NCBI GenBank assembly: GCA_017643365.1
Contig: JAEPNO010000003.1
Span: 186,001 to 250,000 of the forward strand
Reading direction: 5' to 3'
DNA: 64,000 bases
DNA from: Balneolaceae bacterium
GTDB lineage: Bacteria > Bacteroidota > Rhodothermia > Balneolales > Balneolaceae
This document shows positions 1 through 64,000 of the stretch, piece after piece. Both the position numbers and the translations under genes were made by a program. Position 1 is the first letter of the stretch, and each line of letters opens with the position of its first letter. The notes beneath the pieces were generated by a model that saw nothing but the letters and a program-made list of their open reading frames with translations, made no database searches and was not told the DNA's origin.

Positions 1-759
1 TATAATTATCCGGAAGCACTGGAATTGTACGATCCGCAGGAAAGCTCATCCATAACAAGAAATAATCAGCAGATTGGGGGCACTAAAACATTTACCGACA
101 TTGTAATTGCGCGCAACGAAGGTGAATACGTTATTCCGGAGCAACGATTTGCTTACTACGATCCGGAGTTAAAGCGTTATCGAAACATCACATTACCGAT
201 GCTTACGCTGGATGTAAAGCGCGATCCCCGTTTAGCGAACTCCACCACAACCGAGTATCGCTTTGAAATAACTCCAATGACCGGACTTGCCAATTGGGTG
301 CCTACTTCTAAAAGTCATTTACACACCAAAACCTGGGTTTGGGTACTGCTTTTATTGCCGATTGCAACTTTGGCAGGTGCATTTGTTATCCGTTCGTACA
401 CCGATCGGATGAATAACGATACCGCTTTTGCACGATCACAAAAAGCTAAAGAGAAAGCGTTCGAAACATTAGGTGAGGCTGAAAAAACGGACGATATCAA
501 AACCGGATACCATTTTATAGAAAAAGCATTGGTACAGTTTGTAACAGATAAATTGAATTTACCTCAAGCTGGTTTGTCGATTAAGGAATTAAGCAACGCC
601 ATCGAAGAAAAAGGCGACCGTGAGGCTGCAAAGGAATTAAAGTGGTTGCTAGACAAATGTGAGACCATTTCATACGCGCCAAACACTTCTCAAGAAGGAT
701 TGAATGCCGATATCGAACGGGCGAAAGTACTCATTAAAAAAGTGGGTAAAATCGCATGA
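1..759 (+). CDS. batD: BatD-like protein, C-terminal part (5' end outside window)
   Basis: The reading frame is open from base 1, so the gene is truncated by the window edge and about 252 C-terminal residues are visible. The visible part has the end of a beta-sandwich repeat, then one membrane segment (WVWVLLLLPIATLAGAFVIR, near residue 115), then a cytoplasmic helical tail. This is the layout of BatD, the membrane protein of the Bat (aerotolerance) operon found with MoxR and von Willebrand A proteins. It overlaps the next gene by four bases (ATGA), and that gene looks like BatE, which supports the call. The first apparent start (TTG at 25) is not the real one. Confidence 0.8.
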   Translation, partial: YNYPEALELYDPQESSSITRNNQQIGGTKTFTDIVIARNEGEYVIPEQRFAYYDPELKRYRNITLPMLTLDVKRDPRLANSTTTEYRFEITPMTGLANWVPTSKSHLHTKTWVWVLLLLPIATLAGAFVIRSYTDRMNNDTAFARSQKAKEKAFETLGEAEKTDDIKTGYHFIEKALVQFVTDKLNLPQAGLSIKELSNAIEEKGDREAAKELKWLLDKCETISYAPNTSQEGLNADIERAKVLIKKVGKIA

Positions 760-1526
760 GAATACCGGCACTTCTACTTTGTTTGATTTGGCTAGTTGGA
801 TCAGCGGAAACCAACGCACGACAAAATGCACAGATTATGTTTGATCAGGCAAATACCCTGCTCGAAGAAAATGATTTTATGGGTGCACTCGATTCCTATC
901 GAAATATTGTAGAAATCGGAGAGGTTTCCGGTCCCTTATTTTTAAATATGGGCATTGCAGCTATGGAAATCGACTCGATGGGCTTGGCTAAATATTACTT
1001 TCTAAAAGCTCAGCGCTTCTCGGTAACTGAAGAAAAAGCTTCCGAAGCTCTCGATTATGTATCCTCTCAGTTTAGCAGGCAATCAGCCATTCTGCCAAAA
1101 TTACCTTGGGATCGAGCCGTTGATCGCCTTAAAGTAGAAGTGGGTGCTACTTTTATTTTTATTCTAGGCTTTGGTATGATTTCGATTTCAGTGATTGTGA
1201 TTATCCTAAGCTGGTTCAATAAAGTGTCTATCCCTCGCAAAAACACTGTAATCGGCATCGCAACTGCATTAAGCATATTTATCGTTTCCTTGGCTTTTTA
1301 TGTTGATTATGTGGATCAGCGCTATAAAGAAGGCGTTATTATCGATAAAGAAATCCCGGTTAGAAGCGCCCCCAATGAGAATGCCGATTTGGTAAGTATC
1401 GCCTACGAAGGATATTCAATCACAGTAGATGCTTTTAGTAGTGAAAAAGCCGCCGGATGGTATTACATTCGTCTTGGAAACGGTCAATTCGGGTGGGTAA
1501 AAACGCCCGGATCGAAATTACTTTAA
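756..1526 (+). CDS. batE: BatE-like TPR and SH3-domain membrane protein
   Basis: This 256-residue protein starts with a signal peptide (residues 1-22), then TPR-like helices (about 25-105), two membrane segments (about 130-152 and 163-182) and a C-terminal bacterial SH3-like domain (about 195-256, with RSAPNENADLV and GWVKTPGS). This order matches BatE, the last gene of many Bat operons in Bacteroidota. The start overlaps the batD stop, which suggests coupled translation. A role in envelope stress tolerance is inferred from the family; the sequence does not show a biochemical activity. Confidence 0.8.
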   Translation: MRIPALLLCLIWLVGSAETNARQNAQIMFDQANTLLEENDFMGALDSYRNIVEIGEVSGPLFLNMGIAAMEIDSMGLAKYYFLKAQRFSVTEEKASEALDYVSSQFSRQSAILPKLPWDRAVDRLKVEVGATFIFILGFGMISISVIVIILSWFNKVSIPRKNTVIGIATALSIFIVSLAFYVDYVDQRYKEGVIIDKEIPVRSAPNENADLVSIAYEGYSITVDAFSSEKAAGWYYIRLGNGQFGWVKTPGSKLL

Positions 1527-1546
1527 CGTTTTAAAACCTATTTATC

Positions 1547-2920
1547 ATGAGCAAGTCGCAAGCTTATATCGACGCCAACCAACAAAAATTTTTAGACGAA
1601 CTTTTTGAACTACTTCGCATCCCAAGTGTAAGTACTGATTCAACCAAAAAAGGTGAAATCCAAAAAGCGGCAAACTTCTTGCTCAATCAGTTGGAATCGT
1701 TGAATTTGAATCGGGTTGAGTTGTTCGAAACGCCAGGCAACCCTATCGTTTATGGCGAGCATTGTCCACACAACGACAAGCCAACGGTGCTAATTTATGG
1801 CCATTACGATGTGCAGCCTTCCGATCCTGATGATCTTTGGGATACGCCCGCTTTTGAGCCAACGGTGAAAGATGGAAACATTTATGCACGTGGCGCCAGC
1901 GATGATAAAGGTCAGGCTTACACACACGTTAAAGCATTGGAATCGTTTGTTAAATCGGGCGAAGATATTCCTGTAAATGTGAAGATTATTCTGGAAGGAG
2001 AAGAAGAAATCGGATCGCCAAATCTGGTGCCGTTTATCAATCAGCATAAAGATATGCTCACTTGCGATATGGTTCTGATTTCCGATACTGCCATGTTCGG
2101 AAAAGATCAGCCTTCGATCACTTATGGCCTGCGTGGACTTGCCTACATGGAAGTGGAAGTGGTTGGCCCAAATCGTGATTTACATTCCGGTGTGTACGGT
2201 GGTGCAGTTGAGAATCCGCTAAATGTGCTTTGCGAGATGATCGCTAAGATGAAAGACGAAAACGGCGTGATCCAAATTCCCGGATTTTATGACAAAGTGA
2301 TTCCATTAACCAAAGCCGATCGCGAAGCCTCCGCTGCTCTTCCTTTCGATGAAGAAGCTTACAAAAAATCGCTCGATATCGAAGCTGTTCATGGCGAAAA
2401 AGGATATACAACTTTAGAACGAGCTTCTGCCCGACCAACGCTTGATGTGAATGGAATCTGGGGCGGTTACACCGGCGAAGGCGCTAAAACAGTGCTTCCA
2501 TCCAAAGCGAACGCAAAAATCAGTATGCGCTTGGTGCCCGATCAGGACCCAAAAGAAATCGCGAAATTATTCACCGAATATTTCCATTCCATTGCTCCGG
2601 ATACCGTAAAAGTGAAGGTAACCGAGCATCATGGTGGACATGCATCCATCACCAACTTAGACTTCTACGGACTAAAAGCAGCCGCCAAAGCTTTCGAGGA
2701 TGTCTTTGAAAAAGAGGTGCTTTTTTCACGCGAAGGAGGCTCGATTCCGATCGTAGCCGATTTCAAGAAAATACTTGGTGTAGAATCAATTCTTATGGGA
2801 TTTGGATTGACCAGTGATGCGATACACTCGCCAAACGAGAAATTCTCGATACAAGATTTCCATCGTGGAATTAAGACTTCAGCAAGGTTTTTTGAGTTGT
2901 TGCCTGAGTATGTTGATTAA
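1547..2920 (+). CDS. M20 family dipeptidase/metallopeptidase
   Basis: A 457-residue zinc peptidase of the M20 family (carnosinase/DapE-like dipeptidases). The metal ligands are visible: His86 and Asp88 in GHYDVQP, bridging Asp119 in RGASDDKG, the catalytic Glu pair in EGEEEIGS (about 152-154), and a late His in SDAIHSPNE. The insert near residues 200-320 fits the dimerization (lid) domain, including DLHSGVYGG. No signal peptide is present, so it should act in the cytoplasm on short peptides. It lies 20 bases after the Bat genes and may be read through from them. The exact substrate cannot be told. Confidence 0.9.
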   Translation: MSKSQAYIDANQQKFLDELFELLRIPSVSTDSTKKGEIQKAANFLLNQLESLNLNRVELFETPGNPIVYGEHCPHNDKPTVLIYGHYDVQPSDPDDLWDTPAFEPTVKDGNIYARGASDDKGQAYTHVKALESFVKSGEDIPVNVKIILEGEEEIGSPNLVPFINQHKDMLTCDMVLISDTAMFGKDQPSITYGLRGLAYMEVEVVGPNRDLHSGVYGGAVENPLNVLCEMIAKMKDENGVIQIPGFYDKVIPLTKADREASAALPFDEEAYKKSLDIEAVHGEKGYTTLERASARPTLDVNGIWGGYTGEGAKTVLPSKANAKISMRLVPDQDPKEIAKLFTEYFHSIAPDTVKVKVTEHHGGHASITNLDFYGLKAAAKAFEDVFEKEVLFSREGGSIPIVADFKKILGVESILMGFGLTSDAIHSPNEKFSIQDFHRGIKTSARFFELLPEYVD

Positions 2921-3001
2921 TCATTGAAAACCATATAATGAACACGCTCCCAAATAGTTAGCTGAGGGAAAGTATTTTAAAACAAACTTATTATTCCAAC
3001 G

Positions 3002-3400
3002 ATGGCCAATCAAATTTTTGTAAACGTACACGTAGCTGATTTACCGAAATCCAGGGCTTTTTATGAAACCTTAGGCTTTTCTATCAACGAGCAGTTTTCT
3101 GATGACACTGCCGCTTGTGTTGTAATTTCTGATCACATTTTTGTGATGTTACTAACCCACGATAAATTCAGCCAGTTTACCTCGAAAGAAATTTCTGATG
3201 CACACAAATCTGCCGAAGTTCTGAATGCTTTATCCATAGATTCGAAAGAAGAAGTAAATCGAATAGCTGATGCTGCCGTGAATGCCGGTGGCACTGAAGG
3301 CAAGTCACAAGATCATGGTTTTATGTACTCGAGATCATTCGCGGATCTGGATGGCCACATTTGGGAACTAGTTTGGATGGACATGAGCGCAATGGGGTGA
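3002..3400 (+). CDS. VOC (glyoxalase/bleomycin-resistance fold) protein
   Basis: A 132-residue protein with the vicinal-oxygen-chelate fold pattern: N-terminal FVNVHVADLPKSRAFYETLG, and a C-terminal FADLDGHIWELVWMD that carries the usual His/Glu metal-site region. This subgroup (YaeR/PhnB-like lactoylglutathione lyase relatives) is common in Bacteroidota, usually with unknown substrate. It stands alone, with an 81-base gap from the peptidase gene. Confidence 0.85.
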   Translation: MANQIFVNVHVADLPKSRAFYETLGFSINEQFSDDTAACVVISDHIFVMLLTHDKFSQFTSKEISDAHKSAEVLNALSIDSKEEVNRIADAAVNAGGTEGKSQDHGFMYSRSFADLDGHIWELVWMDMSAMG

Positions 3401-3525
3401 GCTTCCATTTAGCGCTTACACGAAAGCCATACGCTTCACATTTACATTCGGATTTATACTAATTGTTGATTAGTGGTGATTTATTTTTCACTTTATTATT
3501 TAACGGCGGGTAAAAATTAAATTCA

Positions 3526-3765
3526 ATGACTGTTAAAAAGAAGCTCATAGAATTAATAAACGATGTTCAAGATGAACGTGTGTTGGAATCGTATTATCAA
3601 TTATTAAAACCATTGCACAATCAAACTTTAAGGGCTAACTGGTCTAAACTAAATACCACAGAGTTGGATGAGCTTTTGATCTCGTATGATGAAAGTTTTA
3701 ATTCTGATAATTTAGTTCCCCATTCTTCTGTAATGGAAAAAGCAACAAAGTGGGACGACAAATAG
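3526..3765 (+). CDS. Small antitoxin-like protein (possible partner of a RelE/ParE toxin)
   Basis: A 79-residue acidic, helical protein (MTVKKKLIELINDVQDER...) with no clear family motif. It resembles antitoxin or 'addiction module component' proteins in length and composition. The main support is context: its 3' end overlaps the start of a frame that reads like a RelE/ParE toxin N-terminus (3750-3875), as in normal antitoxin-toxin pairs. The antitoxin role is inferred. Confidence 0.55.
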   Translation: MTVKKKLIELINDVQDERVLESYYQLLKPLHNQTLRANWSKLNTTELDELLISYDESFNSDNLVPHSSVMEKATKWDDK

Positions 3766-3875
3766 TATGGACGAAACGAGCTTCAGAGAAATTTGAGGAA
3801 GTCTCAATTGCTGCCTTAGTAAGGACAATTCATGAATTGTCCTTACGCTCCAACATAGGATGGCTTTCTAATTAA
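3750..3875 (+). pseudogene. Truncated RelE/ParE-type toxin remnant
   Basis: From a GTG at 3750, overlapping the upstream gene by 16 bases, the frame reads VGRQIVWTKRASEKFEEV. This matches the usual start of RelE/ParE toxins (beta strand, then WTxxAxxxF in the first helix). After about 20 residues the frame enters the 28-bp palindrome at 3819-3846 and ends at 3875, so only about 41 of the expected 90-100 codons remain. A toxin cut down to its first strand and helix should be inactive. The palindrome lies exactly where homology is lost, which suggests it inserted or replaced the rest of the gene. Confidence 0.55.
3819..3846. repeat. Perfect 28-bp palindrome
   Basis: The left half is GTAAGGACAATTCA and the right half is its exact reverse complement, with no loop. 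A related degenerate copy is at 19258-19285, and a palindrome of the same length and layout (GTA..GAC....CA, then its complement) is at 22359-22386. This points to a dispersed palindromic element of the REP kind. There is no T-run after it, so it is not a standard terminator. Confidence 0.85.
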
Positions 3876-3905
3876 GAAACATATCCTCACAATATAGCTC
3901 GAACC

Positions 3906-5378
3906 CTAAAACTCCTGCTCGTATTCAATAGGTCGATTCGCCTCGAAGTCATACAGAGTTAGCTGTCGAAGATTATAATATCCCTGCCAATATCGGCGAA
4001 GTGCCTGAATGTAATTTTGAGTAGCTCGATCTTTTTCACTTTGGGCGATAAATAAGTTGGTGATATCAATCTTGCCGATGAGATACCGGTTTTTAGCTAC
4101 ATCGTAACGTCGGGCTGCAATATCATTCGAAATACGCGCCAACTCCACCTGATCCCGTAGCTGTAAAAACTCCCGAACGGTACTGCGCACACTCAACTCG
4201 AATTGCAATTTTTGATACGCAATGGTATTGGCCGTTTCCTGCTGTTGATTTCTTGCCGACCTGATCTCAGCTTTATTTTTGCCCCAATTAAAAATCGGAA
4301 TCTCGAAACCGACCGTGAAAAACTGTCTATTTTCAGGATCTTCGTAAAGCTCTGAAATCTCCGGGGATGATTGATTCAATCCATAGCTCGCTCTTACGTT
4401 GGCTGAAAATCCCGTGTTTTTAGCCGCCTGATCGTACGCTTGATCGGCCAAAATGCGATTCAAATCAAACAACAAACTGGTGGAGTTATTTTCGGTTGCC
4501 AAACGCTGAGCTTTGTCTACATCCACATCAAATGCCTCAGCCACATCAGGCACTGTTATTTCGATGTCTTCGGCGTCATCCAGCCCTAACAGCGCTTTAA
4601 AATTCTCGATCGCTCGTTCGTAATTCAATGTGGCAGTAGTTAACGAAGCTCGTGCATTTCTAAACTCCAATTCACTTTGCAGCAATTCGTTTTCAGCGAT
4701 ACTTCCAACCTGAAATCGTCCTTGCGAGATGTTAAAAATGGAATCATTTACCATAACATTAAACTCGGCCGCTTCCACATTTATCCGTGAGAGTAACAAA
4801 TCGAAGTAGCTTTCGGTAACTGTAGTGGACAATTCCTCCATGTCCTCCACATATTGCTTTTTCGCAATCTTAAAGCGTAGTGGCTCGGTTTTATTTTGCC
4901 ATTTCAAACTGTTGAATTGAAACAAAGGCTGATTGATGCTTGCCACCAGCGGAGTGCTTTGCCACAAATAGGTGTTTTCTCCGGTAAATATTCCAAGCCG
5001 CGTAATCCCCGACGATAGTGACAACCGTCCACCAGTTGGCAGAATATTCTGATCGATAGACAAAGCCGCCGAGGCCTCTGATTGTGTTCTGGATGAAAAG
5101 GTTACGGTACCGTCGTCTAGTACATTCGAAAATATCGATTTATTGTAATTAGGAGCATCACCGGAAAGACTCAAACTCGGATACAAATCAGCTTGGAATG
5201 ATGAGTATCTCCATTTAGCCGATAGTACGGAAAAGCGAGCAGCCCTCGAAAGCGGACTATTTTGCTTGGCGTATTCAATACTCGATTCAAGTGTAAATAC
5301 CAAAGATTGTGCCGTTGCCTGGGACGAAAATCCCCCAATGAAAATGCCTAGTAAAACGTAAAATGTAGATTTATTCAT
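3906..5378 (-). CDS. TolC-family outer-membrane efflux protein
   Basis: A 490-residue protein with a signal peptide (cleavage near ATAQ-SLVFT) and two repeated long helical halves typical of the outer-membrane efflux (OEP/TolC) family. It is the last gene of an adaptor-permease-TolC operon on the - strand, and its start overlaps the permease stop by eight bases. It should form the outer-membrane channel of this export system. The substrate is unknown; MacB-type pumps handle macrolides, lipopeptides or peptides in other bacteria. Confidence 0.9.
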   Translation of the reverse strand: MNKSTFYVLLGIFIGGFSSQATAQSLVFTLESSIEYAKQNSPLSRAARFSVLSAKWRYSSFQADLYPSLSLSGDAPNYNKSIFSNVLDDGTVTFSSRTQSEASAALSIDQNILPTGGRLSLSSGITRLGIFTGENTYLWQSTPLVASINQPLFQFNSLKWQNKTEPLRFKIAKKQYVEDMEELSTTVTESYFDLLLSRINVEAAEFNVMVNDSIFNISQGRFQVGSIAENELLQSELEFRNARASLTTATLNYERAIENFKALLGLDDAEDIEITVPDVAEAFDVDVDKAQRLATENNSTSLLFDLNRILADQAYDQAAKNTGFSANVRASYGLNQSSPEISELYEDPENRQFFTVGFEIPIFNWGKNKAEIRSARNQQQETANTIAYQKLQFELSVRSTVREFLQLRDQVELARISNDIAARRYDVAKNRYLIGKIDITNLFIAQSEKDRATQNYIQALRRYWQGYYNLRQLTLYDFEANRPIEYEQEF

Positions 5379-6726
5379 GGCGTAAAGCGTGTACCGGATC
5401 TTGTTGTGCTGCTCGTTTTGCCGGGAAATACCCGAATGTTATGCCGATCAATGTGGCAACCCCGAATGAGATAAAAATCGACATGGGAGTTACAATGGTT
5501 TTAATATCGGCGGTGTATTCAATGGCAATCCCGAAGCCTATCCCCAAAATGATTCCAAGTATGCCGCCCGTGATGCTAATGGTTAGTGCCTCGGTTAAAA
5601 ACTGAAGTTCGATATCTTTTTTCTGTGCCCCAACGGCCATCCGAACCCCAATTTCGCGATAGCGTTCTACCACCGAAGCCAGCATGATGTTCATAATTCC
5701 GATTCCACCCACAATCAGCGAAATGGAAGCAATGGAGGATAGCACGATGTTGAAAATTCGCTTGGTGCGTTGTTCTTGTTGGAGGAGTTGCTCAGGTACA
5801 ATTATCTCAAAATCGACCACTCCGTTATGCCGCCGGGTTAACATTCGTGAAAGCACATCCGCTATGGGAGCGCTGTAACGGGTATCAGAAACGGTAACAA
5901 TGAGTTTGTCTAACTGATGATAATTTTCATCTACTTGTTCTTCTTCGTCTCCACCCCCAAACATAAAAACCCGCATTCCGCTACCGGCCGTCAAATCGAG
6001 ATCATCTTTTGTAATAAGCCCTCTGTTTTTAAATCGCAGTAATATGGTTGATGCAGGCGAAAATATATCCAGATTATAATTTCGAATACCAAGGCTTTCA
6101 ATGCTCTCGGTACTCAATTCTTTTCTTTCCAGCACACCTACAACGGTTAACCAGATATTTCCCACTTTTATTTGTTGCCCGATGGGATCATCGCCGGCAA
6201 AAAACTTTGCTCTTACATCTGAACCAATTATACAAACCGATGCTGAGTTTTCGACTTGCTGAGCAGTGAATGAACTACCATTTTGAATCTCGAAATTATT
6301 GATTTGAAAATAATCTTCAGTAACACCAACTACTTTACCTGTTCGAATCCGGCCGCTTCGGATAAAGGTTGTTTCAAATACGATTTCCGGACTGATATAC
6401 TCAATCTCGGGAATTACATTTTTAATGCTATACAGATCTTGCAGGTTAAGTCCCGGCGAGTATTTCTTCTGCTCGCCATTTGAGGGAGAATCGGACGAGA
6501 GCTCTGCTTCAAACTGTTCCATCACAGGTTGAATAATCACATTATTGGTGCCAAGCAATTCCATTTGGGCTAAAATCTCTTGTTGGGCCCCGGTACCGAT
6601 TGCGAGCATTGCAATTACTGATGCCACCCCGAAAATAATCCCCAAAGAAGTAAGTAAGGCTCTTAGTTTGTTTCGTTGAATTGCCTCGATGGCAATTTCG
6701 TAGTTGTAGAATATCTTTTGAAGCAA
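5371..6726 (-). CDS. MacB-like ABC transporter permease (FtsX domain)
   Basis: This 451-residue permease has one N-terminal membrane segment (about 22-45), a large periplasmic MacB_PCD domain (about 46-320) and three C-terminal membrane segments with the FtsX signature (GGIGIMNIMLASVVERYREIG, given here as two adjoining pieces: GGIGIMNIML and ASVVERYREIG). It lacks the ATP-binding domain that is fused in E. coli MacB, and no separate MacB-type ATPase lies next to it. It sits between the adaptor gene (12 bases away) and the TolC gene. The ATPase must be encoded elsewhere. Confidence 0.9.
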   Translation of the reverse strand: MLQKIFYNYEIAIEAIQRNKLRALLTSLGIIFGVASVIAMLAIGTGAQQEILAQMELLGTNNVIIQPVMEQFEAELSSDSPSNGEQKKYSPGLNLQDLYSIKNVIPEIEYISPEIVFETTFIRSGRIRTGKVVGVTEDYFQINNFEIQNGSSFTAQQVENSASVCIIGSDVRAKFFAGDDPIGQQIKVGNIWLTVVGVLERKELSTESIESLGIRNYNLDIFSPASTILLRFKNRGLITKDDLDLTAGSGMRVFMFGGGDEEEQVDENYHQLDKLIVTVSDTRYSAPIADVLSRMLTRRHNGVVDFEIIVPEQLLQQEQRTKRIFNIVLSSIASISLIVGGIGIMNIMLASVVERYREIGVRMAVGAQKKDIELQFLTEALTISITGGILGIILGIGFGIAIEYTADIKTIVTPMSIFISFGVATLIGITFGYFPAKRAAQQDPVHALRHE

Positions 6727-6738
6727 AGCGACTCCTGA

Positions 6739-7998
6739 TTATCGGTTGGTGATTAGATCGCTAAGCATTGCCCGCTCTATTCCGGTTGTATCCTCAGGAA
6801 CGGTAAGAAATAACTCATCTGATGCTGCAACTCCACGGTGAATAATTACAGCGTTTTCGTTCATTGCGCCCAGTTCAACCTGCTGCATAATGGTTGAAAC
6901 CCCGCTCTTTTTAAATACATAATTCAGGGAATCTACCGTATGCACGGCTTCAAGTGGCGCGAACAAAACGTCTTCAAAAGTATCAATAATGATGCGATTG
7001 CTGGTAGTCATAGCAGGACGTAAAAGGCTATCATTTTCATTCACCTCTATCACTACCTCGAATACTTTCGAATCGTAATTTTTGCGCTGCTCGCCAATAT
7101 TGGCAACATCAACCACAAAGCCCGAAAGTTTCTTATCGGCCACTGCATCAAGACCAAGTTCTACGTTTTGCCCCACTTCAATTTTCTGAATGTCAACCTC
7201 ATTGATGTACGTCACCGATTCCATCACCGAAAAATCAGGCAATTCAGCTACCACCGGATTCCATGCACTCACCTGGCCGCCTTCGGTTACTTTAGTTCCG
7301 TCCCAATTTCTGCGATATATAAGCATCCCCTGATCAGGCGCATAAATCGTAAACTGGCTCATCAGATCTCTGATCTTAGTGAGCTCATTCTGGCGTTTTG
7401 CCAGTTCGGCTTCCACTTCACTAAGCTTAGCTTCCGCTTGTTTTACTTTGGTTTGATAATTCTTGGTTTCCTGAGCCAGCTGGCGTTTCGCTCGGTCTAA
7501 TTCGATCTCGGCTTGGCGTTGCACTGCCGGTGATTCATATTTTGATTGATCTACGGCAATTTCGCGTTCTTCCAGTGCAAACGTTAGGTTGATAAGATTA
7601 TCCCGGGCTTGCGAAAGTTCTAAGGTACTGTCGAGTTGAGCTTGCGTTACCTGCGATTGTGCAGATTGAAGATCGAGCTGAACATCCTGCATTTTGCCCA
7701 TTATCTCTGATCGATCCAGCTCAGCGATAAAGTCGCCCTGTTTTACGATGGTGCCTTCGGGAATCAGACGCTGAATGGTCATGTTATTTATGCGAAATTC
7801 ACGAATACCTTGCGGCCCCATAATTTCTTTCGAGTTCTTTGCCCGGAGCTCTCCGGTGGTAACTACATCAACAACAAACTCACCAACCGACGGTTTCACA
7901 TACAAATCAGAGGTACCGGTTTCTCCCGAACTATTCACAAACCAAACCCCAACGATGATAATGGCAACCCCAATTGCTACAATTAACTGTTTCTTCAT
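6739..7998 (-). CDS. Periplasmic adaptor (HlyD/MacA-like membrane fusion protein)
   Basis: A 419-residue protein with an N-terminal membrane anchor (residues 3-22), a lipoyl/barrel-sandwich half, a long coiled-coil hairpin (about 95-215, rich in Q, A, L, E and K) and a beta-barrel/membrane-proximal C-terminal part. This is the standard layout of efflux adaptors that bridge an inner-membrane permease and a TolC channel. It is the first gene of the three-gene - strand operon. The upstream gap of about 200 bases is AT-rich and could hold the promoter, but no clear TAnnTTTG box was found. Confidence 0.9.
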   Translation of the reverse strand: MKKQLIVAIGVAIIIVGVWFVNSSGETGTSDLYVKPSVGEFVVDVVTTGELRAKNSKEIMGPQGIREFRINNMTIQRLIPEGTIVKQGDFIAELDRSEIMGKMQDVQLDLQSAQSQVTQAQLDSTLELSQARDNLINLTFALEEREIAVDQSKYESPAVQRQAEIELDRAKRQLAQETKNYQTKVKQAEAKLSEVEAELAKRQNELTKIRDLMSQFTIYAPDQGMLIYRRNWDGTKVTEGGQVSAWNPVVAELPDFSVMESVTYINEVDIQKIEVGQNVELGLDAVADKKLSGFVVDVANIGEQRKNYDSKVFEVVIEVNENDSLLRPAMTTSNRIIIDTFEDVLFAPLEAVHTVDSLNYVFKKSGVSTIMQQVELGAMNENAVIIHRGVAASDELFLTVPEDTTGIERAMLSDLITNR

Positions 7999-8199
7999 AA
8001 TAAGTAAGACTTTACTTGTATTTTTATTTCCCGAATATTCTTATAGTCTAGATGAATTACAACTAGTAATTCCAGAACACGGTTAATGCTAAGTTTAACA
8101 CGCTCCGCAATTAAAGACGTTACCGAGATTTAAAAAGTTGTTCTTTTAAATGTACTTAATTGTAAAAAAGTACAAATATTACGAACAGCACCGGCAAGA

Positions 8200-10419
8200 T
8201 TATTCCATGGTGTCTTTTTTGATAAGGACTTCCCCAAAAGAAATTTCCTGAGCAGCTAAGGCAAGAATGGTGGTAGGAAGCCCTTCAACGCGTTCCTGAA
8301 CCTTTTCGTAATAGGCTTCAAAGTTCTCATCGGGTTCGGCCAGTCCAAGGAACACTAAATCAGCATTTCCCGAGTTTGCTTTCAACACCTCATCGAACGA
8401 ACGAGCCCGTGCCGGAATAATATCTACTTTGGCACGAATCCTGATTTCCTCAAGCAGAGCGAGGATATTTTCTTTGGTTGGATCAACAGCGTCTTCATCT
8501 TGCACCATCATTTTGATGTGTACTTCAGCGTCTCGCCAGTCAAGGCTGGTATTCATCAGATAGGCAAGAATCATCATCAAACCACCGTTGCCTTTTAAGC
8601 CTCCCCACCAAACATCGATTCTTTTTCGATTTTTGAACGCTTTGCCCTTATCCACTTTATGCACAATTAGCACATTCCGCTGGAACTCGTGAAATTTTGA
8701 GATCATCCGGCAAAAATCACCTCTAAAATTTGGATCCTCGCTATCACCAAGAATAATGGTATTCGGAGCCAAAGAACCAAGTCCATACGACTGTACCAAA
8801 TCAATCACCCCTTGGAATCGATCATTTGCAGCAATTACTTTTACTAATCCCTGAATTCCTCTTTTTGATAAAAATTCACGGATGTTGTTGGTCATACTTT
8901 GCTTTTGATCCATACTCATCGCTCCTTCAGGAATCAACGAGGCAATACTAAGCAGACCACGGTTGTGCGTAATGGTATTCGCAAAGTCGATGAGATGCCA
9001 TCGTTTTGTGGGAGATCCTGCAAGCACTAATGGATTCGGACGCCAGTTTTTTGGTTCCTGATCTTCACTCAAACGCATCAATCCGGCTCTGATTACTGCC
9101 ATCCAAATTCCACGACCAATATCGCCCCAAGCTGACTGCATCTCGCGGCGCTTCAGCCAAAAAAAGATCAACCCAACGAACAAAAAAGCGACAATGGTTG
9201 CCACAGCGTTAATCAAAAACATCACAGCAATACAGCCTACTGCTCCTAGCAGCGATAGAATCCAGTGCACACGAAATGTTGGGCGAAACGACGGACTTCC
9301 TAAAAATCGCTCTGTCCCTGCAGCCACATTAAGCACTCCATAAGTGGTTAGGAAAAACATGGTAAGAACGGGTGCAATCAGGTTCAAATCACCAAACCAT
9401 ACGGCAACCAATGCGATCACCATCGTAAAAATGGTTCCTAGTCTTGGAGTGTCTTCTTCGCCGGAACCTTTGCCTAACCAGCTTAAAAAGGAAGGTAAAA
9501 TTTGATCTTTTGCCAGTGCTTGCAACACTCTTGGTGCTCCTAAAATACTGCCTACTGCACTGGAAAGGGTTGCGCCCCAAACTCCGACTAAAATGGCGTC
9601 GCCCCAAAATGAAATATCGCGCATCACCAAAGGATCGTTGAGCAATGATGCTGTGTCTGCCCGCATCGCCAAAATGAAAGGCAGAGCCATGTAAATGACG
9701 TAACCTGTTCCGATAGCGGCGAATGTTCCTGTGGGTATGGATTTGTTTGGTGATTGCAGATCGCCCGACATATTTACGCCGGCCATGATACCCGTTACCG
9801 CAGGGAAAAACACCGCAAACACCACCCAGAAATTCTCAGGATTCTCGGTTTGGATATCCATAAAACTGCTGGTTGCAGATTCCAAAGGACTACCAAAAAT
9901 CAGACTGATCAAACTAATTGCAATCCCAATCATGATCACATACTGAGCACGAATAGCTGCTTTTGCTGAAGCGAGCGCTAACACCGAAACCAGAATCGTG
10001 GTGACAATTCCGATCATTTTTTCGCTGATTCCAGGAAAAACTCTCCCCAAACTTTCGGCAAAACCAACGGTGTATAATGCCACGGATAAAGCCTGAGCGA
10101 AATACAATGGAATCCCAATCGCGCCGCCAGATTCGATGCCCAACGAGCGACTGATCATGTAATAAGCGCCACCTATTCGAACTCGTTGATCGGTGGCAAT
10201 GGAGGCTATGGAAAGTCCCGTTAGAAACGTGATGCTGGTTGAAAGTGTTACGATTAACAACGTTCCGATCAGGCCAACATTGGCAACCACCCAGCCAAAA
10301 CGGAGGTACATAATTACCCCAAGAATAGTGAGAATGGAAGGAGTAAAAACTCCGCCAAATGTACCCAGACCACCTTCTTTTGCAGAAATTACCTGCTGTT
10401 TATGATTCAGTTTTGCCAA
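8200..10419 (-). CDS. SLC12-like cation-chloride/amino-acid transporter
   Basis: A 739-residue membrane protein. The opening GTFGGVFTPSILTILGVIMY and the following twelve or so membrane segments (to about residue 440) match the APC/SLC12 family (Na-K-Cl cotransporter relatives). The C-terminal 290 residues are soluble, and the last part (about 580-735) resembles the regulatory/USP-like tail seen in bacterial and eukaryotic SLC12 proteins. Bacterial members are poorly studied, so the transported ion or solute is not known. It is a single gene, upstream of the exporter operon on the same strand. Confidence 0.85.
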   Translation of the reverse strand: MAKLNHKQQVISAKEGGLGTFGGVFTPSILTILGVIMYLRFGWVVANVGLIGTLLIVTLSTSITFLTGLSIASIATDQRVRIGGAYYMISRSLGIESGGAIGIPLYFAQALSVALYTVGFAESLGRVFPGISEKMIGIVTTILVSVLALASAKAAIRAQYVIMIGIAISLISLIFGSPLESATSSFMDIQTENPENFWVVFAVFFPAVTGIMAGVNMSGDLQSPNKSIPTGTFAAIGTGYVIYMALPFILAMRADTASLLNDPLVMRDISFWGDAILVGVWGATLSSAVGSILGAPRVLQALAKDQILPSFLSWLGKGSGEEDTPRLGTIFTMVIALVAVWFGDLNLIAPVLTMFFLTTYGVLNVAAGTERFLGSPSFRPTFRVHWILSLLGAVGCIAVMFLINAVATIVAFLFVGLIFFWLKRREMQSAWGDIGRGIWMAVIRAGLMRLSEDQEPKNWRPNPLVLAGSPTKRWHLIDFANTITHNRGLLSIASLIPEGAMSMDQKQSMTNNIREFLSKRGIQGLVKVIAANDRFQGVIDLVQSYGLGSLAPNTIILGDSEDPNFRGDFCRMISKFHEFQRNVLIVHKVDKGKAFKNRKRIDVWWGGLKGNGGLMMILAYLMNTSLDWRDAEVHIKMMVQDEDAVDPTKENILALLEEIRIRAKVDIIPARARSFDEVLKANSGNADLVFLGLAEPDENFEAYYEKVQERVEGLPTTILALAAQEISFGEVLIKKDTME

Positions 10420-10493
10420 GCGCGATGAATTTAATTGTGCCCAAAGTAGGGCTTTGAAACGATAGGATTAAGAATAAATCGACTTAAATGCGA

Positions 10494-10904
10494 TTACTTC
10501 AATGCTAATCCTGTGGCCAAATCAAAGGTGGTTTCGGGCTGCGAATAGTCGATGATAGATTTAGGATCGTTGTTTTCATCAACAACTACGGTGCGGGGTT
10601 TATACTCGGCGGCTTCTTCGGGCGTCATCTCTGCGTAAGAAATTATGATTACCCGATCACCAACTTGGGTAAGTCGGGCAGCGGCACCGTTCATGCAGCA
10701 AACACGACTGCCACGCTCGCCGGGAATGGTATACGTTTCAAGGCGCGATCCGTTGGTAATATTTAGCACCTGCACTTTTTCGTACGGTAACAAATGCGCT
10801 GCATCCAGCAGGTCCTGATCAATAGTAATGCTTCCCTCGTAATTCAGGTTCGCTTCAGTAACCACCATCTGGTGCAATTTCGATTTAAACATGGTTAGCT
10901 TCAT
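10494..10904 (-). CDS. panD: Aspartate 1-decarboxylase
   Basis: A 136-residue pyruvoyl enzyme that makes beta-alanine from aspartate for pantothenate and CoA synthesis. The self-cleavage site is Gly24-Ser25 in NYEGSITID, at the same position as in E. coli PanD; Ser25 becomes the pyruvoyl group. The conserved [14 protein letters not shown] follows, with an unusual Cys pair in place of the more common II/VV. It directly follows panC with a three-base gap, so the two genes of the pathway are co-transcribed. Confidence 0.97.
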
Positions 10905-10907
10905 TGC

Positions 10908-11759
10908 TCAACACTCAAAAATAATGTTATCAATTAGTCTGGTTTTTCCCAGATAAACGGCCGTTGCCAGTACATATCTTTCTCCCTTGGATAATTTGGC
11001 AACCGGTTCCATTCGATTCATGGAGAACGTGTTAAAATAATCATTTTTGAAGCCTTTTGCTTCTAACTCGTCCTGCTTTGTTTTAAACAATGATTGAGGC
11101 TCCATCAATCCTGCTTGAATTTCTTCGACACATTCACGCATTTTCTTAAATAACAGGGGCGCGAGTGCTCGTTCTTCGTCGCTCAGATAAGCATTTCGGC
11201 TGCTTAGCGCCAAGCCATCTTCTGCTCGTTCGATGGGAGCCATCACCAGCTCTAGGTCGTGATTAAACTCGTTCACCATTTGCTGGATGATCTGAAACTG
11301 CTGATAATCTTTCTGCCCAAACACTGCAATATCAGGTTGAACAATGTTGAATAGTTTGTTTACTACGAGCGCAATTCCTTGAAAGTATCCCGGGCGACTT
11401 CCACCATCCAGATGCTTATTCAGCACATCAATTTCTATACGGAAGAACTTCTCACCCGATCCGTACATAATTTCATCGTTGGGAGTAAATACCGTGCCAA
11501 CTCCTTCTTGCCTGCAAAACTCCAGATCACGTTCAATTGTGCGTGGGTACGATCCAAAATCTTCGTTTGGCCCAAATTGCTCGGGGTTCACATAAATAGA
11601 TACTACGATATGATCGGCATGTTTTTTTGCTCTTCGGATAAGAGAAAGATGGCCATTGTGAAGAGCACCCATAGTTGGCACAAAGGCTACTTTTTTATTC
11701 TGAAGCTGAAGCTTTTTAACTACGCCTCGAATTTCACCTATGGATTGAACTATTTTCAT
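10908..11759 (-). CDS. panC: Pantoate--beta-alanine ligase (pantothenate synthetase)
   Basis: This enzyme joins pantoate and beta-alanine using ATP. Visible motifs are VPTMGALHNGHLSLI (nucleotide-binding HxGH), YVNPEQFGPNEDF, FGQKDYQQ and LALSSRNAYLS (KMSKS-like loop). The length of about 283 residues is normal. The ATG at 11759 is preferred to a GTG two codons upstream. The start lies only seven bases after a hairpin with a U-run, so either transcription reads through that hairpin or it acts as an attenuator. The gene is followed by panD. Confidence 0.96.
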   Translation of the reverse strand: MKIVQSIGEIRGVVKKLQLQNKKVAFVPTMGALHNGHLSLIRRAKKHADHIVVSIYVNPEQFGPNEDFGSYPRTIERDLEFCRQEGVGTVFTPNDEIMYGSGEKFFRIEIDVLNKHLDGGSRPGYFQGIALVVNKLFNIVQPDIAVFGQKDYQQFQIIQQMVNEFNHDLELVMAPIERAEDGLALSSRNAYLSDEERALAPLLFKKMRECVEEIQAGLMEPQSLFKTKQDELEAKGFKNDYFNTFSMNRMEPVAKLSKGERYVLATAVYLGKTRLIDNIIFEC

Positions 11760-11765
11760 AAACAC

Positions 11766-11793
11766 AAAAAAGAGACATCATTTCTGATGCCTC
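11766..11793 (-). terminator. Intrinsic terminator hairpin just before panC
   Basis: Read on the - strand, a 9-bp stem (GAGGCATCA with TGATGTCTC, one G-U pair) closes a four-base loop and is followed by six U. It ends the protease transcript about 70 bases after its stop. It is also immediately upstream of the panC start, which leaves almost no room for a separate promoter. Confidence 0.75.
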
Positions 11794-11861
11794 ATGATAA
11801 AAACGATTGATTTGAAATCCGTCTAATTTAAGAAATCCTGAACCTGATTATGGAGTTAAAA

Positions 11862-13817
11862 TTATTTTTGAAGTAATAGTTGTATTGAGGTTTCAAACGA
11901 TCCCGCTTGCAATTTTGCAATATAAACTCCACTCGGAAGTGAAGAGGCTTCCCAAACTATTTCATATGAACCAGCACTCATTTCCTTATCAATCAATAAT
12001 GCTACTTCTCGCCCTAAAACGTCAAAAACCGTGAGATTAACATGGATTTTTTCCGGGATTTCAAATGTAATTGTAGTAGATGGATTAAATGGATTTGGAT
12101 AATTCTGTTTTAAAACAAAGTTTTCTGGTAACTCAGAAAAATTATAGGGTATAATTTTGGGATCAGGACACCCAACACAACCTGTTGTCGAAATATATTC
12201 AATATCTTCATCTGTGCTTGATTTAGAATCTGTAACAACAAGCTTTAAATAAAAAGCACTATTTACGCTTTGTCCATATGAAGATGAAGAACTAACTTGA
12301 GTCCATGGTCCGAAAAACGGATTTGTTGCCTTATACCATTTATATGTAAATGGTGTATTCCCAGAATTTGTTTCTGCTGTCCAGCTACCATATGAACCTG
12401 GTGAAACTACAGTTAACCCATTGATATGTGCCTCTACTGGACCGTACATACCATTCATTGTAGTTGCCCCTGTATTATTTGGATCTAACCAATCTTTAAG
12501 TCTTGTTGAAGAAGTACCCCCACCATTCCATGAGGAAAACAAAGCTCCATAATGTGTTCCTTTATTTGGATCACAGCCAGAATAACCATTTCCAGCGTGA
12601 TCCTGCCCAATAATTCGTCCGTTTTGATCAAACAAAGGAGACCCTGATGAACCCGGCTCAGTTGTTCCGATATCCCAATTTGAAACATACCAATGAGTAT
12701 TTGAAAGGGATTTAGTGGGTGTATCGGAATCTTGTGCAAATTTTTTAATGTCCGCTCTTGGGTGGTGGATCCCAACAACAGAGCTAGGATAACTAGTCAA
12801 TCTTGACCATCCTGCATAATAAGGATAATAATTTGGAGGAGGAGTTATTGAAAGCTCTAATAATAGAAAATCAGAAATGTTTCTAGCACTTCGAAATGTA
12901 GCCCCAGAAATAGTTTGATACGTTGGTCCATCAATATTCGAGCAAGTAGGACTTTCATAATTAAACATGAATATCCATGACTCAACATCATTTAACTCTG
13001 AAGAAGATAAATTGCCATCAAGATTTACATCTCCACAATGATATGCTGTAAGATAATATGGAGTGTAATTTTCTGATTTATTATTAATTAAGGCACCTGA
13101 GCAAATTCTCTGACCACTATCTGTAATTATCATTGTAACTGAATGCTTTTCATCCTGCCAACTATTGGCTTGCGAGCAATTAACATTTAAATTACAAGAT
13201 GATGAATCACCAAATTTGCCCTTCATATTTTCATTACTAAAAACAGACTTATATCCATGTACAACAGAAGATATGTTAAGTATTCCTTGTCCTCTCATTT
13301 TATTAGGCTCAAAATATTCAAGTGTAACTGCACTCCCAGTAATCGGTTGAATAGAAAATTTACCATATGGTTTATTATTTAAACTTGTGAACGCACCAAT
13401 CACTTCACTTTTGTCATCATTATAGACAAAAAGAGTTGCGCTATCGGGTATAAAGAATTCTCTAAAAATAAGACCAATTGTACTAGCGTTCGGTGATTCT
13501 ATTCTTAACCTCCATACTCTTCCATCTACTAATTCTGACCATAAACCGGAATTATCTAAACCATAATCTACTTCACGGCCGTATCCAAAGCGTGGTGGTC
13601 TTACTCTATCAGATGATTTGTCCAATTCGTCTTCATCAATCAAAGCCTGGACATCGATATTCGATAATAGCTTGGTTTGAATATCTAATTGTAATGACGT
13701 TTGTTGACTTTTAGGAGTACCCTCCGTTCGTATTTGTGCTACTAATTTTATACTTGTCAACGATATAAGTATAACTGATAGATAAAAAAACATAAATATA
13801 TTCTTGTTCCCCTTCAT
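11862..13817 (-). CDS. Secreted trypsin-like serine protease with T9SS sorting tail
   Basis: A 651-residue exported protease of the S1 fold, close to lysyl-endopeptidase-type enzymes. The signal peptide is residues 1-27. The triad is His260 (LTAYHCGD), Asp316 (NISDFLLLEL) and Ser391 (GSSGSP). An EF-hand-like loop, DVNLDGNLSSSE, follows the catalytic His at 263-274. After the protease comes an Ig-like region (about 460-545). The C-terminal type IX sorting domain is about 563-651 (NYPNPFNPSTTI, FDVLGREV, LPSGVYIAKL). It should be exported by the type IX system and attached or released at the surface. It lies two bases after a lipoprotein gene. Confidence 0.92.
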   Translation of the reverse strand: MKGNKNIFMFFYLSVILISLTSIKLVAQIRTEGTPKSQQTSLQLDIQTKLLSNIDVQALIDEDELDKSSDRVRPPRFGYGREVDYGLDNSGLWSELVDGRVWRLRIESPNASTIGLIFREFFIPDSATLFVYNDDKSEVIGAFTSLNNKPYGKFSIQPITGSAVTLEYFEPNKMRGQGILNISSVVHGYKSVFSNENMKGKFGDSSSCNLNVNCSQANSWQDEKHSVTMIITDSGQRICSGALINNKSENYTPYYLTAYHCGDVNLDGNLSSSELNDVESWIFMFNYESPTCSNIDGPTYQTISGATFRSARNISDFLLLELSITPPPNYYPYYAGWSRLTSYPSSVVGIHHPRADIKKFAQDSDTPTKSLSNTHWYVSNWDIGTTEPGSSGSPLFDQNGRIIGQDHAGNGYSGCDPNKGTHYGALFSSWNGGGTSSTRLKDWLDPNNTGATTMNGMYGPVEAHINGLTVVSPGSYGSWTAETNSGNTPFTYKWYKATNPFFGPWTQVSSSSSYGQSVNSAFYLKLVVTDSKSSTDEDIEYISTTGCVGCPDPKIIPYNFSELPENFVLKQNYPNPFNPSTTITFEIPEKIHVNLTVFDVLGREVALLIDKEMSAGSYEIVWEASSLPSGVYIAKLQAGSFETSIQLLLQK

Positions 13818-13818
13818 C

Positions 13819-14286
13819 TTATTGCCCCACTCTCTGACTTAAATTAATAGTCTTTGTATTATTATATAACAATATCAGTATGTCATTGTTTATTTCATAT
13901 GCGATATCACCGTTTACTGCACCTACAAATTCTAACAGCCTTGAACCTTCTGGTTCGTTGATTTCTGTCATATACATTATTTTAATAAATATGCTATCAC
14001 TAGAATTTGAATAAATTCCTTTAAAAGAATTATACGCTAGAGGTCCATTTTCTTTTTGATAACTACCTCCTGAAAAGGTACTGTCTTCATGAAATTCGAT
14101 AAAAATCCCCACTGAGCCTAGATCTGTACTCCTACTGTCTACAATTCCAAAAGAAGTTACATCCCAAGTTTGATCAATTAAAGTAGGTGTTGTGCTTTTT
14201 TCATTCACATCGGTAGGTATAGATCTGCTTTGACAGGCGAAAAAAACTACTACACTCAACACTATCGGATAACATAGATGTTTCAT
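13819..14286 (-). CDS. Small lipoprotein, META/HslJ-like
   Basis: A 155-residue protein with a lipoprotein signal (VVVFFAC, lipid Cys at 18). The rest (LIDQTWDVTSFG..., FIEFHEDSTFSGG) resembles the META/HslJ fold, in which a short 'W-L-x-S/T' strand opens a small beta sheet. It is just upstream of the secreted protease gene on the same strand (two-base gap), so the two are probably co-transcribed. A function is not evident. Confidence 0.6.
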   Translation of the reverse strand: MKHLCYPIVLSVVVFFACQSRSIPTDVNEKSTTPTLIDQTWDVTSFGIVDSRSTDLGSVGIFIEFHEDSTFSGGSYQKENGPLAYNSFKGIYSNSSDSIFIKIMYMTEINEPEGSRLLEFVGAVNGDIAYEINNDILILLYNNTKTINLSQRVGQ

Positions 14287-14824
14287 ATTACTCTCCAGTT
14301 ATTTTACATTTATATACAAATGTATTTACTAAAAAAAATACTTTTAGTCAACCATTATTTATCCCTATATCTCTAACAATTAAATTCAAATGCTCTAATA
14401 AAAAAGACGCTCAAATTAGCGCCTCTGGTTTAAAAACTATTTGAGTTTATATCGCCAAACGCTAGTTCAAGATCTGATTAGTCAGCACTAGTTTAAGTGT
14501 CCGCTTGGACTAAAAGCACCAGCGGGTATTGGCGCTAGTTTTGGGCATACACAAACCTTGGAGGCATTGGGACACCAGCGGATGCTGGCGCTAGTTTTGG
14601 AGGAAAAGCTTAAATGACGCTCACAATATCCTTTAAAAGGTATTTTCCGCTAGGTGTCTTTTTCTCTCTCCAACAATCTCTTTAACAAGAGTGCTCAATG
14701 CAACTTTAAGAACTAATTGAGCTGGGACCTTAATACTTTACACAAGCCTTGACCTTCCAACCGCACAAGCGGACGCTTGCGCTAGAATGTGCAAGCACTA
14801 GTTTTGCATAAATTAATCTTGTCG
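14287..14824. repeat. 538-bp spacer with short CCAGCGG / GCGCTAGT repeats
   Basis: No gene was found here. From about 14480 to 14810 the spacer holds related short units: ACCAGCGGGTATTGGCGCTAGT (given here as ACCAGCGG and GGCGCTAGT pieces), ACCAGCGGATGCTGG with GCGCTAGTTTTGG, and CAAGCGGACGCTTGCGCTAG. Each is a small inverted repeat (CCAGC...GCTGG or CAAGCG...CGCTTG) followed by GCGCTAG. A reversed copy starts near 14500 (GTCCGCTTGG). These look like a local family of palindromic repeats. Confidence 0.6.
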
Positions 14825-16618
14825 TTAAACCGAACGATCAACATCGAATTCTTCTAGAATTTCTTTCACTCGATTTACGAATGCCCCGCCATGTGCTCCA
14901 TCTATTATTCGGTGATCGTAACTCATGCTTAAGAACATCATGTGTCGGATCGCTATTACATCGCCTTGCGGAGTTTCCATCACAACCGGACGTTTAACAA
15001 TGGCACCGGTTCCAAGAATGGCCACCTGCGGCTGGCTGATGATCGGTGTTCCCATCAAGTTTCCAACACTTCCGTAATTGGTTAGGGTGATGGTTCCACC
15101 CACTAAATCGTCCGGGCTGAGTTTTTTGCTTCGAGCTTTAGCTGCAACCTCGTTCACCGATTCGGCAAGACCTACCAGATTTTTCTGCTGTGCTTTTTTC
15201 ATCACCGGTACGATCAATCCGCCTTCACCGCCGCTACCCAGAGCCACTGCAATTCCGAAATTGATGTCTTTTTTGATGTGAATTTCATCGCCAACCACCG
15301 AGCTGTTCATCATCGGGAATTCCAGCATCGCTTTGATTATGGCTTCCACAAATAATGGCGTGAAGGTTAATTTTACACCCGTTTTCTTCTGGAAAGCTAC
15401 TTTATTGGCATTTCTCCAGTTCACCATGTTGGTCACATCCACTTCAGCAAAAGTAGTAACGTGCGCTGAGGTCTGCTTCGACTCCACCATATGCTTGGCA
15501 ATCATCTTGCGCATACGATCCATTTTCACAATCTCAACATCACCGGTAATTTGCTTCGAAACATCCAACTGTCCGGCAGAAATCGCTTCTTTATCTTTCG
15601 GAGAATCTGATTTTGGCTGAGGCTTCGTCATCGTTGATGTTGCGGCAGTTGACTGCGCTTTAACCGATCCACGGTTCTCCACATAGTTCAAAATATCTTT
15701 CTTAGAAACACGTCCACCTTGTCCGGTGCCTTCAATGCTTTCCAATTCCTGCACCGAGATTCCTTCTTCCTTCGCAATCGAACGAACCAATGGCGAGAAA
15801 AACTTGCCATCCGAACTAGTGCGGGGAATTCCATCTTCGCCATTAGGTGATGCACCGCTAGCCAATAACTGTTCCGGCGTCATTTGGGCAATATCGTCTT
15901 TGGTCATTCCCTTGCCGGAATCTGCTTTCTTCTCTTCTTTCTTCGGCGCGCTCTTTTTTGCGGATGATTTCGCTTTACCGCTTCCTGATCCTGTAGAAAT
16001 AACGGCGATCACTTGCCCAACTTCGATGGTTTCATCCGCTTGAGCCATGATTTCAACCAGTGTTCCTTTGGCCGGAGACGGCACTTCGCTATCCACTTTA
16101 TCCGTAGAAATCTCGAGCAGAGTCTCGTCTTCTTCTACCGAGTCGCCCACTTCTTTGCTCCATTCAATTACCGTAGCTTCCACTACCGACTCGCCCATTT
16201 GTGGCATCACAACTTCGATGCGCTCTCCGTCATCATCGCCTGAGTCATCCGCTTCCTCGCCAGATTCTTCTTCTACTTCTTCACTTTCCGATTCCTGAGT
16301 TTCTTCTTCGGCTTCAGGCTCTTCTTCTTTTTCTTCAGATGCAGATTCATTGCTACCTGCATCGCCCGCGGCATCGGCATCCGTTTCGATAATGGCAATT
16401 GGCTTGCCCACTTCGATGGTATCGCCTTCTTCCACCAGTATTTCAACCAGCGTTCCGGCTTCGGGGGATGGCACTTCGCTATCCACTTTGTCGGTCGCAA
16501 TTTCGAGCAGGGTTTCGTCAACCTCTACCGTATCGCCCACACTCTTACTCCACTCGATAACAGTTCCTTCCATTACCGACTCTCCCATCTGGGGCATTAC
16601 AACTTCTACCTTTGCCAT
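14825..16618 (-). CDS. 2-oxoacid dehydrogenase E2 (dihydrolipoyl acyltransferase), two lipoyl domains
   Basis: This 597-residue E2 subunit has two lipoyl domains (about 1-78 and 138-212), each with the lipoylated Lys in TDKVDSEVPSP. An acidic Glu/Ser-rich linker lies between them. Then come the E1/E3-binding domain (near FFSPLVRSIAKEEGIS, about 275-315) and the catalytic domain (about 365-597) ending in the active-site motif SYDHRIIDG. Which complex it serves (branched-chain, 2-oxoglutarate or pyruvate) cannot be fixed. No E1 or E3 gene is next to it. The start at 16618 (MAKVEVVMPQ) is chosen because the lipoyl domain begins there; a start at 16657 adds 13 residues of no known value. Confidence 0.9.
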   Translation of the reverse strand: MAKVEVVMPQMGESVMEGTVIEWSKSVGDTVEVDETLLEIATDKVDSEVPSPEAGTLVEILVEEGDTIEVGKPIAIIETDADAAGDAGSNESASEEKEEEPEAEEETQESESEEVEEESGEEADDSGDDDGERIEVVMPQMGESVVEATVIEWSKEVGDSVEEDETLLEISTDKVDSEVPSPAKGTLVEIMAQADETIEVGQVIAVISTGSGSGKAKSSAKKSAPKKEEKKADSGKGMTKDDIAQMTPEQLLASGASPNGEDGIPRTSSDGKFFSPLVRSIAKEEGISVQELESIEGTGQGGRVSKKDILNYVENRGSVKAQSTAATSTMTKPQPKSDSPKDKEAISAGQLDVSKQITGDVEIVKMDRMRKMIAKHMVESKQTSAHVTTFAEVDVTNMVNWRNANKVAFQKKTGVKLTFTPLFVEAIIKAMLEFPMMNSSVVGDEIHIKKDINFGIAVALGSGGEGGLIVPVMKKAQQKNLVGLAESVNEVAAKARSKKLSPDDLVGGTITLTNYGSVGNLMGTPIISQPQVAILGTGAIVKRPVVMETPQGDVIAIRHMMFLSMSYDHRIIDGAHGGAFVNRVKEILEEFDVDRSV

Positions 16619-16815
16619 AAAATGTTTGTTTTTTAGCGCCTGAACGGCATTTTTCATTCAAATAAACAGGGGCGTAAAGTTCCGTATAATTCTGATTAGT
16701 TCAAAATCGCACTATCGAGTAAAACCAATGAAAAAGCGCTTTTCTGAAAGTTAAAAAAACAACTTTTACATCGCCCTTTGCAAACTATATTGATAGCATC
16801 AACGTTGCCTAAATC

Positions 16816-17376
16816 ATGAAACATTCCAACATCATTTCCCTGCTATTTTTGCTCGGTCAACATGCCTTTGGCCAAGCTACTATTTCGATAGAGTCACAAG
16901 CGTATCCTGCCGGATTTATCAACAGTTTAAGAATTGATTATGCCTTAACTGATCAAATTCAGCTTTTTGCCCGAGGCGGAGTGAATGAAACCGATCGCCA
17001 GAATTGGGGTGTTAAAGATAACGAAGAAGGTAACGGTACCGGCTTTGGCGCCGGGGTAGAGATTTCAAGTTCTCACATCAAAAACCTTTCGCTTATTTTG
17101 CGATCTGATCTTTGGTTTATGGATATCGACTGGACCAATTTTGATACAGTTTGCCCAATTGCACCGCCGTGTTTTGAAAACCGTTTTGATGGAACGAGCA
17201 AGGTTACTGTGCTTCAGCCTACCCTAGGAGTTGGGTATCAAATACCACTATTTGGCTCCTTCTTTCTTAAACCCTCCGTAAATATAGGCTACGAAATCAA
17301 CGTGTACACCCGTGGCGAACCGGTTGGCGAAGGCGCTATTTTATTGGGTGGAATTCAAGTTGGGTATGAGTTTTAA
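16816..17376 (+). CDS. Outer-membrane beta-barrel-like protein (copy 1)
   Basis: A 186-residue protein with a signal peptide (to about FGQA) and alternating beta strands with aromatic ends (LFARGGVNETDRQNWG, VGYQIPLFGSFFL, ILLGGIQVGYEF-stop). The terminal Phe fits an outer-membrane barrel. It is a paralogue of 18561-19148: both share the order 'RGGVN-T-R-WG', 'LRSDLWFMDIDWT', and the identical ending GAILLGGIQVGYEF. The 3' flanks are also duplicated. Function is unknown. Confidence 0.7.
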   Translation: MKHSNIISLLFLLGQHAFGQATISIESQAYPAGFINSLRIDYALTDQIQLFARGGVNETDRQNWGVKDNEEGNGTGFGAGVEISSSHIKNLSLILRSDLWFMDIDWTNFDTVCPIAPPCFENRFDGTSKVTVLQPTLGVGYQIPLFGSFFLKPSVNIGYEINVYTRGEPVGEGAILLGGIQVGYEF

Positions 17377-17526
17377 TTTAAACTTTGCTCAAAATAAATT
17401 TATACACCCGCTTGGATAATTCCCATCAACCCAACCAATTTACTAAGGTGCAATTCTTAATAAGGGACAATTCGGACCAGGCTTACTAACGAACATTACT
17501 CAGGGAAAATTGGTGAATTGTCTTAC
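17322..17526 (+). repeat. Duplicated 3' end and flank, copy 1 (with 19089-19285)
   Basis: The sequence from the last codons of the first barrel gene through about 150 bases after its stop is repeated after the second barrel gene at 19089-19285. Shared blocks include GGGTGGAATTCAAGTTGGGT, TTGCTCAAAATAAATTT, CACCCGCTTGGATAATTCCC and ACAATTCGG. The copies have drifted, so this is an old tandem duplication. The end carries split halves of the palindrome seen intact at 3819. Confidence 0.8.
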
Positions 17527-17575
17527 TGTATAATATTCATATATTCAATTCGTTGACTGCTAAACATTCTTATAA

Positions 17576-18541
17576 ATGGGGCATATGATGCGGGTACTTT
17601 CACTTCTGATTATTTTATCGTTATTCAATTCCGGCTGCGATCTGATCAACATTTTGAATAATGATTCGGAGACCACTTTACTTTTAAGCGCTAGTTATTC
17701 TGATGATGAACCGTATCAACTCTATATCTATGATGTTGAAAGTGGGGCATTCGATAAGCTCACAAACGAAAAGTATGGTGTACGTTATTTTGATTGGAGT
17801 AAGGAGGCCAATCGTATTATATATCTAACTGTCGACAGCGAAAATAAGAAGCAATATCTAAAAACGATAAATATTGATGGCAGCTATCCAAAAACTATAC
17901 ATACTGATTGGGCAAATCATAAAAGGATTAGTAGTATACAATGGAGTCCAAACGGTATGGAAATTGTATTTACTTTAGGATCTATAGGAACAACCTTTCC
18001 ATTTGGCGACATCTATACACTTAATATAGAAGAAGAAAAAACTTCTCAAATTACTGAAGATATTAACACTGAATCTTTTCCTTTTTGGGATATTGATGGT
18101 TCAAAAATCTACTATACATCCAATAATGAATCGGGGCTTAATTTATATTCCGTAACTATTGATGGATCAAATCGCACTCAACTAACCCAATTCAACAACT
18201 CCGGGTACTTCAGATGGTTTAGCAAGAATAAAAACCTAATGTTGCATGGACGTTTAGATACTTTAACTCAATCAAAAAGGCAATGGAATTCCTATCTATA
18301 TGATGTAAAAACCGGAGAAAGCAACCTCCTTGATTTAACACCCATATCAGTCGAAAACAATTTTCGATTTAGTGTAATTACACCAATAAAAGATAAATCG
18401 GGAGTGATTGTTACCAAAAATCATCAATGGAATGACGACCATGGTACAACACTTTACCTTTGGAATACAGAAACCAACGCACTCGATAAATTATTAAATG
18501 CGTCTAGTATCGGTCATATACAGGCCATCGATATTGATTAG
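17576..18541 (+). CDS. Lipoprotein with TolB/PD40-type beta-propeller
   Basis: A 321-residue lipoprotein (lipobox FNSGC) with repeated propeller blades of the PD40 type (ISSIQWSPNGMEIVFTLGS, SFPFWDIDGSKIYYTSN, and the DGSxRxxLT pattern in VTIDGSNRTQLTQ). Similar proteins sit at the outer membrane and bind proteins or glycans. It lies between the two copies of the barrel gene, so it may have moved with the duplication or work with those proteins. The start could be 17585 (second ATG). Its AT content looks higher than that of flanking genes. Confidence 0.75.
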   Translation: MGHMMRVLSLLIILSLFNSGCDLINILNNDSETTLLLSASYSDDEPYQLYIYDVESGAFDKLTNEKYGVRYFDWSKEANRIIYLTVDSENKKQYLKTINIDGSYPKTIHTDWANHKRISSIQWSPNGMEIVFTLGSIGTTFPFGDIYTLNIEEEKTSQITEDINTESFPFWDIDGSKIYYTSNNESGLNLYSVTIDGSNRTQLTQFNNSGYFRWFSKNKNLMLHGRLDTLTQSKRQWNSYLYDVKTGESNLLDLTPISVENNFRFSVITPIKDKSGVIVTKNHQWNDDHGTTLYLWNTETNALDKLLNASSIGHIQAIDID

Positions 18542-18560
18542 ATACTTCCAAATCCTAACC

Positions 18561-19148
18561 ATGAAAAAGTTACTCTTACCTATAGTTATCTATTGTCTAT
18601 CGGGAGCAACCCAAGCTCAAACCAGTATATCATATGAAACCCAACCATTTCTTACAGGTTTGACTCATGGCCTTCGTTTAGATTACTCTATGAATGAAGA
18701 TTTAAACCTATTTATTCGAGGGGGCGTTAATTATACAAATCGTTGGGATTGGGGAAAAAAGGATGAAGAGATTGGCTCAGGTTCAGGACTTGGCCTCGGT
18801 TACGAACTTAAAAACAATAGAGTTGAAAATTTAACACTCATCGTTAGGGCAGACTTTTGGTTCATGGAAATTGAATGGACACAGTATATCACAAGTGAAG
18901 AGATTGATAGAATCTGCCGTAATATTCCACCGGGATTATGTGATCCGGCATTTAGCCGTTCAGGTATTACAAAAACGAATGTTTTTCAACCAACAATTGG
19001 CATTGCCTATAAACTTCCAATAGTTGGTGCTTTCTTTGTTAACACCTCCATCAATTTGGGTCGTGAGTTCAACTTTAATACCCGCGGCGAACAAGTTCAT
19101 CAAGGCGCCATTTTACTGGGTGGAATTCAAGTTGGGTATGAGTTTTAA
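18561..19148 (+). CDS. Outer-membrane beta-barrel-like protein (copy 2)
   Basis: A 195-residue paralogue of 16816-17376 with a signal peptide (MKKLLLPIVIYCLSGATQAQ). The start at 18561 is chosen because it opens the signal peptide; an upstream ATG at 18498 would overlap the previous gene and add 21 unrelated residues. The barrel strands and the final GAILLGGIQVGYEF match copy 1. It follows the propeller lipoprotein by 19 bases, so the two are likely one transcript. Function is unknown. Confidence 0.75.
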   Translation: MKKLLLPIVIYCLSGATQAQTSISYETQPFLTGLTHGLRLDYSMNEDLNLFIRGGVNYTNRWDWGKKDEEIGSGSGLGLGYELKNNRVENLTLIVRADFWFMEIEWTQYITSEEIDRICRNIPPGLCDPAFSRSGITKTNVFQPTIGIAYKLPIVGAFFVNTSINLGREFNFNTRGEQVHQGAILLGGIQVGYEF

Positions 19149-19257
19149 TTTAAACCTTGCTCAAAATAAATTTCTTCACCCGCTTGGATAATTCCCATTA
19201 GCCTAACGAATTATCTTTAAAATAGAACAATTCGGTGGGTACTGAACATTCTTTACA

Positions 19258-19285
19258 TTGGTGACAATTCATGAATTATCACTAC
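19258..19285. repeat. Degenerate copy of the 28-bp palindrome
   Basis: The core GTGACAATTCA pairs with TGAATTATCAC with one mismatch. It aligns base for base with the perfect palindrome at 3819-3846. It lies in the duplicated flank after the second barrel gene, ahead of the convergent recQ gene. Confidence 0.75.
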
Positions 19286-19312
19286 GGGAGCCACCCCAAA
19301 ACTTTGTCCCTT

Positions 19313-19360
19313 TGTAACTCTGCAACTCTGTAACTCTGTAACTCTGCAACTCTTCAACTT
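19313..19360. repeat. 8-bp tandem repeat, six units
   Basis: Units TGTAACTC and TGCAACTC alternate five times, with a sixth diverged unit (TTCAACTT). The array ends five bases before the recQ stop codon. Such short tandem arrays can change in copy number by slippage. It is outside the coding region. Confidence 0.85.
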
Positions 19361-19365
19361 CTTCC

Positions 19366-21537
19366 TTACTTCATACTGGCCATATAATACAACTGCATGA
19401 TGCGTAGCTCGTCGTAGCCGATCTGCTTCTTACACTCATCATACACAAAGCGCAGCATTTCGTGTCCGCGTTTTTTGAAGGCTTTGAGCACTTGATCACG
19501 CTGTCGATCAGACAGGTTCGACGCTTGAAGCAGACCTTCCAGGCGTAGATCATTACCCTCATCCAAAAACTTCTTTAAATGACCTAAAATCGTGACTTCT
19601 TTAACCCCGTGTTCTTCGGCTAACAGCTTGATCGACTTCCCTTCGTTAAAGCCATTCCCAACTTGCTCGAATTTTTCACCGGTTTTAACCTCTCGCACTT
19701 TTTTGATCAGCGTTTTCTGCCGCTCAATAATGTCGTGGTTTTTCGAATAGGTTTTAATTACCCCGATAAAAGAATCCCCAAACTTGGCTTTTTTCACTGA
19801 TCCGACGCCGTAAATAGCATCCAACGAATCTTTACTTTGCGGATAATAATACGCCATTTCGATGAGGGTGGTATCCGGGAAAATTGCGTATGGAGGAACA
19901 TCATCGGCATCCGCCAATTCTTTACGTTTGGCACGTAATAGCTCGAACAATTCCACATTGTATTGATTCTCGATCTCGCTGGATGTCCGTACCACATCAT
20001 CTTCAGCAGTTTGCACATCGGTTCGATCCAGAATACCGTACACGTTTTCTTTGCCGCTCAAAACAGCCATGGCTTTATCTTCCACTTCCAACACACCAAA
20101 AGTGCCTCTTTTCAAGAAACGTTGCCGCATCAACAACCGATAAAGCTGTTCCCATTGCTTTTTCGACCACTCCAAACCCTGACCATAATGCTCAACTTTG
20201 TCAAGCTCGTTTTCGAGTACTTTTTGGTTTTTCGATCCGCGCAGTACATCAATAACCTGACCAGCTCCATATTCTTCTTCAAGTTCTAACACACAATTCA
20301 AGAACTTCTGCGCTTGAAGGGTCAAATCTTCTACATCTTCTTCCACCGAAAGATCGTTGTCGCACATTTCACACGGATCTTTGACATAACTTTCCCCAAA
20401 GTAATCGAGCAGCGGTTTTCGTCGGCAGCCGGTGAATTCAAGGAATTTCAACAACTTTTCGAGATGACGCTCCGCCACCGTTTTCTCAGTTCCTTGCTTC
20501 TGATTGATGAAATATTTGATTTTTTGCGTATCTGCGTAGCTAAATAATAACACACAATCAGCACGCAAACCATCACGACCGGCCCGACCAATTTGCTGAT
20601 AATACGACTCGATGTTCTGCGGCATATCGTAATGCACTACATAACGAACATTCGGTTTGTTGATCCCCATCCCGAAAGCCACCGTTGCCACAATAATGCG
20701 TGCATCATCGCGGATAAATGCTCGTTGATTAATCGCCCGCTCCCGCGACATCAGCCCGGCGTGATAAGGCTTGGCATCGTAGCCTTCTTCAACTAATAAT
20801 TCGGTGAGTTCATCTACCTGCCGTCGCGAAAAACAGTAAATAATCCCCGATTGTTTTTTCCGGGTATACAAGAAATCCAGAATCTGATTTTCGGGATCTT
20901 TTTTATCTACAATTTTTAAAAATAGGTTGGGCCTGTCGAAGCTCGACACAAACGATTCCGACTCATCAAACTCCAGCGTTCGTTTGATATCTCGCTGAAC
21001 ACGTGGGGTTGCCGTTGCGGTAAGTGCTACACAAACTGCGCCGGGAAAACTCTTTCTAACCGTTGCTAACTGGCGGTATTCCGGTCGAAAATCGTGCCCC
21101 CATTCCGAAATACAGTGCGCCTCATCTATCGTAAAACAATCAACTTTGATGTTTTTTAGAATCTCTTTGGTGCGATCCATCATCAATGTTTCAGGTGCCA
21201 CGTATAACAGCTTCACTTCGCCGTTCAGGATTTTCTTTACGTTGTACTCATAGGCTTCAGGTCGAAGTGAGGAGTTCAAATACACCGATGGAATATCATA
21301 CTCCCGAAGTTGTTCTACCTGATCTTTCATCAACGAAATAAGCGGCGAAATCACAATGGTCATCCCCTCGAACATCATCGCCGGAATTTGATAACACAAC
21401 GACTTACCGCCACCGGTGGGCATAATCACCAAAGCATCTTTTTTATTTAGTACTTGGGTAATGGCCGCCTCTTGTTGCAGGCGAAATTCGTCGTACCCAA
21501 AGGTATTCTTCAGGATGCTTTTAGCTTGTTCGATCAT
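19366..21537 (-). CDS. recQ: ATP-dependent DNA helicase RecQ
   Basis: A 723-residue 3'-5' helicase used in recombination and repair. It has Walker A at about 39-46 (MPTGGGKS), DEAH at 138-141 followed by CISEWGHDFRPEY, and the second helicase lobe with QQIGRAGRDG. The zinc cluster is CRRKPLLDYFGE...CEMCDND, then come the RQC winged helix and an HRDC domain (about 520-600). The C-terminal HTH (KSIKLLAEEHGVKEVTILGH) is typical of Bacteroidota and Firmicutes RecQ. The length is longer than E. coli RecQ (about 610) because of this extra C-terminal domain. Confidence 0.96.
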   Translation of the reverse strand: MIEQAKSILKNTFGYDEFRLQQEAAITQVLNKKDALVIMPTGGGKSLCYQIPAMMFEGMTIVISPLISLMKDQVEQLREYDIPSVYLNSSLRPEAYEYNVKKILNGEVKLLYVAPETLMMDRTKEILKNIKVDCFTIDEAHCISEWGHDFRPEYRQLATVRKSFPGAVCVALTATATPRVQRDIKRTLEFDESESFVSSFDRPNLFLKIVDKKDPENQILDFLYTRKKQSGIIYCFSRRQVDELTELLVEEGYDAKPYHAGLMSRERAINQRAFIRDDARIIVATVAFGMGINKPNVRYVVHYDMPQNIESYYQQIGRAGRDGLRADCVLLFSYADTQKIKYFINQKQGTEKTVAERHLEKLLKFLEFTGCRRKPLLDYFGESYVKDPCEMCDNDLSVEEDVEDLTLQAQKFLNCVLELEEEYGAGQVIDVLRGSKNQKVLENELDKVEHYGQGLEWSKKQWEQLYRLLMRQRFLKRGTFGVLEVEDKAMAVLSGKENVYGILDRTDVQTAEDDVVRTSSEIENQYNVELFELLRAKRKELADADDVPPYAIFPDTTLIEMAYYYPQSKDSLDAIYGVGSVKKAKFGDSFIGVIKTYSKNHDIIERQKTLIKKVREVKTGEKFEQVGNGFNEGKSIKLLAEEHGVKEVTILGHLKKFLDEGNDLRLEGLLQASNLSDRQRDQVLKAFKKRGHEMLRFVYDECKKQIGYDELRIMQLYYMASMK

Positions 21538-21694
21538 GGAGTGTGTGAGTCTCTGAAATTATTCTTCTCTCTTTTGAGCAGAATAGCGTATTTGTGATTC
21601 TAATTTTGATGGAAATACCAGATCAAATATACTGAGAATTATCGGCTAAGAATACCACCGAATCGAACTCTGTGCATCTTTCAATACTCTAGCT

Positions 21695-22156
21695 ATGAAA
21701 ACATCAGCAAAAGCCCTCTCCCTTTTTATCATTTTTGGATCTCTTCTTGCCGGATTGTCCGGATGCACACTTAAACTGGCCGAGGATTACGACGCGCAGA
21801 CTTCGGGCTCTATTATTAAAGTGGCTAAAACCACCGATGCCTTTTTGTTAAATATGCTGGTAAGCAGCTCAGCAACGGATGGCACTCGCACCTTCGAGAA
21901 TTATGCCGGTGGATATGCCGCTGTTGAAAATGAACTCATCAGCTTAGGACTACAAAACCAGGTTCGTCCACTGCATGATTACACTTTTCAAATCACAGAA
22001 ATAACTCTGGAATTATGGCTTGATTTCGCCGGTAAGCACAAACAAAACGATACCATGAGCGATTTGCTGATTGACGAAATGCGCGTTTCTATGCAAGATG
22101 CTTTTCGGGCTATGTTAATTGCCGATGAGGGGGCAGAGTATTTGAATCTTGATTGA
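21695..22156 (+). CDS. Hypothetical lipoprotein
   Basis: A 153-residue protein with a lipoprotein signal (LLAGLSGC, lipid Cys near 24). The mature part is mostly helical (AKTTDAFLLNML, ITLELWLDFAGKHKQ). I do not recognise a family. It is divergent from recQ with about 157 bases between them. Confidence 0.7.
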   Translation: MKTSAKALSLFIIFGSLLAGLSGCTLKLAEDYDAQTSGSIIKVAKTTDAFLLNMLVSSSATDGTRTFENYAGGYAAVENELISLGLQNQVRPLHDYTFQITEITLELWLDFAGKHKQNDTMSDLLIDEMRVSMQDAFRAMLIADEGAEYLNLD

Positions 22157-22358
22157 TTCTATTCCAGTTTAGTACATACGTATGTACTGGAAATCACACC
22201 TATACTTTAAATCAAGAAATTCAGATAAAAAGGCACTTTTTAATCAAAAGCATTTTTTACAACTCCGTTGGGATGTTTAGGCTCGATTTCAGCAATAATT
22301 CTACGCCGCCGAGCATCATAGCAAGTATAATATTTCGCAGACACTGGACTCAATTGGT

Positions 22359-22386
22359 GTACCGACGTAGCATGCTACGTCGGTAC
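22359..22386. repeat. Perfect 28-bp palindrome
   Basis: The left half is GTACCGACGTAGCA and the right half is its exact reverse complement. It has the same length and frame as the palindrome at 3819-3846 (shared GTA, GAC and central CATG positions) although the inner bases differ. It lies about 40 bases beyond the carB stop and between convergent genes, so it may also help end transcription. It has no U-run. Confidence 0.85.
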
Positions 22387-22428
22387 TGAGAATCAATTAT
22401 TACCTATAACAATTACTCTGCTTCTAAT

Positions 22429-25257
22429 CTACTTACTCAAGTACAAGCTCTTAAACTCGAACGGCTTTCTGAAATGCTCATCATTGAAATCCTTGGCAAA
22501 GTAGATGCTTTCGCCCGTTGATTTCATCTCAGGGCCAAGCTCTTTCTTCACGCCCGGGAATTTATCAAAAGGAAATACCGGCTCCTTGATGGCCCAGCAC
22601 GTCAATTTCGATTTGGTATCGAATTCTTTCAACTTTGCACCCAACATCACTTTTACACCTATTCCGGCTTCCGGAACCTGATTCGCTTTTGCTAAGAAAG
22701 GCACGGTTCGGGTGGTACGTGGATTGGCTTCAATCACGAACACTTTTTCATCTTTCACCGCATACTGCACGTTCAGGAATCCGATTACGTTCAGCGCTTT
22801 GGCTATTTTCTTTTGATAATCGCGGATGGTAGCCTGTACTTCTTCGCTGAGTGAATACGGCGGAATTACCGCCGTAGAATCACCCGAATGCACTCCGGCC
22901 GGCTCGATATGCTGCATCATCCCCGAAATATGAAGCTCATCTCCATCAAACACCGAATCCACATCCACCTCAATGGCATGCTCGAGATATTTGTCAATGA
23001 GGAAAGCGTTTTCGGGATGCGTTTTCAAAATTCGATCCACATAACGCTCCAATTCCTCGCGCTTCACCGCAATTCGCATTCCCTGTCCACCCAACACATA
23101 ACTTGGACGAATTAACACCGGATACCCGATTCGATCGGCAATTTCCAATGCGCCGGATACCTCGGTGGCTGTTCCGTAAGCAGGAAACGGAATATCATTT
23201 CCGATTAAAATATCAGAAAATTCTCCACGATCTTCAGCTAGGTTGATATTCTCGAACGCCGTTCCAAAAATATTGATTCCGGCTTTCACTAAGCGTTTTC
23301 CAAGTTTTAAGGCGGTTTGTCCACCCACTTGAATGATTACGCCTTCCGGATTTTCATGCTCGATGATATCCAACACGCGCTCCCAATACACCGGCTCGAA
23401 ATACAGTTTATCAGCGATATCAAAATCGGTAGAAACTGTCTCGGGATTACAGTTGATCATGATCGCTTCGTAGCCCATTTCTTTAGTGGCCAGTACCGCA
23501 TGCACACACGAGTAATCAAACTCTATGCCCTGCCCAATTCGGTTAGGACCTGATCCCAGAATAATCACTTTTTTGCGATCGGTTACGATGCTTTCGTTCT
23601 CGCCTTCATAGCTGGAATAGTAGTACGGAGTTTGCGCCGGGAACTCTGCCGCACAAGTATCCACTACTTTGAACGCCGGTTTTAAACCAAGTTCTAAGCG
23701 TCGAGCACGAACGTCGTCATCGGTAACTTTTTCTCCACCTTTGCTGGTGAGCCAGGCAATTTGTGAATCCGAGAATCCCGCTTGTTTCAGCTCGAAAAAC
23801 TCTTCTTTGGTGATTTCTTCCAGTGCCTGACCTTCGGTTCGATTTTCAAGCGAAACCATGTACCTGATTTGCTGCAAAAACCATGGATCAATTTTGGTGA
23901 TATCGGCAATTTCCTCTACCGATGCCCCTAATTTGAAGGCGTTTCGTACTTGAAGTGAGCGGTCCCAATAGGGCTTCATCAAGCGTTGGCTTACTTCTTT
24001 TCGATTGATTTCTTCGAAGCCATCGGCGCCTAATCCTGAGCGACCGATTTCCATACTTTGCCACGCTTTGTTCAGGGCTTCGGGGAAGTTTCGCCCAATG
24101 CTCATCACTTCGCCCACTGCTTTCATTTGAGTGGATAGCTCTTCATCCGCGCCGGGGAATTTATCGAAGTTGAATCGAGGTACTTTGCATACTACATAAT
24201 CGATACTCGGCTCGAAACAGGCCGATGTGGTTCCTGTGATCTGATTTTTAAGCTCATCCAAGGTATAACCAACCGCTAATTTGGTGGCCACTTTCGCAAT
24301 CGGATAACCCGTTGCTTTAGATGCCAGCGCGGAAGAGCGACTCACTCTCGGGTTGATCTCAATCGCCACAAAACGATCGCTGCCCGGTTCAACAGCAAAC
24401 TGCACGTTACAACCACCGGCAAAGGTCCCAATCGAGCGCATCATCTTAATGGCTGCATCCCGCAAAATCTGATATTGTTTATCGGTGAGCGTTTGGGTTG
24501 GCGCAACCGTCACCGAATCGCCGGTGTGGACGCCCATCGGATCCATATTTTCGATTCCGCAAATAATCACCACATTGTCGTTGGCATCACGAAGCAGTTC
24601 CAACTCGTACTCTTTCCACCCAAAAATGGATTCTTCGATCAACACCGAGTGCACCGGACTCATTTCCAGTCCACGAAGCACCATCTTATCGAAATCTTCC
24701 TCTTCCCAAACAATTCCGCCGCCGGCACCACCCATGGTAAACGACGGACGAATTACGATCGGAAGCCCACCTAACTCTTCCTTGATTTCTTTAGCGTCGA
24801 GCAGGGATTCTGCCTGTCTACTTCTACATTGCTCGATTCCGATTTCTTCCATGCGATCGCGGAATAACTGTCGATCTTCGGTCAATTCTACGGCAGCAAT
24901 GTCTACCCCAATTATCTTGATGCCCTTTTTGTCCCAATAACCTTGCTTTTCCAAATCGCGACACAGATTCAGCCCGGTCTGACCGCCCATAGTTGGGAGT
25001 ACCGCATCCGGGTTTTCTTTTTCTACGATCTCGCGGATCGAGTCGGTAGTCATCGGCAGCATGTAAATGGCATCCGCCATAATCGGATCCGTCATAATCG
25101 TGGCCGGATTCGAGTTGATAAGTACGATTTCGTAGCCTTCTTCTTTCAAAGAGCGGCACGATTGCGAGCCGGAATAATCAAACTCGCAAGCTTGACCGAT
25201 TACGATTGGTCCTGATCCGATAATTAAAATTTTGTGAATGTCGTCGCGTCTAGGCAT
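22429..25257 (-). CDS. carB: Carbamoyl-phosphate synthase large subunit, without the regulatory domain
   Basis: A 942-residue subunit that makes carbamoyl phosphate from ammonia (supplied by CarA), bicarbonate and ATP, for pyrimidine and arginine synthesis. Two ATP-grasp halves are present: the first near [17 protein letters not shown], the second near [17 protein letters not shown]. The chain ends about six residues after the second ATP-grasp region ([17 protein letters not shown]...). E. coli CarB has about 1073 residues; the missing ~130 are the MGS-like domain that binds UMP and ornithine. No remnant of it lies downstream. Short CarB proteins are, as I recall, known in Bacteroidota. It follows carA. 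Confidence 0.95.
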
Positions 25258-25324
25258 GGGTGGTTTTCGATGTTGTTTACGATGTACTGTAGTACATCAC
25301 TTGGTGAATTTGTTGAGAAAAAGT

Positions 25325-25405
25325 CCCCTCTTGAGAGGGGATTTAGGGGTGTGTCGGGAACACCCCACCCCACGCCTTTTGGCGCGGGACTCCCCTCAAG
25401 GGGAG
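25325..25405 (-). terminator. Hairpin cluster between carA and carB
   Basis: The 191-base gap between the two subunit genes holds three GC-rich hairpins: CCCCTCTTGAGAGGGG (25325-25340), GGGGTGT paired with ACACCCC (25346-25366), and CTCCCCTCAAGGGGAG (25390-25405). On the - strand the last one to be transcribed is followed by ACTTTTT, like an intrinsic terminator. It might reduce carB relative to carA, or it is a dispersed repeat that landed here. Confidence 0.55.
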
Positions 25406-25448
25406 ACAGGCTCGAGGCCTCAAATCATTCATTATCTTATTCTAAAAC

Positions 25449-26570
25449 TCATGCTTCTACTCCTTTTTGCTCGTTCATCATATTCACAAACTGATCGAAC
25501 AAATAGGCGGAGTCATGTGGTCCGGGTGAAGCTTCGGGATGGTATTGCACCGAAAATCCGGGGAAATTTTTAAATCTGAGCCCTTCCACGGTGTCGTCGT
25601 TTAGGTTGATGTGCGTGATTGAGGCAACATCCTCGGTTACGCTTTCTTCGATCACACCAAAGCCATGATTTTGCGTGGAGATTTCCACTAAACCGGTTTC
25701 CAGGTTTTTCACGGGATGATTGGCTCCACGGTGACCTACAAACATCTTCCCAACTTTGATGCCTTCGCTCATGGCCATCAACTGGTGACCAAGGCAAATC
25801 CCGAACAACGGCTTTCCGCTGGATTTGGCGTACTCCACAACTTCAAGGGCATATTCTCCGGTTGGGTTTGGATCTCCGGGTCCGTTTGAGAAAAAGAAAC
25901 CGTCGGCATCCCAAGCTTTAATCTCTTCGAGGGAAGTTTGTGCGGGAAACACCCGAAGTGTACATCCACGAGCAACCAAACTGTTAATGATATTCTGCTT
26001 AATTCCGTAATCGAAAGCGGCTACTTTGAATTGCGATTCACTTTCGGGCTGGAAAGTTTGAGCTTCATCGCGTGTTACTTTTGATGCCAACTCCAGACCT
26101 TTCATGTCTTCCCAGTCTTTCGCCATCTGAACCAATTTTTCTTCATCCAGTTCGGTGGATGAAATCACGGCGTTCATCACTCCTTTTTCACGAATGTGGC
26201 GAACCAATGCGCGCGTATCCACTCCGGAAATTCCTACGATTTCATTCTCGTCGAGATATTCGTGCAAGCTTCCATCCGCCATTGGGTTGCTGTACTCCCA
26301 TGAAAATGCTCGGACGATTATTCCAGCCACCATCACTTTTCGATGCTCGTCGTCGCGAGCCATGGTACCGTAATTTCCGATATGGGGATAAGTCATCATC
26401 ATAAGTTGACCGTAGTAACTGGGATCAGTGAAGATTTCCTGGTAACCGGTCATACTGGTGTTGAAGCACAATTCGCCGCCGGTGATACCTTCGTGGCCAA
26501 CTGCCCAGCCGTGCGCGACCGTGCCGTCACTCAGTGCGAGGATTGCTTTTTTTCTAGGTTGAAGAGACAT
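25449..26570 (-). CDS. carA: Carbamoyl-phosphate synthase small subunit (glutaminase)
   Basis: A 373-residue subunit that takes ammonia from glutamine and passes it to CarB. The class-I amidotransferase site has Cys259 (FGICLGHQL) and the His/Glu motif VQYHPEASPGPHD. The N-terminal half (LCFNTSMTGYQEI) is the CarA-specific domain. The ATG lies two bases after the stop of a small leader frame (26573-26668), suggesting coupled translation. The gene is first in carA-carB and has a terminator in its leader. Confidence 0.96.
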   Translation of the reverse strand: MSLQPRKKAILALSDGTVAHGWAVGHEGITGGELCFNTSMTGYQEIFTDPSYYGQLMMMTYPHIGNYGTMARDDEHRKVMVAGIIVRAFSWEYSNPMADGSLHEYLDENEIVGISGVDTRALVRHIREKGVMNAVISSTELDEEKLVQMAKDWEDMKGLELASKVTRDEAQTFQPESESQFKVAAFDYGIKQNIINSLVARGCTLRVFPAQTSLEEIKAWDADGFFFSNGPGDPNPTGEYALEVVEYAKSSGKPLFGICLGHQLMAMSEGIKVGKMFVGHRGANHPVKNLETGLVEISTQNHGFGVIEESVTEDVASITHINLNDDTVEGLRFKNFPGFSVQYHPEASPGPHDSAYLFDQFVNMMNEQKGVEA

Positions 26571-26572
26571 GC

Positions 26573-26668
26573 CTATTGGTTTGGATTGGGAATTTGAGGA
26601 TCAAAAAAAATCCGACTACGAAACAACGCGTCGGATTCTAAAAATATGTGGTAAACCAAAAATGCCAT
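26573..26668 (-). CDS. Possible leader peptide of carAB (31 residues, U-rich)
   Basis: A short frame starts MAFLVYHIFL, runs through the terminator hairpin, and stops (TAG) two bases before the carA ATG. The first 11 codons are U-rich (runs UUUUU, UUU, UUUUU). CAGGG sits about eight bases upstream of its ATG and could bind a ribosome. This is the layout of the E. coli pyrBI leader, where a ribosome that keeps up with a polymerase paused at U-runs stops the terminator from folding. Translation of this frame is not shown. Confidence 0.5.
   Translation of the reverse strand: MAFLVYHIFLESDALFRSRIFFDPQIPNPNQ
26603..26637 (-). terminator. Intrinsic terminator in the carAB leader
   Basis: On the - strand an 8-bp perfect stem (AATCCGAC with GTCGGATT) closes a 13-base loop and is followed by eight U. 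It ends about 33 bases before carA. A promoter lies upstream (26764-26794), so it sits inside the carAB leader and is likely a control point, not the end of another gene. Confidence 0.85.
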
Positions 26669-26763
26669 TAGCACCCTGCCGATTTGAGTTTAGGGTTTGC
26701 CAATGGATCAAAGCTATGTAGTGCTAACAAATGTATTTTCAAGTGAGCTTTGTTGAGGTTTGC

Positions 26764-26794
26764 CAAAGATACAAAGGGGCGAGCAGTGATTCAA
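26764..26794 (-). promoter_or_regulatory. Bacteroidota-type promoter for carAB
   Basis: On the - strand TTG (26794-26792), 20 bases, then TATCTTTG (26771-26764). This fits the TTG-N(19-23)-TAnnTTTG promoter of Bacteroidota. It predicts a leader of roughly 180-190 bases. Within the leader TTAGCAC (26727-26721) can pair with GTGCTAA (26674-26668), which overlaps the start of the leader frame. Confidence 0.6.
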
Positions 26795-26885
26795 TTTGAA
26801 TCGTGAGTGTTTTTCGAATTTTGATTACTTGATTTGGGAATAGCTAGCAATAGGATTTGTATTCCGACAGAAGCACAAATTAGTC

Positions 26886-26905
26886 ATTCCCGCGAAGGCG
26901 GGAAT
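26886..26905. repeat. 20-bp palindrome ATTCCC-N8-GGGAAT
   Basis: ATTCCCGCGAAGGCGGGAAT is a widespread intergenic palindrome of the same form as the neisserial dRS3 repeat. It lies in the 667-base gap between carA and the next gene upstream. The frames that run through it are not real genes. Confidence 0.75.
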
Positions 26906-27006
26906 CTAGAGAGCCTTGAAGACACAAGTTTGATTGATTATTCTCCAAATGAGTTGATGGGACAGCGAAAATTGATAAAGCTTCTTATCCATTTATTTAA
27001 TATCAG

Positions 27007-27058
27007 ATCCCTGCCAAACCTACGCCAAGAGGCTTCTGTTCGCATGCTCCGCAGGGAT
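27007..27058. repeat. Inverted repeat ATCCCTGC ... GCAGGGAT with island-like core
   Basis: An 8-bp stem encloses 36 bases. The inside, read on the - strand, has GAAGCCTCTTGGCGTAGG, close to the core of the elements in the accessory island (GAAGCCTTTGGCGTAGG at 51721). So that core is not limited to the island. The rest of 26795-27237 shows nothing else. Confidence 0.6.
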
Positions 27059-27237
27059 GACTAAACCTAGTTATCGAAAACACATTCATACACCATTGGT
27101 TTTACGGCGCGAATGCAGTCCCTTCTAGATTATGACTGTGATTGCGCCTTACTAATCGTAATTCAAGAGCTTTAGCCTGTATAGACTTCAGTTCGACCTC
27201 TAGTATTGACTTAAAGCTCAGATTCTTGCCGGCTTGT

Positions 27238-27909
27238 TTAAAACCCTATCAAACTTACATTTAGGCTCACATACGATTCGTCAATTTCAAATAATCGACC
27301 AATATCGATTCCGCCTAAAATCCCAAATTTTGATTCTGGCTTGAATCTTAAAAATAGGTTTGAACTCAGACCAACACTTCGAATCCCTACTTTTCCATCC
27401 GGTGTGGGGTCGAATTCTAGACAGGGAAAAGTACCACAATCGGCTCTTTTGTAGTAATTTTTGGTGTCGTACGCCCAAAATCCACCAAATGAAATCCCAA
27501 TATTATTCTTATTCATCAGCCGCTGTTGAATTATCAGTTTGCGTGATCGATTCGCTGAGATTGATGCCGTCGCAAAAATTTCATCAAAAATCTTTACCGT
27601 GCCGTCCATCCCAAATCCGTGTACCATCGATAGCCCCCAACCCCATTGGTCCCTATTGCTAACTAAAATAGTTGCATTTATAGGTATCGGGAATTCACTT
27701 TCGGTATCGTAATTTTCGTTCTGTTTTTGGATGAAATGACTTTCTTCAACTCCATGCTTTTTAGCCGTTATTGCAAATCCTGCGTCATATTCTTCATCAA
27801 CAACACTAGGCTCAGTAGTGTTGAACATAACAGATTGGCTCAAAGGCACATGAGTTGCGCAAGCTTGTAACAATAATATAAATGGAATAACCCAGATCAC
27901 TTTCTTCAT
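27238..27909 (-). CDS. Hypothetical lipoprotein with barrel-like strands
   Basis: A 223-residue protein with lipobox LLQAC (Cys17). The mature region has alternating short strands (GIRSVGLSSNLFLRF, SKFGILGGIDIGRLFE, YVSLNVSLIGF-stop) and ends in Phe, as in outer-membrane barrels, but with a lipid anchor. No family recognised. It stands alone upstream of carAB. Confidence 0.7.
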   Translation of the reverse strand: MKKVIWVIPFILLLQACATHVPLSQSVMFNTTEPSVVDEEYDAGFAITAKKHGVEESHFIQKQNENYDTESEFPIPINATILVSNRDQWGWGLSMVHGFGMDGTVKIFDEIFATASISANRSRKLIIQQRLMNKNNIGISFGGFWAYDTKNYYKRADCGTFPCLEFDPTPDGKVGIRSVGLSSNLFLRFKPESKFGILGGIDIGRLFEIDESYVSLNVSLIGF

Positions 27910-28016
27910 AAGACCCTCTCATTTTCTTATGAATCTAGCATGTTTTGGTAAAAATGCAATGCTTAGCTCTATGCTAAATAATCAATTAACATCATGCATG
28001 CTTAAAAAAATCATAC

Positions 28017-28355
28017 TCAAGCTGCATTTTTCTGATTTGCTAAACTTCCCGTCATCGTTGCTAATCCACTTACCGCGCCACCAAGTACAGCAGTAATTAA
28101 CACAACTATTAGTGGCGAGCCTACACCGAGCATTTCGGCAATTCGAGTGGAAAGAATGCCATCGTTAGCAATGTGAATGTACAGTGCCTGGCCGCCCCAA
28201 AGTAGAAACAAAGCCACAAATCCCCATACAAACGATATCGCTGCTTTCTCTTTGAATAGATATCCGAAAATCAGACCGGGGATCGCAATGCACCACCAAG
28301 GAAGGAAGAGGTTAAGTAAGAATGCAACGGCTAAAATTAATAATACTAATATCAT
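28017..28355 (-). CDS. Small hypothetical membrane protein
   Basis: A 112-residue protein with about three or four membrane segments (MILVLLILAVAFLLNLFLPW, FVWGFVALFLLWGGQALYI, VVLITAVLGGAVSGLATM). The family is not recognised. It is downstream of the penicillin-acylase gene on the same strand, across an inverted repeat. Confidence 0.65.
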   Translation of the reverse strand: MILVLLILAVAFLLNLFLPWWCIAIPGLIFGYLFKEKAAISFVWGFVALFLLWGGQALYIHIANDGILSTRIAEMLGVGSPLIVVLITAVLGGAVSGLATMTGSLANQKNAA

Positions 28356-28385
28356 GACAATGTAAATTTTAAATGCTCAATGCTA

Positions 28386-28432
28386 AGAGTTAAATGAATT
28401 CATTTATAATTCAACACTTAACATTTAACTCT
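28386..28432. repeat. Inverted repeat after the acylase gene
   Basis: AGAGTTAAATG at 28386-28396 pairs perfectly with CATTTAACTCT at 28422-28432. A longer repeat with the same TTAACACTT / CATTTAA words flanks the other side of the acylase gene (30872-30922). Confidence 0.75.
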
Positions 28433-28434
28433 AA

Positions 28435-30855
28435 TTAGTTGCTTTGCAACGTCAGTTCAAACAATGCTTTTTCCGGTTTTTCGCGGTAGAAATTTAGCTC
28501 AAAATGATTTCCAAGACGCCAGTTTTCTACAAAAGCATCGTAATTTGGTGATCCTGGATTGCCGGAAATCCCGCCCGGATACACGCCCCAGCCTTTTACC
28601 TCGGGGCCAAGTTCTACTACCATTCGCCATGAAGGTCCGTAGCCAAATCGGGTGGCATTAATCGCTTCTGCCGAACCTCCGGTGTAAACATCCATGGCAC
28701 CAAAACCGGGAATTTGTCCCACATGCTCAATGTCGTTGTTCATCACAAATCCCCAATTCCAACCTTCACCAATCTTTCCGTAATAGGTGTCCAGCAAATC
28801 GTAGGCATGTTTGTACGCAGCTGTAGCCAAATCTTGTATGGTTTCCTTTTCATCGGTTTCGATGTTATCAATTAAGAAGAAATCCGCATCTGATTTTATT
28901 ACCTCTATAAATCGATCACGATGAGGGTACCGAAGCGAACCATCCACCTGTGCGTATTCATCTCTAAAAACCGAGCGGTAAAACTCTCTAAACCAGTAGT
29001 AGAAAAAGCCCGGTTGTTGTAAATCGGCATCCATTTCAAAATTCCAGCTCGCCATTTGCGACAAAAACTCGATTTCTTTAAAATTCAAACTGTCGCGAAT
29101 TACCCAGTCAATCATTTCAGGCACAATGCTTTCTGCATGCAAACTATAATCATCCATCTGCATGTTCATCATATCTTGAGGAGTGATTTCCTTCATCTCT
29201 TTCAACAGATCGTTAATGCGTTTACCCCTTTCATAGGGTGCGTTTTCATCGGTCAAATAGTATGGATACGATTCCCCCGCCGATTCTTGATTTGCGGAAC
29301 TCACGAAACCACGCGGCGGATTTTTTACATGCGGATTATGTTGATGCGGAATCCAGCCTTGCCAATCAAAAGCCGGGTCGCTGCCATCACTTACTTCCTG
29401 TCCTTGAAAATCCCATTTATTAGGGAATTTCCCATTCACCCACATGGCAATATCACCCTCTGTTGATGCGAACACGAAATTTTGCGCCGGACCAACATAC
29501 GCCTCGAGCGCTGCTACATAATCATCGTAGTTGGATGCTTTATTCAATCCAATAAATGTCTTTAAACTGTTTCCCGGTTCATGCCCAACCCATCGCATGG
29601 CATGATAAATTGGCTCGCGGGTTGTGTCATCAGGATTGGCAACCATCACAGGTCCGTGATGTGTAAAAACCAATGTGTCGATGATGGTTTCTCCGCCTTT
29701 TACTTTTATTTCTTCGATTCTTTTAGTGGTAGAATTCCACTTCCCATCGTTCCAGTATTCGTTTTTTGATGCATCCTTAAACTCAATTTCATACCAATCC
29801 AGAACATCAGATCCGGTATTAGTTACAGAGAATGCCACTTTTTCGTTAAAACCGATCAAAATTCCAGGAATCCCCTGAAAACCTACCCCATATGTATTAT
29901 AGCCCGGAGCGTGTAATTGCATTTCCATCCAAATGGAAGGCATCGACAAACTAAGGTGTGGATCGCCCGCTAAAATGGGATATCCACTTGCTGTTTTTGA
30001 ACCATCCACCGCCCAATTGTTTGAGCCTACGCCGGCGTCCGGCTCCCAAAACTGAATACGTTCGGCGGTTTTGGGGATGAAATCACTTTCAGGCACTTCG
30101 GGCTGAATCGATTCAAAATCCCACGTTCTGTCCTCCGGAATGATCGGATCCACAGAAGCAGGTCGTGTTTTAAAAAACTTATTGATGTATTCCTCACCTA
30201 AAAAGGCTTTAGTACGTGATGTTCGATCGTCGCTACTACCACCGGCTAAGGTGCGCAACATGTTCATATGAAGTAATGAGGTTTTTAAAGGTGTCCATGC
30301 CTCCGGAGCGGCATCTAACACTTTGTATTCTACCGGGTACTCATCCGGCGATAAACTTTCGATGTATGCATTTACTCCATCAGCATATGCTTTTACTATT
30401 CTTGAACTTGATGAGTCTTGCATCACCTTTTCCAGCTTTTTTTCAGCGGCCCAAGGCATGCCCCATCTACGAGTGGTTAAATCGCGATTTTGCACTCCCG
30501 AATTTTCCCCAATCAATTCTGATAAACGCCCGGCAGCATCATACGTCTGGATTTCCATCTGAAACAGCCGCTGTTGCGCAGTGATGTAACCCTGTGCCAT
30601 AAATAAATCATGGTCATTTTGGGCAAAGATGTGCGGAACACGTCGTTCATCGAACACAACCGAAACCTCATCTAACAAGCCATCAATTTCCAAAATCTCG
30701 TTTTCCGGAACCGAAGTTTCTGCATTGGCCCAAAAGCCGGCATCCGGATCGAAGAACTTCCCAAGTGGTGGAATCGAACCGAATTTGGTGTTGAGAACGA
30801 GAAGGCAAGCTACTAATAAAATAGCGGATAGGAATGGGCTACTAAATCGCATCAA
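28435..30855 (-). CDS. Penicillin acylase family (Ntn-hydrolase) protein
   Basis: An 806-residue precursor of the penicillin G / acyl-homoserine-lactone acylase family. These enzymes cut themselves to form two chains, and the new N-terminal Ser of the beta chain is the nucleophile: here Ser278 in DAGVG-SNNWAV. The N-terminal hydrophobic stretch (about 8-23) would export it to the periplasm. The beta chain contains GDPHLSLSMPSIW and later FSVTNTGSD. The family covers penicillin, signal and other amide substrates, so the substrate is open. It is flanked on both sides by related inverted repeats. Confidence 0.92.
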   Translation of the reverse strand: MMRFSSPFLSAILLVACLLVLNTKFGSIPPLGKFFDPDAGFWANAETSVPENEILEIDGLLDEVSVVFDERRVPHIFAQNDHDLFMAQGYITAQQRLFQMEIQTYDAAGRLSELIGENSGVQNRDLTTRRWGMPWAAEKKLEKVMQDSSSSRIVKAYADGVNAYIESLSPDEYPVEYKVLDAAPEAWTPLKTSLLHMNMLRTLAGGSSDDRTSRTKAFLGEEYINKFFKTRPASVDPIIPEDRTWDFESIQPEVPESDFIPKTAERIQFWEPDAGVGSNNWAVDGSKTASGYPILAGDPHLSLSMPSIWMEMQLHAPGYNTYGVGFQGIPGILIGFNEKVAFSVTNTGSDVLDWYEIEFKDASKNEYWNDGKWNSTTKRIEEIKVKGGETIIDTLVFTHHGPVMVANPDDTTREPIYHAMRWVGHEPGNSLKTFIGLNKASNYDDYVAALEAYVGPAQNFVFASTEGDIAMWVNGKFPNKWDFQGQEVSDGSDPAFDWQGWIPHQHNPHVKNPPRGFVSSANQESAGESYPYYLTDENAPYERGKRINDLLKEMKEITPQDMMNMQMDDYSLHAESIVPEMIDWVIRDSLNFKEIEFLSQMASWNFEMDADLQQPGFFYYWFREFYRSVFRDEYAQVDGSLRYPHRDRFIEVIKSDADFFLIDNIETDEKETIQDLATAAYKHAYDLLDTYYGKIGEGWNWGFVMNNDIEHVGQIPGFGAMDVYTGGSAEAINATRFGYGPSWRMVVELGPEVKGWGVYPGGISGNPGSPNYDAFVENWRLGNHFELNFYREKPEKALFELTLQSN

Positions 30856-30871
30856 ATTTCTAATGCTGAGG

Positions 30872-30922
30872 GTTAAGTGTTAAATGTTAAGTGAGAAATG
30901 CATTCAACATTTAACACTTAAC
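30872..30922. repeat. 17-bp inverted repeat upstream of the acylase gene
   Basis: GTTAAGTGTTAAATGTT (30872-30888) pairs perfectly with AACATTTAACACTTAAC (30906-30922), loop 17 bases. It lies between the DDAH-like gene and the acylase gene on the - strand. It shares words with the repeat at 28386-28432. Confidence 0.8.
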
Positions 30923-30937
30923 ATTTAAATTTCAAAA

Positions 30938-31834
30938 TTACCAGAGCAGCATCTTCATACAGAACACACTACCGCCGCTTTTCAGGAATTCTTCGGTGTT
31001 AAACTCATGAACGATAAAACCTAATTCTTCAAGTTTAGCATTTACCTCGACACACCCTTTTTGGATGAGCACGTTTTTGCCATCCGGACATGTTGCGTTA
31101 CAAGCAAAAAGCTCTTCCGCTTCGAAAGTATTCGCCTCAATAACGGTTGAAAATATCTTCCGAATTTTTGCCAATCCATCTTCGGTAAAAGCTTTCGGAT
31201 AAATCAACACCGTTTCCTCATTTAGAATACACAGACACGTATCGAGGTGGTAGAACTTCTCATCGATTAGCTCAAGAGCAATTACTGGAGTGTCGAGTGT
31301 TTCTGCGATATGATCATACACATCCTTTGAAGATCGATAACCGTATCCGCCCCAAATCAAGCGCTTTTTGTAATGCCAAATAGCATCGCCCATTCCTTCG
31401 AAATCGGTGAATTGCGACTCATCCAAATGGATTACTTTATACGAACTTTCTTCGTACACTTTTTCGATGTGCGGAACCTCTCCTTTTCGTTCAGGAGAAT
31501 GCATCACGCTCATAATCACTTCTTTGGTACCATCCGCTTTTATATTCGGCAAGCTTTGATTCGCACAAAACACCATATCGGGATATTCTTCTTGTGGCCC
31601 AACTTCGTGCACATACAATCCTAGATTATTGTAGGCATCTCTCAGCCTATTCCATTCTGTTTCCGCTTCTTCTTTGTTGATGTCGCCAATATTGCCTTCC
31701 ATATGCGGATTGATCACATATTTCACATCAAAATATTTAGGATGTACCACCATTACTTTGCCCGGTGCCGGCATATCTTCAAGATCCGCGAGGGTAAAAT
31801 CCAGCTGATCTGATTGCGTGATTACTCTGCTCAT
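30938..31834 (-). CDS. Dimethylarginine dimethylaminohydrolase / arginine deiminase-like hydrolase
   Basis: A 298-residue protein with the amidinotransferase fold. Motifs are DMVFCANQSL (substrate Asp region), FYHLDTCLCIL (catalytic His) and GGSVFCMKMLLW at the C-terminus, with the nucleophile Cys. This matches the DDAH group that hydrolyses methylated arginine or related guanidines to citrulline. No signal peptide is seen. Role in this organism is not known. It is next to the acylase gene but separated from it by an inverted repeat. Confidence 0.88.
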   Translation of the reverse strand: MSRVITQSDQLDFTLADLEDMPAPGKVMVVHPKYFDVKYVINPHMEGNIGDINKEEAETEWNRLRDAYNNLGLYVHEVGPQEEYPDMVFCANQSLPNIKADGTKEVIMSVMHSPERKGEVPHIEKVYEESSYKVIHLDESQFTDFEGMGDAIWHYKKRLIWGGYGYRSSKDVYDHIAETLDTPVIALELIDEKFYHLDTCLCILNEETVLIYPKAFTEDGLAKIRKIFSTVIEANTFEAEELFACNATCPDGKNVLIQKGCVEVNAKLEELGFIVHEFNTEEFLKSGGSVFCMKMLLW

Positions 31835-31976
31835 TCAGTTTAATTAATAGTGCGTGTTGATAAAAATTTTCGATCCGATTTCGGAACAAGAAGAGAGTGG
31901 AGTGATAGGATTGTAAGAATACGAATAAATACGTGTGATTTTCCATCTCTAAATTCAATGGCAGTCACTTTCTCCC

Positions 31977-32001
31977 TATATTTGACCTCGCTCTAACTTT
32001 G
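31977..32001 (+). promoter_or_regulatory. Candidate TAnnTTTG promoter boxes for ddl-nadK
   Basis: TATATTTG (31977-31984) and TAACTTTG (31994-32001) both fit the -7 box of Bacteroidota promoters and lie 12-37 bases before the ddl start. No convincing TTG partner is seen at the expected upstream distance for either, so this is tentative. Confidence 0.4.
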
Positions 32002-32013
32002 TAAAAATTAAGG

Positions 32014-33204
32014 ATGACTCAAAAAAACCTGATAATTGCCTTTGGTGGCGTTTCCCCTGAACATGAAGTTTCGGTGTTAACGGCTATGCAGGTATTTGCC
32101 GCGTTAGAAGAAACTACCTACCAACTTATTCCCCTTTATATCACCAAATCAGGCCATTGGCTGGGCGGTGATGCATTAAAAGATCTTAGCAATTACAAAG
32201 ACCTAAACAAACTTGAAGCTGAGTGCATTCCTGTATCGTTTTCGAAGAATGAGATGGGAATTACTCAACTCACCGAACAGGGCAAAATCGGACTTTTTAA
32301 AAAACCCATCAGCATTCCGGTGTACGCTGTTGTGTGTGCCTTTCATGGAAGTGAAGGCGAAAACGGAGCTTTTCAAGGGATTTGTGAGCAATACAACATC
32401 CCATATACCGGAAGTGGCGTACTCGCATCGTCGGTGGGGATGGATAAAATAAAGGCCAAGCAGTTGTGCGAAGCCAATCACATTCCGGTTACTTCCAGCC
32501 TCGATTTTTATGAAAGCGACTGGGACGAACATCAGGATACCATCATTCAGGAAGCCGAATTACTTGGATTTCCATTGGTTGTTAAGCCATCGTCGTTGGG
32601 AAGCAGCATTGGTGTTAAGAAAGTTGATTCTACTGCTGAATTAATCGATGCCGTTGAAATTGCTTTCCGTTATGACGCTCATTTATTGGTTGAAGTAGCC
32701 ATCAACCCGCTCATGGAAATTAACTGTTCCGTACTTGGAACCTCAGAAAACTGCCGCGCAAGCGTTTGTGAACAGCCACTCGGCAGTACCGCAACGCTCT
32801 CTTTTGAAGATAAATACCAAAGTGGTGGTGGCGCTGAAAAAGGCATGGCATCCGCTGATCGGGTGATTCCCGCTGATATTTCGCATGAGCTAACCGACAC
32901 TATCCGTAGTATGGCGGTTCATACCTTCAAAACGTTTGATGCTTCCGGCGTTGCTCGTCTCGATTTTTTGGTTAATGCCGATACCGAGGAAGTCTATTTT
33001 AATGAGATTAACACCATCCCCGGTTCTTTTTCTTTTTATTTATGGGAGAAATCTGATTTGAGCTTCGCTGATCTTGTTAAAGAGCTCATCGAAATTGCCT
33101 TGCAAAAACATCAGGCAAAAAACGGCCGAATTCGAAGCTACGAAACCAACTTATTGAGCGAAAAAGCTGCAAAAGGCATCAAAGGGCTCAAAGGCACTAA
33201 ATAA
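32014..33204 (+). CDS. ddl: D-alanine--D-alanine ligase
   Basis: A 396-residue ATP-grasp ligase that makes D-Ala-D-Ala for peptidoglycan. Visible are the N-terminal GGVSPEHEVSVLTAMQV, the ATP-binding part VVKPSSLGSSIGVKKV, and RLDFLVNADTEEVYFNEINT with the Mg ligands. VPGSF-type end (INTIPGSFSFYLWEKS) is present. It is longer than E. coli DdlB (about 306), with extra sequence near residues 60-100. The gene leads nadK by two bases (tight operon). Confidence 0.95.
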   Translation: MTQKNLIIAFGGVSPEHEVSVLTAMQVFAALEETTYQLIPLYITKSGHWLGGDALKDLSNYKDLNKLEAECIPVSFSKNEMGITQLTEQGKIGLFKKPISIPVYAVVCAFHGSEGENGAFQGICEQYNIPYTGSGVLASSVGMDKIKAKQLCEANHIPVTSSLDFYESDWDEHQDTIIQEAELLGFPLVVKPSSLGSSIGVKKVDSTAELIDAVEIAFRYDAHLLVEVAINPLMEINCSVLGTSENCRASVCEQPLGSTATLSFEDKYQSGGGAEKGMASADRVIPADISHELTDTIRSMAVHTFKTFDASGVARLDFLVNADTEEVYFNEINTIPGSFSFYLWEKSDLSFADLVKELIEIALQKHQAKNGRIRSYETNLLSEKAAKGIKGLKGTK

Positions 33205-33205
33205 A

Positions 33206-34096
33206 ATGAAAGCCACTACCTTAAATATCGGGGTGATTGCCAATCCGCAAAAATACGAAGTGAAATCGGTGTTTAAGACGGCGCTAAAGTGGGCGGAATC
33301 AAAAAAAGTAACGCTCTTTGTTTCGAAGTCGATTTATGAGCTTTTAAAGCCAAAGAAATCGGCGAATCTGATTCTCACCGAAAGTGATGAAGACACCATT
33401 CAGCAAGCCGATATTTTAGTAGTTATGGGTGGCGATGGCACCATTTTGTATACAGCTCGAATTTCAAAAAACAATCCAAAGCCCGTACTCGGGGTAAATA
33501 GTGGTCGCTTAGGGTTTATGACCAACACCCAAAACGAGGAATTGATTGAAGCGCTCGAACTGGTTCGAATGGGAAATTATAAATTAGATCGTCGTCATTT
33601 TTTGAAGGCAACCACCAGTAACGGAAGTGAGTTTTACGCCCTCAACGAGTTTTTATTCACTCGAAACGACTCTACCTCGATGATCAACATTTCAGCTGAG
33701 TACGATGGTAATCCCATTAACACTTACTGGGCTGATGGATTGTTGGTGGCTTCTCCAACAGGTTCTACGGCCTATAATTTATCTTCGGGCGGACCCATCG
33801 TGGCGCCTGGCTCGGGAGTGATTTTACTAACTCCGATCAATCCACACACGTTAACTACTCGCCCGCTTGTAGTTAGTGCCGATAAAGCGCTTACCATCAA
33901 GGTGGATCCCCAGCCAAGCAACATCCTTTTTTCGTACGATGGAGTGGTGGAAGAAATTCAAGAATTGCCCTTTTCGGTTGAGATTCGAAAGTCAAAACTA
34001 GCCTTTCCTCTTATTCAACTTCAGGATCAGAATTATTTCGATACCCTTCGCAAAAAACTGATGTGGGGGCAAGATTCGAGACGGATAAAGAATTAG
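33206..34096 (+). CDS. nadK: NAD kinase
   Basis: A 296-residue enzyme that phosphorylates NAD to NADP. The GGDG motif is at MGGDGTILYTAR, and the NE/substrate region is YALNEFLFTRND. ATP-binding SPTGSTAYNLSSGGP is intact. It follows ddl with a one-base gap and is likely translated with it. Confidence 0.96.
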   Translation: MKATTLNIGVIANPQKYEVKSVFKTALKWAESKKVTLFVSKSIYELLKPKKSANLILTESDEDTIQQADILVVMGGDGTILYTARISKNNPKPVLGVNSGRLGFMTNTQNEELIEALELVRMGNYKLDRRHFLKATTSNGSEFYALNEFLFTRNDSTSMINISAEYDGNPINTYWADGLLVASPTGSTAYNLSSGGPIVAPGSGVILLTPINPHTLTTRPLVVSADKALTIKVDPQPSNILFSYDGVVEEIQELPFSVEIRKSKLAFPLIQLQDQNYFDTLRKKLMWGQDSRRIKN

Positions 34097-34101
34097 AGAA
34101 C

Positions 34102-34158
34102 ATAGAATGTAGAATACAGAAGCAAGAATTCTTCTACATTCTGTATTCTACATTCTAT
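34102..34158. repeat. 20-bp perfect inverted repeat between nadK and mdh
   Basis: ATAGAATGTAGAATACAGAA pairs exactly with its complement at 34139-34158, loop 17 bases. There is no U-run after it. It may act as a transcript end or is a dispersed element; it begins six bases after the nadK stop. Confidence 0.85.
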
Positions 34159-34231
34159 ATCTTCATAATAGTTACACAAAAGCGGAATAGCTTTAACTCG
34201 AATTTCAAATTTAACACACAAACATAGTTTC

Positions 34232-35188
34232 ATGAAAGTAACAGTAGTAGGTGCCGGAGGTAATGTTGGGTCTACCGTAGCATTAAGCGTAGCCCGTAGA
34301 GATTTTGCAAAAGAAGTGATCGCTTTAGATTTAGAGCGAAAAGATGGCGACAAAACCTTTTATCCTTCAAAAGGACGCGCTTTAGATCAATGGCAGGTTT
34401 CTCCAATCGATTTATTTGATACCCGCGTTATTGGCACTACCGATTATGCCGATACTGCAAACTCCGACATTTGTGTGATTACAGCTGGTGTTCCACGTCG
34501 CCCGGGCATGAGCCGCGACGATCTGCTTTCGATCAATGCGAATATTGTTGAAAGCGTGACTAAAGAGCTGGTAAAATACTCTCCTGAAACCATAATTATC
34601 GTTGTATCTAATCCATTGGATGTAATGGTACAGGTTGCTAAAGATGCATCCGGACTTCCTTACGAAAAAGTGATGGGAATGGCCGGTATTTTGGATACAG
34701 CTCGTTATCGTGCATTTATCGCAGCAGAAATTGATGCTTCACCAAAAGACATTCAAGCAATGTTGATGGGTGGCCACGGCGATACAATGGTTCCACTACC
34801 TAGATTTACTACCGTTTCGGGATTACCGATCTCTCACTTCATTTCTGACGAGAGATTGGAAGAAATTGTGAACAGAGCTAAAAAAGGTGGCGGCGAGCTT
34901 GTTGGCTTGATGGGAACATCCGCTTGGTATGCACCCGGTACCGCAGCAGCACAAATGGTGGAAGCAATATTATTGGATCAAAACCGTATTTTCCCGGTGT
35001 GTGCGCATCTAGATGGTCAGTACGGGATCGATGACTTGTACATTGGTGTTCCGGTTAAACTTGGCAAAGGCGGCATCAAAGAAGTAATTGAAGTTGCGCT
35101 TACCGATGATGAGCAAGAACTTCTAAACAATTCTGCGAATCACGTTCGCGGAACATTAGATGCTTTCAAAGCGCTAATGAATAAATAA
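34232..35188 (+). CDS. mdh: Malate dehydrogenase
   Basis: A 318-residue NAD-dependent enzyme of the LDH-like malate dehydrogenase group, used in the TCA cycle. It has GAGGNVGSTVA (Rossmann), AGVPRRPGMSRDDLL (the double Arg selects malate), VSNPLDVM and MGGHGDTMVPL with the catalytic His. It is followed by a clear terminator. Confidence 0.95.
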   Translation: MKVTVVGAGGNVGSTVALSVARRDFAKEVIALDLERKDGDKTFYPSKGRALDQWQVSPIDLFDTRVIGTTDYADTANSDICVITAGVPRRPGMSRDDLLSINANIVESVTKELVKYSPETIIIVVSNPLDVMVQVAKDASGLPYEKVMGMAGILDTARYRAFIAAEIDASPKDIQAMLMGGHGDTMVPLPRFTTVSGLPISHFISDERLEEIVNRAKKGGGELVGLMGTSAWYAPGTAAAQMVEAILLDQNRIFPVCAHLDGQYGIDDLYIGVPVKLGKGGIKEVIEVALTDDEQELLNNSANHVRGTLDAFKALMNK

Positions 35189-35230
35189 AAAGTAAACAAC
35201 GAGGACTAAGGTCTTCACTACTTGCATTTT

Positions 35231-35265
35231 AATCCCTCGTATCTCTGATGCGGGGGATTTTTTTT
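35231..35265 (+). terminator. Intrinsic terminator after mdh
   Basis: AATCCCTCG pairs with CGGGGGATT (one wobble) around an 11-base loop and is followed by a run of T. It lies 42 bases after the mdh stop. Confidence 0.85.
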
Positions 35266-35294
35266 ATTCAAACTGAATCTTTAGTTTTAGAATC

Positions 35295-35519
35295 ATGAAA
35301 GTATATACCTACTCTCAGGCCCGCCAAAATTTGTCCAAGATACTCGATGAGGCAAAATCAGATGGAGAAGTCATCATCAAAAGAAGAAATGGAAACACCT
35401 TTACATTAAAACCCATTTCTCAGGATTCCTCTCCTCTTGATGTATCTAGTGTTGAAACTGATTTTACTGTTGATGAACTCAATGAGATAGTTCGGGAAGG
35501 AAGAGAGCGCTACTTATAA
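35295..35519 (+). CDS. Orphan antitoxin, Phd/YefM-like
   Basis: A 74-residue protein with the Phd/YefM N-terminal pattern (VYTYSQARQNLSKILDEAKSDGEVIIKRRNGNTFTLKP). It would bind DNA with its N-terminal part and a toxin with the tail. No toxin gene follows: the next gene is on the opposite strand and overlaps its end. So it is either an orphan or has lost its partner. Confidence 0.75.
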   Translation: MKVYTYSQARQNLSKILDEAKSDGEVIIKRRNGNTFTLKPISQDSSPLDVSSVETDFTVDELNEIVREGRERYL

Positions 35520-35924
35520 CCCATACCCACGAAATTCTACATTCACTGTATCTGGTTTTATAATAAATATAACCTTACTGTCTAATGGTGCCCCAATGGT
35601 ATAGTACCCTCCACCAAATCGCTCAATTGAACTTCCTTCTCTTTTGAATTCAATCATATACCCACCGTCTTGGGAATTATTACTCATTTCAAAGAATCCA
35701 GAATACTTTTCAGATGCTTCAATTTTTCCAATGGCTAGCTTTCCTCCTTCTGGCTCGGTTGTATAGAATTTAACTTCAGTGATGGATGCTCCACTTTGAT
35801 TCCGAACCTCAACTTTAATACCGGGTTTACTCTGGCAATTCAGTTGTAATAAGAACAGCGTTATAAAAACGAATTTTTCATTTAGACTTACTTTTAAAAT
35901 ACCGTTTACTATCTCACTAAGCAT
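35514..35924 (-). CDS. Small hypothetical secreted/lipoprotein
   Basis: A 136-residue protein. A hydrophobic stretch (VFITLFLLQLNC) ends in Cys at a lipobox-like place, but it starts about 16 residues in, so the true start may be later. The mature part has beta-sandwich-like strands (GIKVEVRNQSGASITEVKFY, VIFIIKPDTVNVEFRG). Its 3' end overlaps the antitoxin gene by six bases. Confidence 0.55.
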   Translation of the reverse strand: MLSEIVNGILKVSLNEKFVFITLFLLQLNCQSKPGIKVEVRNQSGASITEVKFYTTEPEGGKLAIGKIEASEKYSGFFEMSNNSQDGGYMIEFKREGSSIERFGGGYYTIGAPLDSKVIFIIKPDTVNVEFRGYGL

Positions 35925-35985
35925 TTACTCAAATTATTCTGAGTAATTAACCTACTAGCCTAAGTGGTAGCGTTGCTTTGTACAA

Positions 35986-36183
35986 TCATTCGGCATCTGT
36001 TCTCATTTTATCTAAATCGCCAGACCAATGGAATTTACCTCGTTGGGCTCTGATTTTTTGCTGATTGATTCGCTCAAGTAATAGTTTAAGTCCTTCAGTA
36101 ACTGCTTCCTTTTTCGTCTTAAAAGATCCCTCTTTCAACACCTGATCCATCAGTTCATCTTCAATTTCAATATTCATCCGCAT
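35986..36183 (-). CDS. Orphan antitoxin, VapB-like
   Basis: A 65-residue protein with the VapB/DUF2191 pattern: MNIEIEDELMDQVLKEGSFK, then TKKEAVTEGLKLLLERI (ribbon-helix-helix-like). The start could be the third codon (36177). No VapC gene (PIN domain) follows; only 61 bases remain before the next gene on this strand. With 35295 and 3526, this is the third antitoxin without a working partner. Confidence 0.75.
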   Translation of the reverse strand: MRMNIEIEDELMDQVLKEGSFKTKKEAVTEGLKLLLERINQQKIRAQRGKFHWSGDLDKMRTDAE

Positions 36184-36295
36184 ATAGTTATGTGTGAATT
36201 TATGATATCATAAACATTTCACGTTCAAAATTGAATAATAAAATTCCCGAAGATGAGTCTTATACAATTTATTTCAAGGTTCGATACATTCAGAT

Positions 36296-37276
36296 ATGAA
36301 AACAATCAAATGGGGAATTATTGGATGCGGCGCGGTTTGTGAAGTGAAAAGCGGACCGGGATTTCAACAAGCAGAGAACTCTGGATTGGTTGCTGTGATG
36401 CGCCGGGATGCCGAAAAAGCCAAAGATTTTGCCGAGCGGCACGGGGTTCCAAAATGGTATTCCGATGCACATGAGCTGATTAACGATCCCGAAGTGAATG
36501 CGATATATATCGCAACTCCCCCCAAATTTCATTTAGAATATGTTCGTCTTGCAGCACCATCCGGCAAACCTATCTATGTAGAAAAACCGATGGGCAGAAA
36601 CTATGCAGAATGTCTGGAGATGATCGAAATTTGTGAATCGGCCGGAGTCCCGTTGTTTGTAGCCTATTATCGGCAACGACTCCCTTACTTCCTGAAAGTG
36701 AAATCCATTCTCGATTCGGGGGTAATTGGCACGCCAACAAGTTTAAGCCTGGAATTGTTTAAATCCCCCAAACCAAACGACAATAATCCTGCACAAAACT
36801 GGAGAGTTGACCCTGACGTCTCAGGCGGCGGATATTTCCACGATTTGGCATCCCATCAGTTTGATTTGCTCGAATTTCTGTTCGGCGAAATTGAATCTGC
36901 TTCGGGCTCATCAAATTCTTCTCTACTTGCTAATCCTGCTGAGGATTTTGTTTCCGCTACTTTTAAATTTTCATCCGGGTTGGTCGGTACAGGGAATTGG
37001 AACTTTGCAGTTAATCCTGATCAAGTGAAAGATGAAATGTTAATACAAGGCACCAAAGGCAGCATACGATTTGGCTTTTTTAATGGCGATATCCCAATTA
37101 TCGTAGAAACCGATGCGGGTCAAGAAAAATACCAAGTTCCTTATCCTCCCCATGTTCAACAACCGTTAATCCAATCCATTGTGGATGAACTCAGAGATGA
37201 AGGCAAATGCCCGAGTTCAGGTAGAACAGCCTCCAGAGCAAATTGGGTGATGGATCAGGTTTTGGGAAGGATTTAA
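36296..37276 (+). CDS. Gfo/Idh/MocA family oxidoreductase
   Basis: A 326-residue NAD(P)-dependent oxidoreductase. The N-terminal Rossmann part has WGIIGCGAVCEVKSGPGFQ and NAIYIATPPKFHLEYV, with the EKPMG motif holding the conserved Lys. The C-terminal half (SGGGYFHDLASHQFDLLEF) carries the His of the active site. Typical substrates are sugars or inositols, but this one is not identified. It converges with, and overlaps by four bases, the NYN gene. Confidence 0.88.
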   Translation: MKTIKWGIIGCGAVCEVKSGPGFQQAENSGLVAVMRRDAEKAKDFAERHGVPKWYSDAHELINDPEVNAIYIATPPKFHLEYVRLAAPSGKPIYVEKPMGRNYAECLEMIEICESAGVPLFVAYYRQRLPYFLKVKSILDSGVIGTPTSLSLELFKSPKPNDNNPAQNWRVDPDVSGGGYFHDLASHQFDLLEFLFGEIESASGSSNSSLLANPAEDFVSATFKFSSGLVGTGNWNFAVNPDQVKDEMLIQGTKGSIRFGFFNGDIPIIVETDAGQEKYQVPYPPHVQQPLIQSIVDELRDEGKCPSSGRTASRANWVMDQVLGRI

Positions 37277-38079
37277 TGCCCATTCACCATCACGATATTT
37301 TCGGCAACTAGGCCTTTATCGTTCTCGATGATATCGAACTCGAAGATATAATCGCGATTTGGCAAGTGATTCATCTCTAAGCCTTCTTCGAATTGAGAAA
37401 TGTGTGCAAACACCGTTTTGAATGGGGAATCGTCATCACGAGAATCGGTTACCCACAAATGGTCGCTAAATTCAGTTAAAAATCGCATGAAGCCATACCC
37501 ATCATGAGTAGAAAAATCGTAACAAATGCCACGCACTCTGGAGCCCGGCTTTCCCCAAGGATAAGGCGTATCAACAGGAAGTAAACCGGGAATTAAATAT
37601 CCGGAGACATACGAATCGGCCGACTTTTTAAGCGCCATAGAAACATGCTCAAACCCAATCACTTCCACTTTACAGCCTTTGTTTTGCAGGGCATTCACCA
37701 CACTTACATAACTACCATTGCTGGTAAGTAGCACAATCTTATCCAGATATTCAGAATGCACCATCATATCCACAGCCATATCCATATCAATGGTCGACTT
37801 GGTGATTTTCTCGCCGGTTTCGTGATTGTTGTAAGTAATCAACGGGTTTTCCATCACTTTATATTCAAAATCGCGAAGCATGTCACAAAAGCGCTGGGTC
37901 TTTTTACGATAATCGTGATCGTTGTGTAAGCGGTCTTCATCATAAGATAGGTACACATTTAAGCGTGATGCAGATCCACCACATCGAGTAGCGAACTTTC
38001 GAAGAACATCATACCTCAACCCATACCCACCGTTCATTGTTACGTTTACGGCATCAACATAAATCCCAATTCGTCCCAT
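37273..38079 (-). CDS. NYN (PIN-like) nuclease-domain protein with cold-shock-like tail
   Basis: A 268-residue protein of the LabA/DUF88 type. The N-terminal NYN domain (about 1-165) has the acidic residues expected of the PIN-like fold: IYVDAVNVT, IDMDMAVDMM and LLTSNGSYVSVVNAL (here N-G in place of the usual SGDSDF). The C-terminal part (about 185-265; RGICYDFSTHDGYGFMRF, VFAHISQFEEG) resembles a cold-shock OB fold for RNA. A role in RNA cleavage is inferred. It is the last gene of the hit-aroQ-flippase run. Confidence 0.75.
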   Translation of the reverse strand: MGRIGIYVDAVNVTMNGGYGLRYDVLRKFATRCGGSASRLNVYLSYDEDRLHNDHDYRKKTQRFCDMLRDFEYKVMENPLITYNNHETGEKITKSTIDMDMAVDMMVHSEYLDKIVLLTSNGSYVSVVNALQNKGCKVEVIGFEHVSMALKKSADSYVSGYLIPGLLPVDTPYPWGKPGSRVRGICYDFSTHDGYGFMRFLTEFSDHLWVTDSRDDDSPFKTVFAHISQFEEGLEMNHLPNRDYIFEFDIIENDKGLVAENIVMVNGH

Positions 38080-38098
38080 AATAAATAATAATTTCAGG

Positions 38099-39571
38099 TT
38101 AGGCCTGTGAGCGCTTCCCCAGAATGTCTTTAAGGCTCAGCACACTGATCAATAAAACAGACGCGATAAATAATAGTATAGAGACGGTAATGTCTGAAAA
38201 ATTTTGATCAACTAAAAAGTGCTTCCCGAACAGTGCTAATGCGGTAATTGTAAGAACTGCAAATGCTTGGAGCTTCTTGTATGGAATTTCCATGGCTTTG
38301 TTCGAGTAGAAATAGATGAGCAATGCCATCGCAAAATAGCTCAACAGGGTTGCTGAAGCCGAGCCCATAATGCCAAATATTGGGATTAAAATCAGGTTGG
38401 CTATAATGGTGATTGTTGCCCCAATTAACGTGATTTGAGCCAGACGTTTGGTTTTATTTTTGATGAAAATTCCGGCCGAAAAATTTACATACCAGCCTTG
38501 AAACCAATAGGCAAATAACAAAATGGGTACGATGGAAAGTCCTGCCCAATATTCTTCTCCGATCAAAGTAGCATCGAGAAACGGAATTCGAATGGCCACG
38601 ATATGATCCACAAAAAGTGCGACAAACAATACCATTACTGCTGCTGCCAAGTTGAACACCGAAAATGCTTTTGCAAATACTTGAGGAGCATCTTTTTCGT
38701 CGGATTGGCGCATAAAAAATGGTTGCCATGCCATGCGATACATCTGAACGAGCAGTAACATAAATACTGCCAATTTATAGCACGCATTGTAAATCCCCAC
38801 TAAGTAATCGGCAGAAACACCGGCCCCGTAAATAGCTTCGATTACATCGGGCGACATCCCTTTAATGAAAAACCGATCAAGCATTTCGTTGATTACATGA
38901 CCGATTCCCGCCGGCACAAAAGGAAGTCCAAAAACCAGCGCGGTAGTAAGATGCTCTTTATTCCAAGCGCCGGAAAACTGTTTTATCGTCACAAACCAGA
39001 TTATTAACGCAGTTACAGCCGAGGCTGCAAAATTTGAAATAAACACCGCTTCGATACCATACTCCAATCCCAAAATCAGGTAGAAATTCAACCCAATGTT
39101 GATGAGTACATTTCCGGTTTTTAGGGCGGCAAAGGTCACCGCTTTTCGAACAAAGCGAAGCTCGGCAAAAGGGACAATCGAAAGCGTATCAAAGAGTAAG
39201 ATACCGAGCATCAAGAGGTAAATAGTACCAGAATCTTCGATGCCCAAGAGAGGAGAAATCATGGGTTGAACCATCCACATTACCGCAACCAAAATGATGG
39301 AACTGCCGAGTAAAAACAATTGGAGGGTTTTGAAATAGCTTTTTGCTTGATCCCGATCTTTGGCATAACGTAGATACGCCGATTCCATCCCCATCGTAAA
39401 AATCACATTCAAAAACGCGATAGCCGCATACACTAAACCCACAATTCCGTAGGCTTCGGGATCAAAAACTCCCGTATACAATGGAACCAGCAAGTAATTT
39501 ATAAACCGGGCAAATACACTGCTGATGCCGTAGATGAGAGTATCTGAAAAGAGTTCGCGGAGTTTACTCAA
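38099..39571 (-). CDS. Oligosaccharide/lipid-linked flippase (MATE/Wzx-like)
   Basis: A 490-residue protein with about 12-14 membrane segments and the polysaccharide-biosynthesis (PST/Wzx) opening LIYGISSVFARFINYLLVPL. Such proteins move lipid-linked sugars across the inner membrane. No glycosyltransferase cluster is nearby. It overlaps the aroQ gene by eight bases and precedes the NYN gene by 19 bases. Confidence 0.85.
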   Translation of the reverse strand: MSKLRELFSDTLIYGISSVFARFINYLLVPLYTGVFDPEAYGIVGLVYAAIAFLNVIFTMGMESAYLRYAKDRDQAKSYFKTLQLFLLGSSIILVAVMWMVQPMISPLLGIEDSGTIYLLMLGILLFDTLSIVPFAELRFVRKAVTFAALKTGNVLINIGLNFYLILGLEYGIEAVFISNFAASAVTALIIWFVTIKQFSGAWNKEHLTTALVFGLPFVPAGIGHVINEMLDRFFIKGMSPDVIEAIYGAGVSADYLVGIYNACYKLAVFMLLLVQMYRMAWQPFFMRQSDEKDAPQVFAKAFSVFNLAAAVMVLFVALFVDHIVAIRIPFLDATLIGEEYWAGLSIVPILLFAYWFQGWYVNFSAGIFIKNKTKRLAQITLIGATITIIANLILIPIFGIMGSASATLLSYFAMALLIYFYSNKAMEIPYKKLQAFAVLTITALALFGKHFLVDQNFSDITVSILLFIASVLLISVLSLKDILGKRSQA

Positions 39572-40001
39572 AATCGGGGGTTAATAATTCGGCTGCTTGA
39601 ATTCCAAGTGCATAGCTATGCACGCCAAAGCCGGTAATAATACCGTTCATTACTTCGCCGGTGATGGATTTTTCACGATATTCCTCACGTGCATGGATAT
39701 TAGAAATATGCACTTCTACTTTTGGAAAGTTGATGGGTTCCAAAGCATCACGCAAAGCTACCGATGTGTGTGTAAAGCCACCAAAATTTGCGATAATAGC
39801 TTCGGTTCCGTCTGTTATTGCCGCTTGAATTCGGTTAATGAGTTCGCCTTCTACATTGCTCTGAAAAAATTCGAAATCGTGATTAGAAAATCTGTTTTTC
39901 AATCCGTCGTTTAATTCACCCAGTGTGGTTGATCCATAAACATCCGGATTTCGGGTTCCGAGCATATTTAAATTTGGTCCATGCAGTACTAAAATTTTCA
40001 T
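39564..40001 (-). CDS. aroQ: 3-dehydroquinate dehydratase, type II
   Basis: A 145-residue enzyme of the shikimate pathway. It has the active-site pieces LHGPNLNMLGTRNPDVYG (Asn and the flexible loop), NFGGFTHTSVALRDAL and VEVHISNIHAREEYR (catalytic His and lid). The length is normal. It overlaps the hit gene by four bases; aroC is far away at 60.9 kb. Confidence 0.95.
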   Translation of the reverse strand: MKILVLHGPNLNMLGTRNPDVYGSTTLGELNDGLKNRFSNHDFEFFQSNVEGELINRIQAAITDGTEAIIANFGGFTHTSVALRDALEPINFPKVEVHISNIHAREEYREKSITGEVMNGIITGFGVHSYALGIQAAELLTPDFE

Positions 40002-40396
40002 AATTCTATCGCTTTGCTGATGAGTTCTGCCACTTCTTGCATTCGCTCTTTCGAAATTTCTGTCTTACGACCTAAGCCCATGGGTTGGCCTTCGAAATGA
40101 ATCGGAACCAAATGCACATGCGCATGCGGTACTTCCATCCCTTCCACAATTACGCCCGTACGGATGCAGCCCAATGCCTTATCGATACCCAAAGCCACTT
40201 TTTTTGAAAATGAAATTAATCCCGTTAAAGTATCTTCATCCAAATCGAACAGATAATCGATTTCTTTTTTGGGGATGACCAGCGTGTGCCCTTCTGCAAC
40301 CGGGTTGATATCTAAAAAGGAAAAATAATGCTCATCTTCGGCAATTTTATAACATGGAATCTCGCCGTTGATAATTTTTGAGAATACAGAAGCCAT
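39998..40396 (-). CDS. HIT family nucleotide-binding hydrolase
   Basis: A 132-residue HIT protein. The triad motif HAHVHLVPI (HxHxHxx) is intact, and the N-terminal FSKIINGEIPCYKIAEDE is typical. It hydrolyses AMP-linked or similar substrates in known relatives. It is first in a tight four-gene - strand run. Confidence 0.93.
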   Translation of the reverse strand: MASVFSKIINGEIPCYKIAEDEHYFSFLDINPVAEGHTLVIPKKEIDYLFDLDEDTLTGLISFSKKVALGIDKALGCIRTGVIVEGMEVPHAHVHLVPIHFEGQPMGLGRKTEISKERMQEVAELISKAIEL

Positions 40397-40461
40397 AATT
40401 ATCGTTCTTTAGTACTTTTACCCGAAGATACTATGCACACATCAATTTCTCTCATCCGATT

Positions 40462-40950
40462 ATGATAAAAACTTACGCGTTTTTCGTTTTTATTTTAATA
40501 ACCCCATTTTCTTTTGTTCATGCGCAGAGCTCTCAAATTTTAGGCACAACAACCGCTGAAGAATTGAGGAGTACCCATCGAATTTTTGATATTTATACAA
40601 ATCGCTTTCAACCAGACAGTGCTTCGGTTCAATTTTTTAATGATTTAAAAGTACCCATCGATATAAAAATACTGTTTGGAACATGGTGCCACGATAGTAA
40701 AAGAGAGATACCTGCCTTTATTAAAACCATGGAAATGGTAGAAAATGAGTTAATCACCTACGAGCTGATTGGTGTAAGTCGAAAAAAATCAGAACCCGAA
40801 AATCGAAATGAACTTTACGATTTGCAGTATACGCCAACTTTTATCATTTTCTTGGCAGAAAAAGAAATTGGAAGGATGGTTGAAGAATCAACTGAGAGTA
40901 TTGAAAAAGACCTCGTTGAGATAATCAAAACCGGCATAAATCAAGACTGA
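40462..40950 (+). CDS. Secreted thioredoxin-fold protein
   Basis: A 162-residue protein with a signal peptide (to about VHAQ) and a thioredoxin-like domain. The active-site region is GTWCHDSKREIP (Cys-x-x-Ser, lacking the second Cys), and YTPTFII carries the cis-Pro. With one Cys it would not be a normal dithiol oxidoreductase. It is a single gene, divergent from hit. Confidence 0.75.
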   Translation: MIKTYAFFVFILITPFSFVHAQSSQILGTTTAEELRSTHRIFDIYTNRFQPDSASVQFFNDLKVPIDIKILFGTWCHDSKREIPAFIKTMEMVENELITYELIGVSRKKSEPENRNELYDLQYTPTFIIFLAEKEIGRMVEESTESIEKDLVEIIKTGINQD

Positions 40951-40982
40951 CAGAATTTTTTGGTCTTTTTTTGATCTTTACG

Positions 40983-41014
40983 TTGAAAAAAAGTGACTAA
41001 AAGCCTTATCTTTG
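40983..41014 (+). promoter_or_regulatory. Bacteroidota-type promoter for tRNA-Lys
   Basis: TTG at 40983-40985, 21 bases, then TATCTTTG at 41007-41014; the tRNA begins 12 bases later. The same box is found upstream of carA. Confidence 0.65.
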
Positions 41015-41026
41015 AAGTCTGTGATC

Positions 41027-41099
41027 GAACCGGTAGCTCAGTTGGTAGAGCAACTGCCTTTTAAGCCGTGGGTCGTGGGTTCGAGTCCCACCCGGTTCA
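41027..41099 (+). tRNA. tRNA-Lys (UUU)
   Basis: A 73-base cloverleaf: acceptor GAACCGG with CCGGTTC, D arm GCTC..GAGC, anticodon TTT (41060-41062) in loop CTTTTAA, T arm GTGGG with CCCAC around TTCGAGT. The CCA end is not encoded. The middle pair of the anticodon stem (T41055 with C41067) is a mismatch. It is followed by an intrinsic terminator. Confidence 0.95.
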
Positions 41100-41144
41100 C
41101 ATTTATATCCCCTAAAGAGTTCATATTGACTCTCTCTTGACCAG

Positions 41145-41176
41145 CCCCGTTCGATTGATCTCGGATGGGGTTTTTT
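41145..41176 (+). terminator. Intrinsic terminator after tRNA-Lys
   Basis: A 10-bp stem (CCCCGTTCGA with TCGGATGGGG, including wobble pairs) and six T. It lies 46 bases after the tRNA and before the convergent nuclease gene. Confidence 0.85.
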
Positions 41177-41196
41177 CTTGCCCCTCTAACAATCAA

Positions 41197-43110
41197 TCAA
41201 AGAGTTACTACCGGACGCAACCGTTCGAGTCTTCGATCTCCGATTCCTCGAATGTTTAGCAGTTCTTCTACAGTATCGAAACCACCATTTTGTTCCCGAT
41301 ATTCAATAATACGTTTAGCGTAGGTTTCTCCAATACCCGGAAGTAATTGAAGAGTGGCCTGATCTGCAGTATTAATGTTAATCGGATACACAACCTCAAC
41401 AGCATCCGCTTTTGAAACTTCGGTTTGGCGAGCTACTTTTTTTCCTACCATCGCTTTTCGCTTCCAAATTCCGATACCATTGTTTTCGGCATTCTTCGAA
41501 ATTTCCTTAAACAATTTTACTGAGTCGGGATGTTGTGGAAGAAAGTCGGAAAACGTTGCGTATCCGGATTTTAGCAGGGATTTGTTTAAGGGTAAAATTT
41601 GTCCGTCAAACTCTACAGAAACGTACGCGAAGTACGCTCCGAATTTTGAGAGTGGTTGATTATTTCCCGGTCCAGAGATTTTCACTTTTCTGCCTTCCAA
41701 CATGTTTCTTAGGTATTCTGAAGCCGGTCCAGCATAGTAATCTGACGAGTCGGTTCCGGCATAAATTGAAGGAACCCGAGCCCCAAGCAAGCGTACGGGA
41801 AATCCAAATCCCGGCATTACTTCAATTTCGAATTCCCGCCCATCACGGATAGCATACACCTCGTACCATGTATCGGTATCAACGGGAGGTGCGGGGGCTT
41901 CGATTTGCCCTAAAGCTCTGCCAAAAGCGCCTTTAAAATCGGCCAGATATTGGGCCGCAATTTCATCAGAGTGGATGATGATTAGGTTTTCGTCGTTATT
42001 GAATTCAGCGTTATTCGAAAAATTGTACGAACCCGTAACTACGATGGCTTGATCATCTTCTGCCGGATGTTCTGCATCAATCAGCAATACTTTATGGTGC
42101 AACTTTCTGGTTTCGCGGGCAGGCATAATCATTCTGTTGCCGGTTTGCGCCTCTTTACTCCCCCAAATTTGTGCTGCATTCCGATATCGGCTAAAAAAAC
42201 CGGGATCGATAACTCCCTGTAAGTTAATCGAAGAATCAGCGGTTGCGCTCCAGATTGCTTCAGCTAGAGGAATGGTTGGTGTAAAAGAAAATGCCTGAAA
42301 TTTGATGTCGTTTTGTGCTTCGGTTTCTATCAATTCAACCAAGCGGTTGCTAATACTTGGTTTGGATTTATCCCGATTCTGAGGCGCAAAATAGATTTCG
42401 ATTTTAGTACCACCCACATCAAAAACCGACGGCGCTACGAAGTCTTTATCTTTATGAAACCTTGCTTTTCCGGGATTAGATTCGGTCCCTGAACTGCCCC
42501 ACATTTGTTCAAATTCTTGTTCGTATAACAAAGCCACATCTGCATCTTTTATCATCAACACATTGTTGGTATTGTAAGCTCCTGTGTAGGTCAAATTAGT
42601 TGATCCTGTCCAAACGATATCATCATCCGGCGAGGGAGATTCCTGATCAATCACCGCAAACTTGTTGTGCATATCGGCGCTATTGTTCACCAAATCGAAG
42701 TCTAGTATAGAGCTTGCACTGCGATAAATGTCACCGTCGTCGTCGATGGAATAGATACCCGCATCACCAAGTAAATTCCACATATCGGCATCCAAAAGGC
42801 GTGAATCGGTTCGGTTATGATCGTCGGTAACTACTCTGACTCTAACCCCGCGCTGTTTCGCACGAACCAATGCATTTCCGATTCGAGGATGCTCCAGATC
42901 GTAAATACAGAGATCAACACTGGTAGTTGCGCTATCAATCAGGGCTTCTAAGGTGCCTATCAAATCCCAATTATCGTGTACAGCAACTTTCGAAGAATCG
43001 TACACTGCCGGCATATTGAAATAGGCTTTTATCCACTCGTTTTGTTGCGCATTTACCCCTTGAGATAAGTATGAAATGAGAATAGAAATTATAAAAATTG
43101 ATATGCGCAT
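41197..43110 (-). CDS. Secreted PLD-type nuclease fused to SNase-like and helix-hairpin-helix domains
   Basis: About 637 residues with a signal peptide (MRISIFIISILISYLSQGVN). Two phospholipase-D HKD motifs follow: HNKFAVID...GSTNLT and HHKVLLID...GSYNFS. Then comes a staphylococcal-nuclease-like region (VRLLGARVPSIYAG, LEGRKVKISG, NKSLLKSGYATFSDF) and a C-terminal ComEA-type HhH pair (ININTADQATLQLLPGIG, IRGIGDRRLERLRPVVTL). It would bind and cut DNA outside the cell, for nutrition or DNA uptake. The start at 43110 opens the signal peptide; one at 43143 would bury it. Confidence 0.85.
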   Translation of the reverse strand: MRISIFIISILISYLSQGVNAQQNEWIKAYFNMPAVYDSSKVAVHDNWDLIGTLEALIDSATTSVDLCIYDLEHPRIGNALVRAKQRGVRVRVVTDDHNRTDSRLLDADMWNLLGDAGIYSIDDDGDIYRSASSILDFDLVNNSADMHNKFAVIDQESPSPDDDIVWTGSTNLTYTGAYNTNNVLMIKDADVALLYEQEFEQMWGSSGTESNPGKARFHKDKDFVAPSVFDVGGTKIEIYFAPQNRDKSKPSISNRLVELIETEAQNDIKFQAFSFTPTIPLAEAIWSATADSSINLQGVIDPGFFSRYRNAAQIWGSKEAQTGNRMIMPARETRKLHHKVLLIDAEHPAEDDQAIVVTGSYNFSNNAEFNNDENLIIIHSDEIAAQYLADFKGAFGRALGQIEAPAPPVDTDTWYEVYAIRDGREFEIEVMPGFGFPVRLLGARVPSIYAGTDSSDYYAGPASEYLRNMLEGRKVKISGPGNNQPLSKFGAYFAYVSVEFDGQILPLNKSLLKSGYATFSDFLPQHPDSVKLFKEISKNAENNGIGIWKRKAMVGKKVARQTEVSKADAVEVVYPININTADQATLQLLPGIGETYAKRIIEYREQNGGFDTVEELLNIRGIGDRRLERLRPVVTL

Positions 43111-43189
43111 CAGCTTAAAGCTTTCATTGTCAATAATAACCAAATTACTGTATTTTGCGACATTGCAAAGTTAAAACTACCCATCATCT

Positions 43190-43495
43190 ATGAAGCTGGA
43201 AATTCTAAACCCACTACGTTGGAAAAAATCGGTTCTATTCTCGTTGCTGGTAGCTTTTGTTATCGTTTGGTTTAGTTTTATTGATGTTTACAGTTTAAGA
43301 ACCCGATGGGAGCTTAGCCAACGAAAGAATGAATTAAAGCAACGAACCGATGAGCTTCATGTTAAATCAGACGTTTTGAAAGTAAAATTGGAGTCGCTGG
43401 AAAGTGATCCTGCTCTGCTTGAAAAAATTGCCCGCGAACAGTACGGCATGCGAAAACCGGGCGAGACGGTGTACAAGATCAAAACTAAAAAATGA
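43190..43495 (+). CDS. Septum formation initiator (DivIC/FtsB-like)
   Basis: A 101-residue protein with one N-terminal membrane segment (VLFSLLVAFVIVWFSFIDVY, about 15-34), a coiled coil (about 36-75, Lys/Glu/Leu heptads) and the closing YGMRKPGETVYKIK that is common in FtsB/DivIC proteins. It should join the divisome at the inner membrane. It is followed by a ROK kinase gene 62 bases later. Confidence 0.9.
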   Translation: MKLEILNPLRWKKSVLFSLLVAFVIVWFSFIDVYSLRTRWELSQRKNELKQRTDELHVKSDVLKVKLESLESDPALLEKIAREQYGMRKPGETVYKIKTKK

Positions 43496-43557
43496 TAACC
43501 GGTTGTTTTGCCTGCAAATTATATAACTAGCAATTATCTCACTCACACTCACTGTAA

Positions 43558-44502
43558 ATGAAAGCCATTGGAATTGATTTAGGCGGTACAAATATAAAAG
43601 TTGCCGTAGTTGACAAGAAAAAAGGGATTCTTGAACAAACCAGCGTACCTACCAATGCCGAATTAGGACGAGATCACGTCCTGGATCGTATTGCTGCAAC
43701 CGTAAACAGCATGACCGAAATTAAAGGCGCCATCGGGATTGGGTTTGGGTTGCCGGGCATGGTAAATCTGGATCAAACCACGGTGTATAATCCACCGAAT
43801 TTACCCGGATGGGATGCCGTAAATGCCGCGGATGAAATCACACAAAGAACCAATATTCCGTGCCGCATCGAAAATGATGCAAATGTAGCTGCATTGGGAA
43901 GTTTACACTTTGGCAAAGGCAAACAGTTCGACAGTTTTGTGATGCTAACACTTGGCACCGGAGTTGGTGGCGCGATCATCCACAACAAAAAACTTTTTAA
44001 AGGCACGCAGGGTATGGCCGGAGAATTAGGCCACGTAATTATTGATTATCACGGACCTCTTTCGAACAGTGTAACTCGAGGCACCATTGAAGCCTATGTT
44101 GGGCAACGGTTTTTAAGCCGATTTGCTACCGATATGATTAGTCAGCATCCTAATAATGTGCTTTACAAACGATTCCATGGAAATTTCGACAAACTGGAAC
44201 CGGTTGATTTAACCCGCGAAGCTGAATTGGGCAACGATTTGGCTATCGAAATTCTTATGAAAACCGGACAACGGCTGGGCTACGCCATCATTAATTACAC
44301 GCATATTCTGGATATCAGAAAATATATTTTAAGCGGTGGAGTTTCTAAAGCGGGCTCTTGGATAACCGAGCCGGCAAAAGAGATTATCAAAAAGCAGATG
44401 ATGGCTCCTTTTCAGGTAGATTTTGAATTACTTGTTGAAGATTTAGGAAACGACAGCGCCCTTCTTGGTGCTTCCGGACTTGCATTCGATTCATTTGCAT
44501 AA
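43558..44502 (+). CDS. ROK-family sugar kinase (glucokinase-like), without the usual zinc cysteines
   Basis: A 314-residue kinase with IGIDLGGTNIKVAVVD (ATP), GFGLPGMVN, ENDANVAALG (catalytic Asp) and LTLGTGVGGAI. The zinc-site region reads ELGHVIIDYHGPLSNSVTRG and has no CxCGxxGC cluster, so the zinc that most ROK kinases bind is probably absent. Glucose is the likely substrate but is not proven. It lies between divIC and lptD. Confidence 0.88.
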   Translation: MKAIGIDLGGTNIKVAVVDKKKGILEQTSVPTNAELGRDHVLDRIAATVNSMTEIKGAIGIGFGLPGMVNLDQTTVYNPPNLPGWDAVNAADEITQRTNIPCRIENDANVAALGSLHFGKGKQFDSFVMLTLGTGVGGAIIHNKKLFKGTQGMAGELGHVIIDYHGPLSNSVTRGTIEAYVGQRFLSRFATDMISQHPNNVLYKRFHGNFDKLEPVDLTREAELGNDLAIEILMKTGQRLGYAIINYTHILDIRKYILSGGVSKAGSWITEPAKEIIKKQMMAPFQVDFELLVEDLGNDSALLGASGLAFDSFA

Positions 44503-44579
44503 GCAGCGTACATACTCTGAATGGAATTAACCTACATAGTGGCAAATGGTTTTCGAGTATTTGTCTCGTAGTTATTTTC

Positions 44580-47255
44580 ATGAGCATGAGTGTGCAGGCT
44601 CAAGTTCAACCAGACAGCACCCAATCGAACCGACCAGCACTAATAGCCTCGCCTGCTGATACCAATCTGGTTAATCAAAACCAAAGTTCGGCTCCGACAA
44701 CTACTTCAGATAATACTCAGCAAGCCGAACGACCTTCCGTTCCTGATGCCGTTCAGTTTCAGTCGCAGGATTCGTTGGTGGTTGATTTCAAAAATGGGCG
44801 AACAGCTAGTTTGTATGGCGCTGCCAAAGTAAGCCATCCTAGCGGCACGTTAACTTCGGGCACCATCGACATGGATTTAGAGACCAATGTTGTTGAGGCA
44901 ACCGCTGCAAATGCCCAAGACACAACCTCGATGCCTGTTTTAACTCGTGAAAGTGACGAGATTCGAAGTCGACGTATTCTGTTCAATTATAAAACTCAGA
45001 AAGGAAAGTTCGAAGAAGCACGGATAAAAGTTGGTGAAGGACAACTAATAGGCTCGAAAGTTAAAAACGTGAACGAGAATGAAGTGTTTATTGAGGATGG
45101 AATTTACTCCACTTGTCCGCCCGAATACCTTTATTACTATTTGAAAGCTGAAAAGATGAAGGTGGTAGATCAGGACGAGATCTTTTTTGCCAATGCTCGT
45201 TTATACATTCTCGATATTCCATATCCATTGGTGTTTCCATTTGGGTATGTGCCCTCCGGAATCGAGCAAAAGCAGTCGGGATTATTAACGCCTACGTACG
45301 TGTTTGATGCCAAATCGACCCGCGGTATTGGCTTGAATAATGTTGGATGGTTTCAATACATCAATGATTATGTAACCACCTCTATTCGGTCGGATATTTA
45401 TACATCGGGCACTTTTTATGTAAATACGAACACGCAGTATCGCAATTCTGATATTTACAGCGGCTCGGTAAATCTTGGTTATTCCCGGGCGCAAGGTCTT
45501 GAGCCAACCGACCCAAATTTTAGCAAAACCGTCAACAGATCCGTTAGTGTTCAGCATAATCAAACTATTTCGCCGTATGCCAACATTAATGCGAACATAA
45601 ATTTACGTACCGAAGATTTCCTTACAGAGAACTCCTTCGATATTGAACAACGGGCACAAACCACTTCCCAATCACGATTTGCTTACAAGTACAATCACCC
45701 TGACCGCCTGTTCAACTTTTCGACCAGTGCTAACCTAACCCAAGATTTCTTCAACAACGAAACCCTGCTCCGCGGCCCATCCGCTACATTCAGTTTAAAG
45801 GCGCTTACACCGTTTCAAAACCCGAGCAATAATGGCAATCCTAGGTGGTACGAGAGTTTAAATATCAAATACAGCAACAAGCTAGACACCCGGTTCGATT
45901 ATGAGCCGATTGATGCAGATTCAGCCGAAGTCTCTTTTCTGGATGCCTTGACTGATCGATCGCTTTACCGTGAAGCTACGGGCAACGATGATTACATTCG
46001 AACGGGTTTTCAGCAAACGGCGTCCTTTGGGTTGAATCGAATTATCCCTAGCCAGTATGTGAACACCTCGCTTAATTTTAATATCAACGAGTATTGGTTT
46101 CCATCTTCCATCCGCAAAACCTTTAACGAAGAAACCAATTCGATTGAAGAAGAAGAGGTAAATGGATTCGTAACCGGTCGTGATTTTAATACCGGACTTT
46201 CATTTTCAACCACGGTTTACGGTATTTCGAACAAACGCATTGGGAATCTGGAAGGTTTCCGCCACACTTTTTCTCCAACTTTAGGATTCAGTTATCGCCC
46301 TGATTTCAGCGATCCGGAATGGGGATTTTACCGAACTGTGCAAAGCGACACACTTGGCAACACGCAAACCTATTCTATTTTCGAAGATGAAGTGTATAGC
46401 GGACCCGGGCGTGGGGAATCGAGGTCACTTTCATTTAGCATTCGTAACGTATTTGAAACCAAGCAAGTTAAGCGCGACTCAACCGGTGAGGTTTCGGAAA
46501 AGGATATCAAGATCATCGATAATTTCCAGCTAAGCTCATCGTATAACTTCGCCGCCGATAGTTTAAATCTGGCAAATTTAACTACTAGTTTATCATCAAG
46601 CGCTATTGAGGGGCTTAATCTTCGTGCCAACGCTACTTTTTCGTTTTATCAACGGGATGACAACGGCCGTGTTTATGATCGCCTGCATTGGGAAGACGGA
46701 CGAATTGCGCAACTCGAGCGCTTCACAATTTCTGCAAGTACTTCTTTTCGTGGGGGCAAAAATGGCATTGAACCCTATACTCCGATATATCGCCGAACCT
46801 ACGATCCTTTTAATCAAGGAATATTCAGCACTATCGATCCAGGGTTTGGCTATGAGCCGGTGGCTCCATTGAATTCGCCGTGGAGCTTCGGGTTGAGTTT
46901 TAATTACTCGTGGAGGTATCAACATAATGCAAAGCCTTCAAGATCGGCCGTACTAAATGCGAATAACATTTCCTTCAATCTTACCCCAAAGTGGAAGTTC
47001 AGAACAAAAATCGGGTACGATTTCATCGAAAAAGAACTAACGCCATCGCAGTTTTCGCTCGACCGTAGCCTGGAATGCTGGAACTTGTCGTTTCAAATCA
47101 GTCCGTTTGGCGAAAATCAGTACTATTTTTTCAAGCTCAGTGTGAACAGTCAGCAAATTCAAAGTTTATTCCAGAAATTGCCGGTGCTTCGTAATCTCGA
47201 GCGTGGATCTTCACCAAATACCGGGCGTTCACCAAGTTTTGGAAGCGGGTTTTAA
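44580..47255 (+). CDS. lptD: LPS-assembly protein LptD (OstA-like)
   Basis: About 891 residues: an N-terminal OstA/LptA-like jellyroll (about 60-200; FKNGRTASLYGAAKVSHP, VKNVNENEVFIEDGIYSTCP) and a long barrel (about 230-891). It should insert LPS into the outer membrane. The first ATG in frame (44580) leaves out a good signal peptide: the same frame is open upstream and reads WFSSICLVVIFMSMSVQAQ, with only ATT (44526) or CTG (44517) as possible starts. So the true start may be a rare codon near 44526. The 3' end overlaps ribE by four bases. Confidence 0.9.
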   Translation: MSMSVQAQVQPDSTQSNRPALIASPADTNLVNQNQSSAPTTTSDNTQQAERPSVPDAVQFQSQDSLVVDFKNGRTASLYGAAKVSHPSGTLTSGTIDMDLETNVVEATAANAQDTTSMPVLTRESDEIRSRRILFNYKTQKGKFEEARIKVGEGQLIGSKVKNVNENEVFIEDGIYSTCPPEYLYYYLKAEKMKVVDQDEIFFANARLYILDIPYPLVFPFGYVPSGIEQKQSGLLTPTYVFDAKSTRGIGLNNVGWFQYINDYVTTSIRSDIYTSGTFYVNTNTQYRNSDIYSGSVNLGYSRAQGLEPTDPNFSKTVNRSVSVQHNQTISPYANINANINLRTEDFLTENSFDIEQRAQTTSQSRFAYKYNHPDRLFNFSTSANLTQDFFNNETLLRGPSATFSLKALTPFQNPSNNGNPRWYESLNIKYSNKLDTRFDYEPIDADSAEVSFLDALTDRSLYREATGNDDYIRTGFQQTASFGLNRIIPSQYVNTSLNFNINEYWFPSSIRKTFNEETNSIEEEEVNGFVTGRDFNTGLSFSTTVYGISNKRIGNLEGFRHTFSPTLGFSYRPDFSDPEWGFYRTVQSDTLGNTQTYSIFEDEVYSGPGRGESRSLSFSIRNVFETKQVKRDSTGEVSEKDIKIIDNFQLSSSYNFAADSLNLANLTTSLSSSAIEGLNLRANATFSFYQRDDNGRVYDRLHWEDGRIAQLERFTISASTSFRGGKNGIEPYTPIYRRTYDPFNQGIFSTIDPGFGYEPVAPLNSPWSFGLSFNYSWRYQHNAKPSRSAVLNANNISFNLTPKWKFRTKIGYDFIEKELTPSQFSLDRSLECWNLSFQISPFGENQYYFFKLSVNSQQIQSLFQKLPVLRNLERGSSPNTGRSPSFGSGF

Positions 47256-47857
47256 AGAGAATCGCGACCTATTCCCGCCAGGTATTTCACCACGTATTTA
47301 CCGATAATATCAAACTCCAGATTCACCAAATCTCCGATACTCTTTTTATTCAGATTGGTGTGCTCCCAAGTATAGGGGATGATAGCCAGCGTAAATTCGT
47401 TCGATTCTTCTCGGGCGATCGTAAGGCTAATGCCCTCAACAGTGATACTGCCCCGACCAACGATCATGTTTTTGAATTCCTCGGGATAGCGCACTCCAAT
47501 TAGCCAGCCGGTTTCTTCTTTCTCCATCGAAATAATCTCGCCGGTGGTATCTACATGTCCTTGCACTAAATGGCCTTCGATACCTTGCTGCAACGTCATC
47601 GATCGTTCGAGATTTACAACGGTGCCTTCTTTAAGAGAACCCATGGTGGTTTTACGCAGAGTTTCTTCCACGCTCTGCACGGTGAATGTATCCGCATCAA
47701 AAGCCGTAACGGTATGGCAGGCGCCGTTCACAGCAATACTTTCGTCGATGTGGCAACTCTCGGCAAAACTACACGCAATGGTAAATTGCATGCCACCACC
47801 ATTTAAACTTTCCGCCTTTTTTACGATGCCTGTTTCCTGAACAATTCCTGTAAACAT
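47252..47857 (-). CDS. ribE: Riboflavin synthase, alpha chain
   Basis: A 201-residue enzyme made of two similar lumazine-binding halves. The first opens MFTGIVQETGIVKKAE and contains AVNGACHTVT; the second has LVQGHVDTTGEI and ITVEGISLTI. It makes riboflavin from dimethyl-ribityl-lumazine. It follows ribD by four bases. It is sometimes called ribC in other species. Confidence 0.95.
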   Translation of the reverse strand: MFTGIVQETGIVKKAESLNGGGMQFTIACSFAESCHIDESIAVNGACHTVTAFDADTFTVQSVEETLRKTTMGSLKEGTVVNLERSMTLQQGIEGHLVQGHVDTTGEIISMEKEETGWLIGVRYPEEFKNMIVGRGSITVEGISLTIAREESNEFTLAIIPYTWEHTNLNKKSIGDLVNLEFDIIGKYVVKYLAGIGRDSL

Positions 47858-47861
47858 GATG

Positions 47862-48992
47862 TTATAAATATGCTGTTAGTAATAAGTCGTCGCCCACTTT
47901 TTGCCACTGTGGATCTTTTAAATTTTTGATGTCGCGCATATGATTAATACCAAGATTAATCACCGATCTGGTTCCGCCACCCAACATTTTTGGAGCCACA
48001 AACACGTGTAGTTTATCCACCAAATTTTCTCGAAGCAACGCAGAACTCAGTTGCTGTCCGCCTTCAACTAAAACTGAGGTTATTCCCCGTTTTCCCAATT
48101 CCTGAACAGCTTGCTTCATGTCGATATGCCCGTCTTTTTTATCAAGCTGAATTACTTCACCTCGAAAATAATTGGGTTGCATCATCCGTAGCATAGGATC
48201 GGCATCGGTGGCTGAAGCTTTTTTATTCCAGGTTAGAATAATGGTTTTCTCTTCGTGTTTGTCTGAAAAAAGCTTCAAATCGCGAGGAAGCTCATAGGGA
48301 CCATCCATTACAATGCGTTTCGGTTGGCGACCTTTCACATGTCGCACAGTCAGGCTTGGATTATCGGTAAATGCCGTTGTTCGGCCTACCATTACCGCAT
48401 CTAATTTTGATCGCCAGCGATGCACTAATTCTCGGGACTTTTTACCGGATATCCATTGTGAGTCGCCATCGGGAGCGGCAAGGTAACCATCCAAAGTTTG
48501 AGCAATTTTTAGCACCACAAGTGGCCGCCCAAACAACTGATGATGGATAAATGCTTCATTTAGGTGTTCGCATTCTTTTTTGAGTACACCAACCTCCACT
48601 TCGATTCCTTTTTCTCGCAGTATCGAGATTCCCTTACCATTTACTTTTTGGTTTGGGTCTTGATGTCCCACCACTACTTTTTTGATAGGATATTGAGTCA
48701 GCATAGTAGCGCAAGGCGGTGTTTTCCCATGATGCGAACACGGTTCTAGGGTTACATACACCGTTGCGTTTTTGAGCTTATATTCATTCTTCAACGAACG
48801 AATGGCGTTTACTTCGGCATGTGCTTCACCATATTTTTGGTGATATCCTTCGCCCACTTTTTCGCCATTTTCATCGATAATTACACAACCAACCATCGGA
48901 TTTGGCGATACAAACCCTTCGCCTTTTCGAGCAAGCTCGATGGCTTCAAACATCCAGAATTCGTTTGTTTTTGGTGGGTGTGGGTTTGTCAT
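47862..48992 (-). CDS. ribD: Bifunctional riboflavin deaminase/reductase
   Basis: A 376-residue fusion. The N-terminal deaminase (about 10-150) has GYHQKYGEAHAEVNAIRS and VYVTLEPCSHHGKTPPCATM (HAE and PCxxxxxxxxC zinc ligands). The C-terminal reductase (about 155-376) has KIAQTLDGYLAAPDGDSQWIS and VEGGQQLSSALL. It catalyses two middle steps of riboflavin synthesis. The start follows the ppiD terminator. Confidence 0.95.
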   Translation of the reverse strand: MTNPHPPKTNEFWMFEAIELARKGEGFVSPNPMVGCVIIDENGEKVGEGYHQKYGEAHAEVNAIRSLKNEYKLKNATVYVTLEPCSHHGKTPPCATMLTQYPIKKVVVGHQDPNQKVNGKGISILREKGIEVEVGVLKKECEHLNEAFIHHQLFGRPLVVLKIAQTLDGYLAAPDGDSQWISGKKSRELVHRWRSKLDAVMVGRTTAFTDNPSLTVRHVKGRQPKRIVMDGPYELPRDLKLFSDKHEEKTIILTWNKKASATDADPMLRMMQPNYFRGEVIQLDKKDGHIDMKQAVQELGKRGITSVLVEGGQQLSSALLRENLVDKLHVFVAPKMLGGGTRSVINLGINHMRDIKNLKDPQWQKVGDDLLLTAYL

Positions 48993-49025
48993 CCTTGGTT
49001 GAAATTAAGTTGGGATTTATCCAAC

Positions 49026-49055
49026 AAAAAAGGGCGAAAACATCGTTCTCGCCCT
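49026..49055 (-). terminator. Intrinsic terminator of ppiD
   Basis: On the - strand AGGGCGAGAAC pairs with GTTTTCGCCCT (one wobble) around a 3-base loop, then a run of U. It is 29 bases after the ppiD stop and just before ribD. Confidence 0.85.
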
Positions 49056-49083
49056 TCAAAATAATTATAAAAAACGATGTAGC

Positions 49084-50856
49084 TTAACGAAGTAGGCGAC
49101 TTCTATTGTCTATGATGTCGGCATCGTCTTTAAGCTGATCTAACCAAACTGCAAGGTACTTTTGGTTGATTTGCTGCTCAAGTTCAGCGCGAATAGAGGA
49201 AGCGGTTGCGTCATCTAAGGTATTTGGTGCTGGCTCGCTAATTGAGTTTACATAAATCACATAAGCACCATTTACACCTTCGATAGCCGGACTTAGTTGA
49301 TTTGCTTGCATCGCAAATACGCTACCAATTACTTTAGGCTCGCGTCCGGCACCGGTAAGCACCATTGCAGAAGCTGCAAGTCCATCTACATTTTGAATGT
49401 CTTTTCCGGAAGCGGCGCTCAACGACTCCAGGTCGCCATTAGCTGCAATCATAGCCTGTACTTTTTCAACAGTGATACTTTTACGCTTTTCGTTTTTAAC
49501 CTGAGTTTCGATCTGCCCACGCACTTCATCCATCGGGCGGTAACCGGCTTCGTTTACTTCGGTTAGTCGAATGATCACGAATTGTGTAGCCAATTCGATA
49601 GGATCAGAAATATCGCCTTCATCTGATGTTTCAAGGAAGTTCAATACTTGCTGGCTAGATCCAACACCGGAAACAAAGGTGTTTCCTTTAGTTGCAAAAG
49701 CTTCCTGAATAAGTAATCCGGAGCGATTAGCTTCTTCATCGAACGAACTTTCTTCGGTAGCAAAATACAAGAATTCATCGGCTGCTTCGAAAGCACCATC
49801 CACGGTAGATGGCAATGCCTCGAACGCCAGCGACATAACAGCGAACTTAATTTCGTCTCTGGTTTCTTCTACGTTTTTGATGATCGCAGCACTCGTACCA
49901 AGATTAATGATACCGGTTACTTCACCTTCTTCCACATCCAACACAGGCGCGTAATCTTCGCGGATTTCATCTTTCTGCACAAATACGTTGTTGTATCGCG
50001 TAGTTGACTGGTTGCGGATTAAGAATAACGAATCGTTTTCGGCAGCGGCAAAGTCTTCGCGTAATTCTTCCAATTCCTTGCGGATGGTGGCAGAATCTTC
50101 AGCCGTAGGCAGCGTAGAAAATGTTACGAACTGAGCACGGTAGCTTTCTTCCGTTTTAAAGAGCTCTTTATTTTCGTTGTAGTAAGTTCGTACATCGGCA
50201 TCAGTGATCTCAATTTCAGCATCGGTTACTTCGCTGTAAGGAAAACGCAGATAGCTTACGCTTGCAAATGAGTTTCTTTTGTTGAACTCTTCGATCACTT
50301 GCTGGTCGGTTACTTGTAAACCCGCTGTAATAAAATTGCTGAGTTTTTCCTGGCGACGCTTTTGGCGAAGCTGAATTTCGATGGCCAACGCTTCTTGAGA
50401 GTAAGTTGGATCGGTAAGTACGTTTTGGATTGCAAAACGATCAACGGTTCCATCCGGGCGACTAAAGTATTGCATGATCAGCGGATCTGGATTATCACCA
50501 TAAGCCATGCTCAGTAATTCAGAATCGGTAACTGTGATTCCGAGTTCGTCCATTTTTTGCTCAAGTAGCTTTGCGCTTACCAGCTCGTCCCACACCTGAT
50601 TTTCGTAAATCGCACGGATTTCAGGAGTCATTGCAGCGCCTGATTGTTGAGAATACGCGTTGGTGTAATATTGCACACGGCTGTTGTATTCATCTAAGCT
50701 GATGGGCTCGCCGTTAACTTCGCCCAAATCGCGGGGTCCCATAGTTGCTACATTGGGATCGTACACATCCATGATCACCCAAAGCAATCCAAAAGAACCA
50801 ATTAATATCCATAAGATAATACCTGTATTATCTCGAAATTTCGTCATTACACCCAT
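49084..50856 (-). CDS. ppiD: PpiD-like membrane-anchored periplasmic chaperone/peptidyl-prolyl isomerase
   Basis: A 590-residue protein with one N-terminal membrane segment (IILWILIGSFGLLWVIMDVY) and a SurA/PpiD chaperone domain (GEVNGEPISLDEYNSRVQ, then helices to about 170). The middle region resembles a parvulin fold but lacks a clear active-site motif, so it may act only as a chaperone for outer-membrane proteins. It is alone in its transcript and ends the housekeeping part before the accessory island. Confidence 0.85.
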   Translation of the reverse strand: MGVMTKFRDNTGIILWILIGSFGLLWVIMDVYDPNVATMGPRDLGEVNGEPISLDEYNSRVQYYTNAYSQQSGAAMTPEIRAIYENQVWDELVSAKLLEQKMDELGITVTDSELLSMAYGDNPDPLIMQYFSRPDGTVDRFAIQNVLTDPTYSQEALAIEIQLRQKRRQEKLSNFITAGLQVTDQQVIEEFNKRNSFASVSYLRFPYSEVTDAEIEITDADVRTYYNENKELFKTEESYRAQFVTFSTLPTAEDSATIRKELEELREDFAAAENDSLFLIRNQSTTRYNNVFVQKDEIREDYAPVLDVEEGEVTGIINLGTSAAIIKNVEETRDEIKFAVMSLAFEALPSTVDGAFEAADEFLYFATEESSFDEEANRSGLLIQEAFATKGNTFVSGVGSSQQVLNFLETSDEGDISDPIELATQFVIIRLTEVNEAGYRPMDEVRGQIETQVKNEKRKSITVEKVQAMIAANGDLESLSAASGKDIQNVDGLAASAMVLTGAGREPKVIGSVFAMQANQLSPAIEGVNGAYVIYVNSISEPAPNTLDDATASSIRAELEQQINQKYLAVWLDQLKDDADIIDNRSRLLR

Positions 50857-51765
50857 AACAGGTAGCCTCTAGCTTGTACTTAAAATAGTTATTGTTTTTC
50901 TATTGTCTCGTCGAGCCACTTCACCCGATAATCGAGCCTGACAATATACGCCTCTATACAAGTAATTGAAAGGGCGGAGTTGGAATGAACTTTGAATGAG
51001 AACATGGACTGCTGAACTTCGAATATTGAACTTTATTCGTTACCTCACCTTGGAGCTTTACTCAAGGTGAGGGAATTCAGTATCTCGTTTCGAACCACCG
51101 GTTCAAATTTTATTTACGTGATCCCGCTGGTTTATTTTCGCCACCTCACCCCGACCCTCTCCTCAAGGAGAGGGAGATTAATTAAAAAAGTCATTCTGAT
51201 CCTTCGGCTGGCGGTGAAGAATCTGCACAACTTTGAATTAGGAAAAATTTGCTATCGATTTCCATTCACAAGCGGAGCGAAGTGATCTGAGTTTTTCTGA
51301 CTTCATTCTATTTCTCCCTATTCAACGGATGCGGGACTAAAGTCACAGCCTGCCTACCGAAGTTTTAAACGTAGGTTGGCTTAATTATGTACGTGCTTTA
51401 ATCTCGAACATAAACAAGCAAGGGTTTTAACCCTGCGTTTTCACGAAGAGAAATAATTTTAGATTCTTGATTCAATATTCGGCTAAATGCTTCCATTCAC
51501 GAGCGGAGCGACGTGATCTCAGTTTTTTCAAATCGTAACAGAGATTGCGTCGTCGCAAGCTCCTCGCAAATGTCCTCGTTCGGAATACCTTTTCTCATCA
51601 ATAATTCTAATGCCTTTTTTGAAGTAAACGAGCGAATAACGCCATAAACTTTAAGCTTGTGAGCAATAAAATAAATCAGTTACTTCAATTATAAACTAGA
51701 ACCTGTGCCGCATGTCTACCGAAGCCTTTGGCGTAGGTTGGCTTAAACGCGGGGTCGTTATACAA
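50857..51765. repeat. 909-bp repeat block left of the accessory island
   Basis: No gene is supported. It holds segments that recur at 54301-55160: X (about 51119-51280; CACCCCGACCCTCTCCTCAA, CTGCACAACTTTGAATTAGG), Y (about 51308-51490; GCGGGACTAAAGTCACAGCC, AGCAAGGGTTTTAACCCTGC) and Z (about 51490-51700; GAGATTGCGTCGTCGCAAGC). The order here is X-Y-Z; at 54.5 kb it is Y-X-Z. A small palindrome GAACCACCGGTTC is at 51092-51104. Confidence 0.85.
51694..51763 (+). repeat. attC-like element 1 (before 51766)
   Basis: Contains CTACCGAAGCC, GCGTAGGTTGGCTTAAACGC and ends GTCGTTATAC; the next gene starts three bases later. The 5' AAC box is poor here (ATAAACT). It is one of four related elements in the island, and the core stem CTACC..GTAGG is preserved. 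Confidence 0.55.
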
Positions 51766-52191
51766 ATGAACAAACAACGTATTTGCTTAATTTTAACATC
51801 AGTTTTTATCTGGAGTTGTAGTCATTCTTTAAGTAAAGATGATATTGTCTCAATTTTTGAAAAAGAAGAATTCACACAAATGCACGAGACAGTTTTAGAT
51901 AATAAAGTAGCTCTTTTAGCTTTTTCAAATGACAGTTCTGGTGTTTCAATAGATTTGAAATCGAATATTAGTCCTCACTTAAAAAAGCTAATGGTAAATT
52001 TAACGATTGAACGAATTGATCTCTTACCAGTATCAGACAGAATTACTTATGTGTTCTATCAAGATTGGGAAAGTTTTCAAGTTATTGAATATGTTCCCGC
52101 TGATAGTTCATATTTCAATGAAAGCGAATCAAAAGATTTCTATGAGATTCAGGAATTAGGGAATCATTTTTATTACCATGCTTTTTATTAA
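51766..52191 (+). CDS. Hypothetical lipoprotein (island gene 1)
   Basis: About 141 residues with a lipobox (VFIWSC, Cys18) in MNKQRICLILTSVFIWSC. The mature part is unrecognised. The start at 51766 opens the signal peptide; an earlier ATG at 51712 would run through the repeat element. It starts directly after the attC-like element and is followed by GCATAACAAG seven bases after its stop. Confidence 0.7.
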   Translation: MNKQRICLILTSVFIWSCSHSLSKDDIVSIFEKEEFTQMHETVLDNKVALLAFSNDSSGVSIDLKSNISPHLKKLMVNLTIERIDLLPVSDRITYVFYQDWESFQVIEYVPADSSYFNESESKDFYEIQELGNHFYYHAFY

Positions 52192-52197
52192 TCTTTG

Positions 52198-52237
52198 CAT
52201 AACAAGTGCTATTTACGGACACGAACGCAGTTAGAAT
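52198..52237 (+). repeat. Possible short attC-like site after island gene 1
   Basis: GCATAACAAGTGC opens and GCAGTTAGAATC closes the site. TAAC pairs with GTTA and TGC with GCA. It is shorter than typical attC sites and less like the other elements here. GCGTAACAAG occurs at the same place after the last island gene (57216). Confidence 0.4.
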
Positions 52238-52305
52238 CTATAATTTAATAACCAGACTCACCTAGAACTACACCACCTAAATCGAATTCTAAAACAGGAG
52301 AAGTT

Positions 52306-52767
52306 ATGCGAATATTTCTAACAACCTTTTCACTTTGCATTCTTTTAACCTCTTGTGAAGTTTTTAATTCATCAAATTGTAATAAAGATTCTGAGTTGCC
52401 CGAAGCAATTAAGAAATGGCAGTCTACAAATACACAGAATTATACTTTCCAAACTAATCGAACGTGTGAATGCATGCCGCCGTACAAATATACTGTTGAG
52501 GTAGTAAACGGCGAAGTTACTGATGTGCATTTCGAGAAAGAGGATCATCTTAATTACGAAAGTAAAGCAATGATTATTCAATCTTCCAAGACTATCGATC
52601 AACTATTTGACATTTTGGGGCAGTATGAAAACACTGCGGATTATTTCGAAGTAACATTTCATGAAATATTTGGATATCCGACAAAGATTAATATTGATCC
52701 AAATCCAGAAACCGCAGATGAAGAAATCATTCTTGAAATCTCAAAATTCACTTCTATAAATAATTAA
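52306..52767 (+). CDS. DUF6174-like lipoprotein (island gene 2)
   Basis: A 153-residue lipoprotein (LCILLTSC, lipid Cys17). The pattern QNYTFQTNRTCECMPPYKYT, VVNGEVTDV and GYPTKINIDPNPETADEE resembles the DUF6174 family of small secreted proteins with unknown role. It is on the + strand like the rest of the island. Confidence 0.7.
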   Translation: MRIFLTTFSLCILLTSCEVFNSSNCNKDSELPEAIKKWQSTNTQNYTFQTNRTCECMPPYKYTVEVVNGEVTDVHFEKEDHLNYESKAMIIQSSKTIDQLFDILGQYENTADYFEVTFHEIFGYPTKINIDPNPETADEEIILEISKFTSINN

Positions 52768-52808
52768 ATATTTTAGATTTGCACGGTAAAATTCTGATGC
52801 GTTAATTC

Positions 52809-52885
52809 TACAAAGAACTGACTGATTGCCCCGTTATTCTACTGAAGCCTCAGATATAATCTGACTTAAAATAGAGGTTTCATAA
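52809..52885 (+). repeat. Degenerate attC-like element 2 (before island gene 3)
   Basis: ACAAAGAACTG, TTCTACTGAAGCCT and TGACTTAAAATAGAGG follow the order seen in the element at 55059-55128 (ACAAAGAACTG, GTCTACCGAAGCCT, TTGGCTTAAACGCAGAG). The 3' GTTA box is lost. So a related element also precedes the third gene. Confidence 0.5.
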
Positions 52886-53010
52886 TTGCTGCTGGTGAAC
52901 GATCAGGAAATCGTTTATTTGAAATGGTAAAAATGATGCAGATAGAAGCCGGTCTGGGAAAAAGAGGCTTATTGATAATGATCAACACAAACAGAACGCT
53001 GAGCACACCA

Positions 53011-53556
53011 ATGAAATCAAATGAAAAACAAATGCATAGATTGAGGGAAATAGGCGCACTAGTACTGCTTTTATTAGTTCCAATATCATTTGCTCATGCC
53101 CAGCAAACAGAAAAAGATTCTGTTAATCTTGATATTGGCTGGGGCACTTTTGGCTTAGGTATTGATAGTCCTTTAGACCTTGGGTACGGTTTCTCAGCAA
53201 ACATTGGTCGTAATCATTTTTGGCAGCTTGGTTTTCAAAATAGTTCAGAGCTTTCATTTGGAGGAAGCGGTGCACAAGTAAATATGTTTCATGTAGGTAA
53301 AGGATATTCGCTTGTTAATAGGGTTGGACGAATAGCCCTTGCTGCCGGTCCTGCTTTTGTGTGGGGCACAGATCATTTTGATAGCAATACCGGAACCTAT
53401 GATAATTTTACCGCCCTCGGATTAACTCTAAATGGGCAAGCATTTGTTACTCCAATCAAAGAGATCGGAATAGGTGTTGAAGTGTTTTATAACATCAATA
53501 ACACAATAAATGTAGCCGGCTTCAGAATCATCTTTGGACTTGAAGGCTTCAAATAA
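53011..53556 (+). CDS. Putative outer-membrane protein (island gene 3)
   Basis: About 181 residues with a signal peptide ending AHAQ. The mature part has barrel-like strands (GYGFSANIGRNHFWQLGFQN, IGIGVEVFYNINNTINVAGF). The start may be 53011 or 53032; an ATG at 52924 would add 29 residues with no signal-like character. No family recognised. Confidence 0.6.
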   Translation: MKSNEKQMHRLREIGALVLLLLVPISFAHAQQTEKDSVNLDIGWGTFGLGIDSPLDLGYGFSANIGRNHFWQLGFQNSSELSFGGSGAQVNMFHVGKGYSLVNRVGRIALAAGPAFVWGTDHFDSNTGTYDNFTALGLTLNGQAFVTPIKEIGIGVEVFYNINNTINVAGFRIIFGLEGFK

Positions 53557-53970
53557 CGGGTAGAAAAAAGCATTTTTCATACGTTCCACACTACTGGTTC
53601 ACGTAAACCAATTTACTTTTCAACTCCATCTGAATTGTTCCGCATGCAATCCATTCATTTTGACCCCTCTCTGTCTCTTCCCTATATGTAGGGGAGAGGA
53701 CTTCTAAATAAAATTCTGATCTCGTTTTTTAAAATCACGAGCTCCATACAATGAATGTTGATACATCAATCTTCCATTTAAGATTCTTTGTGCCACTTAT
53801 TCGTTTGGTTCATCTCCGCCAGCTGGCGGATCTGGATGACCTTATCTTTTAAATAACTTCTGTGCCCCAATGTCGGACCCTGAGCTTCTGAGAACTAAAT
53901 GTATTCGCTTTCTTTTAATTGATGAAAATTCTTTTCAAGTTATTTATACCAAAACTTAGCTATCTAGAAA
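53557..53970. other. 414-bp spacer with short palindromes
   Basis: No gene is seen. A 16-bp palindrome TCCGCCAGCTGGCGGA lies at 53815-53830 inside ATCTCCGCC...TGGATG, and a CCCTCTC/GAGAGG word pair near 53671-53700. These resemble the small palindromes in the repeat blocks on either side. Confidence 0.6.
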
Positions 53971-54300
53971 ATGCCAATCGCTCATTGCATTGTTACTAAA
54001 GATTGTGTCCCTGGCTCAATTAATGTTATTGAACTTTGGGCTGCCGCCTCGGGCGTATCAGCCGAACACATGACTATCAACTTTATTACAAGTAGTGACC
54101 AAGTTGGAAAAGGTTACAAAGTGATGGCTACATTACTGCTTCCTTCCATTTGGAAGCCCGCCATGATTTCTTCTCTTCAAATTGGATTAGCAGAAGCATT
54201 GTCGAAATACATTAGTCTTAGTGTGGAGGATGTTCACGTAATTACCAACATCATAGATTCGGGGATGGTTGTAGAGAATGGGCAGGAAATTACTTGGTGA
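53971..54300 (+). CDS. Tautomerase/MIF-like small protein (island gene 4)
   Basis: A 109-residue protein starting MPIAHCIV; in tautomerases Pro1 (after Met removal) is the catalytic base. The pattern ITSSDQVGKGYKVMATLLLP, LQIGLAEALSKYISLSVEDVHVIT and GMVVENGQEITW fits the 4-OT/MIF fold in length. The substrate is unknown. It is on the + strand of the island and has no attC-like element directly upstream. Confidence 0.5.
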   Translation: MPIAHCIVTKDCVPGSINVIELWAAASGVSAEHMTINFITSSDQVGKGYKVMATLLLPSIWKPAMISSLQIGLAEALSKYISLSVEDVHVITNIIDSGMVVENGQEITW

Positions 54301-55058
54301 GTGGTTGTTATATGACTTTTCCCTCGTTACGAACTACCGATCAACCATTCCCCTCGTAACGAACCACTGGTTCGTTATGCCTTTTTGAACCACTGGTTCA
54401 TGCGCTCTCTTTGTACTTTTGGCTTGACCATATGAATGCCGATTAATCATTCTCGAGTGAAGCTACGTAGTATGTTCAATCTAGATTAATCTAAACTTTA
54501 TTATTTCTCCCTATTTAACTGATGCGGGACTAAAGTCACAGCCTGCCTACCGAAGTTTTAAACGTAGGTTGGCTTGATTATGTACGTGCTTTAATCTCGA
54601 ACATAAACAAGCAAGGGTTTTAACCCTGCGTTTTCACGGTGAGAAATAATTTTAGATTCTTGATTCAATATTCGGCTAAATGCTTCCATTCACGATCCCG
54701 CTGGTTTATTTTCACCACCTCACCCCGACCCTCTCCTCAAGGAGAGGGAGCTTAATTAATAAACGTATACCAGTTATTTAAAAAAGTCATTCTGATCCGC
54801 CAACCGGCGGTAAAGAATCTGCACAACTTTGAATTAGGAAAAATTTACTATCGATTTCCATTCACGAGCGAAGCGAAGTGATCTCAGTGTTTACAACTCG
54901 TAGCTGAGATTGCGTCGTCGCAAGCTCCTCGCAAATGTCCTCGTTCGGAATACCTTTTCTCATCAATAATTCTAATGTCTTTTTTGAAGTAAACGAACTT
55001 TTAAAACCAAAAACTTTAAGCTTGTGAGCAATAAAATAAATTAGTTACTTCAATTAAA
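54301..55058. repeat. Repeat block right of the first island part (Y-X-Z order)
   Basis: Segments Y (about 54502-54690), X (about 54690-54870) and Z (about 54870-55058) repeat those at 50857-51765, but in a different order. Two palindromes at the left are GAACCACTGGTTC based (54357-54377 and 54386-54400). No gene is supported. Confidence 0.85.
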
Positions 55059-55128
55059 AACAAAGAACTGCCCTGCCTGTCTACCGAAGCCTTTTGTGTA
55101 GGTTGGCTTAAACGCAGAGTCGTTAGAT
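55059..55128 (+). repeat. attC-like element 3 (before 55161)
   Basis: AAC-AAAGAA-CTGC opens the site and GCAG-AGTC-GTTAGAT closes it, so AAC pairs with GTT and CTGC with GCAG with four- to six-base spacers, as in R and L boxes of attC sites. GTTAGAT fits GTTRRRY. The inner part is CTACCGAAGCC..TGTAGGTTGGCTTAAAC. This is the best-formed copy. Confidence 0.6.
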
Positions 55129-55160
55129 TTTATATTAAGCACTAAAATTACTTTCGAATT

Positions 55161-56201
55161 ATGGGATTTCTTGACTTCCTTTTTAAAAGAAAGAATAAAA
55201 ATAAAACTCAAGGAAACCCTGAAGGGAAGATTAATCCTAGTAAAGAAACTTCACTTGCTATAAAAGGGATTGATGTTCATCCCGAAATAAGAGATTTATT
55301 ATGGATAGGTGAAGGATATTTTAAGAATTATAGCCAAGAAGCAAACAACAAAACAGAGTTCGAAATTGATGGAATTCTGTTTACTATATCATTTTATGGT
55401 AGTGAAGAACCAAGCCTTATTTACCCAAGCCAAAGAGTTACCAAATCAAATATTACTCAAGTTGAAAGGCCACCCTATTATCCGACCTATTCTGGATTGT
55501 CTCCTGCTCAGAAATGGGTCTATGCAAATCTGCTCTCTAACCCCTACAATCCTGAAATAAATATAGGTTTTGTCTTCATTCTCTATTATGGTTTAGAACG
55601 TCATCTTTTGCTCGGAAATTTTGAACAAGCATTTGAAGTAATTCTAAAATTAAGAGACGTCCATTCTAATTCGTCCTTTCAATCGTATTCAGCAAAAGCA
55701 TTAATTTTGTCATGTATACTTCATAAGAGGCCGGATTTGATACTGAGGTTTATAGATTCATTGGACAAAGATCATGAGTTCAATTTTTCAGACAATCTTT
55801 TTCTTCTTTGTTGCTACAGCTTTAACATTCCCATACCGCCATTTCAGTTAATGAAAATGTCAAAAAGTTTTGATCACTCAAATCAGAATTACATAAAAAA
55901 AGAACCTGAATTATTTGTAGCTAAAATTGAAGAAAATTTGAAAAGAGAATATGGAACAAAAGAATTAATATTAAAAGATTTATTGGAATCTAAGGGACTT
56001 CAGTCTATTAAAACGAAAAAGGAATTAATGTTTGCGAATGTCTCTATTCGTGATCAAGAAATCCCCGTCCCTCAAATCATTACAGAAAAATCTCTAAAAT
56101 CTGCTGTTCATCAAATTTTAAAGTCCGCCCATGAAGACGTTAAAAAGCACTTAGCTGAAATGAGAAAAGAAGCTAGAAAAAAAGCGAAAACTGATAACTA
56201 A
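55161..56201 (+). CDS. TerB_N-domain protein (island gene 5)
   Basis: A 346-residue soluble protein. The central part (about 105-200; GLSPAQKWVYANLLSNPY, GFVFILYYGLERHLLLGNFE) matches the TerB N-terminal domain (TerB_N), which is found in tellurite-resistance and phage-defence related proteins. The N-terminus is a short hydrophobic/basic region (MGFLDFLFKRKNKNK). The C-terminal part is helical and Lys-rich. No TerB C-terminal domain or partner Ter genes are seen. A defence role is possible. Confidence 0.65.
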   Translation: MGFLDFLFKRKNKNKTQGNPEGKINPSKETSLAIKGIDVHPEIRDLLWIGEGYFKNYSQEANNKTEFEIDGILFTISFYGSEEPSLIYPSQRVTKSNITQVERPPYYPTYSGLSPAQKWVYANLLSNPYNPEINIGFVFILYYGLERHLLLGNFEQAFEVILKLRDVHSNSSFQSYSAKALILSCILHKRPDLILRFIDSLDKDHEFNFSDNLFLLCCYSFNIPIPPFQLMKMSKSFDHSNQNYIKKEPELFVAKIEENLKREYGTKELILKDLLESKGLQSIKTKKELMFANVSIRDQEIPVPQIITEKSLKSAVHQILKSAHEDVKKHLAEMRKEARKKAKTDN

Positions 56202-56274
56202 TAAAATCATAAAGCATTTTCTCATGAGGATCTTCGACAAGCTGACTCCAAAGGGTTTGGAAATTATTCATAAT

Positions 56275-56350
56275 AACCAGAACTGCCACCTGTCAACCAA
56301 AGCTATGCATAAAGCGTAGATTGGCTTAAATACAGGGAGTGTCATGTAAC
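56275..56350 (+). repeat. attC-like element 4 (before 56369)
   Basis: AACCAGAACTGCC, CTGTCAACCAAAGC, GCGTAGATTGGCTTAAAT and ACAGGGAGTGTC keep the order of the element at 55059. The 3' box is altered (GTCATGTAAC, no GTTA). It lies between the TerB_N and DUF4062-like genes. Confidence 0.5.
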
Positions 56351-56368
56351 ACTTAATTACCCACAAAT

Positions 56369-57205
56369 ATGAGTTTTTCTGCAAAAGTTTTTAAAGTTTT
56401 TATCGCATCACCTTCTGATGTAGCAAATGAAAGAAATATCGTTAGAGCTGTACTGAATAGATGGAATGAAATAAATACAGAAAAATTTCAAATTGTACTT
56501 TTTCCTGTTGGCTGGGACACTCACTCTTCACCTGAAATAGGAAACCATCCACAAAAAATTATAAACAAAAAGATATTAAAAGACTGCGACTTATTAATAG
56601 GTGTCTTCTGGACTAGGTTTGGAACTCCAACCCATGAATATGATAGTGGAACTGAAGAAGAGATAGAGGAACATATAAAAACCGGTAAGCCTACAATGTT
56701 GTATTTTTCATCGCAACCTGTTGTTCCAGGTAGTTACAATCAAGAACAATTCGAAAAAGTTCAAGCGTTCAAAGAAAAATGTAAGACTCGTGGGATATTT
56801 GAACAATATTCTTCAATCGAAGAATTCCAAAAAAGTTTATCTGACCATATTCAAATCAAAATAAACACAGAGCCAATGTTCGACCTTCAGGAATCTATTC
56901 AATTAGAAAACCTTATCACGCCAGCTCAAGATGTTAAGAACCAATTAGGCGATGAAGCAAAAACATTGATAAAAGAGGCTTCACAAGATCGTAATGGAAG
57001 CATCATAATTATTAGAACAGCTGCTGGTAGAGTTATTCAAACAAATGGGAAAAACATGAATAATCAGAATAATCCTCGAATACGAGCACTTTGGGAAAAT
57101 GCAATGAAAGAAATAGAAAACTCTCAACTTATCGAAAGTGTAAATGCTAATCGTGAGATGTTCAAAGTAACAAAATTAGGCTATGAAGTTGCCGACTCTC
57201 TCTGA
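56369..57205 (+). CDS. DUF4062/TIR-like protein with winged-helix C-terminus (island gene 6)
   Basis: A 278-residue protein. The N-terminal 165 residues (VFIASPSDVANERNIV, KDCDLLIGVFWTRFGTPT, SGTEEEIEEHIKTGKPTMLYFS) fit the DUF4062/TIR-like Rossmann fold; a Glu pair in SGTEEEIE lies where TIR NADases hold catalytic Glu. The C-terminal part (about 225-278; RIRALWENAMKEIENSQLIE, FKVTKLGYEVADSL) looks like a winged helix. Such proteins occur in prokaryotic immunity and STAND-type systems. NAD cleavage is not shown. Confidence 0.7.
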   Translation: MSFSAKVFKVFIASPSDVANERNIVRAVLNRWNEINTEKFQIVLFPVGWDTHSSPEIGNHPQKIINKKILKDCDLLIGVFWTRFGTPTHEYDSGTEEEIEEHIKTGKPTMLYFSSQPVVPGSYNQEQFEKVQAFKEKCKTRGIFEQYSSIEEFQKSLSDHIQIKINTEPMFDLQESIQLENLITPAQDVKNQLGDEAKTLIKEASQDRNGSIIIIRTAAGRVIQTNGKNMNNQNNPRIRALWENAMKEIENSQLIESVNANREMFKVTKLGYEVADSL

Positions 57206-57212
57206 ATTTTTG

Positions 57213-57292
57213 CGTAACAAGCCACCCCAATAGCGATCTTCAACTAGCGGACTTCCTAACTTTGGCGCATTATTAGTTACCAGTTGTTAAAT
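57213..57292 (+). other. Possible terminal attC-like end of the island
   Basis: GCGTAACAAGCCACC begins about seven bases after the last island stop, like GCATAACAAG after island gene 1. No clear GTTRRRY partner is seen (TTAGTTACC is closest). It marks the right end of the accessory part before mlaD. Confidence 0.3.
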
Positions 57293-57321
57293 ATTAATCC
57301 AGAAAAAACTCTTCTTCTACC

Positions 57322-58251
57322 TTAAAAAATCTCGATTAGGCGCATGTGCTTCAGGTAGTCTTTCGGATTTTCCTGAATGTTCTGGATGAGTTCGTTTAGA
57401 TTGAATGTGAGGCTATCCAGATTATTGTACAATGATGGATCGTTCAGCATTTTTGACAACGTACCATCACCGGTATCCATTTTCGACAGGATGCTTTCCA
57501 GCGATTGCGACGATTGTTCTAAGCTGGCACTCAGTTCATCTAAATCGGCGCTGAAGGCTTCCAGATTAGAAAGTAGCGCACTCACATCTTCTGATGAAGA
57601 ATCACTGAGTGAACTCAGATTTTGCATGGTGGTGTTCGTGGCCACAATCATCGAGTCGATTTCATGCTTCCGTGAGGTAATCACATTCTCGAGCACTTCG
57701 CTAAACGACTTAAAATTAGAAACGGTAGACTTAATATCAGATGCCGCACCATTTTCGATCTCATTCATTCCTCTCAACAAATTGTTTACAAGATCGAGGG
57801 TTACTTGCACCGAATCGGCCATGGAGGCGCCTTCACTTGAAAATGCGTCTAAAATTCCGGTCTTCTTTTTACCGGGGATAAATCCTTCCCATTCTACAAT
57901 CTCCGAATTTCTGGATTTCATAATCTGAATGGTTGCCGAGCCGAGGAAGTCTGGCGAGGCCAAGAGTGCATACGAGCCTTTGGTAACTTGAATGGGCTCA
58001 GTGATGCTGATAACCACCAACACGCTATCTTCTTCGGGCAGATATTGCAACTGTCGAACACTGCCTACTTTAAAGCCTTTCATGTACACGCTACTTCCTC
58101 GAATCAACCCCTCTACGCTTTCATATTTGGTATTAAGGATATTGACACTCGAAAAAAGTGGTTCATCGCGCATAAATCGGAATCCGAAAAACGCAATGAT
58201 CGTAGCCGTTAACACTACAATACCTATTTTTAACTCGTTATTTAAATTCAT
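57322..58251 (-). CDS. mlaD: MCE-domain lipid transport protein MlaD
   Basis: A 309-residue protein with an N-terminal membrane segment (GIVVLTATIIAFFGFRF) and an MCE domain (about 38-115; VEGLIRGSSVYMKGFKVGSV), then a long helical, coiled-coil-like tail (about 140-285) longer than that of E. coli MlaD. It should move phospholipids between the membranes with MlaE and MlaF. Last gene of the three-gene operon. Confidence 0.9.
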   Translation of the reverse strand: MNLNNELKIGIVVLTATIIAFFGFRFMRDEPLFSSVNILNTKYESVEGLIRGSSVYMKGFKVGSVRQLQYLPEEDSVLVVISITEPIQVTKGSYALLASPDFLGSATIQIMKSRNSEIVEWEGFIPGKKKTGILDAFSSEGASMADSVQVTLDLVNNLLRGMNEIENGAASDIKSTVSNFKSFSEVLENVITSRKHEIDSMIVATNTTMQNLSSLSDSSSEDVSALLSNLEAFSADLDELSASLEQSSQSLESILSKMDTGDGTLSKMLNDPSLYNNLDSLTFNLNELIQNIQENPKDYLKHMRLIEIF

Positions 58252-58284
58252 CTGGGTTTTGCTCCTTGTCTTGCAATAAAATAG

Positions 58285-59019
58285 CTATATCTGGTACTCA
58301 CTTGCTGTTATAAAATCTACCAAAGGCGGGTGGTCACTTTCTTTCATCTCTGCGAGTGTACCGAACCAACTCAATTTTTGTTCGTCTATAAACACTACTT
58401 TTTCGGCGATCCGCAGCACACTGTGCATATCGTGGGTGATAACCACCGAGGTGATATCGAGGGTATTTGCCATTTCCAGAATCAAGTCGTTGATTTCGTC
58501 GGATGTTTCCGGATCAAGACCCGATGTTGGCTCGTCGTACAGTAAATACCGTGGTTTTAAAATAATTGCTCTGGCCAATCCAACCCGTTTGCGCATCCCA
58601 CCGGATAATTCAGCTGTAGATTTCTTCCCTGCCGCTTCAAGATTCACCATCCTTAGCGCTTCGTTTACTTCATGCTCTATTTCTTCTTCTTTCAAATCGG
58701 TGAAATATCGCAGCGGGAAAGCTACGTTTTCGAAAGTGCTGATGGAATCGAAAAGAGCGCCGCCTTGAAACAGAATGCCAAATTGTTGGCGTGTTTTTCT
58801 AAGCTCAGAGTACGAAAGCTCAAACAAGCATTCGCCGTCGATTTTGATAGATCCGGAATCGGGATACATTAATGCGTTCATGTGCTTTAAAAGCACCGAT
58901 TTTCCGGTTCCTGATTTTCCTATGATAGCGGTAGTCTCGCCGTCATCAATACTGAAAGAGACATCCTCCCAAACGAGATTATCACCAAAGCTTTTTTTAA
59001 GATTTTGTACTTCAATCAT
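58285..59019 (-). CDS. mlaF: ABC transporter ATPase MlaF
   Basis: A 244-residue ATPase with Walker A GKSGTGKSVLL, signature LSGGMRKRVGLARA, Walker B LLYDEPTSGLDP and the H-loop THDMHS. The best match is the ATPase of the Mla lipid-transport system because it is flanked by mlaE and mlaD genes. It lies three bases after mlaE. Confidence 0.93.
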   Translation of the reverse strand: MIEVQNLKKSFGDNLVWEDVSFSIDDGETTAIIGKSGTGKSVLLKHMNALMYPDSGSIKIDGECLFELSYSELRKTRQQFGILFQGGALFDSISTFENVAFPLRYFTDLKEEEIEHEVNEALRMVNLEAAGKKSTAELSGGMRKRVGLARAIILKPRYLLYDEPTSGLDPETSDEINDLILEMANTLDITSVVITHDMHSVLRIAEKVVFIDEQKLSWFGTLAEMKESDHPPLVDFITASEYQI

Positions 59020-59022
59020 GGG

Positions 59023-59760
59023 TTATAATAATATGGCGGCTAACACAAAGTCGGATAATAATACATAGATACAACTTAGAACCGTTGCTTGTGTGGTTGC
59101 GTTTCCTACACCTTCGGCGCCACCAAAAGCGGTGTAACCCTTAAAGCATGAAATGGATGTTATCACAAAGCCGAACACGAACGACTTTACGATCCCGAAC
59201 ACCACATCTTCGGGGAAAAAAAACTGCCGTGCACCTTGCATAAACTGAGCGGGAGGCAAAATCCCATCGATCGCACCGGCTAAAACTCCACCACAAATTC
59301 CGAGAGTTGCCGCAGTTATGTACAGCACAGGAAACATACAAATCCCCGCAAGAACGCGTGGCACAACTAGAAAAGTAACCGAATTAAAGCCCATCGATTC
59401 GAGGGCATCAATCTGCTCGCTTACCCGCATAGTTCCCAATTCGGTAGAAATGCGTGCTCCCACTTTTCCGGCGAGCACAAGTCCGCCGATCACCGCTGCC
59501 AATTCGATAATAATAGATTGCCCAACAATCGAGCCCACAATGGTTACCGGATATAAATCGGTATCTAACTGGTAGGCAGTTTGTAAGGTAAGTACCGCAC
59601 CCGTAAACACACCGGTTAACATGATGATCGGGATCGACTGATAGCCGATTTTCACAAACTCTGCAAACAGATTATTGCGATAGGTACTAAACTCGGTTAC
59701 AGAGCGTAGTGCTTGATATAATAGTAATGTGTATTGGCCAAATTGCCGGATTGCTTCCAT
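59023..59760 (-). CDS. mlaE: ABC transporter permease MlaE
   Basis: A 245-residue membrane protein of the MlaE family (Interpro 'ABC transporter permease MlaE-like'). It has about five or six membrane segments and the conserved ELGTMRVSEQIDALESMG in a cytoplasmic loop. First gene of the operon. Divergent from porQ, with about 105 bases between starts. Confidence 0.92.
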   Translation of the reverse strand: MEAIRQFGQYTLLLYQALRSVTEFSTYRNNLFAEFVKIGYQSIPIIMLTGVFTGAVLTLQTAYQLDTDLYPVTIVGSIVGQSIIIELAAVIGGLVLAGKVGARISTELGTMRVSEQIDALESMGFNSVTFLVVPRVLAGICMFPVLYITAATLGICGGVLAGAIDGILPPAQFMQGARQFFFPEDVVFGIVKSFVFGFVITSISCFKGYTAFGGAEGVGNATTQATVLSCIYVLLSDFVLAAILL

Positions 59761-59865
59761 GCATCAAGGAATTTTCTTATCGCGCTAAACTACGGATATT
59801 TCTTGCTTGCTCAATTATTATATTACGAAACATTTCATCGAATTGTCATCACTGCATACATCTTT

Positions 59866-60846
59866 ATGAGATTCTCACTCATTGTACTAATTTGTTTTTT
59901 CTTCGTCACTCCCGATCTACTTGCTCAAAGTAACACGTCATCGGTGTACCGTTTTTTGCAGGTTACTCCATCGGCAAAAGTTGCGGCTCAGGGTGGTAAT
60001 CATGTCGGGCTTTTTGACGCTAATTCGGGCGTTTTGTTTCTTAATCCGGCATATTTGGATGAATCTTCCCAACATCACATCAATGCAACCTTTGTAAACT
60101 ACCTTGCGGATGCTCGCTACGGTTTTGTGAATTATGCCCTGCACGCTCCTAAAGTTGGTACTATTGGAGTAGGCATTCGCTTTGCCGGGTATGGCGATCT
60201 TACCGAATACGATGTGGATGGAAATAGCATGGGCGCACTGAATGCAAACGATCTCGCACTCACCTCGGCACTCAGTACTCAATTATCACCAAAATTACGC
60301 GCCGGTGCTTCGGTCGATTTTGTGCATTCATCCTACGGCGATTTTAATTCCTCGGCATTGATGGGCTCCGCCGGTTTGTATTATTTGGATGTGGATGCCC
60401 GCTTCAGTGCAGGTATTTCGGTTCGAAACTTGGGCGATCAAATTAACTATTACAACGACACTCGAGAGGAATTACCTTTTGATGTTTCGGTTGGCTTTTC
60501 AAAAAAACCGGATCGCTTTCCTTTTCAATTGAGCCTGACCTTACAGCAACTGAATAATTGGGAGCTTGATGTGCCCGGTGATCAATCGGATGAAACTATT
60601 GTCGACAACTTATACCGACACGTAATTTTGGGCGCTGAGGCAACTTTGAGTCGCCAATTTTTCCTTCGATTTGGTTATAACCGTTGGCAGCATGAACTGG
60701 TACGAACTAACGAGAATTTCGATTTTGCCGGTGCAAGTATGGGCGTTGGTATTTATACACGAAATATCGAAATAGATATTAGCCGCAATTCGCTAAGTAA
60801 TTTGGGCGGCGTGGTTCAGCTAAGCGTACGCACAAAAACTCATTGA
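59866..60846 (+). CDS. porQ: Type IX secretion protein PorQ
   Basis: About 326 residues with a signal peptide (MRFSLIVLICFFFVTPDLLAQ) and a long barrel. VYRFLQVTPSAKVAAQGGNHV and GVLFLNPAYLDESSQ are typical of PorV/PorQ-family outer-membrane proteins. PorQ binds PorZ at the surface in other bacteria, in the part of the system that attaches cargo. The sorting tail on the protease at 11862 is cargo of this type. The start at 59866 opens the signal peptide. Confidence 0.85.
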   Translation: MRFSLIVLICFFFVTPDLLAQSNTSSVYRFLQVTPSAKVAAQGGNHVGLFDANSGVLFLNPAYLDESSQHHINATFVNYLADARYGFVNYALHAPKVGTIGVGIRFAGYGDLTEYDVDGNSMGALNANDLALTSALSTQLSPKLRAGASVDFVHSSYGDFNSSALMGSAGLYYLDVDARFSAGISVRNLGDQINYYNDTREELPFDVSVGFSKKPDRFPFQLSLTLQQLNNWELDVPGDQSDETIVDNLYRHVILGAEATLSRQFFLRFGYNRWQHELVRTNENFDFAGASMGVGIYTRNIEIDISRNSLSNLGGVVQLSVRTKTH

Positions 60847-60932
60847 GCGAAATGACTTATAATAATCCGAGATACATACTAATTACGAACAAAGAAGCTC
60901 CATTGGTGAGCAGAACTTTAGAATAGAATTTT

Positions 60933-62120
60933 ATGATCAGATATCTAACCGCAGGCGAATCTCATGGACCGGGTTTGACCGGAATTGTAGAAGGTGTGCC
61001 TGCCGGCTTACCCATCACCGAAGATTACATTGCCGAGCACTTAGCGAGGCGACAAAAGGGCTACGGTCGTGGCGGACGAATGGCTTGGGAAAAAGATCGC
61101 GCTATTATTAGCTCGGGCGTTCGATTTGGCAAAACCATGGCCGGACCAATTGCCATGTTTCTGGAAAACCGTGCTTTTGAAAAAGACCAAGCCAACTGGC
61201 CGGTGGTGATGAATAAAGAAACCGAAGCCGAAGGTATCGAGAAAATTACGCTTCCTCGCCCGGGACATGCCGATTTAGTGGGCGCCCAAAAATTCCGATT
61301 TGATGACATCCGCCCTGTAATTGAACGTTCTAGCGCTCGAGAAACCGGAATGCGCGTAGCTTGTTGCTCGGTTGCACGTGCTTTTCTTAAACATTTTGGT
61401 ATCGAGATTGGAGGGCATGTAATCCGCATTGGAGCCGCCGGATATGAAAGCTGGGAAGATGCCCGAGCCAAAACCGATCCTTTGTTTGATCAAGGCGCCG
61501 AAATCATTTACAAAACCGCCGATAAATCGGAAGTTCGATGCTTAGACGATGAACTAAGTGCCGCAATGGTGGATGAAATTAAAAAATATCGAAAAGCGGG
61601 CTCTTCGCTGGGCGGTGTGTATGAGATCCTCGTAACCGGAGTGCCGGTCGGCTTAGGAAGCTACACGCATTGGGATCAAAAACTGGATGGTAAAATTGCG
61701 CAAGCCATTATGGGCACGCAAGCCATGAAAGGCGTGGAAATCGGTTATGGATTTGAAGCGGCTGCTCGTCCCGGACATGAAGTGCATGATGAAATTAATC
61801 ACAACGGAACCGAATTCGGACGAGTTACCAATCGTGCCGGAGGAATTGAAGGTGGCATGAGTACTGGTCAGCCGATTATTATTCGTGGTGCGATGAAACC
61901 CATCCCAACAATGCTAAATCCACTTGGCACCGTGGATATGCACTCGCTGGAGCCCCAAGAAACACGCTACGAACGATCGGATGTTTGTGCTTTGCCGCGT
62001 GCCGTTGTTGTTGCCGAAAGTGCCATTGCCCCGGTTATTGCCAATGCCTTTTTAGAGAAATTTGGGGGCGATTCTATCGAGGAAATCGAAGAACGCTACC
62101 AGAGTTTTATAAAAGGATGA
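60933..62120 (+). CDS. aroC: Chorismate synthase
   Basis: A 395-residue enzyme that forms chorismate in the shikimate pathway, using reduced FMN. GESHGPGLTGIVEGVPAGLP is the typical start; RPGHADLVGAQKF and the late RSDVCALPRAVVVAE and GGIEGGMSTGQP are conserved. It leads a + strand operon of four genes (ATGA overlap with the next). Confidence 0.96.
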   Translation: MIRYLTAGESHGPGLTGIVEGVPAGLPITEDYIAEHLARRQKGYGRGGRMAWEKDRAIISSGVRFGKTMAGPIAMFLENRAFEKDQANWPVVMNKETEAEGIEKITLPRPGHADLVGAQKFRFDDIRPVIERSSARETGMRVACCSVARAFLKHFGIEIGGHVIRIGAAGYESWEDARAKTDPLFDQGAEIIYKTADKSEVRCLDDELSAAMVDEIKKYRKAGSSLGGVYEILVTGVPVGLGSYTHWDQKLDGKIAQAIMGTQAMKGVEIGYGFEAAARPGHEVHDEINHNGTEFGRVTNRAGGIEGGMSTGQPIIIRGAMKPIPTMLNPLGTVDMHSLEPQETRYERSDVCALPRAVVVAESAIAPVIANAFLEKFGGDSIEEIEERYQSFIKG

Positions 62121-62446
62121 CTAGCGCCAACATCAAAACTTTGCTCCATAGAGTAAAAAATAATCCGGCCGATTTATTTTCGAAATTTGCTTTGGCACTT
62201 GAGTTAATCAACATTCAAAAAAACGATGAAGCAATTCTCTTGTTCGAGGATATTATATTGAGAGACCCGGAGTATGTGGGTGTTTATTATCATTTGGGCG
62301 GGCAGTATCAATTTAAAAACGAGAACATAAAAGCGATCGAGACCTATAAACAAGGAATTGCAGTTGCTGAGCGTTTACGAGATGTTCATGCAAAATCAGA
62401 ATTAGCTACTGCATTGCTAACAATCCAACTCGAAACTGAGGAATAA
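62117..62446 (+). CDS. TPR protein
   Basis: A 109-residue protein with about three TPR-like helix pairs (NPADLFSKFALALELIN, PEYVGVYYHLGGQYQFKNEN, KAIETYKQGIAVAERL). No signal peptide. It starts inside the aroC stop (ATGA) and its own stop overlaps the next start. Partner unknown. Confidence 0.8.
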   Translation: MTSANIKTLLHRVKNNPADLFSKFALALELINIQKNDEAILLFEDIILRDPEYVGVYYHLGGQYQFKNENIKAIETYKQGIAVAERLRDVHAKSELATALLTIQLETEE

Positions 62447-63417
62447 TGATTTATCGATTATTCAGCATATTAATTTTATCAGTACTCTTTTCAAGCGCAG
62501 TTTTTGCCCAAAACCGATCCGTTCATATCGTTAAAGAGGGCGAAACTTTGTATTCCATTTCCAGAACTTTAGGCGTTTCGGTTGCTGAGCTGCAAGCCTG
62601 GAACGAGCTTAGCGATAACTCAATCGCAATTGGGCAAGAGTTGGTGTATTACACCGAAGATGAAACTCTACCTGATCCAAAGCCTCTCCCCGTTGATGAA
62701 GGCCAGTCGCTTATCTCGATTTCCCAACCACAGGAAAACGCCTATTACATGGTAAAAAGCGGCGACAACCTAACCACAATTGCACGTGCCCACTCGATGA
62801 CTCTTTCTGAATTACGAGCTTTAAACGAACTTCAGAGCGATGTTTTACGCATCGGACAACGTCTAACCGTTCGAAAAGTGAAAGATAGCGTGGCGCCATC
62901 AGCCCAAGAATATTTCGAAGGGAATACTCCTCAAGGGAGCTTCGTGGTTTATACTTTATCTGAAAACGAATCGCTTGCTCAGATACTCGAAAAGTTTAAG
63001 ATGACCGAAAACGAACTCCGTCAACTTAACCCTGAAGTGAATTTGAATTCGCTGAACGCAGATCAACGAATAACGGTGCTGTTACCACCTACTGGTAATT
63101 TCGAAAACCCATTTAAAGCGGAAGCCGGCTTGCAAAACCTAGGCTCGGTCGAAGCTCGTGTGTATCAACCTAATGAAAAGGGAAACTCAACCTCATCGGG
63201 CGAGTTGTACAATCCTGAAGCCTTAACCGCCGCCCATTCGAATATCACCATTGGTAGCATATTATTTGTAGAAAACGCAGCTACCGGTAAAGGCATTTAT
63301 GTTCGCATCAACGATCGGATTACATCATCAGGGCTGAAACTTTCGCAAGAAGCTTTTCGAATATTAGGTCTCGGCTCCAATGCCGAAGCATTCGTAAAGA
63401 TCTACACCAATCAATAA
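62446..63417 (+). CDS. LysM and RlpA-like cell-wall protein
   Basis: A 323-residue secreted protein (signal peptide to about VFAQ). Three LysM domains bind peptidoglycan (about 25-70, YSISRTLGVSVAELQAWN; 98-145; 165-210). The C-terminal part (about 230-320; STSSGELYNPEALTAAHSNI, GIYVRINDRITS) resembles the double-psi barrel of RlpA. RlpA-type proteins can cut denuded glycan strands at septa; activity here is not proven. Confidence 0.85.
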   Translation: MIYRLFSILILSVLFSSAVFAQNRSVHIVKEGETLYSISRTLGVSVAELQAWNELSDNSIAIGQELVYYTEDETLPDPKPLPVDEGQSLISISQPQENAYYMVKSGDNLTTIARAHSMTLSELRALNELQSDVLRIGQRLTVRKVKDSVAPSAQEYFEGNTPQGSFVVYTLSENESLAQILEKFKMTENELRQLNPEVNLNSLNADQRITVLLPPTGNFENPFKAEAGLQNLGSVEARVYQPNEKGNSTSSGELYNPEALTAAHSNITIGSILFVENAATGKGIYVRINDRITSSGLKLSQEAFRILGLGSNAEAFVKIYTNQ

Positions 63418-63418
63418 C

Positions 63419-64000
63419 ATGGAATCTGTAAAGCAATATTTCGAAAACACTAAAACCCTGCTTTACAGTTTTTTATTTAGCCTTCCACTATTTCTTATTT
63501 ACGAAGGGCTGATCATCATCTCTCAACCTTCCGCCGAGCAAATTGTAAGGATCTCGGTGGATGTTTGGATCAAATCGATTTTTACCTCACTTGGAGTAAA
63601 TGCCGTTTCGTTTAGTTTGCTCGTGGTACTTTTGGCTGGATTTATCATCCTTTATAAAGAACGTGAACGGCTTCGTACGCTAAACTTCAAATACTTTCCT
63701 GCATTACTTGCCGAGTCTTTGATTTACGGGATTATCGTCGCTTTTATAAGCTCTACGCTTACCTCCCTATTGTTAAACCTCTCGGCTTCCAATCCTGTTG
63801 AAGAACTCAGCTATTTACAAAAACTGGCTTTGTCGCTTGGCGCCGGACTTTACGAAGAACTGTTTTTCAGGGTGATTCTGGTCTCTTTATTTATTCTGAT
63901 TTTCAACAAGCTGTTTAATAACAAAAAATGGGCTTCGGTTACTGCGGCGGTTGTGTTATCGGCACTCTTGTTTTCTGCCGTTCACTACACCGGTTCGATG
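63419..64000 (+). CDS. CPBP-family intramembrane protease (3' end outside window)
   Basis: About 194 residues visible before the window ends. It is an integral membrane protein with the CPBP (CAAX protease/bacteriocin-processing) motif EELFFR (in YEELFFRVIL) and a second region with a His (LLFSAVHYTG). It starts two bases after the LysM gene stop, so it is part of the same operon. The substrate is unknown. Confidence 0.85.
   Translation, partial: MESVKQYFENTKTLLYSFLFSLPLFLIYEGLIIISQPSAEQIVRISVDVWIKSIFTSLGVNAVSFSLLVVLLAGFIILYKERERLRTLNFKYFPALLAESLIYGIIVAFISSTLTSLLLNLSASNPVEELSYLQKLALSLGAGLYEELFFRVILVSLFILIFNKLFNNKKWASVTAAVVLSALLFSAVHYTGSM

Follow-up and report, generated by a model that had tools for sequence, protein, structure and literature searches.

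The closest described counterparts of the leader considered here are the pyrL leaders of the enterobacterial pyrBI operons, whose layout is regulatory; the Salmonella pyrBI attenuator with PyrL has the same layout as that of E. coli. In the Thermus pyr operon, PyrR controls leader translation. In E. coli K-12, pyrL has 44 codons, includes a U-rich stretch and a hairpin with T8, and stops 3 nt before pyrB. A ribosome moving forward along pyrL hinders termination at its hairpin, as described in the available part of PMC5021804. Control of carAB itself has been studied in E. coli, where, according to the excerpted text of PMC6245113, UTP-dependent reiterative transcription occurs at P1, control is exerted at initiation, and attenuation is said not to act at the P2 promoter. 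Leader-peptide systems are known in Proteobacteria and Actinobacteria, with Firmicutes added in the accessible portion of PMC2965389. Re-initiation at adjacent leader genes has been proposed for many phyla, Bacteroidetes included, in the sections available of Korolev et al. 2016 (PMC4833913). In the open-licence literature searched, no description of the present carA leader, nor of any Balneolaceae attenuator, has been found.

The locus described here lies in a 64,000-nt stretch of a Balneolaceae genome (the window), for which a pyrL-type, UTP-sensing attenuator before carAB had been proposed. Like E. coli pyrL, it has a leader frame that runs through an intrinsic terminator with U8, a U-rich stretch and a place before a pyrimidine pathway operon. 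The T8 lies 32 nt from carA (23 nt from pyrB in pyrL), and the 31-codon leader stops 2 nt before carA (3 nt before pyrB). The operon is carAB and not pyrBI, no sequence similarity to pyrL is claimed, and an origin convergent with the enterobacterial leader is assumed. With E. coli carAB the locus shares the operon and UTP among the possible signals, but the control there is at initiation.

Anatomy of the carA leader

All features of the leader lie on the minus strand. The genes carA (25449..26570; carbamoyl-phosphate synthase small subunit, by Pfam and NCBIfam, TIGR01368) and carB (22429..25257; large subunit, 942 aa, by Pfam and NCBIfam) are preceded by the promoter TTG-N20-TATCTTTG (26764..26794), with TTG at 26794-26792, 20 nt, and TATCTTTG at 26771-26764. 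The promoter was assigned by the consensus TTG-N20-TAnnTTTG, which we take to be the Bacteroidota type, and its TATCTT box is kept across an alignment of 28 leaders of the window's type (type A, below). A generic scan for E. coli-type promoters found none, which is what a promoter of the TTG-N20-TAnnTTTG kind would lead one to expect.

Downstream of the promoter, a candidate 5' hairpin, P1 (26709..26752), would be formed by CAAAGCT/AGCTTTG with TTAGCA in its loop; P1 is resembled, by eye, in most type A leaders. A second hairpin, P2 (26661..26709), is predicted to pair the AUG of the leader frame together with its ribosome-binding region. Pairing of TTAGCAC with GTGCTAA had been suggested to cover the leader start. 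Both segments are present (26727-26721 and 26674-26668), but in the predicted fold the start pairs with the nearer segment, within P2, and not with TTAGCAC.

The leader frame (26573..26668) begins with ATG at 26668-26666, passes through the terminator and reads MAFLVYHIFLESDALFRSRIFFDPQIPNPNQ over its 31 codons, then TAG, which ends at 26573; two bases (GC) separate it from the carA ATG at 26570. Between the leader start and the terminator lies a U-rich stretch (26640..26662), with UUUUU at 26662-26658, UUU at 26655-26653 and UUUUU at 26644-26640, which is a candidate pause region for RNA polymerase. The promoter, frame, U-runs and stop thus lie where the original prediction had placed them.

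The intrinsic terminator (26603..26637) reads AAUCCGAC GCG..CG.A GUCGGA followed by U8. Its arms are AATCCGAC (26637-26630) and GTCGGATT (26616-26609), and the T8 occupies 26610-26603. A perfect 8-bp stem with eight U had been described; each is present, but since the stem draws on two residues of the U-run, the full 8 bp and a free run of eight U exclude one another. The hairpin folds at -15.3 kcal/mol compared with -5.7 for shuffles, and the wider stretch around it has a fold z of -3.5. A generic terminator scan made no call at this hairpin by its own rules: the tool has a loop limit of 8, and the perfect arms here stand 13 nt apart.

Several other features of the neighborhood were recorded. 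An inverted repeat, CATTCCCGCGAAGGCGGGAATC, lies upstream of the carA promoter (26885-26906) and has five copies in the same genome at one mismatch or fewer, which makes it a small dispersed repeat. A penicillin amidase family protein with a TTG start (PF01804, 658.9 bits) is encoded at 28435-30855, and the frames between this gene and carA (27238-27909 and 28017-28355) have no Pfam or NCBIfam match. Also near carAB, at 30938-31834, is a gene for an arginine dihydrolase/dimethylargininase-like protein (206.6 bits, cut-off 450), which may link to arginine metabolism.

Conservation of the leader hairpin

For comparison, carA loci were taken from 92 family genomes (89 with carA; loci for the best matches). 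Named GTDB genomes were added, from which 80 of the 92 loci found were kept, as were more leaders from the family genomes. Removal of copies left 110 distinct leaders, 97 of them with the hairpin TCCGRC...GYCGGA-T. The 13 remaining leaders are L101, L102-L111, L134, which has a changed arm and a T8 hairpin, and L141, on a cut contig.

The pattern TCCGRC N6-20 GYCGGATTTTTTT is present in 83 of 89 family genomes and its reversed control in none. In all 83 a match lies within about 300 nt before carA (coordinates compared by eye), and one genome with two carA copies has one match at each. Of the six genomes without a match, three yielded no carA locus, in two the contig breaks off shortly before the gene, and the sixth (G012, leader L134) has the changed arm yet keeps the hairpin and T8. 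The possibility of a generic terminator used genome-wide was rejected, as the window's own genome has one match and matches away from carA occur in only 2 of 89 genomes (G041 and G047, one extra each).

By their appearance, the hairpin leaders include 35 of type A, which is the window's type, 34 of type B and 14 of type C (Fodinibius and kin). Types A and B are not strict clades; each needs two changes on a tree of CarA. The counts below refer to 81 leaders (35 A, 32 B and 14 C). The 16 hairpin leaders outside this set are L154, which is on a cut contig and has no start, L166, the near copies L144 and L158, and 12 others (L165, L167, L168 and nine deeper branches); the shuffle test covered the 81. 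In each of these 12, a frame with a start codon crosses the hairpin and reaches its end at -22 to +20 of carA. The terminator has exactly eight T in all 81 counted leaders and in 96 of the 97; the exception, L166, has nine T, an ATG far upstream at -149 and a frame end at +20.

The arm letters TCCG/CGGA, which are part of the search pattern, and the U8 show scarcely any variation, even though pairing alone would suffice for a terminator; the presence of the pattern in 83 of 89 genomes means that alternatives are rare at carA. In one record (CP051242.1), two carA loci near opposite ends have an identical leader (L032, L033), probably through assembly overlap.

In another family of the same order, three of four leaders (L180, L183 and L185) have a TCCGAC hairpin with nine T, and L181 is without it. 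Among 26 leaders examined (L182-L207, a set with L183 and L185 but neither L180 nor L181), 17 of the 24 with a T-run have a bridging frame, compared with 10.4 expected from shuffled sequence, which is no more than suggestive of a bridging frame in wider relatives. In Bacteroidota outside the class, no such layout was noticed by eye in 32 loci (L208-L239), of which 7 have no carA match and at least 2 more have a spurious one.

The leader frame and the start of carA

In all 81 counted leaders, a stop-free frame passes through the intrinsic terminator and ends near the start of carA. The frame ends at -14 to +26 of carA in 80 of the 81 (33.5 expected with shuffled spacers) and at -4 to +4 in 49 (11.8 expected). 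No stop occurs in 4187 leader-frame codons, compared with 404 in 8313 codons of the other two frames. Each of the 35 type A leaders has exactly one ATG at 31-37 nt upstream of the hairpin, and in all 35 the frame that it opens continues to -14 to +17 of carA (9.2 expected with the spacer shuffled), over spacers from hairpin to carA of 32 to 281 nt. For types B and C, the longest frame was chosen where several starts fell in the allowed range. The 29 type B leaders that have an ATG in range are all open to carA (19.6 expected), as are all 32 placed starts, two of which are GTG (L147 and L170). Type C has no ATG; in 14 of 14 leaders a frame that starts with TTG, 111-117 nt upstream of the hairpin, stays open until -4 to +23 of carA. 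The distance from start to hairpin is 42-59 nt in type B and 88 nt in E. coli pyrL. A leader frame open by chance was rejected by the shuffled-spacer tests.

The original prediction had named the loss of frame or hairpin in related genomes as an outcome that would speak against it. The frame, the terminator and the stop-start spacing are instead clearly present in the relatives, and the geometry of E. coli pyrL matches this family-wide layout.

These results also bear on whether the hairpin might simply terminate transcription that arrives from upstream, the open leader frame being accidental. A gene does end shortly before the hairpin in nine deeper-branching loci (by eye; four translated). 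In the window, however, the upstream gene and the hairpin are separated by a promoter of the conserved type, and the frame is open far beyond chance. The shuffled-spacer test refutes this explanation for type A, and overall it is scarcely credible. In the deeper branches (L065, L067, L089, L090, L092, L093, L095, L098 and L100), the gene directly before the attenuator encodes a small membrane protein that ends in APFIYALF (translated in L067, L090, L095 and L100) and is DUF5989 by Pfam in L067. Some leaders outside the 81 begin at a GTG right after the upstream gene (DUF5989 in L067).

Spacers of 150-281 nt occur in L003, L027, L033, L038, L040-L044, L048, L050, L113-L115 and L117. Some have a CCCCTC...GAGGGG-like sequence by eye; they arose several times, with the leader frame open each time. 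Inverted repeats in three long spacers were examined and nothing came of them.

The commonest frame ends are -2/-3 (type A), +4 (type B) and +23 (type C). Korolev et al. (PMC4833913) describe, in the portion available, a short frame that adjoins the structural gene, with a Bacteroidetes distance peak of 11-14 bp and no need of a terminator; the ends found here differ from that peak. The re-initiation proposed there, Bacteroidetes included, is in line with an alternative in which the frame serves only to bring ribosomes to carA, and in which the hairpin terminates in part, constitutively and without response to any signal. The closeness of the frame end to carA in the 49 leaders is in keeping with such pure translational coupling, as is the scarcity of Shine-Dalgarno-like 4-mers before carA (6 of 81: 5 of 35 in type A, 1 of 32 in type B and 0 of 14 in type C). 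However, a hairpin with U8 inside a coding frame, kept at carA wherever visible (with one changed arm), would be costly, and the same layout is regulatory in pyrL (available text of PMC5021804). Pure coupling is therefore considered improbable.

Peptide sequence and ribosome passage

Two reading frames through the hairpin are common, giving IRRGIRSRIFF and SDTVSVVGFF, and the third is rare. A CarA tree built by a quick method for 62 of the 81 leaders (59 inner branches, of which 18 are starred and 22 open) places at least nine changes of frame and at least nine changes of spacer-length class, and the frame is always open. Since the frame through the hairpin has switched at least nine times, what is kept, as judged by comparing sequences, is an open road for the ribosome through the terminator to carA, and the peptide is irrelevant. 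A conserved peptide or a run of regulatory codons, with the peptides read by eye, was rejected on the same grounds.

An amino-acid-specific attenuator, in which the ribosome would stall at particular leader codons such as those for arginine, might be considered because carbamoyl phosphate also feeds arginine synthesis and the IRRGIRSRIFF frame has several arginines. The other common frame, SDTVSVVGFF, has no arginine, and with the repeated frame switches this explanation is strongly disfavored and very improbable.

RNA structure at the leader start

Upstream of the leader start, an SD-like 4-mer is present in 28 of 35 leaders of type A, 4 of 32 of type B and 0 of 14 of type C. As these 4-mers are scarce in types B and C, translation of those leaders is argued from frame conservation alone, in type C with a TTG start.

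The P2 structure was written from one row (L020) and then scored on relatives of the same length. On 13 distinct type A rows, 85.8% of cells are paired compared with 79.7% in shuffles (0 of 500), the covariation score is 0.243 compared with 0.144 (0 of 500), and five pairs are changed on both sides (7 of 500 shuffles); further pair types are not above shuffles (164 of 500), and slid versions of the structure score lower. On 16 rows, with L037 and the near copies L021 and L043 added, 84.1% of cells are paired (76.8% in shuffles; 0 of 500), the covariation score is 0.268 (0.157; 0 of 500) and six pairs are changed on both sides (9 of 500). Kinship of the rows can inflate this covariation, and the P2 of the window, being of another length, was assessed by folding. 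Type A leaders fold around the start at -15.6 kcal/mol compared with -12.4 with shuffled upstream sequence (median z -1.46). In type A, judged by eye, the P1 loop (UCCAU) might pair with the P2 loop (AUGGA). In type C (the L119-L146 set), two or three hairpins lie, by eye, before the terminator within the leader frame and resemble the pyrL pause hairpin.

These observations raise the question of whether leader translation itself is the regulated step. P2 would then be a switch at the leader ribosome-binding site, and a ligand or PyrR would hold it shut when pyrimidine is plentiful, leaving the leader untranslated so that the terminator forms. The position of P2 over the leader SD and AUG, its pairing and covariation above shuffles and the stable fold around the start all point this way, and PyrR would be available as another pyrimidine sensor, with homologues in 84 of 89 family genomes at E<=1e-25 (over the cut-off in 46 of 89). 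One homologue lies about 8 kb before the first base of the window on the same contig, where its 139.2 bits fall slightly short of the cut-off of 140; the frame after it is presumably pyrB by its motif, and by eye no comparable leader precedes that operon in the 400 nt examined. In the Thermus pyr operon, control of leader translation would likewise regulate a terminator through the overlapping leader, and a PyrR homologue is present here too.

On the other side, the difference in start accessibility is small (0.344 in type A compared with 0.418 in shuffles, with 24 of 35 leaders below the shuffle mean), and RNAalifold gave no consensus pairs on an unrefined alignment of 24 P2 regions. P2 also belongs to type A; in type B, the leader starts, by eye, some 20 nt downstream of the promoter. 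Unlike in PyrR-regulated systems, no Rfam family, PyrR elements included, was at or near its gathering score in the window leader and the loci of 19 relatives. The Rfam matches by E-value were rejected as far below gathering: snoR4, psbT-asRNA, Bacteroidales-1, Qrr and nuoG in the window, and MIR393 (the best; E 0.0074, 28.7 of 60 bits), snoZ173, MIR774 and SraC_RyeA in relatives. The switch at P2 is rather unlikely, though a better candidate than pure coupling.

The U-rich stretch and the pyrimidine signal

From AUG to hairpin, type A leaders have 48% T and 4.04 T4+ runs per 100 nt with no A-run. Their spacers have 0.83 such runs per 100 nt, and the 90 nt ahead of the start have 0.60; as the leaders within one type are related, this enrichment amounts to one or few events. 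Type B has 27% T from start to hairpin and 1.15 T4+ runs per 100 nt compared with 1.64 in its spacer. The long type C leader has 29% T and 1.24 runs per 100 nt, and is pyrimidine-rich only beside the hairpin, where the final 30 nt have 36% T and 33% C. The predicted U-rich pause region is therefore conserved in type A but not in type B, with a mixed picture in type C, and pausing at U-runs cannot be the family-wide signal because U-runs are not enriched in type B. UTP-dependent pausing is plausible for leaders of the window's type, and sensing of UTP by U-run pausing has a little less than an even chance. A CATA-like motif about 18 nt before the hairpin (loose pattern; 34 of 35 in A, 21 of 32 in B and 4 of 14 in C) is unexplained.

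The absence of the U-rich stretch from type B and the leader start inside a covarying hairpin in type A both set these leaders apart from pyrL. It is conceivable, though we give it a minority chance, that they form a modular ribosome-relay switch, in which one core, the U8 hairpin in a frame-indifferent leader that passes the ribosome on to carA, is joined to at least three starting modules that read different signals or one pyrimidine signal differently. The modules would be a start in an RNA switch (A), a nearly leaderless start (B) and a long structured leader with a TTG start (C), and type A would contain a pyrimidine-sensing RNA not yet described.

The CarB of the window had been said to lack the domain that UMP binds, which is right: this 942-aa protein reaches profile position 922 of 1058 and has no match to the MGS (UMP/ornithine) domain. 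Among the family's MGS matches listed, all are in frames of 580 aa or less, too short for CarB, and CarB looks to be without this domain family-wide. Transcriptional control may act in place of UMP feedback on CarB.

Proposed mechanism

The locus very probably contains a ribosome-relieved attenuator of the pyrL kind. The fuller reading, a translation-coupled transcription attenuator with a ribosome relay, is likely too, with somewhat less assurance; both are drawn from comparative sequence analysis. Judging from the promoter, transcription would start about 90 nt before the short leader frame. If no ribosome is close behind the polymerase, the hairpin with U8 would form and transcription would end before carA. 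A ribosome that follows closely on the leader frame would cover a hairpin arm and so permit read-through into carAB. The same ribosome would end beside the carA start and probably re-initiate there, because carA is mostly without its own Shine-Dalgarno-like sequence.

A shortage of pyrimidine would be the best candidate for the signal read by leaders of type A, to which the window belongs. Low UTP would slow the polymerase at the U-rich stretch so that the ribosome can catch up, which is how E. coli pyrBI works, and the folding of P2 over the leader start probably sets the ease of ribosome loading.

Biological significance

The carAB genes encode the first step of pyrimidine and arginine synthesis. 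An attenuator of the pyrL kind can work only if a ribosome follows the polymerase closely, and the generality of such close coupling outside Proteobacteria is debated. A family-wide conserved attenuator of this kind makes sense only with close coupling, so that it would be comparative evidence for coupling in Balneolota, and it would also give a ready reporter of it. The attenuator could explain how carAB is controlled where CarB is without a UMP-binding domain, and it hints that a distant phylum came to this solution as well, on another of the pyrimidine operons.

Follow-up and report, generated by a model that had tools for sequence, protein, structure and literature searches.

How six genes without a common theme came to stand on one strand between a ppiD/surA-like gene and mlaD, and whether integron recombination gathered them, are the questions raised by this locus. 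The window, meaning the whole 64,000-nucleotide stretch of the Balneolaceae bacterium assembly analyzed here, contains this island at approximately 51.1 to 57.3 kb (Table 1), where 6.46 kb separates the two flanking genes. The same MlaD-PpiD pair is adjacent, 138 to 164 bp apart, in five other genera (G026, G031, G035, G038, and G082), and none of the six island genes was found at the mlaD-ppiD junction of those genomes. The empty site was also sought in the sister species (G032), where the mlaD neighborhood is rearranged, and hence it is demonstrated in other genera only. The island is an insertion between flanking genes that are adjacent in relatives. The original prediction interpreted it as a CALIN, a cluster of attC sites lacking an integrase, and that interpretation was supported. 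Based on attC homology to integrase-linked sites, the absence of an integrase, the uninterrupted junction in relatives, and the occurrence of the same sites before accessory genes elsewhere in the genome, we consider it close to 90% probable that the island is a degraded CALIN, the fossil satellite of a chromosomal integron.

Table 1. Features of the island and its flanks, with positions numbered from the first nucleotide of the window
Feature	Position	Strand	Remarks
Left flank, PpiD/SurA-like gene	49084..50856	-	MlaD neighbor in five other genera
Repeat block 1	51120..51760	+	Dispersed intergenic repeats (families D1-D4), type-A palindrome 51349-51382, a1 3' half
a1, attC 3' half with palindrome insert	51680..51763	+	5' half lost; R' GTTATAC 51757-51763
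Palindrome insert GCATGTCTACCGAAGCCTTTGGCGTAGGTTG in a1	51710..51740	+	
c1, cassette gene	51766..52191	+	141 aa, no family
a2, near-full-length attC	52197..52309	+	R'' GCATAAC 52197-52203; R' GTTATGC 52303-52309
c2, cassette gene	52306..52767	+	DUF6174 lipoprotein-like protein
a3, possible decayed attC	52790..52890	+	Score 33 vs. shuffle maximum 40
c3	52924..53556	+	Possible outer-membrane protein, no family
c4	53971..54300	+	109 aa, no family; 5' border without recognizable attC
Repeat block 2	54502..55125	+	Second type-A palindrome 54542-54575
a4, attC 3' half with palindrome insert	55040..55128	+	Insert about 55076-55105; R' GTTAGAT 55122-55128
c5, cassette gene	55161..56201	+	TerB_N domain, SngA-like
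a5, attC with palindrome insert	56210..56352	+	Near full length, diverged
c6, cassette gene	56369..57205	+	DUF4062, resembles PDC-S60 N-terminus
a6, attC 5' half	57212..57290	+	R'' GCGTAAC 57212-57218; final site of the array
Right flank, MlaD-like (MCE) gene	57322..58251	-	

The six unrelated plus-strand genes of the original prediction were confirmed as six same-strand ORFs (51766 to 57205), and no relatives of the c6 protein were found when it was queried against genome contigs. An attC site follows c1, c5, and c6, as it does the genes of the arrays on contigs C18 and C20 of the same genome, while c4 is followed by a 3' half only and no attC was recognizable after c2 or c3. In local alignments, a1, a2, and a4 scored above all 200 shuffles against the integrase-linked attC of relatives, and a5 and a6 did so against the genome's own attC. 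These five sites lie within 5.6 kb, and a CALIN is recognized by the clustering of at least two attC over a few kilobases. The R'' and R' boxes of a2 are perfectly complementary over 7 bp, its R' box contains the start codon of c2, and two copies of the attC 3' box CTTAAACGCnGGGTCGTTA are present in the window, compared with 0.04 expected. As predicted, GC[AG]TAAC motifs stand a few bases downstream of two stop codons, at a2 and a6. Related elements had been proposed before four of the genes; those preceding 51766, 55161, and 56369 are indeed related (repeat family D5), but the one preceding 52924 (a3) was not supported, since it did not score above shuffles. The gap between c3 and c4 did not do so either.

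Beside Balneolaceae integrases, attC takes the form TATAACAAGGCGTTTTAAATCGGAC...GCGCCGTTTAAACGCTGGGTCGTTATA (21 sites aligned), with the R, L, and inner boxes paired in 95.8% of cells and 11 covarying pairs, compared with 26 to 44% pairing in slid structures. A covariance model built from the IntI-adjacent attC of relatives only (R1) recovered 4 to 32 sites in each of eight integrase-bearing genomes tested. Among six genomes without an integrase, four had no sites, and two to three were found in this genome and in G040. One of those in this genome is an intact attC (C20:26007-26144, 67.4 bits, E about 1e-12), and the array to which it belongs has the same elements as the window; a second match, on C50, was weak. 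With R1 as the model, the attC covariance check suggested alongside the original prediction succeeded at C20 but not in the window, where the best site, a4, reached 14.3 bits (E = 1), short of the threshold for attC structure. Folding of the elements, likewise suggested, gave bottom-strand structures for the window sites no better than those of shuffles, and an Rfam scan returned one tRNA only. A scan of our own for R and L boxes without sequence constraints was discarded, as it did not separate attC from shuffles. The sites of the window are eroded, with halves lost, and would probably fail a standard attC model. Because the R1 structure fails here and is present at C20 of the same genome, we refer to a degraded CALIN.

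Genome-wide, the conserved attC 3' box GCTTAAACGCnGGGTCGTTA has 12 copies on seven contigs, versus none for the reversed control. For each of the 12, a same-strand ORF of 75 aa or more begins 4 to 115 bp downstream, an arrangement that has a probability of 0.43 at a random position. Full-length attC was recognizable on C7, C50, C51, and C20. Genes beside the boxes include UPF0175/DUF3368, HigBA, and ParDE-like pairs and an FRG protein; the toxin-antitoxin pairs and FRG protein among the C18 and C20 cassettes are typical cassette cargo. The FRG-domain cassette (PDC-S15 like; L050:9154-9764, contig C18) appears to be broken by a frameshift. The occurrence of attC at several loci is usual in the family, the single-contig genome G003 included. 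In several of the genome's own attC, the L'' part contains a 27-bp unit TTTCCCCATGGGGATCTTCGACAAGCG, present in three tandem copies on C49 (L048:70-160). A further repeat, TAACATCTTTAAAAAGG... (TAACATCTTTAAAAAGGACAATGTCAAGGGCACATAGTTTCCCC..), follows the last cassette on four contigs (C18:31771, C20:24853, C50:190594, and C51:115289). A possible terminal attC, this sequence nevertheless intrudes into a gene at C25:23189 and continues as a longer repeat; it was not found in the two other genomes of the genus.

The CTACC..GTAGG hairpin singled out in the original prediction proved to be other than the attC fold. In seven sites (two on C20, one each on C49 and C18, and a1, a4, and a5 of the window), alignment of attC 3' halves revealed an approximately 31-bp palindrome, GCCTGTCTACCGAAGCCTTTGGCGTAGGTTG, that separates CTCGCC from GCTTAAACGC. 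It was absent from eight aligned attC, five from this genome and three from relatives, and the C18_2 site holds a different short insert. Given its presence in seven sites and its absence from the others, the hairpin reads as a species-specific insertion within the attC 3' half, either copied along with attC or acquired repeatedly, and not as the attC stem. Eleven further copies of the core, type-A or related, lie outside attC, bringing the total to about 18, and none was found in 28 relatives, sister species included. The caution originally attached to positions 27007 to 27058 was justified, as part of the palindrome, GAAGCCTCTTGGCGTAGGTT, lies there on the minus strand and is not accompanied by the attC 3' box.

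These dispersed copies, together with the large direct repeats flanking c1 to c4, are what would be expected of a plain accessory island set between palindromic repeats, its resemblance to attC being fortuitous. However, what the sites contain beyond the palindrome, namely the 3' box with the L and R boxes, is common to palindrome-free, IntI-adjacent attC of other genera, and the 3' box, absent from the reversed control, always precedes genes. Chance resemblance is largely refuted by the integrase-linked homologs already, and we regard it as highly improbable.

The direct repeats have a bearing on how the array arrived. Blocks 1 and 2, each of approximately 640 bp, are 89 to 97% identical in their parts, each ends in an attC half, and similar repeats occur beside the C18 array. 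These features would fit arrival of the cassettes within a larger mobile or duplicated segment, through a transposon or repeat-mediated rearrangement, and not through an integrase. Against this, no transposase gene or element ends were seen next to the island, and block 2 is internal to it, so that the blocks look like a duplication that followed arrival. We consider such a segment a tentative, less probable route; it is a variant compatible with the degraded CALIN.

Integron integrases are widespread in the family. Of 92 family genomes, 50 had an IntI match above the TIGR02249 cut-off, as did 85 of 296 genomes sampled across the phylum. No match above the cut-off was found anywhere in the 51-contig draft of this genome, so the genomic search for IntI and further copies proposed earlier yielded the 12 boxes and no integrase. 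The sister species retains an integron in the order LolD...hydrolase, glycosyltransferase, 326-aa protein, and glyoxalase, then IntI and cassettes, then oxidase, IcmF-like, and MscS-like genes. In our genome, the left flank through the glyoxalase gene lies on C18, where it is succeeded by approximately 0.9 kb of repeats and by attC and cassettes that run to the end of the contig. C49 opens with an attC and a single cassette, beyond which comes the right flank of the sister's integron. The stretch beside the glyoxalase gene, orthologous to the sister integron, is assembled and lacks intI. With no intI found there or elsewhere in the draft genome, the system does not qualify as a complete integron, which has a functional intI with attI.

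A live integron, with intI hidden in an assembly gap or with another recombinase moving the cassettes, would be compatible with a draft genome in which C18, C20, and C49 end in arrays and a near-intact attC survives at C20. Yet the place where the sister keeps intI was assembled without it, and in other genomes intI was assembled even at contig ends. The best remaining IntI-like protein, a tyrosine recombinase on C44, was rejected as a hidden IntI, as it lacks the IntI-specific insertion. Since several of the 51 contigs end inside arrays, an intI in a gap retains a small residual probability, and we judge a live system improbable. The loss of IntI in this species is well supported. The sister IntI (L086:18333-19289, contig C11 of G032) reads HTFQHSF, with Gln in place of the HxxR Arg that the 89 other sampled IntI keep; this arginine is catalytic in tyrosine recombinases. 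Taken together with the loss of intI here, this substitution suggests that the genus is losing the system. The first cassette of the sister integron comprises an entire three-gene Zorya type II operon (ZorA-ZorB-ZorE) with an attC behind it (L086:15062-18011, contig C11 of G032).

We propose the following history for the degraded CALIN. An ancestor would have carried an IntI-driven integron between the glyoxalase/326-aa-protein cluster and the oxidase/IcmF cluster, as the sister retains. Cassettes, each comprising one accessory gene or toxin-antitoxin pair with one attC, may also have landed elsewhere, here at the mlaD/ppiD-like junction, whether through rearrangement or through IntI acting off target. 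The ancestral locus would then have lost its IntI. With recombination no longer selected, attC sites would have eroded through deletion of halves and mutation of R and L boxes, while dispersed repeats and the species-specific palindrome inserted into them and the genes stayed open. The array is probably immobile at present. Read in this way, the species pair offers a snapshot of integron death, one member having lost intI and the other bearing a mutation in the active site of its IntI, with cassettes and eroding attC still in place. The formation of a CALIN by integrase loss thereby becomes directly checkable, and the palindrome insertions provide a specific lead on attC invaders.

Integrons have been recorded for Bacteroidota in general (PMC8618304), and a complete one is found in Salinibacter ruber (PMC9024848). 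Our search of open-access papers found no literature on integrons in Balneolaceae, which, being limited to such papers, is weak evidence of novelty. The palindrome resembles REP sequences moved by TnpA-REP (PMC8266576) in being short, species-specific, and dispersed, within attC as well, and the genome has four Y1_Tnp matches (on C44, C22, and C33). Unlike REP, it is low in copy number, and no palindrome core was listed near the Y1_Tnp genes. A classic REP with a RAYT is not supported on these two grounds, although a REP-like origin is possible. That it is a mobile single-stranded DNA hairpin element, an unreported parasite that targets or spreads with attC and perhaps helped to silence the integron, seems unlikely. 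Compared with the sedentary chromosomal integrons of Balneolaceae (e.g., G032 and Balneolaceae bacterium CP030887.1), the attC families are homologous, and with the sister the integron locus itself is orthologous; these differ from our species in its lack of intI, and the sister in the residue substituted in its IntI. Among the closest counterparts is the CALIN as defined by IntegronFinder (PMC9024848; PMC8618304), with which the island shares clustered, attC-bordered accessory genes on one strand and no integrase nearby. It departs from that type in that its sites are eroded below model detection, several with a palindrome insert and dispersed repeats. The routes described for CALIN formation, namely off-target insertion, loss of intI, and rearrangement (PMC8618304), fit the evidence for the island.
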